From: Alloscardovia macacae
GTDB taxonomy: Bacteria; Actinomycetota; Actinomycetes; Actinomycetales; Bifidobacteriaceae
DNA: 64,000 bases
Assembly (NCBI RefSeq): GCF_002259705.1
Contig: NZ_MWWT01000001.1
Span: forward strand, 310,001 to 374,000
Direction: 5' to 3'
Shown here: positions 1 through 64,000 of the stretch, piece by piece
Layout: the number at the start of each line of letters is the position of its first letter
How positions within the stretch are numbered: the first letter of the stretch is position 1
Notes under the pieces: generated by a model
Told to the model about the DNA's origin: nothing
What the model saw: the letters and a program-made list of their open reading frames with translations, nothing else
Database searches by the model: none
Made by a program: the position numbers and the translations under genes

Positions 1-384
1 ATTCTCCCAGACTCTGTGGGAACGTATGCGCGTGGAGAGCTGAAGACTACCACGACATGGGATTCCAGCTCGCCTATCGAGCAGTATGAGGTGACGTATA
101 CCTCGGGAGACAGTCAGGCAGACATCACTCTCACCTTCGCGCAGTGGTCCACTGCTGCACAGGCTACCGCGCAGTATGATGCGTTGCGTGGAGCACTTAC
201 CGCGGGCACACTGGCCTCGGGGAAGGTTCATGTGAGCGGTCAGGAGACGGGAGATTACGAGATTCATGCAGATGAAGCAGATTCGACGAAGTCTGTGGTC
301 GTCTGGAGGAATGATACGGTGGTCTTTGAAGCTAAGGGGCCGAAGAGTGCGGTGAATAGCTTCTACGCGGGTTTCCCGTACTAA
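1..384 (+). CDS. C-terminal part of an unknown protein, cut by the window edge
   Basis: The reading frame is open from base 1, so the gene starts upstream of the window; the GTG at 16 is inside the frame and need not be a start. The visible 128 residues are hydrophilic, rich in Thr, Ser and Ala, with alternating short polar and hydrophobic stretches that suggest beta structure. I see no membrane segment or motif and do not recognise the family. It may be the extracellular end of a lipoprotein or membrane protein, but the part that would show this is missing. It ends in TAA about 100 bases before bS22. Confidence 0.7.
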   Translation: MLPDSVGTYARGELKTTTTWDSSSPIEQYEVTYTSGDSQADITLTFAQWSTAAQATAQYDALRGALTAGTLASGKVHVSGQETGDYEIHADEADSTKSVVVWRNDTVVFEAKGPKSAVNSFYAGFPY

Positions 385-483
385 ATTTTCGGGATTTTTT
401 CATGATTTTGCGCTCGAAAGGTGCATCAGTCGCTAAGCCGTAGTATCATAGGGAAAGTTGTCAATTAACTAGAGGAGGCTCTG

Positions 484-573
484 ATGGGTTCGGTCATCAA
501 GAAGCGTCGCAAGCGGATGAGCAAGAAGAAGCACCGCAAACTGCTGCGTAAGACTCGCCACCAGCGTAAGTAG
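484..573 (+). CDS. 30S ribosomal protein bS22 (AURKAIP1/COX24-type small basic protein)
   Basis: This 29-residue protein begins MGSVIKKRRKRMSKKKHRK and is almost entirely Lys and Arg. It matches the tiny basic protein found in actinobacterial small ribosomal subunits, once annotated as a hypothetical or COX24-domain protein. A strong ribosome binding site, AGGAGG at 473-478, lies five bases before the ATG. It stands alone between an unknown gene and the convergent tannin operon and is followed at once by a terminator. The family, the start and the length all fit well. Confidence 0.93.
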   Translation: MGSVIKKRRKRMSKKKHRKLLRKTRHQRK

Positions 574-590
574 TCTTAAATACATGCGTG

Positions 591-626
591 AAAGGAGCAG
601 ATTCCATTCGGAACCTGCTCCTTTTT
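591..626. terminator. Rho-independent terminator between bS22 and the tannin operon
   Basis: A perfect 10-base stem, AAAGGAGCAG at 591-600 with CTGCTCCTTT at 615-624, is followed by a run of T on the plus strand. The A-rich 5' arm gives a short T run on the minus strand too, so it can end bS22 transcripts and those arriving from ubiX. Confidence 0.85.
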
Positions 627-651
627 CGTATCCTCACACGAAGAGCGAAGT

Positions 652-1233
652 CTATCTCTCCTCAAGTCCTTCCCAGCCTTGATATCCCGAAGCAGTGATG
701 CCGAAAGGGGACAGAAGTCGAGCGGCGATGGAATAGGTCATCTCCTCGATGGACGTATAGTGCCCGTAGAAGTTCATAACGGGTGGCATGATACGCACTC
801 CCGGAATGCTCGAAAGCTCCTGCATATTTCTCAGGTGGATGGGGCTGAGCGGACTTTCTCGAGTGCACAGGACGAGTGGACGCTGTTCCTTGATGGTCAC
901 ATCGGCAGCACGCAGGAGAAGATTCTCTGCATAGCCACTGTGTATGCCGGCCAGAGTTTTCATCGAGCAGGGAACGACCACCATTCCTGCGGTAGGGTAA
1001 GAGCCGCTTGCAGGACGTGCGCCTATCTCTGTAGGCTCATACCAGTCATCCGCGAGCTCGCGAACGTCGGAGACACTGAGCCCCGTCTCCCACTGAAGAG
1101 TGGTCTGGGAGCTGTCGCTCAGAATGAGTGTAGAGCGCCAGCCATCATCCGCATTTTCTCGAATAATGCGCAGTACATCGATGAGCAGCGGGAGTCCGCT
1201 AGCTCCGGTAGCTCCTACGATAATGCGTTTCAT
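652..1233 (-). CDS. lpdB: UbiX-like flavin prenyltransferase, LpdB/VdcB type
   Basis: This 193-residue protein is of normal UbiX length. It opens with the flavin-binding GATGASG loop at about residues 7-13. Further on it has the PCSMKTLAGI stretch and the TRESPLS segment typical of the family. UbiX enzymes attach a dimethylallyl group to FMN to make prenylated FMN, the cofactor of UbiD decarboxylases. The ATG overlaps the stop of the UbiD gene in an ATGA arrangement, so the two are probably translationally coupled. The tannase two genes upstream and an LpdD-like protein nearby point to a role in gallate decarboxylation rather than ubiquinone synthesis; actinobacteria of this kind make no ubiquinone. 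The gene symbol is assigned by analogy with Lactobacillus plantarum. Confidence 0.9.
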   Translation of the reverse strand: MKRIIVGATGASGLPLLIDVLRIIRENADDGWRSTLILSDSSQTTLQWETGLSVSDVRELADDWYEPTEIGARPASGSYPTAGMVVVPCSMKTLAGIHSGYAENLLLRAADVTIKEQRPLVLCTRESPLSPIHLRNMQELSSIPGVRIMPPVMNFYGHYTSIEEMTYSIAARLLSPFGITASGYQGWEGLEER

Positions 1234-2726
1234 GATTCTGTCCTTTCTTCTCGCGTCGAAGGAACCCAGTGCTCAGGATCGACATCCATAAAACGTGATC
1301 TCCTAAAACGGTCCTTCTGGTCGAAAGGCACGGTACAGTCGAAGATGGTCTTACGCGCCATACCATGCGCGCTCAGGTGTGAGCTGTACTGAGGGTCATT
1401 CGACGGGTCGAGCGGATGGCAGCGCACATCGGGGATGGAGATGACATCCACATCAGACTGGAAGCGTGTGGTCATAGCCCACATGACGTCACTAATGTCG
1501 AAGCAGTCCACGTCTGGGTCCACGAGAAAGACGTGCTTGAGCTCGCTAAAGGCGCTAAAAGCGAGGAGAGCAGCCTGCCTCTGACGTCCCTCATCGGACG
1601 CCGTCTTCTTCTCAAACTGGAGGATAGCGGCGAATTTTCCTCCTCCGAAAGAAGGACAGTATACATTACGCAGCCGCCCTGGCATGGCTTTGTCTATCAT
1701 GCCCCAGATGCTGGCTTCTGTAGGTATTCCTGCCATGGACACGTGCTCTTCACTCGGACCTATACAGGTCTGCATGATGGGGTGCCGTCGCGTGGTCACG
1801 GCTGTCACTTTGATCTTCCAGCACTGGTCGCTCGCTGGCCCCGTATATCCCGGAAATTCTGGCATAGCATACCCAGTATGCGAGTTCTGATCTTCCTGAA
1901 CGCGGACATGAGGAATGACTTCGCCTTCGATGACATATTCCGCATTCGCGATGGCACGCTGGTCGACCGTAAGGCAGGAGACGAGCTCCACAGGTTTCCC
2001 GCGCAGGGCTCCTGCCACACTCAGCTCATCATATCCGAGGGGTGTCGTAGGCGCTTCGAAGCAGGCTCCTATCTCGATGGCAGGGTCTACGCCGATACTC
2101 ACGGAGATGGGAAGAGTCTGCCCGAGTTCTTCAGCGCGCTCCGCCATGGCACCGATGTGGCGCGCTCCCGGAGTGAAGAAGATGGAGAGCTCATCTTTTC
2201 CCTGAATACATAGACGATGAATAGTCACATCATGCACTCCAGTGTCGGGATGTGTAGCGTAACACATGCCGAGTGTGATGTACGGACCGGCATCATCGGG
2301 AGTGTTCGTCGGTGCAGGCAGAAGTGTATGGAGGTCGAAGTCGGGGTCGCTTGCGCGGTGAACGACCTCCTGGCAGGCAGCGGGGCCATCCACAAGGACA
2401 GGTGGAATAGGATTATCCACACTCGAGAAGAGCTTTTTTCCGAGCTCCGACGGAGCACATCCGAGCAGAAGCCCCACGCGCTCGCGGCTGGCGAGGAGTC
2501 CTATGAGGACAGACGAGTCAGGATGCCCTTCCACACTGTGGAAGAGGAGAGCCGGCCCCTCTGTCGTCGGCCGCGCTACAGTTCCTCCTGCGCCTATGTG
2601 CCGATACACTCCGGCGAGCTCGGCATGGGGGTGCACTGGCACATCTGTCTCTGCGAGCTGTCCCGGATGCTGGCGGAGGAGTGCGAGCGCTGAACGGAGG
2701 CTGTCTACCTGATTTTCTGATGTCAT
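1230..2726 (-). CDS. lpdC: UbiD-family decarboxylase, probable gallate decarboxylase catalytic subunit
   Basis: The 498-residue length fits the aromatic-acid decarboxylase branch of UbiD. Arg-171 in the IHRLCIQ segment and Glu-267 in VIEGE sit where the catalytic Arg and Glu of the family are expected. The stretch from about 278 to 295 (EDQ, then TGYAMPEFPGYTG) resembles the gallate and protocatechuate decarboxylase group as I recall it. The likely reaction is gallate to pyrogallol plus CO2 using prenylated FMN from the neighbouring UbiX. AAAGGA lies before the ATG. The gene is 25 bases downstream of the tannase. Substrate is inferred from context; vanillate, protocatechuate or 4-hydroxybenzoate remain possible. 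Confidence 0.88.
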   Translation of the reverse strand: MTSENQVDSLRSALALLRQHPGQLAETDVPVHPHAELAGVYRHIGAGGTVARPTTEGPALLFHSVEGHPDSSVLIGLLASRERVGLLLGCAPSELGKKLFSSVDNPIPPVLVDGPAACQEVVHRASDPDFDLHTLLPAPTNTPDDAGPYITLGMCYATHPDTGVHDVTIHRLCIQGKDELSIFFTPGARHIGAMAERAEELGQTLPISVSIGVDPAIEIGACFEAPTTPLGYDELSVAGALRGKPVELVSCLTVDQRAIANAEYVIEGEVIPHVRVQEDQNSHTGYAMPEFPGYTGPASDQCWKIKVTAVTTRRHPIMQTCIGPSEEHVSMAGIPTEASIWGMIDKAMPGRLRNVYCPSFGGGKFAAILQFEKKTASDEGRQRQAALLAFSAFSELKHVFLVDPDVDCFDISDVMWAMTTRFQSDVDVISIPDVRCHPLDPSNDPQYSSHLSAHGMARKTIFDCTVPFDQKDRFRRSRFMDVDPEHWVPSTREERTES

Positions 2727-2751
2727 TCTCTATCCTTTCTTTCGTGTGGCG

Positions 2752-4128
2752 TTACGCGCACAGAGAGTCGATCCATGCGAAGAGCTCGTCGAGATCATAA
2801 TCTCCTGCATGAGGCAGACCCCATGGATACTCGAGGTTAACGTCCACTCCTGCCTTCTGGAAGCTTAGATAGAGTAAGGCAGAGATAGCGAGAGACGTGT
2901 CGCGGTCCATGGATCCATGACGCAGACGTACGTGCGAAGCAAGCGTGGCGTGAGTATCTGAATGATAGGTCATCGGGTTCATCATGCGGATAATGTGTGC
3001 ATCTGCCCGAGATTCGTCGCCGTATACCGCAGTAAAATGCTGAGACGGGATGTGAGCGGTTCCGAAGAGCTCATTTTCGGGAGACTGTCCGTTCAGTGCA
3101 TCAAATGCAGGAGTCTCCTTCATGCGCGTGCGGAAGCGGATGTACCCGTCCCAGTCCATGCGTGTGGCCTGTCCGCCGTCCACCGTTAGCCATGCTGTGA
3201 CTGCTGGATCATCTGCGAGCGGAGCGCCTGCGTCGAGCGCTTTTTGCGCTGACGCCAGAACGGTATTCTCGATGAGCTCGCGCAGCTCGGCTTCTGGTTC
3301 GCCCGTCCAGAATGGCAGAGACTGCAGATACGGCTGGAAGGCGTCGTGTAGTTGAGCGGAGAGCGTCTGCTGGTGAGCTGTGAGAAGACCGTCTTTGTTC
3401 AATTTTCTCGGTTCTTTCTCCCCGTCTCGAGGAGGAAGGAACGTGACCATATGGTACTCGAGGAGAGTATGGAACTCCCACTCGTAGGCCATATCTGCAT
3501 GATCGAGGTTCGTGATAGGGCAGTAGCAGGATGCTGCGAAGATGTCATCGCGCTCATCGGCTGCACCCATCGCAGCAAGGTAGGGAGCATAGTCAGGGTG
3601 GTTTCCTGTGCTCGCGAGAAGCGAGGAAAGAGCGCCGCCTGCACTCGTACCATTCGAGATGATTTTCTCGGTGTCGCCGGGAACAGTGGTAGCGTTATGG
3701 CGCAGAAAGCGTACAGCGGCTTTGAGATCACAGAGAGCAGCTGGAGCTACGCCTATATTCTGTCCATCCGCATTCGTCATGCCACGCCCGCGCACTCCGG
3801 GTGAAACCACCACGTAGCCATGGAGAAGGGCGTAAAAAGTGGCGTTTGTCTCTCCGAGGAAGTTCACTCCAGGAGCCTCCTGAGGGCCTGGCATGTACCC
3901 TCCCACAGTATTCGGGAGGAAGATAGGTGCTGTGCTCAGGGTGTATCCATGAACGGACTGACCGGCATAGAATGCTTCGGGGACATAGATACTCAGACGC
4001 TGAAAAGCAGCATCGTCGGGGTGGAGTGCGTAGGGTATATTCTCGAAGGCACGGTAGGTCAGTGTCTGACCATCTCTGGTCAGAGTGTGGACCGTGTACT
4101 GGTCGGGGGCGAAAGTGAGGTCAGTCAT
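2752..4128 (-). CDS. Tannase (tannin acyl hydrolase), lactobacillus type
   Basis: The 458-residue alpha/beta hydrolase closely resembles the tannase of Lactobacillus plantarum along its whole length, as judged from memory of that sequence. Visible signatures are PNTVGGYMPGP (72-82), the nucleophile elbow NGTSAGG with Ser-162, CPITNLDHADMAYEW near 203-217, Asp-410 in RDTSLAI and His-440 in LPHAGDYDLD. Ser-162, Asp-410 and His-440 form the expected triad. There is no signal peptide, so the enzyme should act in the cytoplasm on imported gallate esters such as methyl gallate or galloyl-glucose. AAAGGA precedes the ATG. It lies between the transporter and the decarboxylase genes in one operon. The main alternative, a feruloyl esterase, is less likely given the decarboxylase genes. 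Confidence 0.9.
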   Translation of the reverse strand: MTDLTFAPDQYTVHTLTRDGQTLTYRAFENIPYALHPDDAAFQRLSIYVPEAFYAGQSVHGYTLSTAPIFLPNTVGGYMPGPQEAPGVNFLGETNATFYALLHGYVVVSPGVRGRGMTNADGQNIGVAPAALCDLKAAVRFLRHNATTVPGDTEKIISNGTSAGGALSSLLASTGNHPDYAPYLAAMGAADERDDIFAASCYCPITNLDHADMAYEWEFHTLLEYHMVTFLPPRDGEKEPRKLNKDGLLTAHQQTLSAQLHDAFQPYLQSLPFWTGEPEAELRELIENTVLASAQKALDAGAPLADDPAVTAWLTVDGGQATRMDWDGYIRFRTRMKETPAFDALNGQSPENELFGTAHIPSQHFTAVYGDESRADAHIIRMMNPMTYHSDTHATLASHVRLRHGSMDRDTSLAISALLYLSFQKAGVDVNLEYPWGLPHAGDYDLDELFAWIDSLCA

Positions 4129-4173
4129 GAGAAATCCTTTCGATGATAGAGGGAAAATTGACCACAGAAATGC

Positions 4174-5562
4174 TTAACGGTAGCCGAGCGAGGCGTGGAT
4201 CTCCGGAAGATACTTCTCGACGGTCATGAGCAGAACGCCCACGAGCAGAACGATGCTGAAGAAGAAGCCCATCCAGCCGAAGTCGAATTGGATAGCGGAA
4301 ACGACGGCGTCAGACTGTACAGGAGCAGCCGGGTCGTATCCTACAGCAGCCAGAATCCATGCCGTAGCAGCAGACCCGAAACCGATGCCTATCTGCGAAC
4401 CGATGGACTGTGCGGAAGCAGTCAGACCTTCCGAACGAATGCCGTACTTCCACTCGCCATAATCCGCGCTATCCGCGGAAAACGCATACAGTCCGGCGAA
4501 CATCGGTCCTAGGCCGATGGAACGCAGAACGGTGCCGACGATGATGAGAAGAGTATTCGTCTCAGCGATGCCGGTCAGCGCGAATCCAGCTATCATGAGC
4601 ACGGCACCTGCGGCCATGAATGCGCGCTTGGAGAAGCGACGGGCACAGTATGGCATGAGGAAGAGGACGAGAATTCCTGGAATCTGTCCGGCCATGAGCA
4701 GAACAGTCATGAAGCCTGGATCATGGAGAATAACCGTGCAGTAGAAGATCTGCGCGCCGATGGCATTCGCATTCACGAAAAGAATAAGAGTCCCCAGCAG
4801 CAGGCTCAGCCAGAAGTAGCGATTCTTCAAAACAGCAGGAAGCTGTTCCTTCAGAGATGGTTGTGGCGTCTTCTGGAGTGTCTCATCTGCTGAATTCGGG
4901 CCAGACATGCCCACTTTCTCCTGCAGAGTTACAGACGGGATGAGAATGAGGACTGCGGTCAGAATACCCAGAACGATACTCGTGAAGAACCATCCCATGC
5001 TCAGCTGGAGCCACGTGATGAGGATGCCGGCGGCGAGACCGATGACGTTATTCAGCACGCTGGACACCATGGATGCATCATTACGGCTGTCCACGTCACG
5101 CGTGAGGCGAGCGAGCAGAGCGTTATGGGAGATACCGAACATCGTGGCTACGATGCCATTGAGGAAGAGATAGGATACGTAGGCGTAGATGAGCTTCGCT
5201 GTCTCACTCCAGCCCATCGGAACATTCATGATGGCCACGATGCCCACGAGCATGAGCGGAGCGCTGGCAAACAGCCACGGGCGTGCTTTACCGAATCGCG
5301 AGTGTGTGTTATCGATGAGACTGCCCATGACGAAGTTCGTGATGCCATCGAGGAAGCGGCAGACTACGAACATGGTGCCTATGGATGCGGCTGCTATGCC
5401 TGCTGTATCCGTGTAGTAGGCGAGAAGGAAGGTGGCCAGGAGCGTATTCATGACGTTACCGCCACCAGCTCCGAGACCATAGCTGATTTTCTGAAGCCAG
5501 CTGAGACGAATCATCTCACTGGAGCCACCGGAGGCGGTCGTATCGAGGACTGGAGAAGACAT
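4174..5562 (-). CDS. GPH-family (MelB-like) sugar/cation symporter of the MFS
   Basis: The protein has 462 residues and about twelve hydrophobic segments. Its N-terminal half reads SYGLGAGGGNVMNTLLATFLLAYYTDTAG and then GSLIDNTHSRFGKARPW, the hallmark of glycoside-pentoside-hexuronide symporters. These carry glycosides with Na+ or H+ across the inner membrane. It is the first gene of the transporter-tannase-decarboxylase operon, so it probably imports the tannin-derived substrate. A GPH carrier suggests a sugar-linked gallate ester rather than free gallate, but this is inference. An AAAGGGG site lies before the ATG. The 130-base gap to araC holds the likely operon promoter. Confidence 0.88.
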   Translation of the reverse strand: MSSPVLDTTASGGSSEMIRLSWLQKISYGLGAGGGNVMNTLLATFLLAYYTDTAGIAAASIGTMFVVCRFLDGITNFVMGSLIDNTHSRFGKARPWLFASAPLMLVGIVAIMNVPMGWSETAKLIYAYVSYLFLNGIVATMFGISHNALLARLTRDVDSRNDASMVSSVLNNVIGLAAGILITWLQLSMGWFFTSIVLGILTAVLILIPSVTLQEKVGMSGPNSADETLQKTPQPSLKEQLPAVLKNRYFWLSLLLGTLILFVNANAIGAQIFYCTVILHDPGFMTVLLMAGQIPGILVLFLMPYCARRFSKRAFMAAGAVLMIAGFALTGIAETNTLLIIVGTVLRSIGLGPMFAGLYAFSADSADYGEWKYGIRSEGLTASAQSIGSQIGIGFGSAATAWILAAVGYDPAAPVQSDAVVSAIQFDFGWMGFFFSIVLLVGVLLMTVEKYLPEIHASLGYR

Positions 5563-5670
5563 GTATCGTACCCCTTTGTAAGAGACTTTCTTTTTCTACG
5601 AGAAGCGTTCTCGTACTGAAAAAGTCTAGGCGTGTCAGGGATACGACGAAAGGGAGCAGATTAACGAAAA

Positions 5671-5693
5671 AATGACGAAAAATTATACTTTTC
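5671..5693. promoter_or_regulatory. Candidate AraC operator/promoter element, copy 1
   Basis: The plus strand reads AATGACGAAAAATTATAC and then TTTTC, nearly identical to 6687-6710 on the other side of araC. On the minus strand the core contains TATAAT (5687-5682), a perfect -10 box facing the transporter gene 120 bases away. It touches the araC stop codon. Its position fits a binding site or promoter for the tannin operon. Confidence 0.5.
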
Positions 5694-6666
5694 AGTCTGT
5701 GTGCTGCGTCTGCTGCTTTCTGTACTGATGGGGAGTGATGTGGTATTCCTTTTTAAAATGCAGAATAAGTCCCCGGGCATCAGAAAAGCCACAGTTCTGC
5801 GCTATCGATGTGAGAGACTCATCGGTACTTGTGAGAAGCTGCGCGGCGAGGGAACAGCGCTTTTTCGAGAGATAATCCATGTATGTCAGTCCCGTGCTGT
5901 CTTTAAAAAAGCGGGCGAAATACTCTTTCGAAAAGTGGAACTTCTGGGCGACCATTTGCTGAGAGAGGCGCTCGGTATAGTGTTCATCCGTGTACTCGAT
6001 AATCTGCTGGAGGCGCGCGATGTGCTTATGTCTCGAGGTGGAGATGGCGGCTCGCTCGGGCTGGAGGTGTGTGCTGCAGAGCAGATAGAGCAGCTCGTTC
6101 GTCAGACTCCCCTCGAGAATGTGCGTGTAGACCGTACGGACAGAAGGATTCTGAAGGTGGAGAAGCTCACGGAGGATGGCTGCTTCGCGCTCGCGGAGAG
6201 ACGGGTCGTCGGTACGTACCTGGAAAACGGAGGATGCGAGATTCGGGATAAGGTAGTCCATGTACTGGTAGCCGATGTGGAGTACGATGGCCACTGGAGT
6301 GTCATCAGGATACGCCACATACGTGGTGATGTCAGGAATCACGCTATGGAAGCTGTAGGGGCTGATGACGAAGACATCTCCAGGCTGAGCGATGTACTCG
6401 CGGCCATCGATGTAGTGGTGAGAATGTCCCACGAGGGTCGCGACCACTTCGAGTGCGGCATGCCAGTGATTCTCCACGATATGCGAGGCGGAGTATGCCG
6501 AGTGCGAGTGCGCTGTGATGGAGACGATGCGAAAAGGACCGCGAGATTCGTCGAGAATCTGCATGGGAGCGGCATGGTCGTCCGGAGCGCCGAGGCGGAC
6601 GGACCCCTTCGACTGCAGTGCGGACGGAGAAGTAGATGGATGGTAAGCGCGGAAAGACTCTGTCAT
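5692..6666 (-). CDS. AraC-family transcriptional regulator with cupin sensor domain
   Basis: The 324-residue protein has an N-terminal cupin-like half (about residues 45-160; the HWHAALEV and EYIAQPGDVFVISP segments form the beta barrel) and a C-terminal AraC double helix-turn-helix (about 215-320). In the latter, LSQQMVAQKFHFSKEYFARFFK is followed by LTSIAQNCGFSDARGLILHFKKEYHITPHQYR. It sits between the tannase operon, read in the same direction, and lpdD, read the other way, so it is the obvious local regulator. Two near-identical motifs flank it. It probably responds to gallate or a tannin product as an activator; the ligand is not visible in the sequence. Lactobacillus tannase loci use a LysR regulator, so this is a different control type. 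Confidence 0.88.
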   Translation of the reverse strand: MTESFRAYHPSTSPSALQSKGSVRLGAPDDHAAPMQILDESRGPFRIVSITAHSHSAYSASHIVENHWHAALEVVATLVGHSHHYIDGREYIAQPGDVFVISPYSFHSVIPDITTYVAYPDDTPVAIVLHIGYQYMDYLIPNLASSVFQVRTDDPSLREREAAILRELLHLQNPSVRTVYTHILEGSLTNELLYLLCSTHLQPERAAISTSRHKHIARLQQIIEYTDEHYTERLSQQMVAQKFHFSKEYFARFFKDSTGLTYMDYLSKKRCSLAAQLLTSTDESLTSIAQNCGFSDARGLILHFKKEYHITPHQYRKQQTQHTD

Positions 6667-6686
6667 ACGGAACTAGTCTAGCGTAG

Positions 6687-6710
6687 AATGACAGAAAATT
6701 ATACTTTTTC
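6687..6710. promoter_or_regulatory. Candidate AraC operator/promoter element, copy 2
   Basis: The plus strand reads AATGACAGAAAATTATAC and then TTTTTC, repeating copy 1 with one substitution and one or two extra bases. It lies in the 64-base gap between the divergent araC and lpdD starts. The minus strand carries TATAAT (6703-6698) facing araC. The plus strand carries TATACT (6700-6705) facing lpdD. Confidence 0.5.
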
Positions 6711-6730
6711 GGGAAAGGAGAGTGGAAGCG

Positions 6731-7150
6731 ATGAATCCAAGTGAAGGAGAGCTGCATCGCACGCGAGGATGCGTGACTGTCCAGGCACGTATCCGACGTG
6801 TGAATGCAGATGTACGAGTAGAGCTCACAGGAGGTGATGTGCCTCATCTCGGAGTGGTCACCATGGTGGATGCGCACGGCGAGATGACCACGCACGCATT
6901 CGCGAGTAGACCGGGGCGAGTACATCAGGAAGGAGTACTGACGGAAAAGATGGCGGCGGTTCTGGCTGCGCACGTCTCGGGAAATCTCATCATCCTGGCG
7001 GGTGTGCATGTGCAGAATATCACTGCGGAGCAGATGGAGGATGTCTTCCGTGCTACGGACGAGCTGACTGCAGACGTGGCATTATGGCTCGACGAGCATC
7101 CCGCACAGGTACTTACGGAACGCTTCTCTCCCGCGCATCCGCGGACCTGA
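6731..7150 (+). CDS. lpdD: LpdD-like small protein of gallate decarboxylase
   Basis: This 139-residue protein resembles LpdD, the third protein linked to gallate decarboxylase in lactic acid bacteria. The match is in HLGVVTMVDAHG (about 37-48), GVLTEKMAAVLAAHVS (about 72-87) and LAGVHVQNITAEQMEDVF (about 93-110). LpdD-type and VdcD-type proteins are small partners needed for full activity of UbiX/UbiD decarboxylases, perhaps in handling prenylated FMN. I chose the ATG at 6731 because AAAGGAGA at 6714-6721 sits nine bases before it; a GTG at 6722 is too close to that site. It is divergent from araC and carries one of the two shared motifs. Confidence 0.82.
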   Translation: MNPSEGELHRTRGCVTVQARIRRVNADVRVELTGGDVPHLGVVTMVDAHGEMTTHAFASRPGRVHQEGVLTEKMAAVLAAHVSGNLIILAGVHVQNITAEQMEDVFRATDELTADVALWLDEHPAQVLTERFSPAHPRT

Positions 7151-7195
7151 GCATGCCGTAGAATCGTAACCACGACGTGACGGAAGGAAGTATCT

Positions 7196-9025
7196 ATGCG
7201 TAAGGAATACACGCGCGCGGTCACCACGCCTATCGATGCGGATGCGAATGTCTTCTCCATCCTCCAGAACCGCGTGCAGCGCGCTGCGCATGAGCCGCTC
7301 ATCGAGTATAAAGCGGCAGACGGCTCCTGGACAGGGTATACTGCTGAGGAATTCCAGACTGTGGTCATAGGTCTGGCGAAGGGTCTGATGGCGCGCGGTG
7401 TGAAGCAGGGAGATGCCGTCGCTGTCATGTCGCGTACGCGCTGGGAGTGGACGGCGCTCGACCTCGCCATCATGAGCATCGGCGCGGTGACGGTGCCTAT
7501 CTATGAGACGAATTCTGCGCTGCAGGTGAAGACCATAGCGAACGACTCCCAGGTGCGTATCATCGTGGCGGAGAACGATGCGCAGCGCGAGAAAATTGAC
7601 GCTGTGAGGAACGACATGCCTACGGTTACGGACGTCTTCATCCTCGATAACGACAGTACGGACGTCACCATCATGCAGACGCTGACGGAATACGGAAAGG
7701 CCGTGGCGGACGCGGACTTCTGGGCGCGCGAGCAGGCGGTACGCGGCGCGGATCTCGCGACCATCGTCTATACGTCCGGCTCGACGGGCACGCCGAAAGG
7801 CATCGAGCTGTCGCACGCGAACTTCGTCTACGCGGCGTACAGCGGCATTCAGTCCATGACGGATATCTGCTACCGTCCGGGCGGCGCGCGGCTGCTGCTG
7901 TTCTTACCGCTCGCTCACGTGTTCGCGCGGTATATGCAATTCTTCTGCATCGGATCGGACACAGTCCTCGGCCTGTCGAATAACCTGAAGACTATCATCC
8001 CGGACTTCCAGTCGTTTAAGCCGACGTTTATCCTCGCCGTTCCGCGCATCTTCGAAAAAGTGTATAACGCGGCCTCGCAGAAGGCAGGACGCGGATATGT
8101 GGGACGGCTGTTTAACCGCGCGGCGAACCTCGCGCGCGAATGGTCGCACGCACAGCAGGAAGGACGCACCCTAAGCTTCGCCAAACGCCTCCAGTATGCG
8201 CTCTACCAGCGCGTTATTTATAAGACCATTCTCGGCGTCTTCGGTGGACACGTGGAGTATGCGGTTTCGGGTGGAGCGCCACTCGACTCGTCTATCGCGC
8301 ATTTCTTTAATGGTGTGGGATTGCCACTGCTCGAGGGCTATGGCATGACCGAGACGTGTGCTCCGGTGTGCGTGAACCCGACGAAGGGGTATAAGATAGG
8401 CACCATAGGTGTGCCACTGGAAGGCATGACTTTCGGCGTGGCTGACGATGGTGAGCTGTGTGTGAAGAGTGAGAGTGTGTGCCTCGGGTATCATAATCAT
8501 CCGGAGATCGACGCCACGCAGCTCGTGGATGGCTGGCTGCATACGGGCGATCTCGGAGATATCGACTCTGATGGGTTTATCCGCATTACAGGGAGGAAGA
8601 AGGATCTCATCATTACCGCGGGCGGAAAGAACGTCTCGCCGAGCATGCTGGAGTCCAGCGTAGCCACGTCTCCAGTGGTCAGCCAGTGCGTGGTCATAGG
8701 GGATAAGAAGCCGTTCATCGCGGCTCTCATCACGCTGGACCTCGCGGATACGAATGCCTGGCTGGCCTCTCAGGGGGCTGCTGAGGTAGAGTCTTTGGAA
8801 GCGGCGGCGGTGAATCCTATCGTGGCTGCAGAAGTGGAGCGTGCCGTGGATAAGGCAAATCTGCAGGTCTCGCGCGCAGAATCCATCCGCAAGTATAAGA
8901 TTCTCGCCGACACGTTTACTGAGGAAAATGGTATGCTCACGGCGAGCCTGAAGACGAAGCGTTCTGTGATTATCCAGCACTATCAGGATGTGGTAGAGAA
9001 GGAGATTTATACGCCGCGGAAGTAG
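7196..9025 (+). CDS. Long-chain fatty acid--CoA ligase (AMP-forming)
   Basis: The 609-residue protein is a full-length member of the ANL adenylate-forming superfamily. The phosphate-binding loop YTSGSTGTPKGIELSH is near residue 200, GYGMTETCAP near 382, and GWLHTGDLGDIDSDGFIRITGRKKDLIITAGGKNVSP at about 445-482. The last stretch is typical of the FadD15/AAE group that activates long-chain fatty acids to acyl-CoA via acyl-AMP. GGAAGG lies before the ATG. It is 45 bases after lpdD but is probably a separate housekeeping gene. Chain-length preference cannot be read from the sequence. Confidence 0.9.
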   Translation: MRKEYTRAVTTPIDADANVFSILQNRVQRAAHEPLIEYKAADGSWTGYTAEEFQTVVIGLAKGLMARGVKQGDAVAVMSRTRWEWTALDLAIMSIGAVTVPIYETNSALQVKTIANDSQVRIIVAENDAQREKIDAVRNDMPTVTDVFILDNDSTDVTIMQTLTEYGKAVADADFWAREQAVRGADLATIVYTSGSTGTPKGIELSHANFVYAAYSGIQSMTDICYRPGGARLLLFLPLAHVFARYMQFFCIGSDTVLGLSNNLKTIIPDFQSFKPTFILAVPRIFEKVYNAASQKAGRGYVGRLFNRAANLAREWSHAQQEGRTLSFAKRLQYALYQRVIYKTILGVFGGHVEYAVSGGAPLDSSIAHFFNGVGLPLLEGYGMTETCAPVCVNPTKGYKIGTIGVPLEGMTFGVADDGELCVKSESVCLGYHNHPEIDATQLVDGWLHTGDLGDIDSDGFIRITGRKKDLIITAGGKNVSPSMLESSVATSPVVSQCVVIGDKKPFIAALITLDLADTNAWLASQGAAEVESLEAAAVNPIVAAEVERAVDKANLQVSRAESIRKYKILADTFTEENGMLTASLKTKRSVIIQHYQDVVEKEIYTPRK

Positions 9026-9050
9026 GGTGTGGGAGCGCGGTGTGTGCGCG

Positions 9051-9148
9051 GGGCTCGATGAGGCTCGAATGAGGCTCGATGGGGCTCGATGGGGCTCGGG
9101 CTGACGGCGCACTAAGGTGCTAAGGCACTAAAGCGCTAAGGCTCTAAG
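9051..9148. repeat. Two short tandem repeat blocks after the acyl-CoA ligase gene
   Basis: Bases 9051-9100 hold about five imperfect copies of a 10-11 base unit, GGCTCGATGG. Bases 9109-9148 hold five imperfect copies of an 8-base unit, GCNCTAAG. Neither is coding in any convincing frame. They fill the first part of the 405-base gap between the ligase gene and rpiA. Confidence 0.8.
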
Positions 9149-9209
9149 GCGCGGAAGCTCTCTGGGCACTCTCCTCTGGGCACTTTCACTTTTCTCGTCA
9201 AAACAGCCC

Positions 9210-9324
9210 GTTTGTAGTCACGAATGACCGTCTGTACAGCGCCTCGGAAAAGCAGAAACCGCAGAAATAAGCCATTCTGATTCTCGAACGCGTTCGGCGA
9301 AAACGGTCAAACGTGACTACAAAC
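9210..9324. repeat. Long-spaced inverted repeat in the ligase-rpiA gap
   Basis: GTTTGTAGTCACG at 9210-9222 is matched by its exact complement at 9312-9324. A second pair, TGACCGT at 9225-9231 with ACGGTCA at 9303-9309, continues the stem. The loop is about 70 bases. No open reading frame or T run accompanies it. Confidence 0.75.
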
Positions 9325-9344
9325 TCGCCATCTTCACATAAAAA

Positions 9345-9399
9345 AGTAGAGCGCTCGACATGGTACGTGGTTCAGGCGTACCATGTCGAGCGCTCTACT
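9345..9399 (-). terminator. Terminator of rpiA with a 23-base perfect stem
   Basis: The arms at 9345-9367 and 9377-9399 are exact complements with a 9-base loop. On the minus strand the hairpin runs into a T-rich tract at 9345-9340. It lies about 30 bases after the rpiA stop. The stem is unusually long for an intrinsic terminator. Confidence 0.85.
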
Positions 9400-9430
9400 G
9401 AGTCTTGAGCAGCTGCCCTTACTTATGCCC

Positions 9431-10123
9431 TTACTTATTCGGATTCGTCAGCACACGTGGACCATTTTCGTCACCCACGATAACGGTATCCACCATGTTC
9501 AGGAACAAGCCGTGCTCTACCACGCCCACAGTGTGGATGAGGTCCTCAGCCAGTCCCTGAGGATCATCGATGCGCTCGAGGTGCAGATCCACGACGAAAT
9601 TCTTCTCATCTGTGCGTACAGGCTCGCCCTCAGCATCCAGACGCAGCACCGGCTTATACCCCTTCTTTTCGAAGAGCTTCACCACCTGGCCGGCACCGAA
9701 TGGAATGACCTCCACTGGCAGTGGGAACTTACCGATGGTGCTGACCACCTTCGACTCATCCACGATCCACACGATCTTATCCGAGTTCGTCGCCACGATC
9801 TTCTCCCACAGCAGGGCAGCGCCGCCACCCTTAATGCCGTCGAAGCGGTCGTCCACTTCATCCGCACCATCCACGGTCACATCGATGCGGTCCACATCAT
9901 CCACATCCACGATGGTGATGCCATAGCCTTCCGCCTGCTCCTTCGTGCGCACCGAGGTGGTCACGCCAGTAAACTTCAGGCCTTCTTCCTGCACACGGCG
10001 TCCCAGCTCGTCCACGAAGAAACGCACGGTCGAGCCCGTGCCCAGGCCCACGGTCATTCCGTCCTGGACCAGCTTCGCAGCTTCGATACCTGCTGCCTTC
10101 TTCAGTTCATCCTGAGTAGCCAT
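9431..10123 (-). CDS. rpiA: Ribose-5-phosphate isomerase A
   Basis: RpiA interconverts ribose 5-phosphate and ribulose 5-phosphate in the pentose phosphate and bifid-shunt pathways. Visible motifs are [46 protein letters not shown] and [11 protein letters not shown]. The start was set at MATQDELKK because AAGGAGG is four bases before that ATG; an upstream in-frame ATG at 10147 lacks a site. The protein is then 230 residues, normal for the family. It is the last gene of a pgm-rnhA-rpiA run and is followed by a strong terminator. Confidence 0.95.
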
Positions 10124-10157
10124 ACGGCCTCCTTTATCTGTAGACAAATCCTACACT

Positions 10158-11051
10158 CTAAAATAGCGTATCCTGATGATTACTCTTCCAGCTTCCGTCG
10201 TCAAAGCGGCGGATAGCTTCGTCGAGCTTCGCCACGGCCTGATCCATGTGCTCACTGGCTAGCTGCAGGCGCTGTGCTGCAGCGTCAAAACGTTCGGTGG
10301 CCTGGTTCAGACGCGTGATGAGTTCTTCGGTGATGATGCCGTTATCTTCGTGAAAGAGCGGCTGATCGACGAGAGTGGACTCGTGCGGTTCCGGCTCTTC
10401 CACTTCTGCGAGCAGCTGCTCTTCCCACAGTCCGAGCTTCGGCTCAGGCTCTGGCAGAGGCTGCGTGATGCGCGTTTCGCGGTTTTCTGGGACTTTCAGC
10501 CCGCGCGCATACGGACCGTTTATCAGGACTGACCATCCTTCTTCCGGCATTTTTCCGTCAATTTCCCCTCGACCTGCGCGTTCGGCGAACCCGCGGGCGA
10601 GATCATCGACTTTTTCATTATAGAAGTTCCCCGCGTGGCCTTTTACCCAGACGAAGTCCACGGAGCCAGTGCGGGCAGTGAGCTCAGCATCGATAGCTTT
10701 AATGAGCTCTGCATTCTTCACTGGCTCTTTCTTCGAGTTCTTCCAGCCATTTCTCTTCCAGCCTTTAATCCACGTGGTGGAGCAGTTAATGGCATACTGA
10801 GAATCCGTCTCGATAACGAGAGGATAGTCTCCAGGATGCTCGCGCAAGCACTGGAGGACTGCGGTCAGCTCGCCTATCTGGTTCGTTCCATTCGAGGCGC
10901 CACCGCAGTCTTCCGAGCGCCCCGAGATGGCAGTAGATACGCCGCCCGGGTTCTCTCGCGTATGCTCGACCCAACCCCAGCCCATAGGACCGTTCGGGTT
11001 ATTCAGAGCACTGCCATCAGTGGATACGGTTACTGTGAAGTTAATGGTCAT
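10158..11051 (-). CDS. rnhA: Ribonuclease HI with C-terminal extension
   Basis: The first 155 residues form an RNase HI domain that cuts RNA in RNA-DNA hybrids. The four acidic residues are visible in VSTDGSA (Asp-12), GELTAVL (Glu-61), ETDSQYA and NEKVDDLAR. The remaining 140 residues are a low-similarity tail rich in Glu and Pro, followed by an amphipathic stretch from about 240 to 285 that could form a coiled coil. Total length of 297 is twice that of E. coli RNase HI. It begins only 11 bases after the pgm stop. The tail has no visible motif and I assign it no role. Confidence 0.88.
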   Translation of the reverse strand: MTINFTVTVSTDGSALNNPNGPMGWGWVEHTRENPGGVSTAISGRSEDCGGASNGTNQIGELTAVLQCLREHPGDYPLVIETDSQYAINCSTTWIKGWKRNGWKNSKKEPVKNAELIKAIDAELTARTGSVDFVWVKGHAGNFYNEKVDDLARGFAERAGRGEIDGKMPEEGWSVLINGPYARGLKVPENRETRITQPLPEPEPKLGLWEEQLLAEVEEPEPHESTLVDQPLFHEDNGIITEELITRLNQATERFDAAAQRLQLASEHMDQAVAKLDEAIRRFDDGSWKSNHQDTLF

Positions 11052-11062
11052 ATATATTCCGT

Positions 11063-12739
11063 TTAGTCTGCTAATGCGTCGTTTACCACGTCCATGGCCT
11101 CAGACACGACAGTGTCCAGGGTCTCAGGCGACGTGAAGGACTCGGCGTAGACCTTATAGATGTTCTCCGTTCCGGATGGACGTGCAGCGAACCACGAGTT
11201 CGACGTCGTCACCTTCAGACCGCCTATGGCTGCGCCATTTCCTGGAGCAGTGGTCATCTTCGCAGTGATGTCCTCGCCAGCCACGCTCGTCGCGCTTACG
11301 GAGTCTGCCGTCAGTCCAGCAAACTTCTGCTTCATCTCCAGAGTGGTAGGGGTGTCCACACGCGTGTACCAGCTTTCGCCGAAGCGAGCTACCTGGTCGG
11401 CGTGCAGTTCAGCAGGATTCTTTCCAGTCTTCGCCGTAATCTCAGCGGCGAGCAGGTCTGGGATAAGGCCATCCTTATCTGTGGTCCACACGCGGCCATT
11501 CCTGCGCAGGAAGCTCATGCCAGAGGATTCCTCGCCGCCGAAAGCCACATCCCCGCTAAAGAGTGGGGCCACGAACCACTTAAAGCCTACTGGCACTTCT
11601 ACGAGCTTCGCACCGATGGAAGCCACCACTCGGTCGATAAGGCTGGAGGAGACGAGAGTCTTACCCACGCCTGCCGTAGCTGGCCAGTCTGGACGGTTCC
11701 CACCGAAGAGGTACTCCACGCAGACAGCGATGTAGTGGTTCGGGTTCATAACGCCCGTGCCTGGGCAGACGATGCCGTGGCGGTCTGCATCGGGATCTGT
11801 ACCGCCCACGAGGTCATACTGGTCCCATGCGCCAGCGTTCAGGCGGTCCAGCAGCCCCTTCATGGCATACGGTGAGCTCGGGTCCATGCGGATCTTTCCG
11901 TCATGGTCCAGAGTCATGAAGGACCACTGTGGGTCCACAGTGGCGTTCAGCACGCCGATGTTCGTGCCGTATACCTCGTTAATCAGCGGCCAGTAGTTCA
12001 CGGATGCGCCGCCAAGTGGGTCTATGCCGAGGCGCACACCCGAAGACTTCATAGCCTCGAAGTCGATGACGTTCCTCAGGTCCTCTACATAGTGCTGGCG
12101 GAAGTCGAAGCGCTCGATGAGGTCGGACTTCATGGCCTGTTCGAATGGAACGCGCTGAATGCTCGTCCAGTTCTGGAGCAGCTCGTTCGCGCGGTCTGCT
12201 ATAGCTGCAGTAATCTCAGCGGAGGCTGGACCGCCCGTAGTCGGGTCATACTTAAAGCCACCATCCGTCGGAGGATTATGCGACGGAGTGACCACGATAC
12301 CGTCTGCGATGTCGTCGCCCGAGAAGCGCTGCGTGCCATCAGCTGCGCGGTTATGCGTGAGGATGGCCTGCGAAACCACAGGGGTAGGGGTGTAATCATC
12401 TCGCGCATCGATGCGCACTCGCACACCATTCGCTACGAGGACCTCGATGGAGGTCTTCCAGGCTGGAAGGCTCAGTGCGTGTGTGTCACGACCGATGTAC
12501 AGAGGCCCTGTGATGCCGGCCTTTTTACGGTACTCGGCGATGGCCTGGGAGATGGAGACGATGTGTGCTTCATTAAACGTGCGCTTCAGAGCGGAACCGC
12601 GGTGTCCGGAGGTACCGAAAATCACGCGTTCCGATGGCGTCGCTGGATCTGGAACATCGTCATAGTAGGCGCCGATGAGAGCGTCTACGTCTACTAAATC
12701 GTTTTCAGTGGCTACAAAGCCTGCGTTATGTGCTACCAT
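11063..12739 (-). CDS. pgm: Phosphoglucomutase, alpha-D-glucose phosphate-specific
   Basis: The 558-residue enzyme interconverts glucose 1-phosphate and glucose 6-phosphate. The catalytic serine loop reads [16 protein letters not shown] and the metal-binding loop reads [10 protein letters not shown]. The sugar-binding segment is [10 protein letters not shown], and the phosphate-binding end is [14 protein letters not shown] chose MVAHNAGFV as start because it matches the usual N-terminus of the bifidobacterial enzyme; a longer frame to 12775 adds 12 unlikely residues. No clear ribosome binding site precedes it, so a leaderless or very short-leader transcript is possible. It lies head to tail with rnhA and rpiA. 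Confidence 0.93.
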
Positions 12740-12809
12740 GCTTCCATTGTGCCATAAGAGGTACTCTAGAAGCATGTGAACATGGCGCGTGTGCGCCTTG
12801 TGTGTGTAC

Positions 12810-13955
12810 CTATGCTACAGGAGGTAGCGTTCCGGTCTCGGAACCCAGCTCACTGAGCTTCGGAGCACGTACGAGGAGAGCCTTTCGGTCTATGGAGAAC
12901 ATAAAGTGATCCGACTTACCGAGGATATCTCCGTCCACTTCGGCCAGCACTGGCTTTTCGAGGATGACCTCGGCACTCGTGCCCTGATACTGGCGGACCG
13001 TGGCATGCGTGGCGAACGGCGACTGCCGTGAGCTTCGCGTGAGGGTCTTATGGACCACGTCACCGAACAAGCTCGCCCAGCCGAGTAATCCGCCCCGTGT
13101 GTCAATTGTCTCTATATCCAGCAGACCGTCATCAAAAAGCGCGTCCGGCATCAAGCTAAACCCAGGAATATTCCCGCAGTTTCCCGCCATAATAGTGCGG
13201 AACTGCACGTTCGAGAGCGCGTGGTCCACGCCTGCAGCCGTCCGAATCAAAATCGTTCCGCGGCTCTTCTGTCCGAACAGATGCTTAAACGCGGCCACGA
13301 AATACGCGAACCAGCTGATATTCTTCTTCAGCGCCGGATCCGTGTCGTTAATCATATACGCGTCGAATCCCGCGCCCGCGATGACGAGGAAGCCGTGCTC
13401 GTGGTCCGGTTCAGCCGAATCGAGGATATTCATACGGCCCATGTCCACGCGACGGCTGCCGTGCGATGTCGCGATGGCGAGCGCCGCCTCGATGTTATTC
13501 ACCGGAATGCCCATGTTCCGCGCGAACAGATTCCCCGTACCGATGGGTATGACGCCGAACGCGTGCGTCGAGTACGCCATCGCGCTCGCGACGGTGCGCA
13601 CCGTACCGTCCCCGCCCACGGCTATGACCACGTCCGCGCCGCGTTCGAGCGCCTCTTCAGCGCACGCGCGACCGTCCTTATCCAGCTGCGTGTCGAGGAA
13701 GAGAGGATGGACAATTCCATGTTCAGCACAGTACGTCTCGATGGTAGCGCGAGCCTCTTCGGACTCGGGCTTCGAGGGATTAATAATGAAGGCATACGTG
13801 ATGGTCTGGTCGCTCAGACGCTCATCCGCAGCAGCCATCTCCCGCTGGCGTTTGCTCGAACGCATACTCGAGATAATGGCGAACACGAGGAAAACAGCGG
13901 CCACGATGATGGCCACCGTCCAAGCCACTGTAGAAGATGTAGCGTCCCAGCTCAT
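12810..13955 (-). CDS. Diacylglycerol kinase-like lipid kinase
   Basis: The protein of about 381 residues has one N-terminal membrane helix (about residues 10-30), a basic linker, then a diacylglycerol-kinase catalytic domain. The nucleotide loop [13 protein letters not shown] and the [11 protein letters not shown] motif are both present. Such proteins phosphorylate diacylglycerol or a related lipid at the membrane. Two ATGs lie six bases apart; the second at 13955 is better spaced from GAAAG, the first at 13961 is too close. It lies 70 bases before the pgm start and may be co-transcribed. The exact substrate, including YegS-like or sphingosine kinase-like alternatives, cannot be told. Confidence 0.85.
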
Positions 13956-14060
13956 AAACATACTTTCATTTGTAGAGGAAATGAGGCAGAAGTGGTGAGA
14001 ATCTGGCAGAATTACACAACTGTTTCATAACTGGGACGGGTGCGCGTGTCGCGACACAAC

Positions 14061-14100
14061 GTCAGGGGTGCACCACCGTGAACGGTAGCACACCCCTGAC
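14061..14100. terminator. Hairpin downstream of the alcohol dehydrogenase gene
   Basis: GTCAGGGGTG at 14061-14070 pairs with CACCCCTGAC at 14091-14100, and the CCGT/CGGT inside extends the stem. There is no T run on either strand. It lies just after the dehydrogenase stop and most likely ends that transcript. Confidence 0.6.
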
Positions 14101-14126
14101 ACTCTATTCGAAGAAATCTAGTCGTC

Positions 14127-15176
14127 TCAGCTCAGGTCGTTTTCGATGATGACCTTCAGCGTGTGATTCTCTTCAGCTGCCTTAAAGACCTTATAGGCTT
14201 CGGTAATCTCCGAGAGCTTGAAGTGATGCGTGACGAGCTTCGTCGCATCGATCTTTCCACTCTTCAGCACTTCGAGCAGCATCTCCGTAGTGTTCGCGTT
14301 CACCAGACCGGTGGACAGCGTAATGTTCTTAATCCACAGATCCTGCAGGTCGAAGGATACTGGCTTACCATGAACGCCCACATTCGAGACGTGTCCGCCG
14401 ATGGCCACGACCTTCTGGCAGATGTCGAAGGTGGCAGGGTATCCCACGCACTCGAAGACGATGTCTACGCCGCGACCGCCCGTCATCTCGTCTATCTTCG
14501 CCTTCACTTCTTCCGTCGTGGTGGAGACGATGACGTCCGTAGCACCAAATTCCTTCGATGCTTCGAGGCGCGACTCCGAGAGGTCCACCATGATGATGCG
14601 GCTCGGCGAGTAGAACTGAACAGTGAGCAGCGCTGCCAGACCGATAGGTCCTGCGCCTACGATGCAGACGGTGTCGCCTGGCTTTACGTGCGATGGCTGG
14701 ACGCCTATCTCATACGAGGTAGGAAGAATATCCGAGAGCATGACGAGCGCTTCGTCGCTCACCGATTCTGGAGCGTGGTACAGGCTACCATCTGCATGAG
14801 GGATATGGATATACTCTGCCTGAGTTCCCTCGATGAGGTGGCCGAGAATCCAGCCGCCATCCTCGCAGTGGCTCGGAAGCTGCTGCTTGCAGTAGTAGCA
14901 CGTGTTACATGCGGTCACGCACGAGACGATGACCTTATCTCCCACCTTAAAGTTATTTACTGCATCGCCCACTTCTTCCACGATGCCGATGGCTTCGTGG
15001 CCGAGCGTGGTCCCTGGCTTGCAGGCAGGCACATCTCCACCCAGAATGTGCAGGTCGGTGCCGCAGATGGTGGACTTCACCATGCGCACGACCGCATCAG
15101 TAGGCTTGATAACGTGTGGCTTTTCCTTCTCGGTCAGTTCGAGAACGCCTGCGGAAACGTATGTTGCTGCCTTCAT
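14127..15176 (-). CDS. Zinc-dependent medium-chain alcohol dehydrogenase
   Basis: The 349-residue protein has the standard MDR layout. Catalytic-zinc ligands lie in STICGTDLH and GHEAIGIVEEVGD. A structural-zinc set of four cysteines is at about 89-104 (C-x3-C-x2-C-x7-C). The NAD-binding Rossmann motif is VGAGPIGLAA. It should oxidise or reduce a small alcohol or aldehyde with NAD(H) in the cytoplasm; the exact substrate is not evident. AAAGGAG sits seven bases before the ATG. It is a single gene with its own hairpin. Alternatives in the family include butanediol or sorbitol dehydrogenases. Confidence 0.88.
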   Translation of the reverse strand: MKAATYVSAGVLELTEKEKPHVIKPTDAVVRMVKSTICGTDLHILGGDVPACKPGTTLGHEAIGIVEEVGDAVNNFKVGDKVIVSCVTACNTCYYCKQQLPSHCEDGGWILGHLIEGTQAEYIHIPHADGSLYHAPESVSDEALVMLSDILPTSYEIGVQPSHVKPGDTVCIVGAGPIGLAALLTVQFYSPSRIIMVDLSESRLEASKEFGATDVIVSTTTEEVKAKIDEMTGGRGVDIVFECVGYPATFDICQKVVAIGGHVSNVGVHGKPVSFDLQDLWIKNITLSTGLVNANTTEMLLEVLKSGKIDATKLVTHHFKLSEITEAYKVFKAAEENHTLKVIIENDLS

Positions 15177-15363
15177 ATAGAGCTCCTTTGCTACGACCTT
15201 GTGGGTGCAACGTGCGGCGGGTCATCCCGCTGCACGTCTTATTTTAGGTAGTTCAGACAAAAAAGGGAATGTCATGGCGCACACGGGGGAGTGTGTATAT
15301 GAACATCCAAGTGCACACGTGTGGCTGGGTGAGTAGGAAAAAGGCTGGATATGAGGTGTGAAA

Positions 15364-15416
15364 ATGCCACGTTCTGCACGCAGAAAAAAGTGCGTGGCGC
15401 GCGCAGAACGTGGCAT
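15364..15416 (-). terminator. Terminator of the surface-protein gene
   Basis: ATGCCACGTTCTGC at 15364-15377 is the exact complement of 15403-15416. On the minus strand it is followed by TTTTC. It lies right after the stop codon of the surface protein. Confidence 0.8.
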
Positions 15417-15426
15417 AGGCCGTGGG

Positions 15427-17334
15427 CTAATGCCGACGCATCCGTGAACGTACGTGCACACGCACGCGCAGCGCCACTGCGGACAGCACAAGCACGCAGC
15501 TGAGCAGGATGAGCGCTGTTACCGATGATCCTGTACGAGCGAGACGCTTCTGTGTGCTCTTCGCTGCTGGAACCTTTTCTGGCTCTGGAGCCGGTGCCGC
15601 AGCTGGTACCTGGCTGAGTGGGAACTCAGAAAGCGCTGGCTGCACGAGTGGCTCACCACGGCTCGTATACACAGGAACGTCGCTGAGAGATATCTCAGGA
15701 AGAGCTTCGACTGTCAGTGGTGCGCCGACCTCGCTGTGGGGAGGAACCTCATCGAGAGGGAACTCCTCGCGCTCGCTCGTGAGATGCTCTGACGGGACGT
15801 AAGTGACAGGGACGACGCGTACGGGGACAGTCACTCCTACAGGAATCCCTTGGCGAAGAGTCACGAGGACACTGACGCCCGTTTTATCTCCTGGCGTGCT
15901 CGTATCTGGGTACGCTCCTGTGATGGCTGTGCTCGCTCCTTCTGGAGCGTGCACGTGCTCGCGGACGAGGTCTGCTGTGATAGTGCTGTACTGCGGCACG
16001 GTCAGCAGGGTGGTGGTGGGGAGTGCCCCGTTTTCTATCTCGGGAAGAGCCTCTTCGGTTAGCGCATCGCCATGTTCGGAATATGTCGGTACATCGTCAG
16101 GAGAGATCTCTGGAAGTTCCTCTGCTGGTATGGTCTCACCGTTTTCCGAATACGGAGGAACCTGGTCGAGGGGTATGTCAGGAAGAGCCTCTTCTTGCGC
16201 AGGCTCACCCTTTTCTGTATAGACAGGCACATCGTTCGTATCTATCTCGGGGAGTGCTTCTTCCTTACTCGCTTCCGGCGTGCTGAAGGCATCGGGAGTG
16301 AGGCTACCGGCGCTCTGGTCGCGCACAGTGCCCGTGAGACGCACAGTGCCGGTACTTGCCATACTCGCGGTGAGGTTCACAGGCTGGGGCAGAGGCGCTG
16401 TATCGAGAGATACTCGTCGCGCTGGGATAGTGTGGGTGACGCGTACATCGACGACGAGGGCTGTGTGAGCTGGGAGAGTGACTGCTGTGCTGAGAAGAGA
16501 CTCTGCTGCTGGGTGCTCGTCCTCGGCGCCGAGTGGGCATGGCGCGGTCGATGAGGTGGTACAGGTTACGCTCGTGCTGAGTGTATCGCTCTGACTCGGA
16601 CTGGCGGAAGCGTACTGCGCGTTTAGCGTGACGGGAGCGTCGGCATCGCCGTCGTTCGCATACGTGACGGTATAGTGGCGCTCTGCTCCTGAATGGAGGT
16701 CTGGTGTATCCTGCTCAATTTTTACGGATACGGGCACGGTGACTGGCTGAAGGTGGATGATTTCCGCTGTCTCGTTATCATACGGATTCGTATCTATCGC
16801 TTCTGCTGCAGGGGCTACGGAAAGAGTAGGCGTGACCTGGTCGCGGAATGGGTAGCGGCCTGTGACCTGAATGGTTACGGATTCTCGAGACATACTGAAC
16901 TGTGTGCCGAGTATGTAAGGAATGGTGCCGGTGAGATGTCCATCTTCTGTGAGCGTGGCAGGTGCTACCTTCAGCTGGTCATCCGTAGGGCAGTCCGCAT
17001 TAAACGTCTTCCTCGCGCAGGTCGCGTGAACCTCGGTGGTGCCAGCAGGAATGGCGAGGTCGAAGGTGACATCACGTGCGACGGCACGGCCGGCATTCTC
17101 CACGACCACGTGCCACGTAAATTCCGCTCCCTGTACTCCATAATTCGTCAGTACTCCACCCTCACCGACTTCGCGGACGAGATGGGGCACGAGGTCTACA
17201 GGGAATGGCGCAGCATGTGCGGGAGTGAGCGATGCTGGCGGGCAAAGCAAAGAAAGGCAGGTGACGAGCGCTGCGAGAAGAGTGAGCACTGTGCGGCACC
17301 GCCAGGAAGAAAATTTCCTCGTCGAAATATTCAT
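15427..17334 (-). CDS. Sortase-anchored repeat surface protein
   Basis: The 635-residue protein has a long signal peptide (basic start, hydrophobic stretch, cleavage likely after PAHA near 42). Two or three CARDB/DUF11-like beta domains follow (about 50-340; phrases such as [20 protein letters not shown]). It then has about seven copies of a 22-residue repeat with the consensus ALPEI-x3[11 protein letters not shown]. Four copies are at about 358-431 and three at about 523-580, separated by a globular insert. The C-terminus has LARTGSS (about 596), a hydrophobic helix and an Arg-rich tail. LAXTG is a motif used by some actinobacterial sortases. It should be attached to the cell wall, perhaps for adhesion; no partner is evident. 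No sortase gene is in this window. Confidence 0.85.
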
Positions 17335-17482
17335 GGTGTTCCTCGTTCTTTCTTTAGTTTTGGGTTTTACTATTTTACTCGGCAGGGTAGGACGAGGAAG
17401 AATTGACCTCAGAAAACGACACGCCGAACGACGACGCGCTGAAAAACCGTCCGCGTGTTTAACCGTAATGTCATACTTTGCG

Positions 17483-17488
17483 GATAAT
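17483..17488 (+). promoter_or_regulatory. -10 box of a probably leaderless serS transcript
   Basis: GATAAT lies nine bases before the serS ATG, which places transcription start at or near the A of the start codon. There is no ribosome binding site in the gap. No clear -35 box is visible. Confidence 0.4.
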
Positions 17489-17497
17489 TTTAGAACT

Positions 17498-18784
17498 ATG
17501 CTTGATATTCAATTTATGCGCGAACATGCCGATATCGTGAAGGAATCGCAGCGTAAGCGCGGTGAATCTGTGGAACTCGTGGATGATACTCTCCGCGCAG
17601 ACCAGCAGCGCCGCGACGCTCTGAAAGCCTTCGAAGATGCGCGTGCGCAGCAGAAGGACATGGGTAAGAAGGTCGCTTCGGCGCCGGCAGATCAGAAGGC
17701 TGCGCTCATCGCGCAGACGAAGGAGCTCGCCGCTCAGGTGGCGTCTCTGAAGGACGCCGCGGATAAAGCGAATGAAGACTACACGAACCTCATGTGGAAG
17801 TTCTCGAACGTGGTCGAAGATGCTGCTCCAGAAGGTGGCGAGGATGACTACGTGGTGGTGAAGGAGATAGGCACTCCACGTGACTTCGCAGCTGAGGGCT
17901 TCGAGCCGAAGAACCACCTCGAGCTGGGTGAGGGCGTAGCGGGCATCGACATGCGCCGCGGTGCGAAGGTCTCGGGTTCTCGCTTCTACTTCCTGCGCGG
18001 AGCCATAGCACGCCTCGAGCTGGCCATGCTCACCATGGCGGTAGACCAGGCAGAAGCGAACGGCTTCATCATGACCACCACACCTACGCTCGTGCGCCCA
18101 GAGATTATGGCAGGAACGGGCTTCCTGAACTCGCATGCAGATGAGATTTACCGTCTGCGTGAGCCAGATGATTCCTACCTCGTGGGTACATCGGAGGTAG
18201 CTCTCGCAGGTATGCATGCAGATGAAATCCTAGACCTGTCGAACGGTCCACTGCGTTACGCAGGCTGGTCCAGCTGCTACCGCCGTGAAGCGGGCTCTGC
18301 GGGTAAGGACACCATGGGCATCATTCGTGTGCATCAGTTTAATAAGGTGGAGATGTTCACCTACGTGAAGCAGGAAGACTCTCAGGCTGAGCACCAGCGT
18401 CTGCTCGCTATGGAGCAGGAGATGCTTGGTAAGGTGGAAGTGCCATACCGCATCATCGACACGGCTGCTGGTGACCTCGGTTCGTCTGCAGCGCGAAAGT
18501 TTGACTGCGAAGCATGGGTACCTACTCAGGGTCGCTACCGTGAGCTCACGTCTACCTCGAACTGCACGGAGTACCAGGCTCGTCGCCTGAACATTCGTGA
18601 ACGCCTGGAGGAAGGCGGCACTCGCCCAGTCGCTACGCTGAACGGTACTTTGGCTACGACGCGCTGGCTGGTGGCCATTCTCGAAAACCACCAGACTGCA
18701 GATGGCGCTATAGAGATTCCTGCAGCTATGCGTCCATACATGGGTGGTAAGGAAGTTATCGAGCCGACCACGTGGGAAGCGTAA
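17498..18784 (+). CDS. serS: Seryl-tRNA synthetase
   Basis: The 428-residue enzyme charges tRNA-Ser. The start [21 protein letters not shown] is the normal N-terminus; the open frame runs further upstream to 17225 but that part is the complement of the surface-protein signal region and should be ignored. The N-terminal antiparallel coiled coil covers about 25-110. Class II motifs follow: [15 protein letters not shown], then [28 protein letters not shown] (motif 2) and [19 protein letters not shown] (motif 3). A tRNA-Ser gene lies 102 bases downstream. Confidence 0.97.
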
Positions 18785-18803
18785 AGAGCCGGAAGCGCTG
18801 GAT

Positions 18804-18832
18804 TTGCACTTTTGCGGAAAATAGCATATAGT
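18804..18832 (+). promoter_or_regulatory. Promoter of tRNA-Ser
   Basis: TTGCAC at 18804-18809 and TATAGT at 18827-18832 are 17 bases apart, an almost ideal vegetative promoter. It lies between serS and tRNA-Ser, so the tRNA can be made independently. An 11-base hairpin (18846-18882) separates it from the tRNA. Confidence 0.75.
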
Positions 18833-18886
18833 GCATAAGGTTGTGGTGATTCGGGAATGGACGTACGAGCCTCCCGGATCACTCGA

Positions 18887-18972
18887 GGATAGTTGGCCGA
18901 GCGGTCGAAGGCACTTGTCTTGAAAACAAGCGTACGAGAGTACCGGGGGTTCAAATCCCTCACTATCCGCCA
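18887..18972 (+). tRNA. tRNA-Ser (anticodon TGA)
   Basis: The acceptor GGATAGT at 18887 pairs with ACTATCC at 18962-18968, then discriminator G and an encoded CCA at 18970-18972. The anticodon stem-loop CTTGTCTTGAAAACAAG gives TGA, reading UCA and other UCN serine codons. The long variable arm is typical of tRNA-Ser. The T arm reads GGGGGTTCAAATCCC. Confidence 0.95.
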
Positions 18973-19157
18973 TTGTGATGTCTCGCATCCCGCATGAATA
19001 GAGGGCTGCGAGACATTTTATATCTTCTGAAGCAGTTTCTGCAGTGATGCTTTTTCGGGCATGTACGGGTGCTCTTTATGAGATAATAATAACCACTACT
19101 ATGTGTCGCTGGCGGGGTGCTTCTATCGGCGATGCAGGATACGAAATGAGGTGTGAT

Positions 19158-19370
19158 ATGCCTGCCACGAGTGCATCTGTGTCATATCCTGTGCGCCGCG
19201 TGATGTGGACGCGAAAGCAGCTTGTAGATAAGCAGAGTGCTTTGACGAAGAAGTATGGGTCGTTCGAGGATTTATATGCGCGTTCGAACGCATATGGCTT
19301 ATCGCTGGATGAATCGGAAGCTATGTCTGAACTTCAGCACATCAAGTTCCTCATGAAAGATTTCGATTAA
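19158..19370 (+). CDS. Small unknown protein, first gene of a two-gene cassette
   Basis: I set the start at ATG 19158 (GAGGTG just before it), giving about 70 residues; the frame is open further upstream. The core reads WTRKQLVDKQSALTKKYGSFEDLYARSNAYGLSLDESEAMSELQHIKFLMKDFD in overlapping pieces: a basic start, then two predicted helices rich in acidic residues. It ends 33 bases before the next gene. Shape and size fit an antitoxin or small adaptor, but I do not recognise it. The region is more AT-rich than neighbouring core genes, which may mean transfer. Confidence 0.6.
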   Translation: MPATSASVSYPVRRVMWTRKQLVDKQSALTKKYGSFEDLYARSNAYGLSLDESEAMSELQHIKFLMKDFD

Positions 19371-19403
19371 GAACCACGATGTATATGATGAAGTAGGTGC
19401 GGT

Positions 19404-19874
19404 ATGGGTGGTGAGGATACGGCCGTGTTCTTTGCGGAGCGCATAGAGTCCTTGTTACGGGGTGTCCTCGGCCAGCCGGATATGCATGGTTCTTATGCGC
19501 AGCTGTATGAGACGGAAGGTGCGCGGAAAACAGTTATCTCCCATGTGGGATCAGGAATAACTCTTACGGGAGAAGGGAAAGGCGTTCTTCGTCTCCAGTT
19601 TTCTTATGAATATGAGATAAATGCTCATGGGTATCTCACTATAGAAAAATCATCCATACGTATTTTGCCTCAGAATGAGGGGTATCTCGGAGCTCCTTTC
19701 TTTCATTATGATTATCTCCGTGATCATCATGGTGATGTTCCAGCAGCTCACATAAATATCCATGCGTCGAACGATGAGATGACGAAGACTATGCTTCAGT
19801 GTGGACTCAAAAAGCGTGGACGGCGTCGTCGTGAGAAGTTCGTAAAAAATTACGAGCGAGAGGAGGGCCTGTAA
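19404..19874 (+). CDS. Unknown protein, second gene of a two-gene cassette
   Basis: The 156-residue protein has a central mixed alpha/beta stretch (LRLQFSYEYEINAHGYLTIEKSSIRIL). Next comes a conserved-looking segment, FFHYDYLRDHHGDVPAAHINIHAS (about 110-133), rich in His and Asp. The tail is strongly basic (KKRGRRRREKFVKNYER). The His/Asp-rich segment could bind metal or be catalytic, but this is guesswork. It follows a 70-residue gene with a short gap, so the two are probably one transcript. A toxin-antitoxin pair is one possible reading; nothing in the sequence proves it. Its stop codon lies inside a hairpin. Confidence 0.65.
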   Translation: MGGEDTAVFFAERIESLLRGVLGQPDMHGSYAQLYETEGARKTVISHVGSGITLTGEGKGVLRLQFSYEYEINAHGYLTIEKSSIRILPQNEGYLGAPFFHYDYLRDHHGDVPAAHINIHASNDEMTKTMLQCGLKKRGRRRREKFVKNYEREEGL

Positions 19875-19909
19875 CAGCGGAATATGTTTCGCCGATACAG
19901 GCCCTCCTC
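19860..19909. terminator. Hairpin overlapping the stop of the cassette
   Basis: GAGGAGGGCCTGTA at 19860-19873 is the exact complement of 19896-19909, a 14-base stem with a 22-base loop. It lies between convergent genes and probably ends transcription from both sides, although no T run is present. Confidence 0.6.
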
Positions 19910-19932
19910 GTCGCTGATGACGTCGCAGGAGG

Positions 19933-20940
19933 TTAGTTCGAAAATGTAGGCTTCCACTCGCGCTCGAGTGGGAAGATCTTGAGAGTAGTGCTGTCGAGGT
20001 CTTCGTGGAAGAGGTTTACTGCTGTGATGTGAGAGTTCTCATGCGTCTTATAGTAGTAAATCCCCTTATCCACGTTACAGCAGGAACTATAAAGCGTGTA
20101 CTCGTACTGAGGGTGGCCGTCCGCATCGTCTCCGAGGTAGCAGCAGCCTTTCGCCTGCGCGACGCTGTCGAGAATGGAGAAGAACTGCTGGACGCTGCTT
20201 GCCTCATCTGCATCACTCAGAGAGTTCAGCTTCGTATATGCTGCACGCACGAAACGAGAAGCGCTGGAAAGGTCTCCAGGAAGCCCCATCGCGCCCATTC
20301 CACGACTATATGGTTCCACGGATGTCCCCGAGAGGAGGTTATTCATGAGCGGACCGTGAGACACGTGGAGGAAATCCTGAAGATGTGTCATGTGGTAGTC
20401 GAACGACGGGTTATTCGTCATAACGCCTACGGGATTCTCGTATATCTTTCCGCCATCCTTCGTGTATTCGTAGACGATGCATTCGTCTCTGTCCGCTATC
20501 ATCCAGTGGAGTGGGGATGCAGGAAGAGACTCTACGAAGCTTTCATCCGTGATGGTAAGACCTTCGAGAGCTGCCCTCGCTGTGCGAACATCCTTACACG
20601 TGCCGAGCAGCCAAGGGATGAGCTCGAATGATGTAACCTTCGCATTCGTTCTGTCTGCAGATGACGCAGTAGTAGTGCTGGAATACTGTGCATACCCGGA
20701 GAAGTTCAGTCCAGCTATACTCAGGCCGCATTCATTCGTAGCATCATAATACAGTGGGAAGTTAGAAATCACCGTGGCCATTCCTATGATGGCATAGTGG
20801 TGAGAAAGCTCGCCTTCGTGACGCAGAGAGAAGACAAAGTCGCGAGGTGTGATGGTTATCTTTTCTCCGTAGGAGCGCTCATAGTCGAGGTTCCTGCCGA
20901 AGTAATGGTCCTGCGTATGGTACGTAATGCTTGTACACAT
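19933..20940 (-). CDS. bsh: Bile salt hydrolase / choloylglycine hydrolase family
   Basis: The 335-residue protein is an N-terminal nucleophile hydrolase. Cys-2 follows the initiator Met and becomes the catalytic N-terminus, which fixes the start. Arg-16 and Asp-19 in FGRNLDYERSYGE, the Asn in CGLSIAGLNFSGYA, the Asn in MTNNPSFDYH and the Arg in LSSASRFVRAAY fit the active site of bifidobacterial enzymes. It should cut glycine or taurine from conjugated bile salts in the cytoplasm. AAAGGAG precedes the ATG. Penicillin V acylase activity is the main alternative in this family. It supports an intestinal habitat. Confidence 0.9.
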   Translation of the reverse strand: MCTSITYHTQDHYFGRNLDYERSYGEKITITPRDFVFSLRHEGELSHHYAIIGMATVISNFPLYYDATNECGLSIAGLNFSGYAQYSSTTTASSADRTNAKVTSFELIPWLLGTCKDVRTARAALEGLTITDESFVESLPASPLHWMIADRDECIVYEYTKDGGKIYENPVGVMTNNPSFDYHMTHLQDFLHVSHGPLMNNLLSGTSVEPYSRGMGAMGLPGDLSSASRFVRAAYTKLNSLSDADEASSVQQFFSILDSVAQAKGCCYLGDDADGHPQYEYTLYSSCCNVDKGIYYYKTHENSHITAVNLFHEDLDSTTLKIFPLEREWKPTFSN

Positions 20941-21003
20941 GAGGAACTCCTTTCGTCATATCTATTATACCGACAAATCGCGCGATATAGCCCGCCCTAG
21001 AGT

Positions 21004-22380
21004 ATGCTGGAAGATATGACTGAACAGAACGCAAGTGGCACGGTAGATAGCGGAAGAATTGACAGCAGGGAAGCAAGCGCGCCGGCGTCTACGTCCGTGT
21101 CCGCGCGGCTCGGGCAGCTGCAGTTTCACGCGTCCGGGAAGTTTCGCGTGCTGCAGGTGAGCGATAATCAGGACGGTCCGAAAGTCTCGAAAGATACGGT
21201 CCGGCTCATCGCGGCGGCGTGCGATGCTGCGCGGCCGGACATCGTCATTTTTACGGGAAATCAGATAGCCGGGTATGATACGGCGTACGCGCCTACGTTC
21301 GTGAAGCGCACGTGGCTCGACCGGCAGCTCGAGCCGTCCGCTGAGGAGAAGGAGCGCACGCGCCAGATAGTGCGCTCTACTTTAGCCGCCTTCCTCGAAC
21401 CGGTAGTCAGCCGGCATATTCCGTTCGCGGTTACTTTCGGAAATCATGATTTTCAGTGCGGTCTGAGCCTCGACGAGCTGACTGAGCTGTACCGTGAGTT
21501 TCCGGGGTGCGTGAATCCGCGTCGCGACACGCCGAACGCTTCAGGCGACACGCCGTCTGAGCAAGGCGACACGCCGAACGTTCTTCTGCCACATCAGCGT
21601 GTGTATGACTCGGGCGAGGCGGGCACGTTCGCACTGCCTGTGCGCGACCAGTATAACGAGGCGAATCTGCTGGGACTGACCATAGTAAATTCGGGAGACT
21701 ACGCGCAGGAGGGTGGGTATGCCGCGCCGAGCAGCCGCGCGCTACAGTTCGTCAAGCACGTCCCGCGTGAGATGAACGTGCGTGCTATGGCCTTCCAGCA
21801 CATGCCGGTGCAGAAGTATTACGACCTGCTCAGGCCCGTTCCGGTGACTACGGCGAACGCTATTCAGGGATATCGCGCGTTCGAATCGTACAGCTATGTG
21901 CTGGACGAGAACCGCACGCTTCCGGGCAGTTATCTCGGCGAGGGCATCAGCTGCCCGGACCGCGATACGAATGAGTTCCGCTTTTTGCAGGAGCACAATT
22001 ATTTCGCTCTGGCAGCAGCGCACGACCACCGAAATGCCATCGCTGGCGTGGTGGACGGGATTCTGCTGGCGAGCACGCCGACGGCCGGATTTAGCACTTA
22101 CGGGCCGAGCCCAGAAAACCGCGGCGTGCGGCTCTTCGAGTTCGACGTGCGCCATCCCTTCGAGCCGCGCACGCAGCTGCTCGAGTTCGGTGATCTCGTG
22201 GGAAAGCCGTCGGGGAATAAAGCGTATGCCCTCGCGAGCACGTACATGCCGAATAACACGGGCGAAGCTATAAACCTGCTCAGAAAGCCGAAAGTGCTCG
22301 CCAGTGTGGCAGCCGTAGTGGCGGGGATTATTTCTGTGCTGACCTTCGGGCGTGGCGGATCGCGCGGCGGGCGTAAGTAA
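21004..22380 (+). CDS. Calcineurin-like metallophosphoesterase
   Basis: The 458-residue protein has the metal-binding blocks of the superfamily: LQVSDNQDGP (an Asp ligand), VIFTGNQIAG (GN in place of GD), FAVTFGNHDFQ (the GNHD motif) and, later, ALAAAHDHRNA. There is a short threefold repeat, GDTPN-x-GDTP-x-GDTPN, near residues 177-193, coded by repeated CGACACGCCG. A hydrophobic helix lies near the C-terminus (about 432-450), followed by a Gly/Arg tail, so the protein may be membrane-attached. The substrate is unknown. The start is uncertain between 21004 and 21016. Confidence 0.8.
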   Translation: MLEDMTEQNASGTVDSGRIDSREASAPASTSVSARLGQLQFHASGKFRVLQVSDNQDGPKVSKDTVRLIAAACDAARPDIVIFTGNQIAGYDTAYAPTFVKRTWLDRQLEPSAEEKERTRQIVRSTLAAFLEPVVSRHIPFAVTFGNHDFQCGLSLDELTELYREFPGCVNPRRDTPNASGDTPSEQGDTPNVLLPHQRVYDSGEAGTFALPVRDQYNEANLLGLTIVNSGDYAQEGGYAAPSSRALQFVKHVPREMNVRAMAFQHMPVQKYYDLLRPVPVTTANAIQGYRAFESYSYVLDENRTLPGSYLGEGISCPDRDTNEFRFLQEHNYFALAAAHDHRNAIAGVVDGILLASTPTAGFSTYGPSPENRGVRLFEFDVRHPFEPRTQLLEFGDLVGKPSGNKAYALASTYMPNNTGEAINLLRKPKVLASVAAVVAGIISVLTFGRGGSRGGRK

Positions 22381-22404
22381 CGGCTCACGCGGCGGCGGGC
22401 GCGC

Positions 22405-22455
22405 GTAAGCCTTACAGCCGTACGGCCTTACGGCCTTACGGCTTACATCCTTACA
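22405..22455. repeat. Short tandem/inverted repeat between the phosphoesterase and IclR genes
   Basis: The unit CCTTACGG occurs repeatedly between 22405 and 22455, bounded by GTAAGCC and its complement GGCTTAC. The segment could fold as a compound hairpin between two convergent genes. Confidence 0.55.
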
Positions 22456-23242
22456 CGCGCGCCATGGCGTCGCTGAGGTACTTTCCTGCTTTCATGACCA
22501 GCGGCGCATAGTGACGCCCTGGGGATATGCCCATGCGGTCCACAGGGCCGGAGATGGAGATGGCGGCGATGACGTGACCAGACGCGTTACGGATAGGAGC
22601 CGAGACGGAGCATACGCCCTTCTCTCGCTCATTAATGGACTCGCTCCAGCCGCGGCGGCGTACGGTGTTCAGAGTCTGAGCGGTGAACTGTGCTCGGCGC
22701 AGTCCCTGGTGCATGTGCTCACTGTCTTCCCAAGCGAGAAGGATGTGCGCTGCGGATCCTGCTTCCATGGACAGCATGGCGCCCACAGGAATGGAATCGC
22801 GCAGACCGCTGGCACGCTCTACTGCTGCTATGCACACGCGCTGGTCTCCCTGGCGGCGGTATATCTGGGCGGATTCGCCAGTACGTTCGAGGAGAGTCTG
22901 AAGAATAGGTTCGGCAGATGTGAGCAGGCGGTCTTCGCCTGCTACGGTAGCGAGTTCAGCGAAGCGAGCACCCACGGTGAAGCGGCCCTGCTGGTCTCTG
23001 GCGATGAAGCGGTGTCGCTCCAAAGCGATGGCCAGGCGGTGCGTGGTCGGGCGAGCGAGACCTGTGTCATTCACGAGCTGAGACAGGGAGCACGGCCCCT
23101 TTTCGAGGGTGTCCAGAATGAGAGCAGCCTTATCCAGGACGCCGACGCCAGACTTCACGAGGTCGGGGGTCTTTTCGCCTGATTTTTCACTGCTTTTCGC
23201 GGATGTGTTCGCATCGTGGATGCCGATTTGCTTATCTACCAT
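22451..23242 (-). CDS. IclR-family regulator, LtbR/NdgR type
   Basis: The true gene is 263 residues from [11 protein letters not shown]; the much longer open frame upstream is the complement of leuCD. A winged helix-turn-helix is at about 40-95 ([33 protein letters not shown]), followed by an IclR effector domain ending in [10 protein letters not shown]. Actinobacterial regulators LtbR and NdgR sit divergent from leuCD and control leucine synthesis. The same arrangement here, with 72 bases between the starts, supports that role. A CATAAT box is six bases before the ATG, so the mRNA may be leaderless. Confidence 0.88.
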
Positions 23243-23314
23243 GTATGTATTATGCCATCTCAGTATGTGACATGCAAACCCTCTGGGCGCGTCTTCATCA
23301 GTAAAAATGTACTC
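23243..23314. promoter_or_regulatory. Divergent iclR-leuC control region
   Basis: This 72-base gap holds CATAAT facing iclR and TAAAAA(T) at about 23302-23308 facing leuC. Both -10 boxes are so close to the start codons that leaderless mRNAs are likely. An IclR-type operator is expected here, but I see no clear palindrome. Confidence 0.55.
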
Positions 23315-24763
23315 ATGGGAAAAACGATGGCAGAAAAGGTATGGGCAGATCACCTCGTGCGTAAGGGCGAGGATGGCGCTCCTGACCTCATTTATATAGA
23401 TTTGCAGCTCATGCACGAAGTGACCAGCCCTCAGGCATTCGAGGGCCTGCGTCTCGCTGGCCGTCAGCTTCGCCATACGGAGCTGACTCTGGCCACCGAA
23501 GACCATAACACTCCGACGTTTAACATCGATCAGGTCTCGCCAGATGAGACGAGTGCGAAGCAGATATCCACTCTGGAAGCGAACTGTAAGGAGTTCGGAG
23601 TGCGTCTGCACCCACTGGGCGATGCAGACCAGGGCATCGTGCATGCCATGGGGCCGCAGCTGGGTGTGACTCAGCCGGGTATGACTATCGTGTGTGGAGA
23701 CTCGCACACCTCTACACATGGTGCATTCGGGGCGCTCGCCTTCGGTATCGGCACCTCGGAAGTGGAGCATGTCATGGCCACGCAGACGCTGAGTTTGAAG
23801 CCGTTTAAGACCATGGCCATTAATGTGGAAGGTGAGCTGCCGGAGGATGTGACCTCGAAGGACATCATCCTGGCCATCATCGCGAAGATAGGCATCGGCG
23901 GAGGTCAGGGCTATGTCTTTGAGTACCGTGGCGAAGCCATTCGTAAGCTGTCCATGGAAGCGCGCATGACCATCTGTAACATGTCCATAGAAGGCGGAGC
24001 GCGCGCCGGCATGATAGCTCCGGATGAGACCACCTTCGAGTATCTCAAGGGGCGACCACATGCTCCGAAGGGTGAGATGTGGGATCGCGCTGTGGAGTAC
24101 TGGAAGTCTCTGGTCACCGATGAGGATGCCGTCTTTGATAAGGAGATCACCCTGCGCGCAGATGAGCTGTCCCCATTCGTTACCTGGGGCACGAATCCAG
24201 GCCAGGGCATACCGCTGAATGATGCTGTTCCATCTCCAGAAGACTTCGCTGACCCTACGGATAAAGCTGCTGCGGAATCTGCGCTGAAGTACATGGGCCT
24301 CGAAGCAGGCACACCGATGCGTGACATCGCTGTGGACACCGTGTTCATAGGCTCCTGCACGAACGGCCGCATCGAAGACTTGCGTGCCGCAGCAGCCATT
24401 ATGAAGGGCCGTCATAAGGCAGAGAATCTGCATCGTGTTCTCGTGGTTCCTGCCTCTTCGCGCGCTCGTCTGCAAGCGGAGAAGGAAGGCCTGGATAAGA
24501 TCTTCCTCGACTTCGGCGCAGAATGGCGTAATGCGGGCTGCTCCATGTGCTTGGGTATGAATCAGGACCAGATGGTGGCACACGAGCGTGCTGTATCCAC
24601 CTCGAACCGTAACTTCGAAGGCCGCCAGGGTAAGGGCAGCCGTACACATCTGGCGTCTCCACTCGTGGCTGCAGCGACGGCTGTGCGCGGAACGCTCAGC
24701 TCGCCGCGTGACCTCGAGCCGCTGTCTGCATCCGTGGTCAGTGCCGTACAGGCCGTGCAGTAG
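23315..24763 (+). CDS. leuC: 3-isopropylmalate dehydratase large subunit
   Basis: LeuC with LeuD isomerises 2-isopropylmalate to 3-isopropylmalate in leucine synthesis. The 482-residue protein matches the bifidobacterial sequence along its length. [30 protein letters not shown] is near 125-155, and the three iron-sulfur cysteines are in GSCTNGR (about 347) and [10 protein letters not shown] (about 410). The start [15 protein letters not shown] agrees with relatives; MAEKV four codons later is possible. No ribosome binding site is seen, in keeping with a leaderless message. leuD begins 21 bases downstream. Confidence 0.96.
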
Positions 24764-24784
24764 GGGAGAGGAGAAGCGAGAATT

Positions 24785-25501
24785 ATGGAAAAACTCACTG
24801 TTTTTACTGGTACGGGCGTGCCTCTGCGCCGCTCGAGCGTGGACACGGATCAGATTATCCCTGCTGTCTTCCTCAAGCGCGTGACGCGTTCGGGCTTTGA
24901 AGATGCGCTGTTTTATGCATGGCGCCGTGACCCGAACTTCATCCTGAACCAGGATGCGTACCGCGCGGGCAGCGTGCTCGTGGCGGGGCCGGACTTCGGC
25001 ATCGGTTCGTCGCGTGAGCATGCGGTCTGGGCGCTGCATGATTACGGTTTCCGCGTGGTCATAGCGCCACGTTTTGCAGATATTTTCTATGGTAATACTG
25101 CGAAGAACGGCGTTCTGGCAGCCCTCATGCCGATGGAATCCATCGAGCTGCTGTGGAAGCTGCTGGAAGAAGAGCCGGGCCTTCAGGTGACGGTGAGCCT
25201 CGTGGACCGCACGGTGACGTGTGGGGACGTCACGCTGCCGTTTGAGGTGGATGACTACGTGCGCTGGCGTCTGATGAATGGTTATGATGACATCGACCTC
25301 ACGCTCCAGCATGAGGATGCCATCGATGCGTATGAGAAGATGCGCGCAGAAAAGTTCCCGTTTAAGCCGAAGACTATCCCGGCTCTGACCACTCCGGTCG
25401 AGTATGTCAGCTCCGCGCCTGAGGTGAAAGAGCCATGGGACGGCCCTCTCGCAGACCGCGAGACGGCCGGCGAGACGGTGACAGCTGGAGCTGCAGAATA
25501 A
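24785..25501 (+). CDS. leuD: 3-isopropylmalate dehydratase small subunit
   Basis: The 238-residue protein is the swivel subunit of isopropylmalate isomerase. Visible family signatures are [44 protein letters not shown] and [17 protein letters not shown]. The C-terminal 35 residues are a low-complexity Glu/Pro/Thr tail beyond the usual end. AGGAG-like purines lie before the ATG. It shares a transcript with leuC and ends at a strong terminator. Confidence 0.95.
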
Positions 25502-25530
25502 GATTTCTCGCCACAAGCGAGACTACAAGT

Positions 25531-25582
25531 ACGGCTGAGCGAGCCTGTCCTACGAAAGACAGTGTATGCTCAGCCGTTTTTT
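25531..25582 (+). terminator. Terminator of leuCD
   Basis: ACGGCTGAGC at 25531-25540 pairs exactly with GCTCAGCCGT at 25568-25577. A run of six or seven T ends at 25582. Confidence 0.9.
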
Positions 25583-25598
25583 GCATGGAAGGTATTTT

Positions 25599-26996
25599 TT
25601 ACAAAGCACTCAGGTCCACAGTGTGAATCAAGGGGCCGTCTGCACGCTGTGGCTCGAGGAACATACTCATATAGAGGGGCAGATAAACCACGCGCTCGCT
25701 TGTCTCGTTCTTCGGCGCCGCTACGTTCCCGCGACACAGTACGTAACTCACAGGTATGTTCCACTCGGACACAGCCATGATGTTATCGAGGGCCTTATGA
25801 CGGGTCCAGTCTCGCCCAGACTTTACTTCGAGCGGCAGCACGTCAGCACCCGACTCGACCATGAAGTCCACCTCGCCATAGCGTTTCGCGTTCATATAAT
25901 ACAAGTCAAAACCGTGCGCGCGCAGCTCCTGAGCGATGACATTCTCCATAACAGCGCCGAGATTCGCATCGACTCGCCCCTGCAGAATGTCATACTGCAG
26001 AGTCCCATGACCTACCTGTCCCATCAGAGCTGTACACAGCAAACCAGTATCGTTCAGGAACAGCTTAAAGAGACTGTGATTTCCGCTCCCTTCAAGAGGA
26101 CGTACGGGATCTTTCACGGTATAGCAGGGAAGAGCTACGCCTGCATCAGCGAGCCAGAGGAAACTACTCGCATAGCGGTTTTGGCGTGCAGTTTTCGAGA
26201 GATCTGCGAGGATGAATCGGCGGTTTTTATCGTCGAGCTGGGAAGGGATGGCGTCGAAGATGGCACGAATCTTCGTTTCGTCGTTTTTCTCGGCATATTT
26301 CGCTATATCGAGACGGTAGAGTGCGAGGAGGTCACGATGTATCTGTGTAACGCGTGCTATGTCATGTGTGGTGACGTATTCCTGAACGGCATCTGGCATG
26401 CCTCCCACGATGAGATATGTCTGCCACAGCTGCATCATCGTCGTGTGCACAGCATCGGGGACGGGTGTGCGCTGGGTAAAGTGCTCGCGCAGAATGTCCA
26501 GAGTGCGCTGCTGCACGCCGTTTGCGCGACAGAATTCGTCGAAATCGAGCGGATACATGTGGAGCTGCTGCTCGAAGCCTACCGGATAGGATGTCACCTG
26601 CCGTGTACGCACGCCGAGGAGAGATCCTGTTTCCACGTAGTCGAACCTGCCGTCTTCTACGAGAAACTTGATGGCTGTACGTGCAGAGGGGCATTCCTGA
26701 ATCTCGTCGAGGAGAATGAGCGTGCTGCCTGCCTCGAGAGGGGTGCGCAGGTACGCAGTGAGATTTGTGATAATCGTGTCTGCATCGAGACTGCCCTCGA
26801 AAATGCGTGCAGCTTCAGGGTCTTCGAGGAAGTTCAGCTCGGCGAAGTGGGTATACCGTTCACGAGCGAAAGCGCGCACGAGTGTAGTTTTTCCTATCTG
26901 GCGAGCGCCAGTAATCATGAGCGCTTTTTTTGACCTGCCTGACTTCTGGTCAGCTGACCATGCGTCGAGAGCTTTCCATGCTGTGCGTTCGAGCAT
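25599..26996 (-). CDS. AAA_14/DUF4143 family ATPase
   Basis: The 465-residue protein has an N-terminal ATPase module. Walker A is ITGARQIGKTTLVRAFA (about 28-44), Walker B is LILLDEIQECPSA, and a sensor-like ETGSLLG follows. The C-terminal DUF4143 domain reads NDTGLLCTALMG, AVMENVIAQEL and EVDFMVESGADVLPLEVKSG; the last resembles a PD-(D/E)XK nuclease-like end (GEVDF, LEVKSG). Proteins of this type are common, often horizontally spread, and of unclear role. The start was set at MLERTAW because GAGGAGG is six bases before that ATG. Three direct repeats lie just upstream. Confidence 0.85.
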   Translation of the reverse strand: MLERTAWKALDAWSADQKSGRSKKALMITGARQIGKTTLVRAFARERYTHFAELNFLEDPEAARIFEGSLDADTIITNLTAYLRTPLEAGSTLILLDEIQECPSARTAIKFLVEDGRFDYVETGSLLGVRTRQVTSYPVGFEQQLHMYPLDFDEFCRANGVQQRTLDILREHFTQRTPVPDAVHTTMMQLWQTYLIVGGMPDAVQEYVTTHDIARVTQIHRDLLALYRLDIAKYAEKNDETKIRAIFDAIPSQLDDKNRRFILADLSKTARQNRYASSFLWLADAGVALPCYTVKDPVRPLEGSGNHSLFKLFLNDTGLLCTALMGQVGHGTLQYDILQGRVDANLGAVMENVIAQELRAHGFDLYYMNAKRYGEVDFMVESGADVLPLEVKSGRDWTRHKALDNIMAVSEWNIPVSYVLCRGNVAAPKNETSERVVYLPLYMSMFLEPQRADGPLIHTVDLSAL

Positions 26997-27027
26997 GCTA
27001 CACCTCCTCAGATAGAGCAAGAAAAGG

Positions 27028-27122
27028 CTGCCACGTTTTTCGTAGTTTCTAGTCTATCATCTGCCACGTTTTTCGTAACGTTTTTGGAGGTAAAACTGCT
27101 CTATTCTGCCACGTTTTTCGCG
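27028..27122. repeat. Three direct repeats upstream of the ATPase gene
   Basis: CTGCCACGTTTTTCG occurs at 27028, 27061 and 27106. The last copy overlaps the 3' end of mscS, the other two lie in the leader of the ATPase gene. Spacing is 33 and 45 bases. They may be operator sites or slipped duplications of the mscS tail. Confidence 0.75.
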
Positions 27123-28060
27123 TTTGCGCCGCCGGATGGATGCGTGGCGGGATGGAGCTGCTCCGGTTTCGGCTTGAGAATCTGCGTGGAGACGAGGTCT
27201 TGCGTACTTTCGACGCGCAGATGGTCGAGTGGGATGGTCTTCGCGGTCGGCGCATGCAGGCTGTGTGCGCTGGCTGCGTCTTCCGCGAGTGCCATGTACG
27301 GCTTTCCCACGAGTGCGCGCGCCGCGAGATCATGCACGACGGCGAAAGATGCGCGCTCTTTCGCGTAGAGTACCACGTCCGCTTCGATGCCGTAGGCGGT
27401 AAAACTGACGAGGCGTACGGTAGGCGTAGTGCCGCGCATGGCATAGTTCGCGGTGGCTGTGCGGACCGTTTTTACGATGTCCCCTACGGTTTCGCGGATG
27501 TCTATGTCCGAGCGAAGCAGGATGCGTAGCTTCGTGAGAGCTTCATTCGTTCGTGGCAATTTCTCCAGTGTCGCGGTATTCAGTACCGAGTTCGGAACCC
27601 ATAGCTCATTACCCCCACGCTCCATAACCACCGTGTGGCGCCATGTGACGTCCTTCACAGTGCCTTTCACGCCATTAATGGCTATCTTGTCTCCAGGCTT
27701 CACCACGTTTCCCGCCATAAGTCCGAATCCTGAGACTATGTTCGATATCGTGGCCTGTAAACCGAGGGAGATGGCCACACCACCTACTCCCAGAGCAGTG
27801 ACGAGGGAATTTGCCTCGATGCCGAACACGGGCTTGAGCACGATAATCACTGCCAGTACCCAGATGCTCACGCGTGTAATGTTTATATACAGCGATGCGC
27901 TCGGAATGGGGGATCGGTCGAGTAAGGCATGGAGTCCGCGTGCCACATAGCGCTGGATAAGCCACGTGACTACGAGTGCGACCACGAAAAACACGATGCG
28001 GTCTGTGCGGTTAGACACCCATGAGGTGAGAGGTGCGACGAAAGAAGTAAACGAATCCAT
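27101..28060 (-). CDS. mscS: Small-conductance mechanosensitive channel (MscS family)
   Basis: The 319-residue protein has three hydrophobic segments (about 20-40, 60-82, 88-110) with the Gly/Ala-rich pore helix ALGVGGVAISLGLQATISNIVSGFGLM. The beta domain NVVKPGDKIAINGVKGTVKDVTWRHTVV and the phrase ELWVPNSVLN follow. These channels open under membrane tension and release solutes during osmotic downshock. The last 50 residues are a polar tail. It is transcribed alone, toward the ATPase gene. Confidence 0.92.
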   Translation of the reverse strand: MDSFTSFVAPLTSWVSNRTDRIVFFVVALVVTWLIQRYVARGLHALLDRSPIPSASLYINITRVSIWVLAVIIVLKPVFGIEANSLVTALGVGGVAISLGLQATISNIVSGFGLMAGNVVKPGDKIAINGVKGTVKDVTWRHTVVMERGGNELWVPNSVLNTATLEKLPRTNEALTKLRILLRSDIDIRETVGDIVKTVRTATANYAMRGTTPTVRLVSFTAYGIEADVVLYAKERASFAVVHDLAARALVGKPYMALAEDAASAHSLHAPTAKTIPLDHLRVESTQDLVSTQILKPKPEQLHPATHPSGGANAKNVAE

Positions 28061-28248
28061 GGCATACTTTCTTCATGAACTGATATCTGGACTTCTACTC
28101 TATAGGGTCGTGCGTGCGTGTGCTAGAGTGGAGACGAGTTTCATGCGAGAAATTCACAGCATTTTCAGCGCTCTTTCAGAGTGTGGGATGTTTTCGCATG
28201 CTACTCGTGTACGGTTTTCCTTACGTTCGCTCTGAGGAATGCCCGAAC

Positions 28249-28277
28249 TTGCAAAGGTCTGTGGCCTCATATATCAT
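28249..28277 (+). promoter_or_regulatory. Promoter of rpmB
   Basis: TTGCAA at 28249-28254 and TATCAT at 28272-28277 are 17 bases apart. The predicted start near 28284 leaves a leader of about 80 bases before rpmB. The rest of the 305-base gap upstream shows nothing I can name. Confidence 0.7.
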
Positions 28278-28308
28278 TAATAAGTTGTGTGCTCTAGGTG
28301 GACCTTAC

Positions 28309-28352
28309 GCTTGTTTATCTAGAAGCACAGAAAGATGTGAGTTTAAACAAGC
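28309..28352 (+). promoter_or_regulatory. Hairpin in the rpmB leader
   Basis: GCTTGTTTA at 28309-28317 pairs exactly with TAAACAAGC at 28344-28352. It ends two bases before the ribosome binding site GAGGAG and could mask or expose it. Confidence 0.4.
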
Positions 28353-28365
28353 AGAGGAGTCCATC

Positions 28366-28560
28366 ATGGCAGCTCGTTGCGCAGTATGCGGTAAGGGTCC
28401 ACAGACCGGTTATAGCGTATCGCATTCGCATATTCGTAATAAGCGTCGCTTCCTGCCTAACCTCCAGGCTGTGCGTACCACTGTAGATGGCGAAAACGTT
28501 CGCCTTCGCGTATGCACCTCGTGCCTCAAGGCTGGTAAGGTACAGCGTCGCGTGGCATAG
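28366..28560 (+). CDS. rpmB: 50S ribosomal protein bL28
   Basis: The 64-residue protein has the family sequence [22 protein letters not shown] and then NLQAVRT, with two CxxC pairs (CAVC and CTSC) that can bind zinc. GAGGAG at 28354-28359 precedes the ATG. It is a single gene with its own promoter and is followed by hairpins. Confidence 0.97.
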
Positions 28561-28579
28561 TAGGCCACACATGAGTACA

Positions 28580-28645
28580 CTTCACGCTTCGGCGTGAAGG
28601 TCGTGCTTTAGCGAAGACCTCCGGGAGTCATTCCGGGGGTCTTCG
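28580..28645 (+). terminator. Tandem hairpins after rpmB
   Basis: CTTCACG/CGTGAAG (28580-28599) forms a small hairpin. CGAAGACCTCCGG at 28612-28624 pairs with 28633-28645 with one G-T wobble. There is no strong T run, but the position suggests termination. Confidence 0.55.
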
Positions 28646-28664
28646 TGTATGTGGAGCTGCCTGC

Positions 28665-28751
28665 GTTGTGTGTAAATCGTCTCACGTAGCTCACGAAAGT
28701 CTAGATAATTCATTCCATCTGATGTCTCTCGTGAGACGATTTACACACAAC
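28665..28751. repeat. Perfect 22-base inverted repeat in the rpmB-recG gap
   Basis: The arm at 28665-28686, which contains TGTAAATCGTCTCAC, is the exact complement of 28730-28751; the loop is 43 bases. The same 15-base core recurs at 58654 and, without its last base, at 58701. No T run follows. Confidence 0.85.
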
Positions 28752-28843
28752 TCGACAGATGAAGCTGCCTTTCAGTAAAAGCGACTCCTGTGAGTATGCT
28801 AGAGAGAAGACCCACACCCATGCAAAGAGGACAGGAGACCAGC

Positions 28844-31189
28844 ATGACGGAGACCACCCCAGCAGTCACACTCCAGACAGCCCTGGCGAGCATCCTCACG
28901 AATAAGCGGCGCATCAGCGCGCTGAAAAAGCTGGGTGTGATCACGGTAGAGGACGCGCTCCATTACTTTCCTTTCCGCGTGACTGAGCGTATGCCGGTGA
29001 AAAACATCGCTGACGTGAAGCTCGGCGAGCCGGTCGTGATCAGTGGCGTCGTGGCCTATACGCGTGAGAGCTCCATCTCCCGCGGCGGCACACGCCTCGA
29101 AGTCACCATAGTACCGAATGACGCGGAAGATGGAGACGGTGCGAAGAGCGCGGTGAAATTGACCTACTTCAGCTATAAAAGCTACTACATCAGCTATCTG
29201 AAAAGCAGGTTCTACCGCGGCGTGCGGCTCGCGGTGCAGGGCGCGCCGAGCGAGTTCGCGGGGCAGGTGCAGTTCACGCATCCGAAGACGAGCATCGTGC
29301 GCGACGAGCAGACGGCCGACCGTACGAGCGGCTACAGCGACACGCTCGAGGAAGCGCTCGACCTGCTGAGCCGTCCGCAGCCGCGCTATCATGCCAATTC
29401 TTCCATCTCCTCCGAGCATATCCACGAGACGATAGTAGACCTCCTGCGCGCGCTGACGGGAGCGCATGCACAGAGCGGATCGGACGAGGATGCAGCGTCG
29501 GAGACTATTATCGACCGCGACGCGCTCGCCGCCGCTATACCGGACGTCATCCCAGAAAGCGTGCGTGAAGACCGCAAGCTGCTTCATAAAGCGGACGCTC
29601 TCCTCGCTATGCACGTGCCGCGCTCCGAAGCGGACTTCGGGAAGGCGCTCGAGACGCTGCGCTATGAGGAAGCGCTCGTCTCCCAGGTGGCCATGGTGCA
29701 GATGCGCGAGGATAATGCCTCCGCAGACGCGTACGTCTGCGTGGACGAGGAGGCGATGGTGGAGCGGCTCGTCAGCTCGCTGCCATTCGAGCTGACGGGT
29801 GGCCAGCAGGACGTGATTCGCGAGATTACGCGGGATATGACTTCGGGAAAGCCGATGAGCCGGCTGCTACAGGGCGAAGTGGGCTCGGGAAAGACGCTCG
29901 TGGCTCTGTGTGCTCTGCTTCAGGCTGTGGGAGCAGGAAAGCAGGCGGTCATCGTAGCGCCGACGCAGGTGCTCGCACAGCAGCATGTGTCCAGTATCAC
30001 GCATCTGCTCGCAGACGCGGGTCTGGCCAGCGTGCCTGTGGTGCTCCTACAGAGTGGGATGAAGCTCGCCGAGCGTCGCCGAGCTCTGGCCATTCCAGCC
30101 TCCGGTGTGCCGTGCATCGTCGTGGCCACGCACGCTGCCTTCTCGCGCTCCTTCCAGGCGCCACATCTCGCGGTGGCTGTCATCGATGAGCAGCATCGCT
30201 TCGGCGTGGAGCAGCGTGAAGTGCTGCGTTCCGAGGTAAATGAGGAAGGAAAAGTACCGCACATGCTCGTCATGACGGCTACACCTATCCCGCGCTCAGC
30301 TGCCATGACGTGGTTCGGAAACCTCGATATATCGTGGCTTACGGAGCTTCCTGGAGGCCGTCAACCCATCCGGACTGTCCTCGTGCAGGAGGATGATGGT
30401 GCGACTATGCGCAAGGTCTTCCTTCATGCGCGCCAGCGCATAGACGCGGGGGAGCGCGTGTACATCGTGTGCGCACGCATCGATGAAGACGAGCAGCCGG
30501 ACGAGGGAATGGATGCGTTCACCGGAGCGCTTTTCGACCCGCAGACAGGCGAGCCAGTGGAAGCTACTCAGAAGCGTCCACTGCATGCCGTGACTGAGAT
30601 GGCTCAGCGTCTGCGTGCTCTTCCTCAATTCGACGGGATAGAGATTCAGACGCTGACTGGACGCGATGATGACGAGACGAAGAATGCTGTGATGGAGCGC
30701 TTCTCCTCGGGAGATGCGCCTGTACTCGTGTCCACGACGGTCATCGAGGTAGGTGTGGATGTGCCAGAGGCGAGCTGCATGATTATCTTTGATGCGGATC
30801 ATTACGGACTTTCGCAGCTACATCAGCTGCGTGGGCGCGTGGGGCGTGGCGGGACGAAGTCCTGGGCTTTCCTCGTGCATCATGCCGAGCCAGGAAGTGT
30901 GGCTGAGGAACGTCTGAAGGTGATAGAAAGCTCGCTGGATGGAGCCGTCATCGCGCAGGCGGATCTCGAGCTGCGCGGTGCTGGTGATGTGCTGGGTGAC
31001 TCGCAGTCGGGTCTGGCCACATCCTTTAGGCTGCTGCGCGTGGTACAGGATGCAGACGTGATTATGAAAGCTCGCGATGACGCTGAGGAACTCATGAAGA
31101 CGGATGCACAGCTGGGCATCTATCCGCAGCTGAGCGGCGCGGCTCTCGACTTTATGCGCGAGACGGCAGAGTATCTGAAGAGCTCCTGA
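28844..31189 (+). CDS. recG: ATP-dependent DNA helicase RecG
   Basis: RecG remodels stalled forks and Holliday junctions. The 781-residue protein has the N-terminal wedge region (FPFRVTERMP, VVISGVVAYTRES). The helicase motifs are LLQGEVGSGKTLVAL (I), VAPTQVLAQQH (Ia), VIDEQHRFGVEQR (II), MTATPIPRS (III), VLVSTTVIEVGVDVPEAS (V) and QLRGRVGRG (VI). The start was set at MTETTPAV because AGGAG is seven bases before that ATG; an upstream ATG at 28790 has no site. It is longer than E. coli RecG mainly through inserts between motifs. Confidence 0.95.
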   Translation: MTETTPAVTLQTALASILTNKRRISALKKLGVITVEDALHYFPFRVTERMPVKNIADVKLGEPVVISGVVAYTRESSISRGGTRLEVTIVPNDAEDGDGAKSAVKLTYFSYKSYYISYLKSRFYRGVRLAVQGAPSEFAGQVQFTHPKTSIVRDEQTADRTSGYSDTLEEALDLLSRPQPRYHANSSISSEHIHETIVDLLRALTGAHAQSGSDEDAASETIIDRDALAAAIPDVIPESVREDRKLLHKADALLAMHVPRSEADFGKALETLRYEEALVSQVAMVQMREDNASADAYVCVDEEAMVERLVSSLPFELTGGQQDVIREITRDMTSGKPMSRLLQGEVGSGKTLVALCALLQAVGAGKQAVIVAPTQVLAQQHVSSITHLLADAGLASVPVVLLQSGMKLAERRRALAIPASGVPCIVVATHAAFSRSFQAPHLAVAVIDEQHRFGVEQREVLRSEVNEEGKVPHMLVMTATPIPRSAAMTWFGNLDISWLTELPGGRQPIRTVLVQEDDGATMRKVFLHARQRIDAGERVYIVCARIDEDEQPDEGMDAFTGALFDPQTGEPVEATQKRPLHAVTEMAQRLRALPQFDGIEIQTLTGRDDDETKNAVMERFSSGDAPVLVSTTVIEVGVDVPEASCMIIFDADHYGLSQLHQLRGRVGRGGTKSWAFLVHHAEPGSVAEERLKVIESSLDGAVIAQADLELRGAGDVLGDSQSGLATSFRLLRVVQDADVIMKARDDAEELMKTDAQLGIYPQLSGAALDFMRETAEYLKSS

Positions 31190-31221
31190 GTGGCGTGGTG
31201 CGTTAAAAACGACTAGAATGT

Positions 31222-31548
31222 ATGTCAATTATTTCCCTAGAGCGGATGATAAGGAGACGATACGATAAAACTGAACTGAATGCGTATCTGATTCGTCTAG
31301 GTATGTCTACGGTCTTTTTCCTCTGTCTTATGGCTGCTGTGCTGAGCACGTGCGCTACAGAGGCGAGGAGAACGCAGAAAATCTGGTTCATAGCTCTTCT
31401 GTGTGCACACTACTGTGGATACCTCAGCCTGGTACTCCTTGGTTCGGGGACGAATATCCCTCTCGCTCAGGTGGGTGTATTTCTTCTTAGTGGAGTGGCT
31501 CTTTGTATTCTCAGCGTGGTGAGTATCTGTACTGCGCTACGGAAATGA
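31222..31548 (+). CDS. Small membrane protein of unknown function
   Basis: The 108-residue protein has a basic N-terminus and three hydrophobic segments (about 28-46, 54-72, 80-104), so it should sit in the cytoplasmic membrane. I do not recognise it. The start is uncertain: ATG 31222 overlaps a TAGAAT box that might be a promoter, and ATG 31246 is an alternative. It lies between recG and rsmD and overlaps nothing. Confidence 0.55.
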   Translation: MSIISLERMIRRRYDKTELNAYLIRLGMSTVFFLCLMAAVLSTCATEARRTQKIWFIALLCAHYCGYLSLVLLGSGTNIPLAQVGVFLLSGVALCILSVVSICTALRK

Positions 31549-31574
31549 TAGTACAGATATGCTACGTTAGACAT

Positions 31575-32165
31575 ATGCGCATTATAGCCGGTAGATTTAA
31601 GAATCAGGAGATTAAAACTCCGAAGAATGCATCGACCACGAGGCCGACGACGGATAGGACGAAGGAAGCTATCTTCTCCCATCTCGACGCTACTGGCATG
31701 CTCGATGGCGCACGTGTGGTGGATATCTATGCCGGTACGGGAGCACTAGGCTTCGAAGCTCTGAGCCGCGGTGCTCAGTCGGTGACCTTCGTGGAAGCGG
31801 ATGCGACGATAGCGGCACTCATCGCACAGACTGCCCGAGGTCTCAAGGGGCCAGACGTGCGGCAGGTGGCGGTGAAAATTGTCCGGACAAAAGCAGAAAA
31901 ATATACCGCGAAGCTGGCGGAAAATGCGGACTCAGCGCCGCGCGCCGACGTAGTCTTTATGGATCCGCCGTACGCTGTGCCGACGGACGCAGTGAACGCG
32001 CAGATTCGCGATATGACGGCTGTACTGGCGGATGACGGTGTCATGATGGTGGAGCGGTCTGTGCGCACCGAGGATATCAGCGTGCCGGACGGGTATGAGA
32101 TCTACCTGCAGAAGGATTACGGCGAAACGGCCGTCTTCTATATCCAGAAAAAGCAGGAGTCCTAG
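31575..32165 (+). CDS. rsmD: 16S rRNA (guanine-966-N2)-methyltransferase
   Basis: The 196-residue protein starts MRIIAGRFKNQ, which is typical of RsmD. It has the SAM-binding segment VVDIYAGTGALGFEALSRGA and the catalytic VFMDPPY motif. The start at 31575 is the family start; the open frame reaches back to 31503. Its stop overlaps the stop of trmD, which is read from the other strand. Confidence 0.93.
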   Translation: MRIIAGRFKNQEIKTPKNASTTRPTTDRTKEAIFSHLDATGMLDGARVVDIYAGTGALGFEALSRGAQSVTFVEADATIAALIAQTARGLKGPDVRQVAVKIVRTKAEKYTAKLAENADSAPRADVVFMDPPYAVPTDAVNAQIRDMTAVLADDGVMMVERSVRTEDISVPDGYEIYLQKDYGETAVFYIQKKQES

Positions 32166-32995
32166 CGGCGGACAGGATGCTCGCCGCTGACCTCCCAGCC
32201 GAGCTCCATGAGGAATTTACGGTCCTTCTTATCCAGCGCGCGGCAGTCTAAACGCGCGATGATATCCGGACGGATGGCGCTCGTACGGCGTAGTTCTTCG
32301 TCACGGCGGAAACGGTCGATATTCGCATGATGGCCGCTCAGCAAAATCTCCGGCACATCCATACCACGCCACGACGCCGGCTTCGTGTACTGACGGTGCT
32401 CGAGTAGGCCTTCTGAGCCCGTGTAGGACTCTTCGACGATGGAGTCATGGTTTCCCATGAAACCATCGAGCAGACGCGTGGTAGCCTCGACCATGACAGA
32501 GACCGCCACTTCGCCGCCATTTAAGACATAATCTCCTATGGAATACTCGCGCACGTCAAAGCCCTGAGCCGCGTAGTAGGCTGGCAGACGGCCATCATAG
32601 CCTTCATAACGGCCACAGCCGAAGACGAGGTGGTCTGCATGGCTGAGCTCCGTGGCGTCCTTCTGGGTGAAGGTGGGAGCAGAAGGATTCGGGAAGACGA
32701 GGATGGCATTCGAGCCACGCTTTTCTGACGTCTGCTCATCTGCCTGTGCGATATCCTCGAGAGGAGGAATGTCCAGCAAGTCGTCCAGGCACTGAGCCCA
32801 GACTTCCGGCTTCATGACCATGCCCGCGCCACCGCCCACCGGAGTGTCGTCCACGCTGTGGTGGACGTCGTGCGTCCAGTCGCGCAGATTATGCACGCGA
32901 AACTCGAGAAGCCCCTTCTCCTGAGCCTTTCCGAGCAGGCTGAGGTTCAGAACGTCGAAGTATTCAGGAAAGACAGACACGATGTCTATGAGCAC
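32162..32995 (-). CDS. trmD: tRNA (guanine-37-N1)-methyltransferase
   Basis: TrmD methylates G37 next to the anticodon and prevents frameshifting. The 277-residue protein has the SPOUT knot residues HLVFGCGRYEGYDGR and EYSIGDYVLNGGEVA, plus DDTPVGGGAGMVMKPE. The start codon is GTG with GAGGT eight bases before it. It follows rimM after 69 bases and overlaps rsmD tail to tail. The rpsP-KH-rimM-trmD order is a classic translation cluster. Confidence 0.96.
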   Translation of the reverse strand: MLIDIVSVFPEYFDVLNLSLLGKAQEKGLLEFRVHNLRDWTHDVHHSVDDTPVGGGAGMVMKPEVWAQCLDDLLDIPPLEDIAQADEQTSEKRGSNAILVFPNPSAPTFTQKDATELSHADHLVFGCGRYEGYDGRLPAYYAAQGFDVREYSIGDYVLNGGEVAVSVMVEATTRLLDGFMGNHDSIVEESYTGSEGLLEHRQYTKPASWRGMDVPEILLSGHHANIDRFRRDEELRRTSAIRPDIIARLDCRALDKKDRKFLMELGWEVSGEHPVRR

Positions 32996-33064
32996 GGGGG
33001 AGTACCTCTGTATGGTGTGGTGTGTGTGGGCGTCGCGGGGCTTACAGGAAGGGGGGGAAAAAAA

Positions 33065-33694
33065 TTACAGGTCGAGAAGGCCGGCAGGTGGGTCCGTGAG
33101 AATGTAGCCTTCGTCCACGTCCACGATAGGCACGATGGCCTCGACGAAAGGAAGAAGAGCAGTCTTACCTGTAGGATGGCCTTCCTCATCGGTGAGCTTC
33201 AGCTCGAGGAGGTCCTGCGCGGTATTATTCAGCACTGCAGACACAGTAGCGATGAGATGCGCTTCGACACCGTCATAATCTGCAGCGCGAGCAGCGTCAG
33301 GATCATCCACGGCGAGGACTTCGAGGCCCACGAGGTCACTGAGATACCAGCCTTCGTCGTCCCCATCTGCGTCCATATCCTCGTCTGGAGCGTCTTCAGG
33401 CGCGTCCTTCGGGATGAATAAGTCTATACCATTTAACTCTTCTGAGGCGTTCCTATCAGTGATGCCTTCGAAGAGGATAATCCAGCGGCTCTTATAATTA
33501 CGCGACTTCAGGACGACGAACTCGCGGCCGTCGCGCGTGAGAAGAGTGGAGCCGGGAGCGAAACGACGCACAGGGTCATCCGTGAAGAGGCGTACATTCA
33601 CCTCCCCCTTCAGTCCCTGTGCTCGTCCTATACGACAGACCCTCAGGAGCGTGAGCTGCTGAGGGTCTGCCTGCGTAGAATCAGCGGCGCGCAT
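33065..33694 (-). CDS. rimM: Ribosome maturation factor RimM
   Basis: RimM helps assemble the 30S head around uS19. The 209-residue protein has the N-terminal RimM barrel (LLRVCRIGRAQGLKGEVNVRLFTDDP) and a C-terminal PRC barrel (GWYLSDLVGLEVLA, LPFVEAIVPIVDVDEGYI). An acidic insert, EDAPDEDMDADGDDEG, separates them. The ATG at 33694 overlaps the end of the KH gene by 14 bases, so translation is likely coupled. Confidence 0.94.
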   Translation of the reverse strand: MRAADSTQADPQQLTLLRVCRIGRAQGLKGEVNVRLFTDDPVRRFAPGSTLLTRDGREFVVLKSRNYKSRWIILFEGITDRNASEELNGIDLFIPKDAPEDAPDEDMDADGDDEGWYLSDLVGLEVLAVDDPDAARAADYDGVEAHLIATVSAVLNNTAQDLLELKLTDEEGHPTGKTALLPFVEAIVPIVDVDEGYILTDPPAGLLDL

Positions 33695-33914
33695 CGATGA
33701 TATCCACTCGTACATTATGGTCAGAGATGGCCTGCACCACGGTGCGGATGGCGGATGCCGTCCGGCCCTGGCGGCCGATGACACGACCGATGTCTTCAGG
33801 ATTCACGCGTACACGAATGTGCTCGCCACGAGCGCTGTCATGAGACTTTACAGAAACATCATCAGGAAAATCCACGATGTTCTTAATCAAATGCTCTACC
33901 GCTTCAGTCAGCAT
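33681..33914 (-). CDS. KH-domain RNA-binding protein (KhpA type)
   Basis: The 77-residue protein is a single KH domain with the GRVIGRQGRTASAIRTVVQA loop. Such proteins (KhpA/YlqC) bind RNA and are linked to cell division and translation in Gram-positive bacteria. It starts two bases after rpsP and overlaps rimM. Confidence 0.93.
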   Translation of the reverse strand: MLTEAVEHLIKNIVDFPDDVSVKSHDSARGEHIRVRVNPEDIGRVIGRQGRTASAIRTVVQAISDHNVRVDIIDARR

Positions 33915-33916
33915 GA

Positions 33917-34357
33917 TTACTCAGCCTCTGCTTCTGTCTCTGCTGGAGCTTCAGCAGCTGCTTCTTCTTCAGCCTTAGCCTTCGCAGCAGCTTCGGACTT
34001 TGCAGCCTTCAGCTTCTGAGCTTCATTCTCTGCAGCCTCAATGCGAGCAGCTGCATCTGGACCGTCTTCTGCGGTACGCAGAGTACCTTCAGCGCCTGGC
34101 AGGCCCTTAAACTTCTGCCAGTCACCGGTAATCTTCAGCAGGTTCAGAACAGGCTCGGATGGCTGTGCGCCGACGCCAAGCCAGTACTGAGCGCGCTCAG
34201 AGTCAATCTGAATGAGGGAAGGCTGCTTGTTAGGATCGTAAATACCGATCTCTTCGATAGCCTTACCGTCGCGCTTTACGCGAGAATCTGCGACGACTAC
34301 GCGGTAGAATGCGTAGAACTTCTTACCGAAACGCTTCAAACGAATCTTAGTTGCCAA
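33917..34357 (-). CDS. rpsP: 30S ribosomal protein bS16
   Basis: The 146-residue protein opens [25 protein letters not shown], the bS16 signature, and has an Ala/Glu/Lys-rich C-terminal tail of about 55 residues, typical of actinobacteria. The start codon is TTG, supported by AAGGAGAG a few bases before it and by the fixed N-terminus of the family. It heads the rpsP-KH-rimM-trmD cluster. Confidence 0.96.
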
Positions 34358-34873
34358 GATGGCTCTCCTTGTATCATAAGGGTGTTCATCACGTCATCCG
34401 TGTGGGGCACGAATTCAGTGATAAACGTGTACCCCGCGCATAGTGGATGTGAGGGCGCCACCATACGCAGATAACGCTTTCCATCATATACGAATGGCTC
34501 GATAACACGCGGCATTAGTTATGGTTTAGCCATATCTCTTTTGTCGTCATCTTAGCATGGCGTTGAATAAGGTTTGTTACTCGGCATGGTGAAACTATTC
34601 TATAACGTTTATAATCAAATTCGTAACCTCGGAATCCAATTTCCGCCCACTTCGTTTCATTTGAATTATTGATCCATTCGAAGGTTTCGCTAGCATTAAA
34701 AGTGTAGCTAGTGGAGAGAGTGACACCTAGTTGAGCTTTAGCAAAGCTTAAAAATTGGACATCTGCAGAACCATTAACAGTACCACTTGCTGTAATAGTA
34801 GTACCTAATGTAGCAGAGTATTTTTGGCCTGGGGATACCCAGCGCCTTCCTAAAGATCCTGAGATAAATATAG

Positions 34874-34881
34874 GTTTAACA
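34874..34881. repeat. Target-site duplication, left copy
   Basis: GTTTAACA directly abuts the left inverted repeat of the ISL3 element and is identical to 36352-36359. Eight bases is the usual duplication length for ISL3. Confidence 0.9.
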
Positions 34882-36351
34882 GGCTCTTCTCATTTTTGTG
34901 TGTATGGGGTGTGGAGTGTGGTGTGGATGTGTGCTCGGATGGTTTGTGTGAATCCTCCAGAGTGGAGAAGGCTTCTGAGTCGATAGTTTTCTGGCTGTCT
35001 AAAGCCTAACGCGATTCCTCGCAGGGTTTCGAGTCTACCGTTAATGGCTTCGGTGGGACCGTTACTGGATTTCGCAAACGTGAAATACGCTAAAACATCG
35101 TCACGGCGTTTAGCAAGAGTACGACCAAGAGTAGCAAGTTCCGGGCAGTGTGGGCTGCTCCCTTTCTGAGCGAGAGCATCGATCAGTTCACGCAGAGCGC
35201 GACGTGCTTTCTTCCGGTTTTTCTCACGGTAACAGTCAATAATACGCTGGTATACATCATGCGCGAGTTTCAACGAGGGATACGCATCTAAGAGTTTTTT
35301 AACTGCGAGGGCTTGTTTGTCGGTACGTAACCATTGGCTTTTTAAAAGGCTTCTACGATGCCGATATAACGGGTCATTTTTTGTTCCTCGCTGGCCTGTT
35401 TCTTCGCGTTGGAGTCGGCAGCGTACCTGAGAGACTTTATCAGCTGCGAGTTTAACAACGTGGAACGGGTCCATGACGTCACACGCGTGAGGAAGCTGAG
35501 CTGCAGACGCGTTCTTAAAACCTGTAAACGCGTCCATAGCCACGACCTGAATATTATCGCGAAAAGCACGCGACTGGCCAGCAAGCCACGAGCTGACCAC
35601 ATGCTCACTACGCCCCTCTATCATATCGAGCAAGCGCGCACTTTTGCCACTACGCAACCCGGTTAAGTCCACAAGAACAGTCACATAGCGGCTACCCGTA
35701 GATGTATGACGCCACACGTGTTCATCAACACCTAAGACTCTCACCCCGTCTAATCGTGTAGGGTCTGTAACCAGAATGCTGTCTGTTGTTTCTAATACAG
35801 CCGTATTCACCGTGACCCACGAGCAATACAAATCTAACGCGCACGCGCGTATACTTTTCGATTTCCACGAGATTTCTGCTATAGCCCACCAGATGGCAGC
35901 GAACGAGAGTTGACGTCCAGGAGCAGCAACCCTATCGAGGTTTTCACTCCATGTCGACCAGCAATGCACGCACTCATACAAACGAACTCGGATACGCAGT
36001 ACTACACCACACTGACCTATAGGCGTGTGAGTAATCCACCGTATACGAGAACTACGAATACGGGGCTCGAGACAACCACACACTCCACACGCTCGATCAC
36101 GCTGAGTTTTCTGGCAATCAATAACCCATAAACCAGCACGCATCCCGCCTCGGATAAATGCTTGACCTAATGCTTCTAACCCTATCTGGTCTAACCCCAG
36201 TAGACTATCGACACTACATGGGGTAAACTTCGTAATGGACCGTGCTGATTTTATTATTTTTTTGTTCACATATCACATAAAACAGCACGGTCTCTACAAA
36301 CCCCAACCCCCACTCCCGTAAACACTCATACACACCAAAATGAGAAGAGCC
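34882..36351 (-). mobile_element. Complete ISL3-family insertion sequence, 1470 bp
   Basis: The ends read GGCTCTTCTCATTTT, with the match continuing for 25 bases with one mismatch (34882-34906 and 36327-36351). The element is flanked by a perfect 8-base duplication and carries a single intact transposase gene on the minus strand. All parts are undamaged, so it is probably recent and may still move. Confidence 0.95.
34890..36269 (-). CDS. ISL3-family transposase (DDE type)
   Basis: The 459-residue protein matches the IS204/IS1001/IS1096/IS1165 group. It has an N-terminal zinc-ribbon-like region (CGVCGCLEPR and CVHCWSTW), then VLGVDEHVWRH (first Asp), VVAMDAFTGF followed by CDVMDPFHVVKLA (second Asp), and a C-terminal SSNGPTEAINGRLETLRGIALGFRQPENYRLR (Glu). 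The start codon is GTG at 36269, and the stop lies inside the left inverted repeat. It is full length with no frameshift. Confidence 0.93.
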   Translation of the reverse strand: MNKKIIKSARSITKFTPCSVDSLLGLDQIGLEALGQAFIRGGMRAGLWVIDCQKTQRDRACGVCGCLEPRIRSSRIRWITHTPIGQCGVVLRIRVRLYECVHCWSTWSENLDRVAAPGRQLSFAAIWWAIAEISWKSKSIRACALDLYCSWVTVNTAVLETTDSILVTDPTRLDGVRVLGVDEHVWRHTSTGSRYVTVLVDLTGLRSGKSARLLDMIEGRSEHVVSSWLAGQSRAFRDNIQVVAMDAFTGFKNASAAQLPHACDVMDPFHVVKLAADKVSQVRCRLQREETGQRGTKNDPLYRHRRSLLKSQWLRTDKQALAVKKLLDAYPSLKLAHDVYQRIIDCYREKNRKKARRALRELIDALAQKGSSPHCPELATLGRTLAKRRDDVLAYFTFAKSSNGPTEAINGRLETLRGIALGFRQPENYRLRSLLHSGGFTQTIRAHIHTTLHTPYTQK

Positions 36352-36359
36352 GTTTAACA
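36352..36359. repeat. Target-site duplication, right copy
   Basis: GTTTAACA lies directly after the right inverted repeat and matches 34874-34881 exactly. Confidence 0.9.
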
Positions 36360-36556
36360 TTGATAATATTTTCATGAGTTCCTAGTTCGGGACAGGATCG
36401 TTCTTGCGCGTGAACTGGTATGGTTCCTATCGTGGATAAAGAAACTAGGAGGAAAGAAATTATTGCGTAGAATATGAAATTCCTTTTTCTGCATGATACT
36501 GACATTTTAGCTCTTTCTTCTCGTGTTTTGTGGGAATGTGATTTTGGTAAAAATTT

Positions 36557-37147
36557 CTAACTCTTACTAGAGAGTTCAGGGATATCGTGCTTTTTGATAG
36601 ATTCACGTTGATACTCTGTAGTGCGAGTTTTGAAGACGATAGCTATGATCTCTACCTCGTCGTTTGCCTTGACTACAAGTGCTGATGCATCTGGAAACAT
36701 AGTTCTAGGAAACGAAATGGTTTCACTTGCTTCTGTGGTAGAACCTTTTCCGCATCCTTCTCGCATATACATTTCATGATAATCGAGATGGTTGTTTGAT
36801 AGTCCTACATGGAAATTAGCTGTCCCATAGCGACATAGGATAGTTACACTGTAGCTCTCGTCATCAGTGATGGAATTATGTGTAAAATTGAGACGTCCTC
36901 CTCCTTTCAAGCTGCCTGAAGCTAGCTCGTTCTCGATAGCGTATCCGACATTTGGAGAGTTAAGAAGTTGCTCACGTAGTGTATTGACTGTGAACTCTTT
37001 TTTCGGTCTATGTATTTTACCTGTATCAGTACTGCCGTGACTATGCATGGATACTGGATGTCTGTTCCCGCACCCGCTTGCACAAATAAAGAATAAGCAA
37101 ATAGACATCATTAGACTTATACTTATGCGAATCCTTCTCTGGCTCAT
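36557..37147 (-). CDS. Lipoprotein of unknown function
   Basis: I set the start at MSQRRIRIS because AAAGGAGG is nine bases before it. The 196-residue protein has a lipoprotein signal peptide with the lipobox ICASGC, so Cys-25 or so should be lipidated and the protein held on the outer face of the membrane. The mature part starts with a His/Ser/Thr-rich linker; the rest is mixed, with paired Cys residues in ILCRYG and REGCGKG. No family is recognised. It is the first gene of an AT-rich two-gene unit whose second gene has been split by the ISL3 element. Confidence 0.75.
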   Translation of the reverse strand: MSQRRIRISISLMMSICLFFICASGCGNRHPVSMHSHGSTDTGKIHRPKKEFTVNTLREQLLNSPNVGYAIENELASGSLKGGGRLNFTHNSITDDESYSVTILCRYGTANFHVGLSNNHLDYHEMYMREGCGKGSTTEASETISFPRTMFPDASALVVKANDEVEIIAIVFKTRTTEYQRESIKKHDIPELSSKS

Positions 37148-37306
37148 CTTCTGTGCCTCCTTTCTAGGAAAGGAAACGCCACTATAATCAACTGTGAAAA
37201 TAGTGTTAGTAGAGTAACATATCATATAAGATTTGTAATGTCAAATAAATAACGGCGCATCGCCCATACGCGACACGCCGTGAAGATACTGGGATTCTTA
37301 GCGATT

Positions 37307-37558
37307 TTAATGCTTCGCTGCGCGCTGTGCTGCAGCGATGTCATCTGCGATGATACTGTCCACGATGCTGTGCGGGATAAAGGAGCTGTCTGTCTTCAGC
37401 TCGTAGTCACCATTCGTGAGCTTCAGGCCATCGGCGCGCGAGAACGTGACGGCGAAAGTGGACTTTCGCGCGTAGCGTGCCACGTGGGCACGCACTCCGG
37501 ATGGGTGGGTGTAATCCCACTCTTCACTGTACTGTGCTGTGTTTTTCTTCTGTGCCAT
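37307..37558 (-). CDS. Small hypothetical cytoplasmic protein
   Basis: The 83-residue protein (MAQKKNTAQYSEEWDYTHPSG) has no signal peptide or membrane helix. An AAAGG site lies nine bases before the ATG. It follows the exonuclease-like gene by 36 bases and may be its co-transcribed neighbour. I do not recognise the family. Confidence 0.7.
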   Translation of the reverse strand: MAQKKNTAQYSEEWDYTHPSGVRAHVARYARKSTFAVTFSRADGLKLTNGDYELKTDSSFIPHSIVDSIIADDIAAAQRAAKH

Positions 37559-37594
37559 GGTAGGGGCCTTTCTGATGTCGAGGAGGATAAAAAG

Positions 37595-39013
37595 TTACTT
37601 CCACTGGAGAGTGGAGATGAGTGCTTTATGGTCTGTGCGGGGTATCTGTACAGTCTGGACAGAGGTGGCCACGAGTTCGCGCGTATGGAGGACGTGGTCT
37701 ATCTCGATAACTGGCGGCATGAGCGCCCACGATGCGGGGAATGTGGTATGAGGGCCAGCGTGTAGCTCGAGTGATGAGTCCAGAAGTCCAGCGTCTACCA
37801 CGGAACGGAACACAGGGTGGAACGTGCTCGAGTTCAGATCTCCCATCACTACGGTAGGGATACTCGCTGCGGCAGGCCCACTGCCTGCCAGCTCGCCCAG
37901 AGTAGCGATGTCACTGTGCCACTGGGCGAGGCTGCGATGAGGAGAATACGGATGAGCAGATACGATGCGCACCTGCTCAGAGCCCACAGATACGGTCATG
38001 ACAGGAGTGTTCGACCCCATGCCCTCGAGTAGAGCCCCCGATGCCTCAGCCACAGGAAGACGAGACCAGAGCGCATTATATCCGGCATTATCATGATGAG
38101 TTTTCTCTCCGAGCTGCTCGTGAGGGAAAACGGTCAGCGCGCCTTCGGAATGAAAACGCTCCACGAAAGAATCATTCACTTCCTGAACGGCGAGAACATC
38201 CACGCCGAGAAGTTTCGCCTGGTGGAGTATCGCGCTCGCATCTGCGCGTCCATGCATGACATTCACGGTCATGACGGAAAATTGGCCAGAAAAACCAGAC
38301 GATACGCTCGTCTGCGCGGACTGACGCGGCGATCCCAGCGCGGACAGGACGGCAGAAGGAAGTGGAAGCCAGAAAGTGAGCGCCCAGAGCAGATGCACGG
38401 CGAGCAGCACAGCCGCAGTCCAGAATGCGCCCGGGCGGTGCGACGCGGCGGCCAGAACCGCGAGAACCACGAGCGGGGCGGCCAGAAGCGGGGTTAGCGC
38501 ATTCAGGTAAGGCAGAGGGTACGTGGCATCCACGGACACGGGCAGGTAGCGCAGCAGCATCCAGACGGCGGTAAGAGCCAGAGCGGTCCAGAGGACAGCA
38601 GTGAGAATCATGGGCGACCTCCGGTGAAGCTGAGAGCGTGAGCGCGTGCGCGGATGGGCACGAGACTGAGATGATGCGCGCGGATGGGCACGAGACTGAG
38701 AGAATCGCGTCGAACGCGCGGAACCGCGCGATAGTTTTCGCGACGACGGCTTTTGCGACGACGGCTTTCGAGATGACGGCTTTCGCGATGACACGGAAGC
38801 CGTCCGAGACGATGCTCGAGAAGCCATTCGCGTGGGCGCTCCAGCACGCTCGAGGAGGTCTGCACGCTGAGAAGCACGTGCTGCCTTCTCGCGTTTCGCG
38901 TTCCGTGCGCGCGCTTCGGACGATGATAGCGATGAGGCTCGTGATGACGCTCGTGACGAGGCCCGCCCGCCGGATGAGCCTCGCGAAGCGCCAGAACGCT
39001 TAGTTCCGGCCAA
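37595..39013 (-). CDS. Membrane-anchored endonuclease/exonuclease/phosphatase-family protein
   Basis: The first 135 residues are a low-complexity Arg/Ser/Lys tract. Three membrane helices follow (about 136-155, 165-190, 197-220). The C-terminal 240 residues form an EEP domain with FSVMTVNVMHGRAD, VLAVQEVND (metal-binding Glu), SAHPYSPH, VVMGDLNSS and TDHKALI. This fold includes exonuclease III-like enzymes and phosphodiesterases. Membrane-linked bacterial members often act outside the membrane, but the substrate is unknown. The longest frame starts with TTG at 39013, overlapping ffh by 14 bases, with AGGAA before it; a shorter start is possible. Confidence 0.8.
   Translation of the reverse strand: MAGTKRSGASRGSSGGRASSRASSRASSLSSSEARARNAKREKAARASQRADLLERAGAPTRMASRASSRTASVSSRKPSSRKPSSQKPSSRKLSRGSARSTRFSQSRAHPRASSQSRAHPRTRSRSQLHRRSPMILTAVLWTALALTAVWMLLRYLPVSVDATYPLPYLNALTPLLAAPLVVLAVLAAASHRPGAFWTAAVLLAVHLLWALTFWLPLPSAVLSALGSPRQSAQTSVSSGFSGQFSVMTVNVMHGRADASAILHQAKLLGVDVLAVQEVNDSFVERFHSEGALTVFPHEQLGEKTHHDNAGYNALWSRLPVAEASGALLEGMGSNTPVMTVSVGSEQVRIVSAHPYSPHRSLAQWHSDIATLGELAGSGPAAASIPTVVMGDLNSSTFHPVFRSVVDAGLLDSSLELHAGPHTTFPASWALMPPVIEIDHVLHTRELVATSVQTVQIPRTDHKALISTLQWK
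38648..38796. repeat. Minisatellite-like repeats coding the Arg/Ser tract
   Basis: A 24-base unit occurs twice (38648-38671 and 38678-38701). Four 15-base units related to TTCGCGACGACGGCT run from 38737 to 38796. They encode the repeated SSRKP and SQSRAHPR segments of the EEP protein. Such runs change length easily by slippage. Confidence 0.8.
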
Positions 39014-40697
39014 GCAGATTTCCTAATCCGCCGAAGCCTTCTGGAAGCTGCGGCATACCGTCCGGCAGACCGCCAGGAAGACCCGCGCCAGCAGCGCCAG
39101 CACCCGGCTGCTTCATAAAGGACGCGCCCTGCGCCGCCCCCGCGCCTGATCCAGAAGCGCCGGCCGCACCAGAGCCCTTCCCGGCCAAACGGTCGCGCAA
39201 AGCCTGCTCCTCCTGGGCGCGCTTCATAGGATTACCGCTCTTACCCTTCGCCTTCTTCTTCTGCGCGGCCTTCAGCTTCTTCCCCTTGCGGGAGTTTGCT
39301 GCAGGAGCGCCCATGCCCATGGCACCGCCAAATCCTGGGATACCGGTGGAACCGCCCATGCGCTTCATCATCTTCGCAGCCTGCTCGAAGCGCTGCAGAA
39401 GACCATTCACCTGCGTGACGGTGACGCCCGAACCGTAGGCGATGCGCGCGCGGCGAGAGCCATTAATAATGGAAGGATCACGGCGCTCAGCAGGAGTCAT
39501 GGAGCGGATGATGGCCTCCGTACGGTCTATCTCGCGCTCGTCGAGCTGCTCGAGCTCCTTACGATGCGCAGCCATGCCAGGAATCATGCCCAGCAGAGAC
39601 TTCATCGAGCCGAGCTTACGCACCTGCTGCAGCTGCTCGAGGAAGTCATCCAGTCCGAACGTACCTTCGGACATCTTCGCGGCGGCTTCACGCGCCTGCT
39701 GCTCGTCAAACTGCTTCTGCGCCTGCTCGATGAGGGTGAGGATATCACCCATGTCCAGAATGCGCGAGGACATGCGGTCTGGGTGGAAGACTTCGAAGTC
39801 CTTCAAGCCCTCACCAGTCGAAGAGAAGAGGATAGGCTTACCGGTGACGCTGGCCACGGATAATGCCGCACCACCACGCGCGTCACCATCCACCTTCGAA
39901 AGCACCACGCCCGTAAAGTCCACGCCTTCGTCGAAGGCCTTCGCGGTAGTCACCGCATCCTGACCTATCATGGCGTCGATGACGAAGAGAATCTCATCTG
40001 GCTGGACAGCGTCGCGGATGCTGCGCGCCTGAGCCATAAGCTCCTCATCGATGCCGAGACGACCCGCCGTATCGATGATGACCGTGTCATACATCTTCTG
40101 ACGTGCGAAGTCGATGGAATCGCGTGCTACCTGGACTGGGTCGCCCGCGTCCGTGCCAGGGGTAGCCAGACCTGCGGATACGGCTTCTGACGAGACACCG
40201 CGTTCTGGAGCGAAGACAGGCACGCCTGCACGCTCACCCACGACCTCGAGCTGGGTTACGGCGTTCGGGCGCTGGAGATCTGCTGCCACGAGCAGCGGCG
40301 TGTGTCCCGCATCCTTCAGCCAGTAGCCGAGCTTTCCGGCCAGAGTGGTCTTACCGGCACCCTGCAGACCTGCCAGCATGATGATGGTAGGAGGGTTCTT
40401 CGCGAAGTTCAGCGGACGGTCCACGCCCGCGCCGAGGATGGCTGTAAGCTCCTCGTGGACGATGGAGACGACCTGCTGAGCTGGGTTCAGCGCGTCGCTG
40501 ACTTCCGCTCCGAGTGCGCGCTCGCGGATACGTCCCGTAAAGGCGCGTACCACGTCCACTGCGACGTCCGCGTCCAGCAGTGCGCGGCGTATCTCGCGGA
40601 TGGTGCCGTCTATGTCTGCTTCCGAGAGCTTTCCCTTCGAGCGCAGGTTCTTAAATGCGCTCGAGAGGCGGTCGGTCAGAGAACTAAATGTAGCCAT
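39000..40697 (-). CDS. ffh: Signal recognition particle protein Ffh
   Basis: Ffh binds 4.5S RNA and delivers nascent membrane proteins to FtsY. The 565-residue protein has the N domain, the G domain motifs GLQGAGKTTLAGKL, DTAGRLGIDEELM and TGVVLSKVDGDARGG, then the Met-rich M domain (GSMKSLLGMIPG, SGVTVTQVNGLLQRFEQAAKMMKRMGG). The C-terminus carries a Gly/Ala/Pro-rich tail of about 110 residues longer than usual. It lies upstream of the EEP gene with overlapping ends. Confidence 0.97.
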   Translation of the reverse strand: MATFSSLTDRLSSAFKNLRSKGKLSEADIDGTIREIRRALLDADVAVDVVRAFTGRIRERALGAEVSDALNPAQQVVSIVHEELTAILGAGVDRPLNFAKNPPTIIMLAGLQGAGKTTLAGKLGYWLKDAGHTPLLVAADLQRPNAVTQLEVVGERAGVPVFAPERGVSSEAVSAGLATPGTDAGDPVQVARDSIDFARQKMYDTVIIDTAGRLGIDEELMAQARSIRDAVQPDEILFVIDAMIGQDAVTTAKAFDEGVDFTGVVLSKVDGDARGGAALSVASVTGKPILFSSTGEGLKDFEVFHPDRMSSRILDMGDILTLIEQAQKQFDEQQAREAAAKMSEGTFGLDDFLEQLQQVRKLGSMKSLLGMIPGMAAHRKELEQLDEREIDRTEAIIRSMTPAERRDPSIINGSRRARIAYGSGVTVTQVNGLLQRFEQAAKMMKRMGGSTGIPGFGGAMGMGAPAANSRKGKKLKAAQKKKAKGKSGNPMKRAQEEQALRDRLAGKGSGAAGASGSGAGAAQGASFMKQPGAGAAGAGLPGGLPDGMPQLPEGFGGLGNLLGRN

Positions 40698-40734
40698 AAG
40701 TCCTTAATCTTTCGTCGCTCGTTCCGTCTCGTCC

Positions 40735-42303
<1,569 letters not shown>

Positions 42304-42350
42304 AGAGTCCAGATTATTAGCGTGGAGCGACAGGGGCGCGGGGGAGAAAT

Positions 42351-42397
42351 GCGAGTGGCGGTACACGCTACAGAGAAAAGCATGTACCGCCACTCGC
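42351..42397. terminator. Hairpin between the secreted-protein genes and cysS
   Basis: GCGAGTGGCGGTACA at 42351-42365 is the exact complement of 42383-42397. On the minus strand the 3' side reads ATTTCT, a weak T tract. It probably ends the upstream secreted-protein transcript. Confidence 0.6.
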
Positions 42398-42437
42398 GTG
42401 GTGGTTTCTCAGAAACTATGAAAGTTTCACCATAGAT

Positions 42438-42704
42438 TTAGCGAGTCAGTGAGTCATCCTGGTAGGAAATGACATCGAGAGTCTCTTCATCTATAGCTAT
42501 CGTGTTTCCGTGAAGTTCATACTTAGACAGGTCGATGCTCCAGGTATCTCCAGTCGGCGTATGAATAATAGTCAGACCCGGATGAGGCTTAATGAGATGG
42601 CCATTATACATAATGCCTTCTTCAGCCATAGCAGTCTGCGGTATAAGGGACGAGAATATAATCACCCCCATGACCGCAAAGACGCTGAGTGTCTTCTTTT
42701 TCAT
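42438..42704 (-). CDS. Small secreted protein, short paralogue
   Basis: The 88-residue protein has a clear signal peptide (MKKKTLSVFAVMGVIIFSSLIPQTAMA, cleavage after AMA). The mature 61 residues start EEGIMYNGHLIKPHPGLTII and contain IDLSKYELHGNTIAIDEETLDVISY. The same two blocks occur in the next gene upstream, so the two are paralogues, and this copy lacks the C-terminal third. The mature protein is acidic and has no Cys. Function unknown; a secreted peptide or immunity-like role is only a guess. Confidence 0.75.
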   Translation of the reverse strand: MKKKTLSVFAVMGVIIFSSLIPQTAMAEEGIMYNGHLIKPHPGLTIIHTPTGDTWSIDLSKYELHGNTIAIDEETLDVISYQDDSLTR

Positions 42705-42737
42705 TTTTCTGTTCCTTTCTTTGTTTGTGGATGTGTG

Positions 42738-43271
42738 TTATGCGTAGCGGTGGACGGATTTGCCGTCAGAACCTTCGCCAAATATGTTTACTGCGCGAGA
42801 ATGTGGTGGCATAGCGTTCACTGACTTGAGCTTGCCGTGGTACATGAAAGTAATATTCGCCCACTTGTCGCCTGTGGAGAAAGAATCCCTATTCGGCCAG
42901 TTTCCTTTCAAAAGACCCGTACCACTAAACTGCATGTCTCCTAGTGCAGTCCCGCTTGTCCAGCACGCGGCATTACTATCTGTGCATCCTCGAGATGCAC
43001 TAGTACGTGCACTGAAATCTGTATAGTACGAGGTTACTTCGAGAGTCTCTGGGTCGATGGAGATGGTGTCCCCATGAATCTCATACTTCGAGAGATCTAT
43101 GGTGAATCCATCCTCCTTTTCTCCATGAGTGATGGTAAGTCCTAGATGCGCAGGAATCACTCTGCCGTTATAAGTAACGGTATCTGCTGCAAAGGCGTTC
43201 TGTGGAATCATGAACGAGAGTACTACTATAAGTACACTCAGTGTGCTGATTCCTCCCCCTCTATTTTTCAT
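42738..43271 (-). CDS. Small secreted protein, long paralogue
   Basis: The 177-residue protein starts MKNRGGGISTLS at 43271; GGAGA is seven bases before. The signal peptide ends near NAFAA. The first mature part (YNGRVIPAHLGLTITHG, then IDLSKYEIHGDTISIDPETLEVTSYY) matches the shorter downstream gene. The second part has a Cys pair (GCTDSNAACW), then DMQFSGTGLLKGNWPNRDSF and a basic end (MYHGKLKSVNAMPPHSRA). It is probably exported. Its start codon overlaps the stop of a 60-codon frame upstream. No known family is recognised. Confidence 0.78.
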   Translation of the reverse strand: MKNRGGGISTLSVLIVVLSFMIPQNAFAADTVTYNGRVIPAHLGLTITHGEKEDGFTIDLSKYEIHGDTISIDPETLEVTSYYTDFSARTSASRGCTDSNAACWTSGTALGDMQFSGTGLLKGNWPNRDSFSTGDKWANITFMYHGKLKSVNAMPPHSRAVNIFGEGSDGKSVHRYA

Positions 43272-43453
43272 TATTTTCTCCAATCTCCGTGGAGCTGCGA
43301 TGCTACACGGTTTTTAGTAGTGGTGGTATGGAAAATGGCACTACGTAAGGCTGTGGTGGCAGTCGCTGACACCACGTCTGTGTGTATCCCCGTCGGTGCG
43401 AAAGGGATGGAAATCCGGGACTGATATATCTCCGGATGAACCTCATTCTCCAT
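43271..43453 (-). CDS. Possible 60-residue leader protein
   Basis: The frame (MENEVHPEIYQSRISIPFAPTG...) starts at an ATG that lies seven bases after TAAAAT, as expected for a leaderless message. Its stop codon TAA overlaps the next ATG as TAATG. Both features suggest that it is translated and coupled to the secreted-protein gene. The sequence is Thr/Ala-rich, has no signal peptide and is not recognised. It could also be an untranslated leader that happens to be open. Confidence 0.45.
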   Translation of the reverse strand: MENEVHPEIYQSRISIPFAPTGIHTDVVSATATTALRSAIFHTTTTKNRVASQLHGDWRK

Positions 43454-43497
43454 GGCACTATTTTAGCACACATCTCTCTGTAAAAGTGGCATAATTA

Positions 43498-43520
43498 CTA
43501 TGTATAGAAGGTATACATAG
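43498..43520. promoter_or_regulatory. Palindrome in the divergent promoter region
   Basis: CTATGTATA and TATACATAG are exact complements separated by five bases. The site lies between the divergent secreted-protein and amidotransferase genes, so it may be an operator. The rest of the 203-base gap shows nothing further. Confidence 0.45.
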
Positions 43521-43656
43521 AAGGCGTTTTATAGGAAGAATCTTTACATAGTAGTGCTCCAGAGTGCTCCATGTTCGATACCGGATTTTCCATAAGCTCC
43601 GCCTCCGCTGCCCCCCGTAACGCCCCTGTTACGCCCCGCGTGGCAGAATAGATACT

Positions 43657-44388
43657 ATGACTGAATCTTCTACGCCATATGTCCTGATTCTGCAGCACGC
43701 TGAATGGGAGCGTCCAGGACGTATCCAGGAGTCGCTCGAAGAAGCGGGCATTCCTACGCGTATCCTGACCATACTCGATCAGAAGAAGCCAGAACTTCCG
43801 AAGGCGAGTGAATACTGTGGCCTCGTGGTTATGGGAGGCCCCATGGGGGCACTAGACTTTGACGACTACCCAGGTTTGAAAGCTGAGCATAAGCTCGTGA
43901 AGGCTGCCGTAGAGGCGAGCAAGCCAGTGCTGGGTGTGTGCCTCGGCCACCAGATTATAGCCGCAGCTTTAGGTGGAAAGCTGAAGAAGGGAAAAGAGCC
44001 AGAGATAGGCTTCGGGCACATAGAGCGAGTGAACCGTCACGAGTATGCTCCCCTCGACTCGGAGGGGATGGATGTGCTTCACTGGCATAATGACGTGATA
44101 TCGGTGCCGGACGGTGCTACGGTTATAGCGAAGACAGATGTAACGAAAGTGCAGGCTTTCGCGTATGGCTCTGCTCTCGGTCTGCAGTATCATCTCGAAG
44201 TGTCTCCAGCTATCCTCGAGCAGTGGCTCAGTACGCCAGCCATGGTAGAAGGACTGAAAAAGTCGCAGATAAAGAAGATTCGTGACGACTTCGCCCAGAA
44301 AGATGCCTGCATACACCGCGTGGCAGATGCCACGTTTTCGGCGTTCGCAGCACGCTGTGCGAGTTACGCCCGCGCGCTCGCGAACTAA
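43657..44388 (+). CDS. Class I glutamine amidotransferase (GMP synthase-like)
   Basis: The 243-residue protein is a stand-alone triad amidotransferase domain. The nucleophile Cys-95 is in GVCLGHQIIAA, and His-179 and Glu-181 are in LQYHLEVSP. Such proteins hydrolyse glutamine for ammonia transfer or cut gamma-glutamyl bonds. No synthetase partner is adjacent, so the pathway is unknown. There is no ribosome binding site and a weak -10 box lies close to the ATG. It could share a message with the ABC-F gene 63 bases downstream. Confidence 0.85.
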   Translation: MTESSTPYVLILQHAEWERPGRIQESLEEAGIPTRILTILDQKKPELPKASEYCGLVVMGGPMGALDFDDYPGLKAEHKLVKAAVEASKPVLGVCLGHQIIAAALGGKLKKGKEPEIGFGHIERVNRHEYAPLDSEGMDVLHWHNDVISVPDGATVIAKTDVTKVQAFAYGSALGLQYHLEVSPAILEQWLSTPAMVEGLKKSQIKKIRDDFAQKDACIHRVADATFSAFAARCASYARALAN

Positions 44389-44451
44389 CCCCTCCTGACT
44401 ATAGACCACCATAGGCCTACCACGAAGAGAAAGAATCCCAGAGGAATATAC

Positions 44452-46392
44452 GTGCCAGTACATGATATAGGCTTAGAACATGTGTCCCTAGACTTCGCCA
44501 CGAAGACTATTTTTCGTGACGTTACTCTCGGCGTCGTAGAAGGCGACCGTATAGGCATCGTGGGTAAGAACGGAGATGGAAAGTCCACGCTGCTGCACAT
44601 TCTCACGGGAGCGCAGAGCATCGATGATGGTCGTGTGACGCGCCGCGGTGGTCTGACTCTCGGTATGCTCGATCAGTGGGATAGTCTGGATGACGCTGCC
44701 ACGGTACGCGAAGCTGCTCTCGAGGGGCGCGAAGAGTACGAGTGGGCAGCAGATGCCACATCACGCGGCATCGTGGAGACTCTTCTTCTGGATATTCCTC
44801 TGGATGCCACTGTGGGACAGCTCTCCGGTGGCCAGCGCCGCCGCGTGGATCTCGCACGCCTTCTGCTCAAAGACTGGGACATCCTCGTGCTCGACGAGCC
44901 GACGAACCACCTGGATATGCCTACTATTCACTGGCTGGCCGCGCACCTGAAGTCACGCTGGTCAGCAAACTCGGGCGCTCTTCTCGTGGTCACCCACGAC
45001 CGCTGGTTCCTCGACGAAGTGTGCACGCGCATGTGGGAAGTGCATGACGGTACCATCGACCCCTTCGAAGGCGGATACTCCGCTTACATGATGCAGCGCG
45101 TGGAGCGTGAGCGCCAGGCGGATGTGGCAGAGACGAAGCGTCGGAATCTCGCGCGGAAGGAGCTCGCGTGGCTCACTCGTGGTGCACGCGCTCGCTCCAC
45201 GAAGCAGAAGTTCCACGTGAAGGCTGCGCGTGAACTCATCGCCGATGTGCCAGAACCGCGTAATACCGTGGAGCTTAAGGCCATGGCCACCTCGCGCCTC
45301 GGAAAGCAGGTCGTGGACCTCATCGACGTGACTCAGGTGTACGAGCAGAATGCGGATGAGCTGACCCCAGACTCGGTGAGTGTGCAGATCACCGAAGATG
45401 ATGCGCAGGGTGTTCCTCAGCAGCGCACGGTGACGGGAAAGCGTATTCTGGATAACGTGACGTGGCTCATCGGCCCGGGAGACCGTTTCGGCATCGTGGG
45501 TGCGAATGGCGTGGGAAAGTCCACGCTGCTGAAGATTCTCGACGGCACGCTCACGCCGACGGCCGGGCATGTGAACATCGGTAAGACGGTGAAATTCGCC
45601 GTTCTCTCGCAGCGTCTCGACGAGCTGGAAGCGCTCGGAAAGTACCGCGTGAAGGAAGTCCTCAGCCGCTATAAGCCGACGTACATCGTGGACGGTAAGG
45701 AGACGACCCCGGGTCAGCTCATGGAACGTCTGGGCTTTGAGGCCGCGCAGCTCATGACGCCGGTCGCGGACCTGTCCGGCGGGCAGAAGCGTCGTATGCA
45801 GCTGCTGCTGATTCTGCTCGACGAGCCGAACGTGCTCATTATGGATGAGCCTGGCAATGACCTCGATACAGACATGCTGGCCGTTATGGAAGACTTGCTC
45901 GACACCTGGCCGGGCACACTGATAGTCGTCTCCCATGATGCGTATCTGCTCGAGCGCGTGACCGACCACCAGTTCGCCATTTTCGACGGAAAGATACGCC
46001 ACCTTCCAGGCGGTGTAGATGATTACTTCCGCCTGCTCGAGGGCCAGGATGTACCGGATAATCCTATCTCTGGTGGACTCGTGAGTACGGGCAGTGAGTC
46101 TGTCCTCTGTGATGCTGGCGTGGAGGAGGATGCCGCTCCACAGCTCAGCGCCGCAGAAGAGAAAGCCAAGCGCATAGCCAAGCATGAAGCGTCCAAGCGC
46201 ATGAGTGCGATCGAGCGCAAAATGGATAAATTGGCAGACGAAATAAAAAAGATAGACGAGCAGATGGCGGCCGCGGATCCGAGCGACTTCGTGGGCCTCG
46301 GAAAGCTGAACGAGCAGCGCGACGCGGTGCAGGCTGAAATCAGCGCTCTCGAAGCGGAATGGCTCGAGAAAAGCGAGATAGTAGAAGGATAA
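44452..46392 (+). CDS. ABC-F family ATP-binding protein
   Basis: The 646-residue protein has two ABC domains and no membrane segment. The first has VGKNGDGKSTLL, QLSGGQRRRVDLARLL and LVLDEPTNHLDM. The second has VGANGVGKSTLL, LSGGQKRRMQLL and LIMDEPGNDLD, in which Gly-Asn replaces Thr-Asn in the usual TNHLD. The linker and a C-terminal coiled coil (about 565-640) are present. ABC-F proteins act on the ribosome, either as translation factors (Uup/EttA) or in antibiotic protection. The start codon is GTG with AGAGGA seven bases before it. The order of domains fits Uup-like factors. Confidence 0.88.
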   Translation: MPVHDIGLEHVSLDFATKTIFRDVTLGVVEGDRIGIVGKNGDGKSTLLHILTGAQSIDDGRVTRRGGLTLGMLDQWDSLDDAATVREAALEGREEYEWAADATSRGIVETLLLDIPLDATVGQLSGGQRRRVDLARLLLKDWDILVLDEPTNHLDMPTIHWLAAHLKSRWSANSGALLVVTHDRWFLDEVCTRMWEVHDGTIDPFEGGYSAYMMQRVERERQADVAETKRRNLARKELAWLTRGARARSTKQKFHVKAARELIADVPEPRNTVELKAMATSRLGKQVVDLIDVTQVYEQNADELTPDSVSVQITEDDAQGVPQQRTVTGKRILDNVTWLIGPGDRFGIVGANGVGKSTLLKILDGTLTPTAGHVNIGKTVKFAVLSQRLDELEALGKYRVKEVLSRYKPTYIVDGKETTPGQLMERLGFEAAQLMTPVADLSGGQKRRMQLLLILLDEPNVLIMDEPGNDLDTDMLAVMEDLLDTWPGTLIVVSHDAYLLERVTDHQFAIFDGKIRHLPGGVDDYFRLLEGQDVPDNPISGGLVSTGSESVLCDAGVEEDAAPQLSAAEEKAKRIAKHEASKRMSAIERKMDKLADEIKKIDEQMAAADPSDFVGLGKLNEQRDAVQAEISALEAEWLEKSEIVEG

Positions 46393-46397
46393 ACGAC

Positions 46398-46429
46398 GCG
46401 GGGCGCGCACCAGAGGGTACGCGCCCCGC
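46398..46429. terminator. GC-rich hairpin between convergent ABC-F and ilvN genes
   Basis: GCGGGGCGCG at 46398-46407 pairs exactly with CGCGCCCCGC at 46420-46429. It lies between two convergent stop codons and can serve both genes. Confidence 0.7.
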
Positions 46430-46448
46430 TCGTATGTTTCACGGGAAA

Positions 46449-47006
46449 CTAGCGGCCGCTGATCTCCGAGCCGGCCACTTTATCGCTGAGCGCACGCGGA
46501 CCGCGCGTGACGGCCACAGACCCCGAGCGCACGAGCTCGAGCACGCCGTATGGCTGCAGCAGGCCGAGCAGGGCGTCTATCTTCCCCGCGGCACCCGTGG
46601 CCTCGATGGTCAGCGACTGCGGATGCACGTCCACCACGCGAACGCGGAACAGGTTCACGATCTCGAGGATATCCGAGCGGTTCTGCTCCGTGGCAGCCAC
46701 CTTAATGAGCACGAGCTCGCGCTCCACGGTATTCTCCGGGTCGAGCTCCACTATCTTCAGCACGTGGAGGAGCTTATTCAGCTGCTTGATGATCTGTTCG
46801 AGAGGCTGAGGCTCCACCATGGCCGTCACAGTAATGCGCGAGATGTCTTCGCGCTCGGTAGGGGACACGGACAGGGAGTCGATGTTAAACGAGCGGCGAG
46901 CGAACAGGGAGGAGACGCGCGCCAGAACACCAGGGCGGTTTTCTACGAGCACAGAAATGGTGTGACGCGTAGCGCCTGGCTGGAGGGAGAGGTTATTCAC
47001 GACCAT
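46449..47006 (-). CDS. ilvN: Acetolactate synthase small (regulatory) subunit
   Basis: IlvN binds valine and activates IlvB. The 185-residue protein has an ACT domain (TISVLVENRPGVLARVSSLFARRSFNIDSLSVSPTE) and a C-terminal domain (LEIVNLFRVRVVDVHPQSLTIEATG). Its ATG overlaps the ilvB stop as TAATG, so translation is coupled. Confidence 0.96.
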   Translation of the reverse strand: MVVNNLSLQPGATRHTISVLVENRPGVLARVSSLFARRSFNIDSLSVSPTEREDISRITVTAMVEPQPLEQIIKQLNKLLHVLKIVELDPENTVERELVLIKVAATEQNRSDILEIVNLFRVRVVDVHPQSLTIEATGAAGKIDALLGLLQPYGVLELVRSGSVAVTRGPRALSDKVAGSEISGR

Positions 47007-49153
47007 TAGAGATTCGACCTTTCTGCGCGCGCATTCTGAGCGGCTTCTTCAGCTTCTGCCTGGGCGCGCGCATTCTGCGCGGCAGCAGCTTCGCGCTGCA
47101 TGGCCACGTTCTTCAGCGGCTGCTCGCCGAGGCGGAAGAGGACGTTATCGTTTGAGTTTCCAGCTGGAACCATAGGCCAGACCATAGCATCCTTCCACAC
47201 GCGGAAGTCGATGAGCACAGTGCGGTCATCGATGGCATTCGCCTGCTCGATGGCTGCTTCTGCCTCCTCTTGTGTGGTAGCGCGCAGGCCTACGCATCCG
47301 TAGGCTTCGGCGAGCTTCACGAAGTCAGGCACGTCGAAGAAGCCCTCACCAGGAGTGGCGGATGCATTCCCCGCGTGCTCGTCGCCGTCGTGCAGCATGG
47401 TGGCCGAGTAGTGCTGGTCGAAGAAGAGAGTCTGCCACTGGCGGACCATGCCGTAGACCGAATTATTCAGGATGGCTATCTTCACCGGAGTGTTCTCGTG
47501 GAAGATGGTGGCCAGTTCCTGGGAGGTCATCTGGAAGGAGCCGTCGCCGTCGATGAGCCAGACAGGCGCTGGGTCTGTGGCTTCGGACGCGGACGGGGCA
47601 GATGTGGCGGCGGATACGGACGTGGACGTGTCGGATGCGCTGGCGGAAGAATTGACTTCAGCAGCCTCAGACGCCTCGACGTATGCACGCTCGGACGCCA
47701 CGCGCGCGCCGAGAGCTGCAGGAAGGCCGAAGCCCATGGTTCCCGCGCCTGCCGAGGACAGCCACGTGCGCGGACGCTCGAAGTCCACGAGCTGGCTGGC
47801 CCACATCTGATGCTGACCTACGCCAGCCACCCAGATGGTGCGCGGATCGGCCTGACGGGACAGCTCCTTCACCACCCACTGTGGCGAAAGGCTGCCGTCG
47901 GTCGGCTCGTCTTCCGCGCGGGTGTAGTCGGACGGATAGTTCGCACGCAAGTCGTCGAGAAGCGCCCACCAATTCGTCAGATCCACCGAGCCTTCCTCGC
48001 TCTGCAGCGCCTGAATCTCCGGTACGAGCTCGTCGAGAACGGTGGCGATGTCACCCACGATAGGCACATCCGGCTCGCGGTTCTTTCCTATCTCGGCAGG
48101 GTCGATGTCGATGTGGATAACGCGTGCACGCGGTGCGAACTCGCTGAGCTTACCCGTGACGCGGTCCGAGAAGCGCGCGCCGAGGGCGATGAGCAGGTCG
48201 CTGTTCTGCACTGCTCCAGTGCCGGCGATGGATCCGTGCATGCCTATCATACCGAGATTATGCGTATCAGAATCTGGGATGATCCCGCGTGCATTCAGCG
48301 TGGTCACTACCGGCATATTCGTGGCGTCCACGAGACGCTGCACCTGCTCGGACGCGCCCGAGCGCATAGCGCCGCCGCCCACATAGAGAACAGGGCGGAA
48401 GGACTGCTGAATGAGGCGCGCAGCCTGGCTGAGCACCTTTCCATGCGCGTGCGTGGTCGGCGAGTAGCCTGGAAGAATCATGCGCTGAGGCCACGAGTAG
48501 AACATCTCGCCAGTCTGTGCCGAGCGCGTCAAGTCGATGACCACTGGTCCTGGACGGCCCGTGCCCGCTATGTGATACGCCTCGGTGAGTACGCGTGGGA
48601 TATCCTGCGCATCCGTGACGAGGTACGAATGCTTCGCGATAGGGTACGTGATGCCCACGGTATCCGTCTCCTGGAAGGCATCCGTGCCTATCTGATGCGC
48701 CCCCACCTGGCCGGTGATGACCACGAGAGGTACGGAATCCATCTGAGCGTTCATGATGGAGGTGATGGTATTCGTCGCTCCCGGACCCGACGTGACGATG
48801 GCCACGCCTGGCTTACCGGTGGCCAGCGCATATCCTTCTGCTGCATGGCCTGCTGCCTGTTCGTGGCGGGTGAGGATGAAACGGAACTTCGTCTCCTCGT
48901 TTAACGCGTGGTACACCGGCAGAATGGCGCCACCCGGGATACCGAAGACGTCCGTGACGCCGAGATCTTCGAGCGAGCGGACGAGCGCCTGGGCGCCGGT
49001 CATTTTTTCGCCGGTGAGGGCTGCGGCGGGGGCGGTCGCGGCTGACGGGGCTGGGGTGGCGGCGGTCTGCGGGGACTGCGCTGAGATGCCGACGGAAGCG
49101 GCGTTCGGCTTCGAGACCGCGCTAAAAGCTTGTAAAGGTGTAGGCAAGGCCAT
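47006..49153 (-). CDS. ilvB: Acetolactate synthase large subunit with a low-complexity insertion
   Basis: IlvB makes acetolactate for valine and leucine, or acetohydroxybutyrate for isoleucine, using thiamine diphosphate. The catalytic Glu is in RHEQAAGHAAEGYA, and the ThDP motif is in LIDGDGSFQMTSQELATIF with NNSVYGMVRQWQ. The 715-residue length is about 100 more than usual. Part is an Ala/Pro-rich N-terminal extension of 50 residues. Part is a Ser/Ala/Thr-rich block of about 45 residues (around 488-530) directly before the GDG motif. GAGGT precedes the ATG. A later start at MTGAQALV is less supported. Confidence 0.94.
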   Translation of the reverse strand: MALPTPLQAFSAVSKPNAASVGISAQSPQTAATPAPSAATAPAAALTGEKMTGAQALVRSLEDLGVTDVFGIPGGAILPVYHALNEETKFRFILTRHEQAAGHAAEGYALATGKPGVAIVTSGPGATNTITSIMNAQMDSVPLVVITGQVGAHQIGTDAFQETDTVGITYPIAKHSYLVTDAQDIPRVLTEAYHIAGTGRPGPVVIDLTRSAQTGEMFYSWPQRMILPGYSPTTHAHGKVLSQAARLIQQSFRPVLYVGGGAMRSGASEQVQRLVDATNMPVVTTLNARGIIPDSDTHNLGMIGMHGSIAGTGAVQNSDLLIALGARFSDRVTGKLSEFAPRARVIHIDIDPAEIGKNREPDVPIVGDIATVLDELVPEIQALQSEEGSVDLTNWWALLDDLRANYPSDYTRAEDEPTDGSLSPQWVVKELSRQADPRTIWVAGVGQHQMWASQLVDFERPRTWLSSAGAGTMGFGLPAALGARVASERAYVEASEAAEVNSSASASDTSTSVSAATSAPSASEATDPAPVWLIDGDGSFQMTSQELATIFHENTPVKIAILNNSVYGMVRQWQTLFFDQHYSATMLHDGDEHAGNASATPGEGFFDVPDFVKLAEAYGCVGLRATTQEEAEAAIEQANAIDDRTVLIDFRVWKDAMVWPMVPAGNSNDNVLFRLGEQPLKNVAMQREAAAAQNARAQAEAEEAAQNARAERSNL

Positions 49154-49238
49154 GGGTACCTCTATCTGTCGTGTCTATCGTGTCTATCGTGGGGCGAGAG
49201 TCTGCGGTGCCGCTTGTGGCGGCTACTGTGGACTTATC

Positions 49239-50144
49239 TTAACGTATGTGTGCTGTGACGCGCGCGTCGGTGTCCGCTATGCGGTTTTGTGCTGCGAGCT
49301 GTCCGCATCGTGGTCGTTTTTCGTGTGTAGCGTTTTCGTCGGTCTGCGCGGCCTGCTCAGTGTGGTCAGTGTGGTCGGCCTGAGTCTGCGCTGTCTGCAA
49401 CGCGTGCAGCGTATTCCACGCCACCTCCGCCGCGAGCAGCTGCGCTTTACGTTTCGTGCTTGACTGCCCGCTGCCCAGCGGCTGCGTGGCATCCACGCCG
49501 AGCGCCTCGCTGGCCGCGTTCGGCTCGAGCTGCGCGTACGCCGTGAAGACTTGCGCGTAGTCCGGACCGCCCACTTCCATGCGGTAGGTCAGTTCGTTTA
49601 TGCCCAATTCATGCGCTATCTTCGCGAGTGACGTCTTCCAGTCGAGTGCAGGCCCTTCGTGCGTCACTTTTTCGAGAGTCTCATCGATGAGGCGATGCAC
49701 TGTGGCGCGAGCTGCCTCTATGCCATGCTCGATGAAGACTGCACCCACGAGGGACTCGAAGATGTCGCAGAGGATAGAGTCTTTATTATTTCCGCCGTCG
49801 TCATACTCACCGTGGCCCAGAAGAATCATAGGGCCCACGTGCAGATAATCGCGTGCTATAGGTGCCAAGCACTCCTCCGACACTGCCTTCGCGCGAATCT
49901 TCGCCATCTGGCCTTCGCTAAAGTGCGGGTGATTCGCATACAGTGTCTCCGTGACCACGAGCTCGAGCACTGCATCCCCGAGAAACTCGAGGCGCTCATA
50001 GCTCGGCGCCCCGGAGTGCTCATGCGTGAAAGAACGGTGGGTCAAGGCTTCGACGAGATGCTCGGGAGTCAGCTCGCTGCCGAGCTTCTCGAAGAGTGCA
50101 GCAGCGTGATCATTCGGACGAGGGGTAGGGTGATTCTTACTCAT
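49239..50144 (-). CDS. rnc: Ribonuclease III
   Basis: RNase III cuts double-stranded RNA in rRNA processing. The catalytic signature ERLEFLGDAVLELVVTE is near residues 36-52, and the dsRNA-binding domain covers about 165-240. I chose the ATG at 50144 (MSKNHPTP) because TAGAAT lies seven bases upstream, matching other leaderless genes here; the open frame reaches 50336 but the extra part is low-complexity. A polar C-terminal tail of about 50 residues is unusual. It ends 85 bases before ilvB. Confidence 0.94.
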   Translation of the reverse strand: MSKNHPTPRPNDHAAALFEKLGSELTPEHLVEALTHRSFTHEHSGAPSYERLEFLGDAVLELVVTETLYANHPHFSEGQMAKIRAKAVSEECLAPIARDYLHVGPMILLGHGEYDDGGNNKDSILCDIFESLVGAVFIEHGIEAARATVHRLIDETLEKVTHEGPALDWKTSLAKIAHELGINELTYRMEVGGPDYAQVFTAYAQLEPNAASEALGVDATQPLGSGQSSTKRKAQLLAAEVAWNTLHALQTAQTQADHTDHTEQAAQTDENATHEKRPRCGQLAAQNRIADTDARVTAHIR

Positions 50145-50230
50145 ACGTTTCATTCTAGGCAGATGCATAAACGTGCGGGGTGGCGAGGGGCGTGGGATGG
50201 GAGTGATGGTGGCGGGGCGGAGCATCGTGG

Positions 50231-50266
50231 GTGAGATGGGTGAGATAGGCGAGATGGGTGAAATGG
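50231..50266. repeat. Four 9-base tandem repeats upstream of rnc
   Basis: The units GTGAGATGG, GTGAGATAG, GCGAGATGG and GTGAAATGG follow one another directly. They lie just outside the rnc start in the 603-base rnc-rpmF gap. Confidence 0.8.
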
Positions 50267-50276
50267 GCGCAGTCAG

Positions 50277-50340
50277 AATTTTGCGAGTTATTCCACTTTT
50301 CGTGGCTGCAGTCGTGAAAAGTGGAATAACTCGCAAAATT
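50277..50340. repeat. Perfect 25-base inverted repeat
   Basis: The arm 50277-50301, which begins AATTTTGCGAG, is the exact complement of 50316-50340; the loop is 14 bases. It lies in the rpmF-rnc gap. The stem is far longer than a normal terminator and has no T run after it. Confidence 0.9.
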
Positions 50341-50364
50341 GAGATGACGGTTGGGGAAGTTCCT

Positions 50365-50436
50365 GCTACTTTTTGCTATTCGGCGCATTTTGTCCCTTCC
50401 CCTAGGCCTAAAATGCGCCGAATAGCAAAAAGTAGC
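50365..50436. repeat. Perfect 27-base inverted repeat
   Basis: The arm 50365-50391, which begins GCTACTTTTTGC, is the exact complement of 50410-50436; the loop is 18 bases. It lies only 25 bases from the previous inverted repeat and shares no sequence with it. The 160 bases that follow hold no gene I can support. Confidence 0.9.
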
Positions 50437-50595
50437 TTCGATGTAAATCGGCTATACTCAAAATTCGACGTATTGGTATTTTTTTGGGCCGTTTTGAGTG
50501 CCCAGAAGCGGCTAAATGTGGACAAAAACCGATTACTGATAAAATCCCTCGTCCCCGCCGCGCTCCCACACCACCCACACCACCCACTCCGCACA

Positions 50596-50638
50596 TAAAA
50601 AAGAACTCCCGCCACCCGTCGATGGCAGAAGTTCTTTC
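50596..50638 (-). terminator. Rho-independent terminator of rpmF
   Basis: On the minus strand AAAGAACT pairs with AGTTCTTT, GCCA/TGGC extends the stem inside, and a T run of six follows. It lies about 110 bases after the rpmF stop. Confidence 0.8.
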
Positions 50639-50747
50639 ATAAATTATATTCGCGACACGACGGCTCATACGCCGTCAGTACACCGTCGCGACCGCTCGAA
50701 GCCTTCAGTGTTCGAAATCCTCGAAGCACCGGCTTCCCTTCAAGCGA

Positions 50748-50942
50748 CTACTCCGAAAGGGTAGCCTTGATAGCAGAGCGGTAGGTGCGACCACGGAAAG
50801 CGCCGCAGTTAGGGCATGCCATGTGTGGCAGTGCTGGTGCGCCGCAGCTTGGGCAGCTGATAGTCGTGGTAGCGGAAGCCTTCCAATTGGAACGGCGAGA
50901 GTGCGTGTTAGCACGGGAGGTCTTATACTTTGGCAGTGCCAT
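50748..50942 (-). CDS. rpmF: 50S ribosomal protein bL32
   Basis: The 64-residue protein has the family start [21 protein letters not shown] and two CxxC pairs (CPSC and CPNC) that bind zinc. A GAGGA site precedes the ATG. It lies downstream of the YceD-like gene, a widely conserved pairing. Confidence 0.97.
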
Positions 50943-51058
50943 TTTATTTATCCTCTGTTTCGAATCGAATATTTGCTTAAGCCTTGACGAGTTTAGTATA
51001 ACCCCTCGTCATTCGCAAGTTCGAGCCTGCGACACGCACTCGCGCGTCTGTGGTGGGG

Positions 51059-51763
51059 CTATTTCTGCGCGTCTGCGCCGTCCGTACCGTCGTCGTTCGC
51101 ACCGTCAGCACCGTTCGTGCCGTCGCCGTCCGCACCAGAACCAGAAGTTCCGGCCTCCGCCTCGAGCTGCGCCTTCAGACCTTCAAGCGCTGCCCACTGG
51201 ATATTCACGACCTCATGCTTATGGTCCGGATTCTCATTCAGATTCAGTCCGCACTGCGGGCACAGACCGAGGCAGTCTTCGCGGTCGAGGGGCTGCAGAG
51301 GCAGCGCCTGCGCGAGAGAGTCGCGGATGAGAGCTTCCATATTCAGGTAGATAGACTGTGGATTCAGCGGGTACGTGTCTTCTGTTTCGTCCTGCTCGGC
51401 GAGGATGTCCACCTCCTCGTTTGCGCCAGCCCCGGACTTTGACCCGGACCCCGACCCAACTTCGCTTTCATACGTAAAGAAGGTTACCGGAGATGCTGTC
51501 AGCGTCTCATGGATAGGCTCGAGGCAGCGCGCGCACTCGCTGTCGAATGGTGCGCTGATGGTTCCCGTGAAGAGAATTCCGTCCGAAAGGGATTCTAGCA
51601 TGCCGCTGACGGTGACGTCCGTGCCTTCTGGAATGCCCACGAGGTCGTCGCCTATTCCGCTCGGCGCTGGCATGACCTCGTTATCGATGGTCTGCGTTTG
51701 CCCGGCTTTCAGCGAAAGCTGGGAGATGGAGATGGACCACGGTGTTTCGTGTTCGCGTGCCAT
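51059..51763 (-). CDS. YceD/DUF177 family protein
   Basis: The 234-residue protein has the DUF177 pattern: SDGILFTGTISAPFDSECARCLEPI (with CxxC), followed by an acidic stretch and the second pair CLGLCPQCGLNLNENPDHKH. The C-terminus is a Gly/Asp/Thr-rich tail of about 35 residues. In other bacteria the gene is next to rpmF, and the protein is linked to 23S rRNA metabolism. AAAGGAC lies before the ATG. Confidence 0.88.
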   Translation of the reverse strand: MAREHETPWSISISQLSLKAGQTQTIDNEVMPAPSGIGDDLVGIPEGTDVTVSGMLESLSDGILFTGTISAPFDSECARCLEPIHETLTASPVTFFTYESEVGSGSGSKSGAGANEEVDILAEQDETEDTYPLNPQSIYLNMEALIRDSLAQALPLQPLDREDCLGLCPQCGLNLNENPDHKHEVVNIQWAALEGLKAQLEAEAGTSGSGADGDGTNGADGANDDGTDGADAQK

Positions 51764-51802
51764 TCGTTCGTCCTTTTTCCTGAAATGAAATGTCTGAGAT
51801 TT

Positions 51803-52576
51803 TTACAACTGCGGGTAGTCTTCCGGCGTCAGCTGCGGCAGATCCTGCATGGCCATCTGCTGGCGTTCCTGCAGTACCTGCAGTCCCGTGTTAATGGAGT
51901 GGCGCAGTTCCACGAGCTGGTCGTCCAGCGCGCGCATGGAGTCTGCGGTGTAGTCGTTCGCGCCCTTGGTCAGCGCGTTCGCCTTCTCCTGAGCCGTGCG
52001 CAGGATATCGCGCGCTTGCAGGGTGGCGAGATTCACCACGTTCTCCTGCCCGGCGAGGATGCGCGCTTGAGCGTTCGCGTCGTTGATAATCTGCACGGAC
52101 TTCGCCTGCGCGTTATCCACGATGGCGTCTGCTTGGCTCTGCGCGTTTTCGAGCCGTCGTTCGGCTTCGCGCATGAGAGCCGACGCGCGTTCGAGCTGGA
52201 CAGGCAGGACTTCTTTGAGTTCGCTGAGCAGGCTGTCCAATTCTGCAAATTCTACGCGGACCTGTGTGCGCGACAGGAACACGCTCGGAGAGCTGTCCAC
52301 GAGGGCTGTGATCTGATCGATGATGTCGTATGCCGTCGTGAACTGGTCTTCTGTGGAGGGAGCCTGAGGCTGCGATGGGGCAGGCTCAGGAATGTAGGCG
52401 TTGATAGCAGCCTGCGTCTGAGGATCTACAGGGTCGGCCACCTCGAGGTCGTCCTGCGACTGAGACTGGGGGACATCGTCTATCTCGATGTGGCGGCCGT
52501 GCTGCGCTACTTCCGCAGAGCCCGTATTATCATCCTCATACTGAGCATCTGGGTCGTACTCGTAGGCTTCACTCAT
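51803..52576 (-). CDS. DivIVA-like coiled-coil protein
   Basis: The 257-residue protein has an acidic disordered N-terminus (about 1-80) and then a long helical region. The segments ERASALMREAERRLENAQSQADAIVDNAQAKSVQIINDANAQ and RDILRTAQEKANALTKG resemble the DivIVA/SepIVA coiled coil of actinobacteria. Such proteins organise cell growth or division at the membrane. Its start overlaps the stop of coaD as TAATG. The rpmF-YceD-DivIVA-like-coaD order is compatible with one transcription unit. Confidence 0.82.
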   Translation of the reverse strand: MSEAYEYDPDAQYEDDNTGSAEVAQHGRHIEIDDVPQSQSQDDLEVADPVDPQTQAAINAYIPEPAPSQPQAPSTEDQFTTAYDIIDQITALVDSSPSVFLSRTQVRVEFAELDSLLSELKEVLPVQLERASALMREAERRLENAQSQADAIVDNAQAKSVQIINDANAQARILAGQENVVNLATLQARDILRTAQEKANALTKGANDYTADSMRALDDQLVELRHSINTGLQVLQERQQMAMQDLPQLTPEDYPQL

Positions 52577-53067
52577 TATTTCTTCTCCTCAGTTACTGCC
52601 TGGATGAGAGCGTCATAGACAGAAGCAGGAACCATGCCGGTGATGTCTCCACCGTGGCGGGCCACGTCTTTTACTATGGAACTCGAGATGTGCTCGCGGA
52701 TAGGATCTGCAGGAATGAACAGGGTTTCTACTCCTGAAAGCTGGCGGTTCACCAGAGCCATGCCGAGTTCGGCTTCATAATCACCATTCTGGCGAAGTCC
52801 CTTGACGATGACGGATGCACCCACGCGAGTGCAGTACTCTGTTATTAAACCATCTGTGCTGGAGACCACCACATTTTCTACTCCGTCGGCTTCGAGGGCG
52901 CTTTCTATCATCTTCCGGCGTTCGCTTTCGCTGAACATAGGCTCTTTCGCTGCGTTTACTGCCACGACCACGTGGACTTGCGCGAAAAGCTTCGCGCACC
53001 TCTCGATGACGTCGAGATGACCCGCTGTTACGGGGTCAAAAGAGCCAGGACACACTGCTATAGTCAT
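52576..53067 (-). CDS. coaD: Phosphopantetheine adenylyltransferase
   Basis: CoaD carries out the fourth step of coenzyme A synthesis. The 163-residue protein starts [25 protein letters not shown] with the TxGH nucleotide motif. The phosphate-binding [21 protein letters not shown] and the C-terminal [15 protein letters not shown] follow. I chose the ATG at 53067 as the family start; an ATG at 53085 adds six residues. It heads the unit that runs to rpmF. Confidence 0.95.
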
Positions 53068-53149
53068 GCTTCTAGAGTAACGCAACGACTAGAATGGCAT
53101 GCCTGAATGCGCTACACTAGAGAGGACATATCCAGAAGAAAGGGAAAAC

Positions 53150-53434
53150 ATGTACGATGAAGACCAGCCAGGTTTCGCAAATCCTGATTCTGGAACGGGC
53201 ACATCCACTCTCGAGCGCACTGAGACCATCACTCAGGAAGACTCGAAGCTCGATGATAACAGTAATGCGGACCGCTTCGCTCACTATGTGACGAAAGAGC
53301 GCATAGAGCGCTCGCGTATGACAGGAAAGCCAGTGGTGGCACTGTGCGGTAAAGTGTGGGTTCCGAAGTATAAGGCGGATGGATATCCGGTATGCCCGGA
53401 ATGCAAAAAAATCTATGACGCGATGATGGATTAA
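53150..53434 (+). CDS. DUF3039 family protein
   Basis: The 94-residue protein has an acidic, Thr-rich first half. The conserved second half is RFAHYVTKERIERSRMTGKPVVALCGKVWVPKYKADGYPVCPECKKIYDAM, split here by CGK and CPEC, which look like a zinc-binding knuckle. This is the DUF3039 pattern of actinobacteria. AAAGGGA precedes the ATG. The family has no known function. Confidence 0.85.
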   Translation: MYDEDQPGFANPDSGTGTSTLERTETITQEDSKLDDNSNADRFAHYVTKERIERSRMTGKPVVALCGKVWVPKYKADGYPVCPECKKIYDAMMD

Positions 53435-53462
53435 AAATGTTCAGGGGCACGCGCGTATCTGA

Positions 53463-54788
53463 CTAGTTCAGTGTAATCACTTCCGTAGGGATGGCTGGCT
53501 CGCCATCGCTTAAGGACAGAGCATTCACCGGAAGCTCCTGCAGGGCCTGGACGTGGTAGTCTCGGGCAGCAAAGAGAGCGTCGCGTGTGGTCAGAGACTC
53601 ATCGATATCACCATGATCGATAGCGGTGATGCTCAGATCCTTCGTCTCCCCGTACGCCGTGTCATCCCAGGCAGCTACGGCCTCAGCAGTACCAGCCAGA
53701 ACGAGCTCGCCCTGCGCGAGGCCATACTCGTAGGCGCGCAGGCCACGCTTGCGCCAGCCATCGGTGGACTTTCCGAAGCTCTTCTTCGAGACAGGGTGCA
53801 TCTGGCCATCGGAACCTTCGCGTTCGACGAGCTTATAGACCATAGAGGTGGTCGGGTGACCGGATCCGGTGACGAGGCGCGTGCCTACACCATAGGAATC
53901 GACAGGAGCAGTGGCGAGAGCGGCGATGGCATACTCGTCGAGGTCGTTCGTCACGGTGATTTTCGTGCCGGTAGCTCCGAGCGCATCGAGCTGGTGACGA
54001 GCCTTCTGTGCCATGGATGCGAGGTCGCCCGAGTCGATGCGGATGCCACCGAGCTGCGGACCGGCCACTTCCACAGCTGTACGAATGGCTTCTTCGACGT
54101 TATACGTGTCCGTGAGCAGTGTCGTACCCACACCGAGGGCATGAATCTGAGATTCAAAAGCGTCGCGCTCGCTGTCATGGACGAGAGTGAAGGCATGTGC
54201 TGCCGTGCCGATGCACGGGATGCCATAGCGCTGAGCAGCAGCGAGGTTAGCCGTGCTCATGAATCCACCCACGATGGCACTGCGGCTCGCAGCTATGGCT
54301 GCTTCTTCGTGGGCGCGGCGGCCTCCCATATCAGCACACGGGCGAGATCCCGCAGCTGAGGTGATGCGCGATGCAGCGGATGCGATAGCGCAGTCAAAGT
54401 TCAGGACGCTGAGGATCACAGTTTCCAGGAGCGTGCACTCCGCAAACGTGCCCTCGACCTGGAGGACAGGAGAATTGGCGAAAAACATCTCGCCTTCTCG
54501 GTACGCGCGGATAGTGCCAGAAAAGCGGAAATTCTCGAGCCAGGCGATGGTTTCACGCGAAACAATGCCGTTATCGCGCAGGAAGGCGAGGTCCTCGGCG
54601 GACGGGCGGAAGTCACGCACGTACTCGAGGATGCGGCCCAGGCCTGCCACGACGCCGTAGCGGCGTCCAGACGGAAGATGACGCGTGAAGACTTCGAAAA
54701 CGCACGCGCGGTGAGCGGTGCCGTCGCGCAGAGCGGCGTCCACCATCGTGTATTCATACATATCCGTCAGCATGGCAGGAGTAGGCAT
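53463..54788 (-). CDS. pncB: Nicotinate phosphoribosyltransferase
   Basis: The enzyme makes nicotinate mononucleotide for NAD salvage. The 441-residue protein begins LTDMYEYTMVDAALRDG, has EVFTRHLPSGRRYGVVAGL near 30, FANSPVLQVEG, and GGIRIDSGDLASMAQKARHQLDALG near 248. AAGGAAG is five bases before the ATG. It is convergent with the DUF3039 gene. Confidence 0.95.
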   Translation of the reverse strand: MPTPAMLTDMYEYTMVDAALRDGTAHRACVFEVFTRHLPSGRRYGVVAGLGRILEYVRDFRPSAEDLAFLRDNGIVSRETIAWLENFRFSGTIRAYREGEMFFANSPVLQVEGTFAECTLLETVILSVLNFDCAIASAASRITSAAGSRPCADMGGRRAHEEAAIAASRSAIVGGFMSTANLAAAQRYGIPCIGTAAHAFTLVHDSERDAFESQIHALGVGTTLLTDTYNVEEAIRTAVEVAGPQLGGIRIDSGDLASMAQKARHQLDALGATGTKITVTNDLDEYAIAALATAPVDSYGVGTRLVTGSGHPTTSMVYKLVEREGSDGQMHPVSKKSFGKSTDGWRKRGLRAYEYGLAQGELVLAGTAEAVAAWDDTAYGETKDLSITAIDHGDIDESLTTRDALFAARDYHVQALQELPVNALSLSDGEPAIPTEVITLN

Positions 54789-54807
54789 AAGACTTCCTTC
54801 AGGCTCG

Positions 54808-55479
54808 TTAGCGGGCGCGCTTGAGGCGTGCGGCGCGGTCAGACGTGCCTGTCAGCGGTGTGCGTGCAGGCAGCGCTTTATCTAGTACTACCATGATAAG
54901 CGCAAGCACGAAGAAAATGGCCAGGTACATGGCGCAGTTTGTGACGAACTGCTGGAGGCCGAGCTTATCGAGGTTAATGAAGCCATACGGATACGGGCTT
55001 CCATCCGCAGAAGGGCCCACGCCATGGAAGACTTTCGCGCGGATGAGGATGAAAGCGAGATAAACAGGGAAGTAAATCATCCACGTGAGAGCGTCGAGCC
55101 ACTTAAAGCGACGGTGCTCGTCGAAGAGAACGAGGTCTACAGTGGCGAGGATAGGAACGATGACGTGCACCATGGTATTCAGCGCGATGCCGAAGATGTA
55201 TGTCTGGGTGGCAGGATCATCAGGTGGAAGAACCAGCCAGGCCACGAGTCCGGTGATGATGATGTTCAGGGTGACAGCGCCCTTCAGCCAGGCAGGTGGC
55301 TGGATGCCCTTCAGCAGGCTTGCAAAGCCCGCCCAGATGAAAACGAGAGCGATGAGCAGATTCGTCTGATGGGTGAAATACACGAGATTCTGGGTCTGTC
55401 CGAGCATCCACGTTTTAGATGTACCTGCCAAAGCGAAAAAAGCGACCGCAAAGCGGAAAAGTGCGACGAAATAAATCAT
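54808..55479 (-). CDS. Pr6Pr-type polytopic membrane protein
   Basis: The 223-residue protein has about six hydrophobic segments. Short conserved-looking phrases include FTHQTNLLIALVFIWAG, NTMVHVIVPILATVDLVLFD and SPYPYGFINLDKLG. These fit the Pr6Pr family of actinobacteria, whose function is unclear. TACACT lies seven bases before the ATG, so its message may be leaderless. It lies 19 bases before the pncB start and may be co-transcribed with it. Confidence 0.78.
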   Translation of the reverse strand: MIYFVALFRFAVAFFALAGTSKTWMLGQTQNLVYFTHQTNLLIALVFIWAGFASLLKGIQPPAWLKGAVTLNIIITGLVAWLVLPPDDPATQTYIFGIALNTMVHVIVPILATVDLVLFDEHRRFKWLDALTWMIYFPVYLAFILIRAKVFHGVGPSADGSPYPYGFINLDKLGLQQFVTNCAMYLAIFFVLALIMVVLDKALPARTPLTGTSDRAARLKRAR

Positions 55480-55787
55480 GAAACACAGTGTATCTAAGGG
55501 TTAGGGCAAAATCTTCACACCTGTGTGTGGTGAAAGACGGTATGCAAAAAGACAGGTGAAAGAAGAGGAAGAATTGTCATAAATATACAAAACGAGCAGA
55601 CACGCGGAACACTCTCGAACGCGTTCTATGGGCAGACGAACGGGTAGAATGGAAACTGCCTGAATCAGCGTGCTCGGCTGAGAAAAAAGTAAAACGAGCG
55701 AACAGAATATGACAGCATGTCGCTCTTCCGCATACCCATGCCTTATCCATCCTGCGCGACGGGTTAACGCGCGGTGTGGACGCCGTG

Positions 55788-55816
55788 CTGACGAAAAGAA
55801 GATAAGAGGCTAGAGA
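55788..55816 (+). promoter_or_regulatory. Promoter of rph, leaderless
   Basis: CTGACG at 55788-55793 and TAGAGA at 55811-55816 are 17 bases apart, and the rph ATG starts at 55820. Transcription should begin at about the start codon. The rest of the 340-base gap from 55480 holds small hairpins but no gene I can support. Confidence 0.55.
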
Positions 55817-55819
55817 ATT

Positions 55820-56569
55820 ATGACCGAAACGGCTCATACTCACACGACTCGCGCGGATGGGCGAGCGACGGACGAAATCCGTCCCGTGACCATCCAGCGA
55901 AATTGGACGGACGCGCCAGAGGGATCCGTGCTCATTCAGTGCGGAAATACGCGCGTTCTATGCACAGCTACATTTACCGAAGGTGTACCGCGCTGGCGAC
56001 GCGACTCGGGACTCGGCTGGGTGACAGCCGAATATTCCATGCTGCCTCGCGCTACAGCCGAGCGCACGGACCGCGAGTCCATCCGCGGAAAAGTGGGCGG
56101 ACGCACGCATGAAATCAGCCGCCTCATCGGCCGTGTGCTGCGCGGCGTGGTGGATATGAAGGCGCTGGGTGAAAACCAGATTCAGATAGACTGCGACGTT
56201 CTGCAGGCAGACGGCGGCACGCGTACGGCATCTATTACGGGTGCATACGTGGCGCTGGCTGATGCCATCGAGTGGGCGCGGCAGAAGGGACACGTGGCGA
56301 AGGATGCGCGTGTGCTCACCGACCAGGTGTCCGCTATTTCTGTGGGCATCATTCATGGCACGCCTATGCTGGATCTGCCATATGTGGAAGATTCGCATGC
56401 GCAGACGGATATGAACGTGGCTATGACAGGCTCCGGGCGCTTCATCGAGGTGCAGGGAACGGCGGAAGGTGCTCCGTACTCGCGTGACGAGCTGGGCGTA
56501 CTGCTGGACCTGGCTGAAAAGGGCAACCGTGAGCTGCAGGCACTGCAGCGCGAGGCTTTGGCGGCGTAG
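55820..56569 (+). CDS. rph: Ribonuclease PH
   Basis: RNase PH trims tRNA 3' ends by phosphorolysis. The 249-residue protein has [18 protein letters not shown], a [12 protein letters not shown]-like segment ([13 protein letters not shown]), [25 protein letters not shown] and [16 protein letters not shown]. No ribosome binding site is present, as expected for a leaderless message. rdgB follows 218 bases later. Confidence 0.96.
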
Positions 56570-56787
56570 GCTGTAAGCTGTCGGCTCAGGCACGTCGCGT
56601 CGCGCTTCAGGCACGTGACGAGCGTAATAAGCGCCATGCGCGTAGAACGATGTGGGTAGAATGGTAGAGAAGAGCCATTCTGCCCGCATTTTTTTATCGC
56701 TCCGATTCGGGAGCACACGACGGCGTCATGGTGTGCGGCGGAAGGGCGCGAAAGAATCGGAAAATAAGGAAAAGGAGTGTGAAGGCT

Positions 56788-57546
56788 ATGGAAAACGCCT
56801 CTACGAGCGAACAGGCGCAGCGCGCGGCGGACGTGCAGCGCGTGGTCATATCCACTCATAATAGCGGTAAAATTCGCGAAATAGACAGAGTGATCCGAGA
56901 AGCTCTCGCCGAGCGTTCTGCTGCCGAGCGTTCTGACCGGTCTGCAGATGCACAGAGCGCGGGTACCGGCGCTGCACGTCCCGCTCGCACCTTCGAATTC
57001 GTCACGTCCGGCGAGCTCGGCCTGCCAGATCCCGTGGAAGACGGTACGACCTTTGAGCAGAACGCGCTGCTGAAGGCGCGTGACGCCGCTCGCCGCACCG
57101 GACTGCCTGCCATCGCGGACGATTCCGGCCTCATCGTGGACGTCCTCGGCATGGCGCCAGGCATCCTGTCTGCGCGCTGGAGTGGCCGGCATGGCGACGA
57201 CGCGGCGAATAACGCGCTGCTGCTCGCTCAGCTGGCGGATATTCCGGATGCTGCGCGTGGCGCGCGTTTCCGCTGTGCGGCAGCGCTCGTCGTGCCGGCT
57301 GCGCTCGCGGGCACGGACGCGGACGTCGAGGCTGTGGAGGTCCGCGACATGGAAGGCCGCCTGCTGCGTGAGCCGCGCGGCACGAACGGCTTCGGCTATG
57401 ATCCGCTTTTCGTGCCGAATGATCAGCCGGATGGCGCGTCCGAGCTGACGAGCGCCGAGCTGACGGCCGAGCAGAAGAACGCCATCTCGCACCGCGGGAA
57501 GGCGCTGCGTGCGCTGGCGGCCCGCTTTAGCGAGATTCTGCTATAG
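56788..57546 (+). CDS. rdgB: XTP/dITP diphosphohydrolase (non-canonical purine NTPase)
   Basis: The enzyme removes deaminated purine nucleotides such as dITP. The protein of 252 residues starts MENASTSEQ, with AAAGGAG ten bases before; a longer frame to 56728 is unlikely. STHNSGKIREI, EDGTTFEQNALLKARDAA, IADDSGLIVD, GILSARWSGRHG and GTNGFGYDPLFVP are typical. A Ser/Ala/Arg-rich insert lies at about 42-68. Its end overlaps the convergent aldo/keto reductase gene by 20 bases. Confidence 0.94.
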   Translation: MENASTSEQAQRAADVQRVVISTHNSGKIREIDRVIREALAERSAAERSDRSADAQSAGTGAARPARTFEFVTSGELGLPDPVEDGTTFEQNALLKARDAARRTGLPAIADDSGLIVDVLGMAPGILSARWSGRHGDDAANNALLLAQLADIPDAARGARFRCAAALVVPAALAGTDADVEAVEVRDMEGRLLREPRGTNGFGYDPLFVPNDQPDGASELTSAELTAEQKNAISHRGKALRALAARFSEILL

Positions 57547-58549
57547 CGTTTATTTTTTCCAATTCTTCCGTGCAGAACTCCGTGTTTTCCAGAGCGCGGA
57601 TGTTATCGAGAATTTGCGCTGGCTTCGATGCTCCTATGAGAACCGACGTGATGGCGCTGTCCTGCAGAATCCAGGCCAGCGCCATCTCGGCGAGACTCTG
57701 GCCACGCTGCAGGGCGAGGTCGTTCAGTGCGCGAATCTGCTGGATGCGCGTGGCGGTGAGGTCGCTGGCTTTCAGGAAACGTGGGTCGTGTGCTGCGCGG
57801 CTATCTGCAGGAATGCCATCCAGGTAGCGATTCGTCAGCTGGCCTTGATCCAGTGGGGAGAAGGTGATGATGCCTTTTCCGAGCTTTTTCGCCGTATCTT
57901 TGAGACCATTCTTTTCTATAGTGCGGTCGAAGATATTATAGCGGTTTTGGTTTATGATGAACGGGACATGCAGCTCGTCGAGGAGCGCTGTGGCTTTCTC
58001 GAGAGTAGGGCCATCATAGTTCGACAGTCCCACGTAGAGGGCTTTTCCGGATGTGACTGCGTGGGCGAGGGCTCCCATGGTTTCTTCGAGGGGAGTCTCA
58101 GGATCCATGCGGTGATGGTAGAAGATATCCACGTACTCCAGGCCGAGGCGAGTGAGAGACTGGTCGAGGCTGGAGAGAAGGTACTTGCGGCTGCCGCCGT
58201 CTCCGTACGGGCCTGCCCACATCTCGTAACCAGCCTTCGTGGAGATGATGAGTTCGTCGCGGTGGGCGGTCAGGCTCTTTTTCAGGATGAGGCCGAAGTT
58301 TTTCTCGGCTGAGCCTGGCTCGGGGCCGTAATTATTTGCGAGGTCGAAGTGCGTGATGCCGTGGTCGAACGCAGTGAAAATGAGGCTCGTCATGGTCTCA
58401 TACGGAGTGTTATCCCCGAAATTATGCCACAAGCCGAGGCTGACAGAGGGAAGCTTTAGTCCGCTCGTGCCTGTGCGGCGGTACTGGACGGGGGAGTCTG
58501 GGGCGTAGCGGTTCGGGGCTGGAGTGTACACAGAAGTAGGTTCAAACAT
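57527..58549 (-). CDS. Aldo/keto reductase, glyceraldehyde 3-phosphate reductase-like (YghZ type)
   Basis: The 340-residue protein has the TIM-barrel signatures FDLANNYGPEPGSAEKNFG (catalytic Asp/Tyr), DELIISTKAGYEMW (catalytic Lys), DIFYHHRMDPETPLEE (catalytic His region) and a C-terminal TSVLIGASKPAQI for NADPH. The SLGLWHNFGD start and the GPYGDGGSRKYLLSSLDQSL stretch resemble E. coli YghZ. It reduces aldehydes with NADPH in the cytoplasm. An AAGGA site is ten bases before the ATG. Confidence 0.9.
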   Translation of the reverse strand: MFEPTSVYTPAPNRYAPDSPVQYRRTGTSGLKLPSVSLGLWHNFGDNTPYETMTSLIFTAFDHGITHFDLANNYGPEPGSAEKNFGLILKKSLTAHRDELIISTKAGYEMWAGPYGDGGSRKYLLSSLDQSLTRLGLEYVDIFYHHRMDPETPLEETMGALAHAVTSGKALYVGLSNYDGPTLEKATALLDELHVPFIINQNRYNIFDRTIEKNGLKDTAKKLGKGIITFSPLDQGQLTNRYLDGIPADSRAAHDPRFLKASDLTATRIQQIRALNDLALQRGQSLAEMALAWILQDSAITSVLIGASKPAQILDNIRALENTEFCTEELEKINAIAESR

Positions 58550-58653
58550 CGTCGGTTTTCCTTTTTCTTTTTGTGGGGGGCAGTGTGTGTTCTGTAGGGT
58601 CTATGGTACACGATGTGGGGATATGGGGCTGTGAGGCGAGTGGCGCGTCGGGC

Positions 58654-58781
58654 TGTAAATCGTCTCACTTTTTCGGCGTGGGAGGGGCAGGTAAGTTGTT
58701 TGTAAATCGTCTCATTCGCGGCGCACGAGACTGGAAAAATCCTAAAAAATGGGTGCGGGTGTGAGATGTTTTACAAACAAC
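58654..58781. repeat. Repeat block with TGTAAATCGTCTCA motifs
   Basis: TGTAAATCGTCTCAC is at 58654-58668 and TGTAAATCGTCTCA at 58701-58714. The arm 58695-58714 has an inverted partner at 58762-58781 that matches 17 of 20 bases. The same 15-base core is in the rpmB-recG gap at 28671. It lies in the 521-base gap upstream of the aldo/keto reductase. Confidence 0.8.
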
Positions 58782-58805
58782 ACCATGTGCGGGAGCGCAT
58801 TCGGC

Positions 58806-59025
58806 CACTTTTGGGCTAAACCCGACACTCTGTCTGAGGAGGTTTAGCACTTTTGGGCTAATCCCGACGCTCAGGCTCACCGCCCATGTGGCCGCACATC
58901 GTGAAAGAGGAGTATTTAAGCCATTCTTCTGTTTCAGGCGCCCAGCCGTGGGGAAGGCGTGCGTCGGAATAAGCCCTAAAGTGCGGGAGGGTCGAAAAGC
59001 GACTGTCGGAATAAGCCCATAAGTG
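58806..59025. repeat. Four copies of a 21-base motif, two direct and two inverted
   Basis: CACTTTTGGGCTAATCCC followed by GAC is found at 58848-58868, with a close copy at 58806-58826. Two inverted copies are at 58963-58983 and 59005-59025, differing at a few positions. The pairs could fold into a large stem of about 150 bases. No coding frame is evident. Confidence 0.8.
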
Positions 59026-59070
59026 AGGAAAACCGCCTCACGTCCCAGTATTCAAGCCATTTTCACAAAG

Positions 59071-59150
59071 TGCGCGAGAAGGGACTCGAACCCTCACTCC
59101 GAAGAACAGGAACCTAAATCCTGCGCGTCTACCAATTCCGCCACTCACGC
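59071..59150 (-). tRNA. tRNA-Leu (anticodon TAG)
   Basis: On the minus strand GCGTGAG pairs with CTCGCGC, with one G-U pair, and the discriminator is A. The anticodon arm CAGGATTTAGGTTCCTG gives TAG, which reads CUA and other CUN codons. A medium variable arm and T arm AGGGTTCGAGTCCCT are present. CCA is not encoded. Confidence 0.93.
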
Positions 59151-59198
59151 AAAACTTCGAAGGGCGCGCATCCAAGCGCACCGGTAGATATAAAAAAG

Positions 59199-59271
59199 AG
59201 CCGCTTGCCGGAATCGGACCGGCGACCTTCTCATTACGAGTGAGACGCTCTACCAACTGAGCTAAAGCGGC
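59199..59271 (-). tRNA. tRNA-Thr (anticodon CGT)
   Basis: The minus strand reads GCCGCTTTAGCTCAGTTGG at the 5' end, with the acceptor 3' strand AAGCGGC and discriminator T. The anticodon arm TCTCACTCGTAATGAGA gives CGT, for ACG codons. CCA is not encoded. It lies 48 bases upstream of tRNA-Leu in transcription order and may share its transcript. Confidence 0.95.
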
Positions 59272-59370
59272 GATACAGGAATGTGCATTCCCGTACGAAA
59301 ATAATAGTGTAGCATATCCGTGGGATAAGGCAAACCCGCGTGGCGCGAGAATTGACAAACAAAAAAATAA

Positions 59371-59976
59371 CTACACGCGTACGCGCGATGCGAAACGCTG
59401 CACGCGCTGAAGAAAAGCCTCACGGCGACGCGGCGTGGATGCGCGCATATAATGCATACTGTCGTGGCGCACGGTCTTTATGCCGCACATGATGCCGAGG
59501 ATCTGATGACGCAGAACTTTTCCATAATCGGGCTCGAAGAAGCGCGCGAACCAGCCAGGCGTATCGTCCGAGGTGATGATCCACGCTTTCTTTCCTTTGA
59601 GAAGGCCTTCCGGAAGAATGCCCTTATAGCGGTATGCGAAGCCCTTGACGAAGACGCGGTCGATGAAGCCCTTCAAAATGGCGGGCATGCCGGACCACCA
59701 GATGGGGAAGATGAAAACGAGAAGGTCGCTGTCTGCGATGAGGGCGCGGTACTTTTCGGTGGAAGGATCGTGGATGAGGTCGCGGCGGCGATGCTCGGCA
59801 TCGAAGCGCAGGATGGGATCGAAGCCTTCCTTATAGAGGTCGAGAGTAGTGATATGGACGGGGGTATCCGCCGACGTGCTGTCCGTGCGCGACGAAAAAC
59901 CTGCCTGAACAGCTTCGAGGACAGCGTGATTATATCCGCCATCGTGAGGGTAGGCGTACAGGATAGTAACGTTCAT
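59371..59976 (-). CDS. Flavodoxin-fold NAD(P)H:quinone oxidoreductase family protein
   Basis: The 201-residue protein starts MNVTILYAYPHDGGYN; AGGAGA lies before that ATG, while a longer frame to 60078 has no site. The segment DLLVFIFPIWWSGMPAILKGFIDRVFVKGFAY is the hallmark of the NQO1/ModaB group that binds FAD or FMN and reduces quinones. It is a single gene between the tRNAs and pgi. Its substrate is unknown. Confidence 0.88.
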   Translation of the reverse strand: MNVTILYAYPHDGGYNHAVLEAVQAGFSSRTDSTSADTPVHITTLDLYKEGFDPILRFDAEHRRRDLIHDPSTEKYRALIADSDLLVFIFPIWWSGMPAILKGFIDRVFVKGFAYRYKGILPEGLLKGKKAWIITSDDTPGWFARFFEPDYGKVLRHQILGIMCGIKTVRHDSMHYMRASTPRRREAFLQRVQRFASRVRV

Positions 59977-60240
59977 GAGAATCTCCTGGAGTGGGAAGTG
60001 GGGAAAGCAGAAAAGATGGAGTCGAACACAGAATAAATGCAAACGTTCGCAAATCATGCTCACCGGCCCCACGCTCACACGCGCACGTGTCCGCTTTCCC
60101 TACTATCGTATAAGGCAGTACGACAAGGACGTACGCGTTTTTCGCGGGAAACGCGGGTACGGAGGAAACGTAAGACGCCCCCGGCACCTCGGATACGTCA
60201 GACCGCGCAAAACGCTATGAACGGTATGAAAGGACTGGCC

Positions 60241-61935
60241 ATGGCCATTAATCCACCTATCGACGCGACGCAGACTCCTGCGTGGGCTGCACTGCAGAAG
60301 CACTTCGACCAGTTGCAGGCTGACGGCATTAACCTGCGTCAGTGGTTCGAGCAGGACGCAAACCGCACCGCGAGCCTGAGCTTCGAAGCAGGAGACCTCC
60401 ACTTCGACCTCTCGAAGAACCTCATTAAGCCAGAGACTCTTCAGCTTTTCGCAGACCTCGCGAAGGATGTGAAGCTCGAGGAGCGCATCCAGCAGCAGTA
60501 CACCGGTGTGCACATTAATAACACCGAAGACCGCGCCGTGCTCCACACCGCTCTGCGCCGCCCAGCTGAGGATGAAGGCAAGTACATCGTGGACGGTCAG
60601 GATACCGTGAAGGATGTGCACGAGGTACTCAGCCGCATCTACGCTTTCGCGAATAAGGTGCGCTCCGGTGAGTGGACTGGCGTGACCGGTAAGAAGATAG
60701 ACACCGTGGTGAACATCGGTATCGGTGGTTCTGACTTGGGTCCAGTCATGGTGTACGAAGCTCTGAAGGCATATAACGACGCTGGCATCTCCGCTCGCTA
60801 CGTCTCGAACATCGACCCTAACGACATGGCAGAAAAGCTCAAGGGCATCGACCCAGAGACCACGCTGTTCATCGTCGTGTCGAAGACCTTCACCACCCTC
60901 GAGACCCTGACGAATGCACGCTCTGCGCGCACCTGGCTGCTCGAGACCCTGAAGGCAAACGGTGCCATCGACGGTTCGGACGAGAAGAACGCTGAAGCAG
61001 TGGCGAAGCACTTCATCGCCGTGTCTACCGCTCTGGATAAGGTCGCTGAGTTCGGCATCGACCCTGAGAACGCTTTCGGCTTCTGGAACTGGGTAGGCGG
61101 CCGCTACTCTGTGGACTCCGCTGTCGGTACGTCCATCGCCATCGTCTACGGTCCAGAACGTTTCGAAGACTTCCTGCGCGGCTTCCATGCCATCGACGAG
61201 TACTTCGCGACGACTCCTATGGAGCGTAACGTCGTGGCTCTCATGGGTCTGATGAACGTGTGGTATGTGAACTTCTTCGGTGCACACTCCCACGCTGTTC
61301 TGCCATATAACCAGTACCTCCACCGTTTCGCTGCATACCTGCAGCAGCTGACCATGGAGTCGAACGGTAAGTCCGTACGTTGGGATGGCACTCCTGTCAC
61401 CTCGCAGACGGGTGAGATCTTCTGGGGCGAGCCTGGCACGAATGGTCAGCACGCCTTCTATCAGCTCATCCACCAGGGTACGCGCCTGATTCCTGCTGAT
61501 TTCATCGCTTTTGCGAACACTCCGAACGCGACGAAGGATGGCGAGCAGGATGTGCACGAGCTGTTCCTGGCGAACTACCTGGCTCAGACGAAGGCTCTGG
61601 CCTTCGGTAAGACTGCTGAGGAAGTACGCGCTGAGGGTACGGATGAGGCTATCGTTCCAGCTCGCGTCTTCACGGGTAACCGTCCTACCACCTCCATTCT
61701 GGGTGACACGCTGTCTCCATTTGCTGTGGGTGAGCTCATCGCTCTGTATGAGCACATCACGCTCGTCGAGGGCACCGTCTGGGGCCTGGATTCGTACGAT
61801 CAGTGGGGCGTGGAGCTCGGTAAGGTTCTCGCGAAGCAGATCGCTCCTGCTATCTCGCAGGATGATGAGGCTCTGGCTGCTCAGGATCAGTCCACGCAGG
61901 CTCTCATTAACTTCTACCGCGCACACCGCCGCTAG
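60241..61935 (+). CDS. pgi: Glucose-6-phosphate isomerase
   Basis: The enzyme interconverts glucose 6-phosphate and fructose 6-phosphate at the entrance of the bifid shunt. The 564-residue protein matches the bifidobacterial sequence along its length: [55 protein letters not shown] and [23 protein letters not shown]. The start [18 protein letters not shown] is the known one, with AAAGGA before it; the frame is open back to 60037. It has its own strong terminator. Confidence 0.97.
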
Positions 61936-61953
61936 GCCGTTCGCGCTGTAAAG

Positions 61954-61996
61954 AGCTGTCTGCACGTGCTTTTGCGTGCAGACAGCTTTCTTTTTT
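61954..61996 (+). terminator. Rho-independent terminator of pgi
   Basis: GCTGTCTGCACG at 61955-61966 pairs exactly with 61975-61986, and a T-rich tract follows to 61996. Confidence 0.9.
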
Positions 61997-62171
61997 CTGA
62001 AGGTCAATTTCTCCTTCTCTTCTCATCTGTGTGTCGTCCCACGCATGGTATATACTAAACATCAGTTCGTTTATATAACGGCATTTTTTCAACGTAGATG
62101 CTTTTCCTTCAGGCTTCTGATTTCAGAGCTACACCGTAGGATATAGTTTTACTATAGGAGAGGTCACACGA

Positions 62172-64000
62172 GTGGCAAATACGAATCTTAAAGACATGAA
62201 GCTCCCAGAATTACGCGAGCTGGCGAAGCAAATGATGCTGCGCGGCACATCGACCATGCGTAAGCCTGAGCTCATCGACGTCATCGAGCGGGCGCGCAGT
62301 GGTGGGGATGCGCCTGCAGGCGTGAGTGTGAAGACTGTGAAGCCTAAGAAGGCTGCAGCGAAGAAGACTGAAGCCGCTCCAGCTCCAGCTCCTGCTGAAG
62401 AACCAGCGGAAGACGTGGCTGAAGCTGCTCCAGTCGCAGAGCCAGAAGCTCCAGCGCAGATGAATCTTCTGGACATCGAGCTACCTCCAGTAAAGAAAGC
62501 GCCAGCTCGGGCGCGAAAGACCCCGGCTGCGGAAGAATTGGGCATTAAGCTGCCGAGCCGTACTGCGCCGAAAGCTGCAGCGAAGCCAGCACTCGACCTC
62601 GGCGTGGAGCTGCCACGCCGCGCGCGCAAGCCTCTGCTGACGGAAGAAGAGCAGGCAGAGCGCGAGGCGAGCCGTCATCAGGCGAAGGCAGATCTGAATG
62701 ACATTCTCTCGGCGCTGCCGGACCGTTCGGAGCGCGAACGCGCTGAAACCATCGCACAGGCTGCAGCACAGCGTGAAGCGCGTGCTGGAGCATCCATGAA
62801 TGACCGTCGTAACCGCCTGTCGCGTGCAGACCGCATGCGTTTGGACGAGGAGGCAGAGCAGAACGAAAGCCGTGGGCGCGTCAGCGGATACCGTCATGAT
62901 GACGAGGACGCGGACGAGCGCTACGAGCGCACGTCTCGTCGTGCCAGCTCCCGCTATGATGAGCGCGGCGAGCGTTCCGAGCGCGCAGACCGTACGGAAC
63001 GTGAGGACTCGCGCGATGCTATGAATGATGACCTCATTCCAGTGGCCGGTGTGGTAGACATCCTCGACTCGTATGCCTTCGTACGTACATCTGGCTACCT
63101 GCCAGGTCCGAATGACGTGTATGTGTCCATGGGACAGGTGAAGAAGTATGGCCTGCGTAAGGGGGATGCGGTGCGCGGCTACATTAAGAATGCGCGCGAT
63201 GACCGTCGTAACCAGCGCCAGAAGTTCGTGCCGCTGCAGTCCATCGAGACCATTAACGGTCTGAGCCTGGATGATGCAGCACAGCGCCCACAGTTCTCGA
63301 AGCTCACGCCACTGTATCCACAGGAGCGTCTGAAGATGGAGACGGCGCCGAATAACATCGTGGGGCGCATCATCGACATCGTGTCGCCTATCGGTAAGGG
63401 GCAGCGTGGTCTGATCGTCTCGCCTCCGAAGGCGGGTAAGACCATCACCCTGCAGTCCATCGCGAATTCCATCACGGCGAATAATCCGGAAGTCCACCTC
63501 ATGGTGGTCCTCGTGGACGAACGTCCAGAAGAAGTGACGGATATGGAGCGCACGGTGCAGGGCGAGATTATCTCCTCCACCTTCGACCGCCCAGCTACGG
63601 ATCACACCATCGTGGCAGAGCTGGCCATCGAGCGCGCGAAGCGTCTCGTGGAGCTTGGTCAGGATGTGGTCGTGCTGCTGGACTCCATGACCCGTCTGGC
63701 TCGCGCATATAACATCGCCGCTCCAGCCTCGGGACGCATCCTCTCTGGTGGTGTGGATGCTCAGGCGCTGTATCCTCCGAAGAAGTTCTTCGGTGCTGCT
63801 CGTAACATCGAGAATGGTGGCTCGCTTACCATTATCTCCTCTGCGCTTGTGGAGACGGGCTCGAAGATGGATGAAGTGATCTTCGAAGAATTTAAGGGCA
63901 CCGGTAACATGGAGCTGCGTCTGTCGCGTGAGCTGTCGGAGAAGCGTCTCTTCCCAGCTATCGACATTAATGCATCCTCCACACGTCGTGAAGAGCTCAT
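62172..64000 (+). CDS. rho: Transcription termination factor Rho, 5' part
   Basis: The gene starts with GTG at 62172, supported by AGGAGAGG nine bases before it, and is open to the window end (609 codons visible). The N-terminal SAP-like Rho_N domain ([17 protein letters not shown]) is followed by an Ala/Pro/Glu-rich stretch and an Arg/Asp/Glu-rich region to about residue 285, as in other actinobacterial Rho proteins. The RNA-binding fold ([34 protein letters not shown]), the Walker [13 protein letters not shown] and the Walker [17 protein letters not shown] come next. The end of the gene lies beyond the window. Confidence 0.95.

Follow-up and report, generated by a model that had tools for sequence, protein, structure and literature searches.

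Within the window, a stretch of 64,000 nucleotides (64 kb) of the Alloscardovia macacae genome, six intact genes form a cluster between two core genes of the host genome: UbiX, UbiD, a subtype-B tannase, a GPH-type transporter, an AraC regulator and a divergent LpdD (Table 1). All six open reading frames listed in an earlier note on this DNA were recovered at their positions and, in profile searches, match their families far beyond chance; these matches confirm that tannase, UbiX, UbiD and LpdD share one locus with a transporter and a regulator. Within the transporter-tannase-UbiD-UbiX operon, gaps of 45 and 25 bp are followed by a 4-nt overlap of UbiX with the end of UbiD, so that these last two genes are probably translationally coupled. 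The LpdD gene most likely starts at the ATG at 6731 rather than at the listed GTG at 6722, because AAAGGAG just upstream offers a better ribosome-binding site; inspection of the start context revealed no clear ribosome-binding site before the araC ATG. The left flanking gene encodes a small basic protein which we take to be bS22 (AURKAIP1-COX24-like), and the FadD-like gene on the right is present in all five genomes of the genus, A. macacae included.

Table 1 Features of the A. macacae tannase locus, with positions in the window
Feature	Position	Strand	Evidence or remarks
Left flank, small basic protein, 29 aa	484..573	+	97-100% identical in three congeners, there ~200 bp from fadD
UbiX flavin prenyltransferase, LpdB-type	652..1233	-	TIGR00421, PF02441
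UbiD-family decarboxylase, LpdC-like, predicted gallate/protocatechuate decarboxylase	1230..2726	-	PF01977, PF20695, PF20696
Tannase, subtype B, predicted cytoplasmic	2752..4128	-	NF041556; structures 3wa6, 4j0g
GPH-type MFS symporter, putative galloyl-substrate importer	4174..5562	-	TIGR00792, PF13347; melibiose permease structures
22-base motif copy 1, AAAAGTATAATTTTTCGTCATT	5671..5692	-	Upstream of transporter-tannase-UbiD-UbiX operon
AraC-family regulator, cupin-like sensor domain	5692..6666	-	PF12833, PF02311
22-base motif copy 2, AAAAGTATAATTTTCTGTCATT	6687..6708	-	araC/lpdD divergent intergenic region
LpdD-type prFMNH2 chaperone	6731..7150	+	PF21758; 8p4w
Right flank, AMP-dependent ligase, FadD-like	7196..9025	+	Named by reading the sequence

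The tannase scores 537.8 bits against the NCBIfam profile tannase_B (NF041556; cut-off 300), and five of its six strong solved relatives are named tannase (3wa6 and 4j0g among them), the sixth being an alpha/beta hydrolase. In the catalytic triad previously proposed (Ser-162, Asp-410, His-440), the serine and the histidine are correct, but the catalytic aspartate is D408: upon alignment to solved tannases, D408 is the equivalent of L. plantarum D419 and D410 that of D421, and in the L. plantarum enzyme D419 belongs to the triad whereas D421 contacts the galloyl group (PMC4233993, available text). The predicted galloyl contacts are K337, E351 and D410. Across 34 aligned tannases (this locus and L022-L054), S162, H440, K337 and E351 are invariant, with D408 kept in 33 and D410 in 32. 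That count leaves out second copies of loci already included (L056, L093, L094, L096), the fragmented L055, L089 and the actinobacterial L084-L088, which are 30-33% identical (58% over 120 aa for L088). Restoring all but the second copies adds ten distant or broken matches, and in the resulting 44-row alignment S162, D408 and K337 are each kept in 39 rows, E351 and D410 in 40 and H440 in 42; departures at one or more of the six sites are confined to L052, L054, L055, L088 and L089-L092, the last four of which fall below the tannase_B cut-off. The protein also exceeds the Pfam BD-FAE cut-off (43.5 vs 26.8 bits), but this match spans only 52 residues around the nucleophile, whereas the tannase_B model and the galloyl contacts hold over the whole length, and the identity of a feruloyl esterase was rejected. 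A crude hydrophobicity check found no signal-peptide-like stretch at the N-terminus, and the enzyme is thus predicted to be cytoplasmic. Hydrolysis of galloyl esters to gallic acid by this tannase is strongly predicted.

UbiD carries the N-terminal, Rift-related and C-terminal domains of its family (PF01977, PF20695, PF20696), all over cut-off and PF01977 at 3.1e-53. Among solved structures, its three top matches bear the name 3,4-dihydroxybenzoate or protocatechuate decarboxylase, and 5ny5 and 5o3n, both carrying the former, match at E below 1e-191. Hence, for neither enzyme are the best solved matches feruloyl esterases or unrelated UbiD clades, one of the outcomes that the earlier note had set against its own reading. 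The UbiD protein falls below the cut-off of TIGR00148 (203.5 vs 244.85), the vanillate decarboxylase VdcC and VdcB models are likewise matched below their cut-offs (NF041204/NF041206; 435.4 vs 650 and 214.1 vs 290), and none of the curated models searched gives this UbiD the name gallate decarboxylase. The reaction class is strongly predicted, and the genomic context points to gallate as the substrate. UbiX matches the flavin prenyltransferase model TIGR00421 at 176.8 bits (cut-off 108.9). LpdD, which has no NCBIfam family match, reaches 84.8 bits against PF21758 (cut-off 27) and matches the crystallised LpdD 8p4w at E 9e-18; its H42 and H68 (numbered from the GTG) align with the metal-site H35 and H61, and E70 occupies the position of D63, where Glu is also found in the family members G152, G160 and G163.

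The transporter exceeds the cut-offs of the GPH model TIGR00792 (245.8 vs 231.35 bits) and of MFS_2 (PF13347; 251.5 vs 27 bits) and matches melibiose permease structures at E 1e-29; it is a putative importer of small galloyl esters. The AraC regulator scores 71 bits against HTH_18 (PF12833; cut-off 33.6). Proteins 58% identical to the transporter and regulators 39-42% identical to the AraC protein stand beside tannase in two Lachnospiraceae loci, L024 and L048. The 22-base motif, first spotted by eye and then tested with a pattern built from its two copies, occurs at two places in the 64 kb at up to three mismatches and in none of 100 shuffles, and was also recovered as repeat D3 in a repeat search. 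One copy lies upstream of the transporter operon and the other upstream of araC; the motif is a candidate operator, promoter or -10 region, and its position suggests a link to the AraC protein. L024 and L048 contain no exact copy. A promoter/terminator scan yielded counts close to the shuffle level (4 vs 3.7 and 4 vs 3.5).

The same enzymes are encoded by L. plantarum (tanB, lpdC, lp_2943, lpdB, lpdD), and three Lactiplantibacillus relatives have tannases 44-46% and a UbiD 56% identical to those of A. macacae. In L. plantarum, however, lpdC and lpdBD are more than 1 Mb apart (PMC4218992, available text), whereas A. macacae has a single cluster, with a GPH symporter and an AraC regulator; lp_2943 is described as an ion-transporter-superfamily protein (PMC4600210, available text). 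The earlier view that lpdD usually lies apart does not stand: the available texts of PMC10865409 and PMC4218992 describe L. plantarum lpdD as cotranscribed with lpdB, lpdC being the separate gene, and LpdD lies beside UbiX in all three Lactiplantibacillus genomes examined, in one of which (L. fabifermentans L098) UbiD adjoins them as well. Nor is there support for the view that the clustering is exceptional. In S. gallolyticus (tanB, sgdCBD), too, tannase is accompanied by a gallate decarboxylase whose three components are clustered (PMC4218992, available text), a gallotannin pathway which, in a different phylum from A. macacae, is alike at the level of gene content; furthermore, among 34 tannase loci collected by a scan of genome contigs, a collection from which near records may be missing, seven, all from Lachnospiraceae, have tannase, UbiD, UbiX and LpdD within the stretch examined. 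Most reports of tannase concern lactic acid bacteria, but Roseburia and Slackia are mentioned as well (PMC8276758, available text); neither these two genera nor the 18 of 34 loci titled as or belonging to Lachnospiraceae support a distribution centred on Lactobacillaceae, staphylococci and S. gallolyticus. In eight Lachnospiraceae clusters (L022, L023, L024, L030, L037, L038, L048 and L050), the tannase is 48-57% and UbiD 67-77% identical to the A. macacae protein (65 and 73% for the two pieces of UbiD in L050). L048 has the full set of six in an identical arrangement, LpdD-AraC-MFS-tannase-UbiD-UbiX, but its LpdD gene runs with the others whereas that of A. macacae is divergent; the PF21758 gene of L024 lies outside the locus stretch examined.

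Tannase above the NF041556 cut-off was found in one of 189 Bifidobacteriaceae genomes, that of A. macacae itself, whose phosphoketolase matches its best PDB counterparts at 1682 bits; both results uphold the claim of a full tannase-decarboxylase set in a bifidobacterium-like genome. The best-matching phosphoketolases are, we presume, bifidobacterial. In three of four congeners (G005, G006, G007), about 200 bp separate the two flanking genes, an empty site which makes the cluster look inserted. The fourth, G008, shows no empty site: its small basic gene sits close to a contig end, whereas its fadD is on a different contig, with a run of N and unrelated open reading frames next to it. Composition carries no sign of recent transfer: the island has 55.5% G+C, ranking 18th lowest of 115 windows of this size class, vs 56.6% for the window as a whole, and the codon use of UbiD, tannase, MFS and AraC is no further from the host than that of many of 29 host frames. 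Third-position G+C is 57-67% in the island genes and 73% in fadD. The date of transfer is not readable from composition, since the G+C of tannase genes in relatives is, for example, 58.5% (L048) and 54% (L022). Searches revealed no tRNA near the island (the nearest at 18887) and no long flanking repeats, and in profile searches none of the six proteins matched a mobile-element family.

The cluster looks mosaic, its tannase, transporter and regulator being Lachnospiraceae-like and its UbiX-UbiD and LpdD nearest to family members that lack tannase. In the tree of 44 tannases, the A. macacae protein falls in a set of eight rows, the other seven from Lachnospiraceae (98/99), next to L024 (94/93). 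UbiX and UbiD are closest to those of two genomes of the same family, G152 and G160 (75% and 80-81% identical, respectively); UbiX is 58-64% identical to that of L022, L023, L024, L030 and L031 and less to others. LpdD is 50% identical in G163, 41% in G160 and 35-36% in G152, but only 22-33% in Lachnospiraceae. A UbiD tree of 17 rows, built without the distant L026, the fragments L050 and L031 and any second copies, places the protein together with those of Lachnospiraceae, G152 and G160 and outside the Lactiplantibacillus clade. Broken UbiD genes in G152 and G160 were considered and rejected, since the single TGA fits a match running a few residues past the stop; the UbiD frame of L078 is intact (506 aa).

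One history that would account for this pattern, to which we give somewhat less than even weight, is that UbiX-UbiD-LpdD is native to a branch of the family and that tannase, transporter and regulator were later added between UbiD and LpdD. G152 and G160 have the same divergent UbiX-UbiD/LpdD arrangement and, unlike A. macacae, no tannase over the cut-off; the affinity of LpdD to family members points the same way, as does the grouping of UbiD with G152 and G160 (90/92, short of the level of strong support). However, UbiD and PF21758 are absent from all four other members of the genus, three of which lack the block at this site, so that within the genus it arrived as one block; given the same gene order in L048, an equally fitting account is that G152 and G160 lost the tannase.

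We consider it very probable that the cluster is a horizontally acquired catabolic island for uptake of plant galloyl esters, release of gallate and decarboxylation to pyrogallol. Good support for the conversion of galloyl ester through gallate to pyrogallol comes from the family models, from the solved relatives and from the conservation of residues that act in catalysis or contact the galloyl group. In the proposed pathway, the GPH-type symporter would import small galloyl esters, which the cytoplasmic subtype-B tannase is strongly predicted to split into gallic acid and an alcohol or sugar. UbiX would make prenylated FMN, which LpdD probably hands to UbiD, although LpdD has been assigned little or no role in L. 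plantarum gallate decarboxylation (PMC10865409, available text); UbiD would then convert gallate to pyrogallol and CO2, and probably also protocatechuate to catechol. Acting at the 22-base motif, the AraC protein probably turns on both its own gene and the transporter-tannase-UbiD-UbiX operon. The gain may lie in detoxification, in any released sugar and in proton consumption, the last shown for L. plantarum gallate metabolism (PMC4600210, available text). Pyrogallol, which would exit the cell, is the likely end product: the genome contains no match to the molybdopterin oxidoreductase family (a control was positive in 11 of 14 genomes), making further anaerobic breakdown by molybdenum transhydroxylase, the route used by other bacteria, unlikely. 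A more specific version, which we put forward tentatively and regard as doubtful in its entirety, begins with import: the symporter would take up intact galloyl-glucose for cleavage in the cytoplasm, the sugar entering the bifid shunt and gallate undergoing proton-consuming decarboxylation to exportable pyrogallol, under an AraC protein with two operators. If so, tannin breakdown would be carbohydrate scavenging coupled to pH homeostasis.

It is unlikely that the main substrate is protocatechuate rather than gallate, with the esterase freeing protocatechuic acid and UbiD making catechol. The names of the best solved relatives of UbiD agree with such a route, and in a 2013 L. plantarum paper tannase and LpdC reportedly both accept protocatechuic compounds; nevertheless, the three residues contacting the galloyl hydroxyls are conserved and the tannase_B equivalog match is strong. 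An error of assembly or binning that placed Lachnospiraceae DNA in a bifidobacterial contig is highly improbable. Such an error would fit a genome assembled in 20 contigs and the finding that, among the sequences searched, Lachnospiraceae provide the nearest relatives of tannase, transporter and regulator. Against it, the contig around the island is 482 kb long, the genes on either side are neighbours in three congeners, the UbiX, UbiD and LpdD of the island are closest to other family members, and its G+C and ordinary codon use argue weakly in the same direction, since some relatives share similar G+C.

Among the papers listed in literature searches, and in the available parts of PMC8276758 and PMC10486714, there was no report of tannase in Bifidobacteriaceae, which is no proof of absence from print; a search on tannase with "scardovia" inside any word also found nothing. 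The locus is a known kind of system in a new host lineage, its function predicted from sequence. Some other gut bacteria are known to have this trait, which is rare in the relatives of A. macacae. It provides a clear gene marker, with the GPH transporter as a candidate importer of galloyl esters, and indicates that tannase and decarboxylase modules have been combined in more than one way in Bifidobacteriaceae. The prediction is that at least one member of this sugar-fermenting family can convert galloyl esters to pyrogallol.

Six genes, all intact, occupy the interval 652-7150 of the window (see table), and the five on the minus strand would be read in the order AraC, transporter, tannase, UbiD, UbiX. 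Every one of the six proteins scores over a curated cut-off of Pfam, NCBIfam or both; LpdD does so solely for PF21758 (the LpdD family), with no match in NCBIfam. The gap between the transporter and tannase genes is 45 bp and that between tannase and UbiD 25 bp, with a 4-nt overlap between UbiD and UbiX. Purine-rich ribosome-binding sites precede the starts of these four genes, which probably form a single operon, and inspection of start contexts revealed no clear site before the AraC start. The locus is the one named in the earlier note, a complete tannin-to-pyrogallol locus, apart from one residue of the tannase triad.

Genes of the tannase cluster in the window
Gene product	Position	Strand
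AraC-type regulator	6666-5692	minus
GPH-type MFS transporter	5562-4174	minus
Tannase, subtype B	4128-2752	minus
UbiD decarboxylase	2726-1230	minus
UbiX flavin prenyltransferase	1233-652	minus
LpdD	best start, ATG 6731	plus, divergent from the other five

The tannase scores 537.8 bits against NF041556 (tannase_B; cut-off 300), and its best solved chains are 7q6y (an alpha/beta hydrolase; 4e-125), followed by tannases including 3wa6 (2.7e-112), which we take to be the L. plantarum enzyme. Alignment to 3wa6 equates S162, D408 and H440 with the triad S163, D419 and H451, and K337, E351 and D410 with K343, E357 and D421. The latter three are named as galloyl contacts in PMC4233993. Because D410 falls on D421 and D408 on D419, the previously proposed triad (Ser-162, Asp-410, His-440) retains its serine and histidine, its aspartate being D408, with D410 a contact residue. 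Among 34 aligned tannases (the window's and those of loci L022-L054 from other genomes), S162, H440, K337 and E351 are invariant, D408 is found in 33 and D410 in 32. With ten distant or broken matches restored (44 rows), each of the six residues is kept in 39 to 42 rows, departures occurring in L052, L054, L055, L088 and L089-L092, the last four of which score under the tannase_B cut-off. A crude hydrophobicity check detected no signal-like stretch at the N-terminus, so the enzyme is probably cytoplasmic; the Glaesserella protein and that of G434, a large actinobacterial genome, differ in having a signal-like N-terminus by the same check.

The three closest solved relatives of UbiD (each at E 2e-186 or lower) carry the name 3,4-dihydroxybenzoate or protocatechuate decarboxylase. 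LpdD matches the crystallised LpdD (E 9e-18), which PMC10865409 describes as a chaperone binding prFMNH2 and reports to contribute little or nothing to gallate decarboxylation by L. plantarum. Of the metal-site residues, the histidines H35 and H61 are conserved as H42 and H68 in the window's protein, and the D63 position is occupied by Glu in the window and in three other family members, G152, G160 and G163. The LpdD proteins of G160 (L077) and G152 (L078) carry a long insertion.

A 22-base repeat, noticed by eye and also found by a repeat tool, is present on the minus strand at 5671-5692 and 6687-6708 (91% identical), upstream of the transporter operon and of araC, respectively. The pattern was built from both copies, which hence match it by construction; with up to three mismatches, it occurs nowhere else in the 64 kb and in none of 100 shuffles. 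Since both copies precede cluster genes and contain TATAAT, they may represent -10 regions, operators or both. A search of the other loci, among them the tannase loci L024 and L048, returned no exact copy. According to PMC4600210, gallate decarboxylation in L. plantarum yields proton motive force, and lp_2943 is probably the transporter involved; the window transporter is related to melibiose permease and might import a galloyl sugar. PF00384 had no match in the window's genome (an assembly about 95% complete), with control matches in 11 of 14 genomes, which argues, with due caution, against molybdenum-dependent further breakdown of pyrogallol in the host.

Taken as a cluster, the six-gene set is ordinary. 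According to PMC4218992, S. gallolyticus has its decarboxylase genes in a cluster, and L. plantarum lpdC lies >1 Mb from lpdBD. Within the stretches fetched around 34 tannase loci from GTDB genomes, the thresholds used detect UbiD with tannase in 11 loci and UbiX in 9. All four components co-occur in seven (L022, L023, L030, L037, L038, L048 and L050, the last with UbiD split over two frames), LpdD being called by similarity or by PF21758, which was searched in 9 of the 34 genomes. L031, with UbiX and LpdD on a contig ending within UbiD, was excluded, and in the remaining loci some of the partners, or all of them, are missing from the fetched stretch. L048, from a Lachnospiraceae MAG, has the gene order of the window (LpdD-AraC-MFS-tannase-UbiD-UbiX) but also a partial second tannase ahead of UbiD (10900-11469; 37% identical over 205 aa). 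In L. fabifermentans, a second UbiD adjoins UbiX and LpdD (L098) and the other lies near tannase (L041), so that the split between loci differs among lactobacilli.

In a careful tree of 34 tannases, with which a quick tree agrees, the window protein belongs to a set of eight, the other seven being from Lachnospiraceae (support 98/99), and adjoins L024 (94/93, just under the tree kit's strong level). Relatives of the transporter (58% identical) and the regulator (39-42%) are encoded beside tannase in L024 and L048; L022 has a distant transporter (27%), and five other loci have weaker AraC-type matches. The tree also pairs (100/98) the tannase-like proteins of L053 and L054 (33-37% identical), whose MAGs bear the titles Anaerolinea and Methanothrix. 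In the UbiD tree, the window protein groups with G152 and G160 (90/92) within a set also containing Lachnospiraceae, and the UbiD of G163 groups with Lactiplantibacillus (100/100) and was apparently acquired independently. That genome carries LpdD-UbiX-UbiD (L079, 9022-11684) and no tannase over the cut-off. The window LpdD is 50% identical to that of G163, 41% to G160, 32-34% to Lactiplantibacillus and 22-33% to Lachnospiraceae. By these sequence relationships, the history of the cluster is mosaic, because, among the sequences searched, the nearest relatives of tannase, transporter and regulator are in Lachnospiraceae and those of UbiD and LpdD in family members. G152 and G160, large family members of about 3 Mb with stretches of 63-64% G+C, encode UbiX-UbiD and a divergent LpdD and lack a tannase over the cut-off; tannase, transporter and regulator may have been either inserted in the lineage of the window or lost in these two.

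The flanking genes, a small basic gene on the left of the island and a fadD-like gene on its right, are ~200 bp apart in the congeners G005, G006 and G007, and a terminator-like stretch downstream of the small basic gene is present both there and in the window. An empty site was not seen in a fourth congener, G008, where the two genes are on separate contigs. There, fadD is adjoined by unrelated open frames and a stretch of N (L080, 9131-10191), and the interval between the flanking genes may thus be variable across the genus. The G+C content is 55.5% for the island and 56.6% for the window, and among 29 mechanically chosen host frames, the codon-use distances of UbiD, tannase, MFS and AraC, the genes tested, are exceeded by 17, 21, 20 and 12, respectively. 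Third-position G+C is somewhat lower in island genes than in fadD, and some Lachnospiraceae tannase genes resemble the island in G+C, so that composition does not date the transfer.

The host phosphoketolase scores 1682 bits against its best PDB entries, presumably bifidobacterial, from which we infer the family Bifidobacteriaceae. Only the window's own genome among 189 of this family exceeds the tannase_B cut-off; 60 others have weaker matches (best, 98.7 bits), mostly to a short stretch around the nucleophile. Relatives of UbiD are present in four (the window's genome, G152, G160 and G163), the same four that exceed the PF21758 cut-off, a fifth falling below it. Of 396 genomes sampled evenly from the phylum, six pass for tannase_B, namely the window's and five large genomes of one genus, with tannases 30-33% identical to the window's (L088, 58% over 120 aa). 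Four of the 396 encode a close relative of UbiD (E up to 1e-150); besides the window's genome, these are three members of another family (67-70%). In G434, the tannase_B cut-off is exceeded at four places, one of which is L084. The host is thus unusual within the sampled genomes, and what stands out about the locus is that it sits as a clean insertion in one member of a family whose other sampled genomes all lack it.
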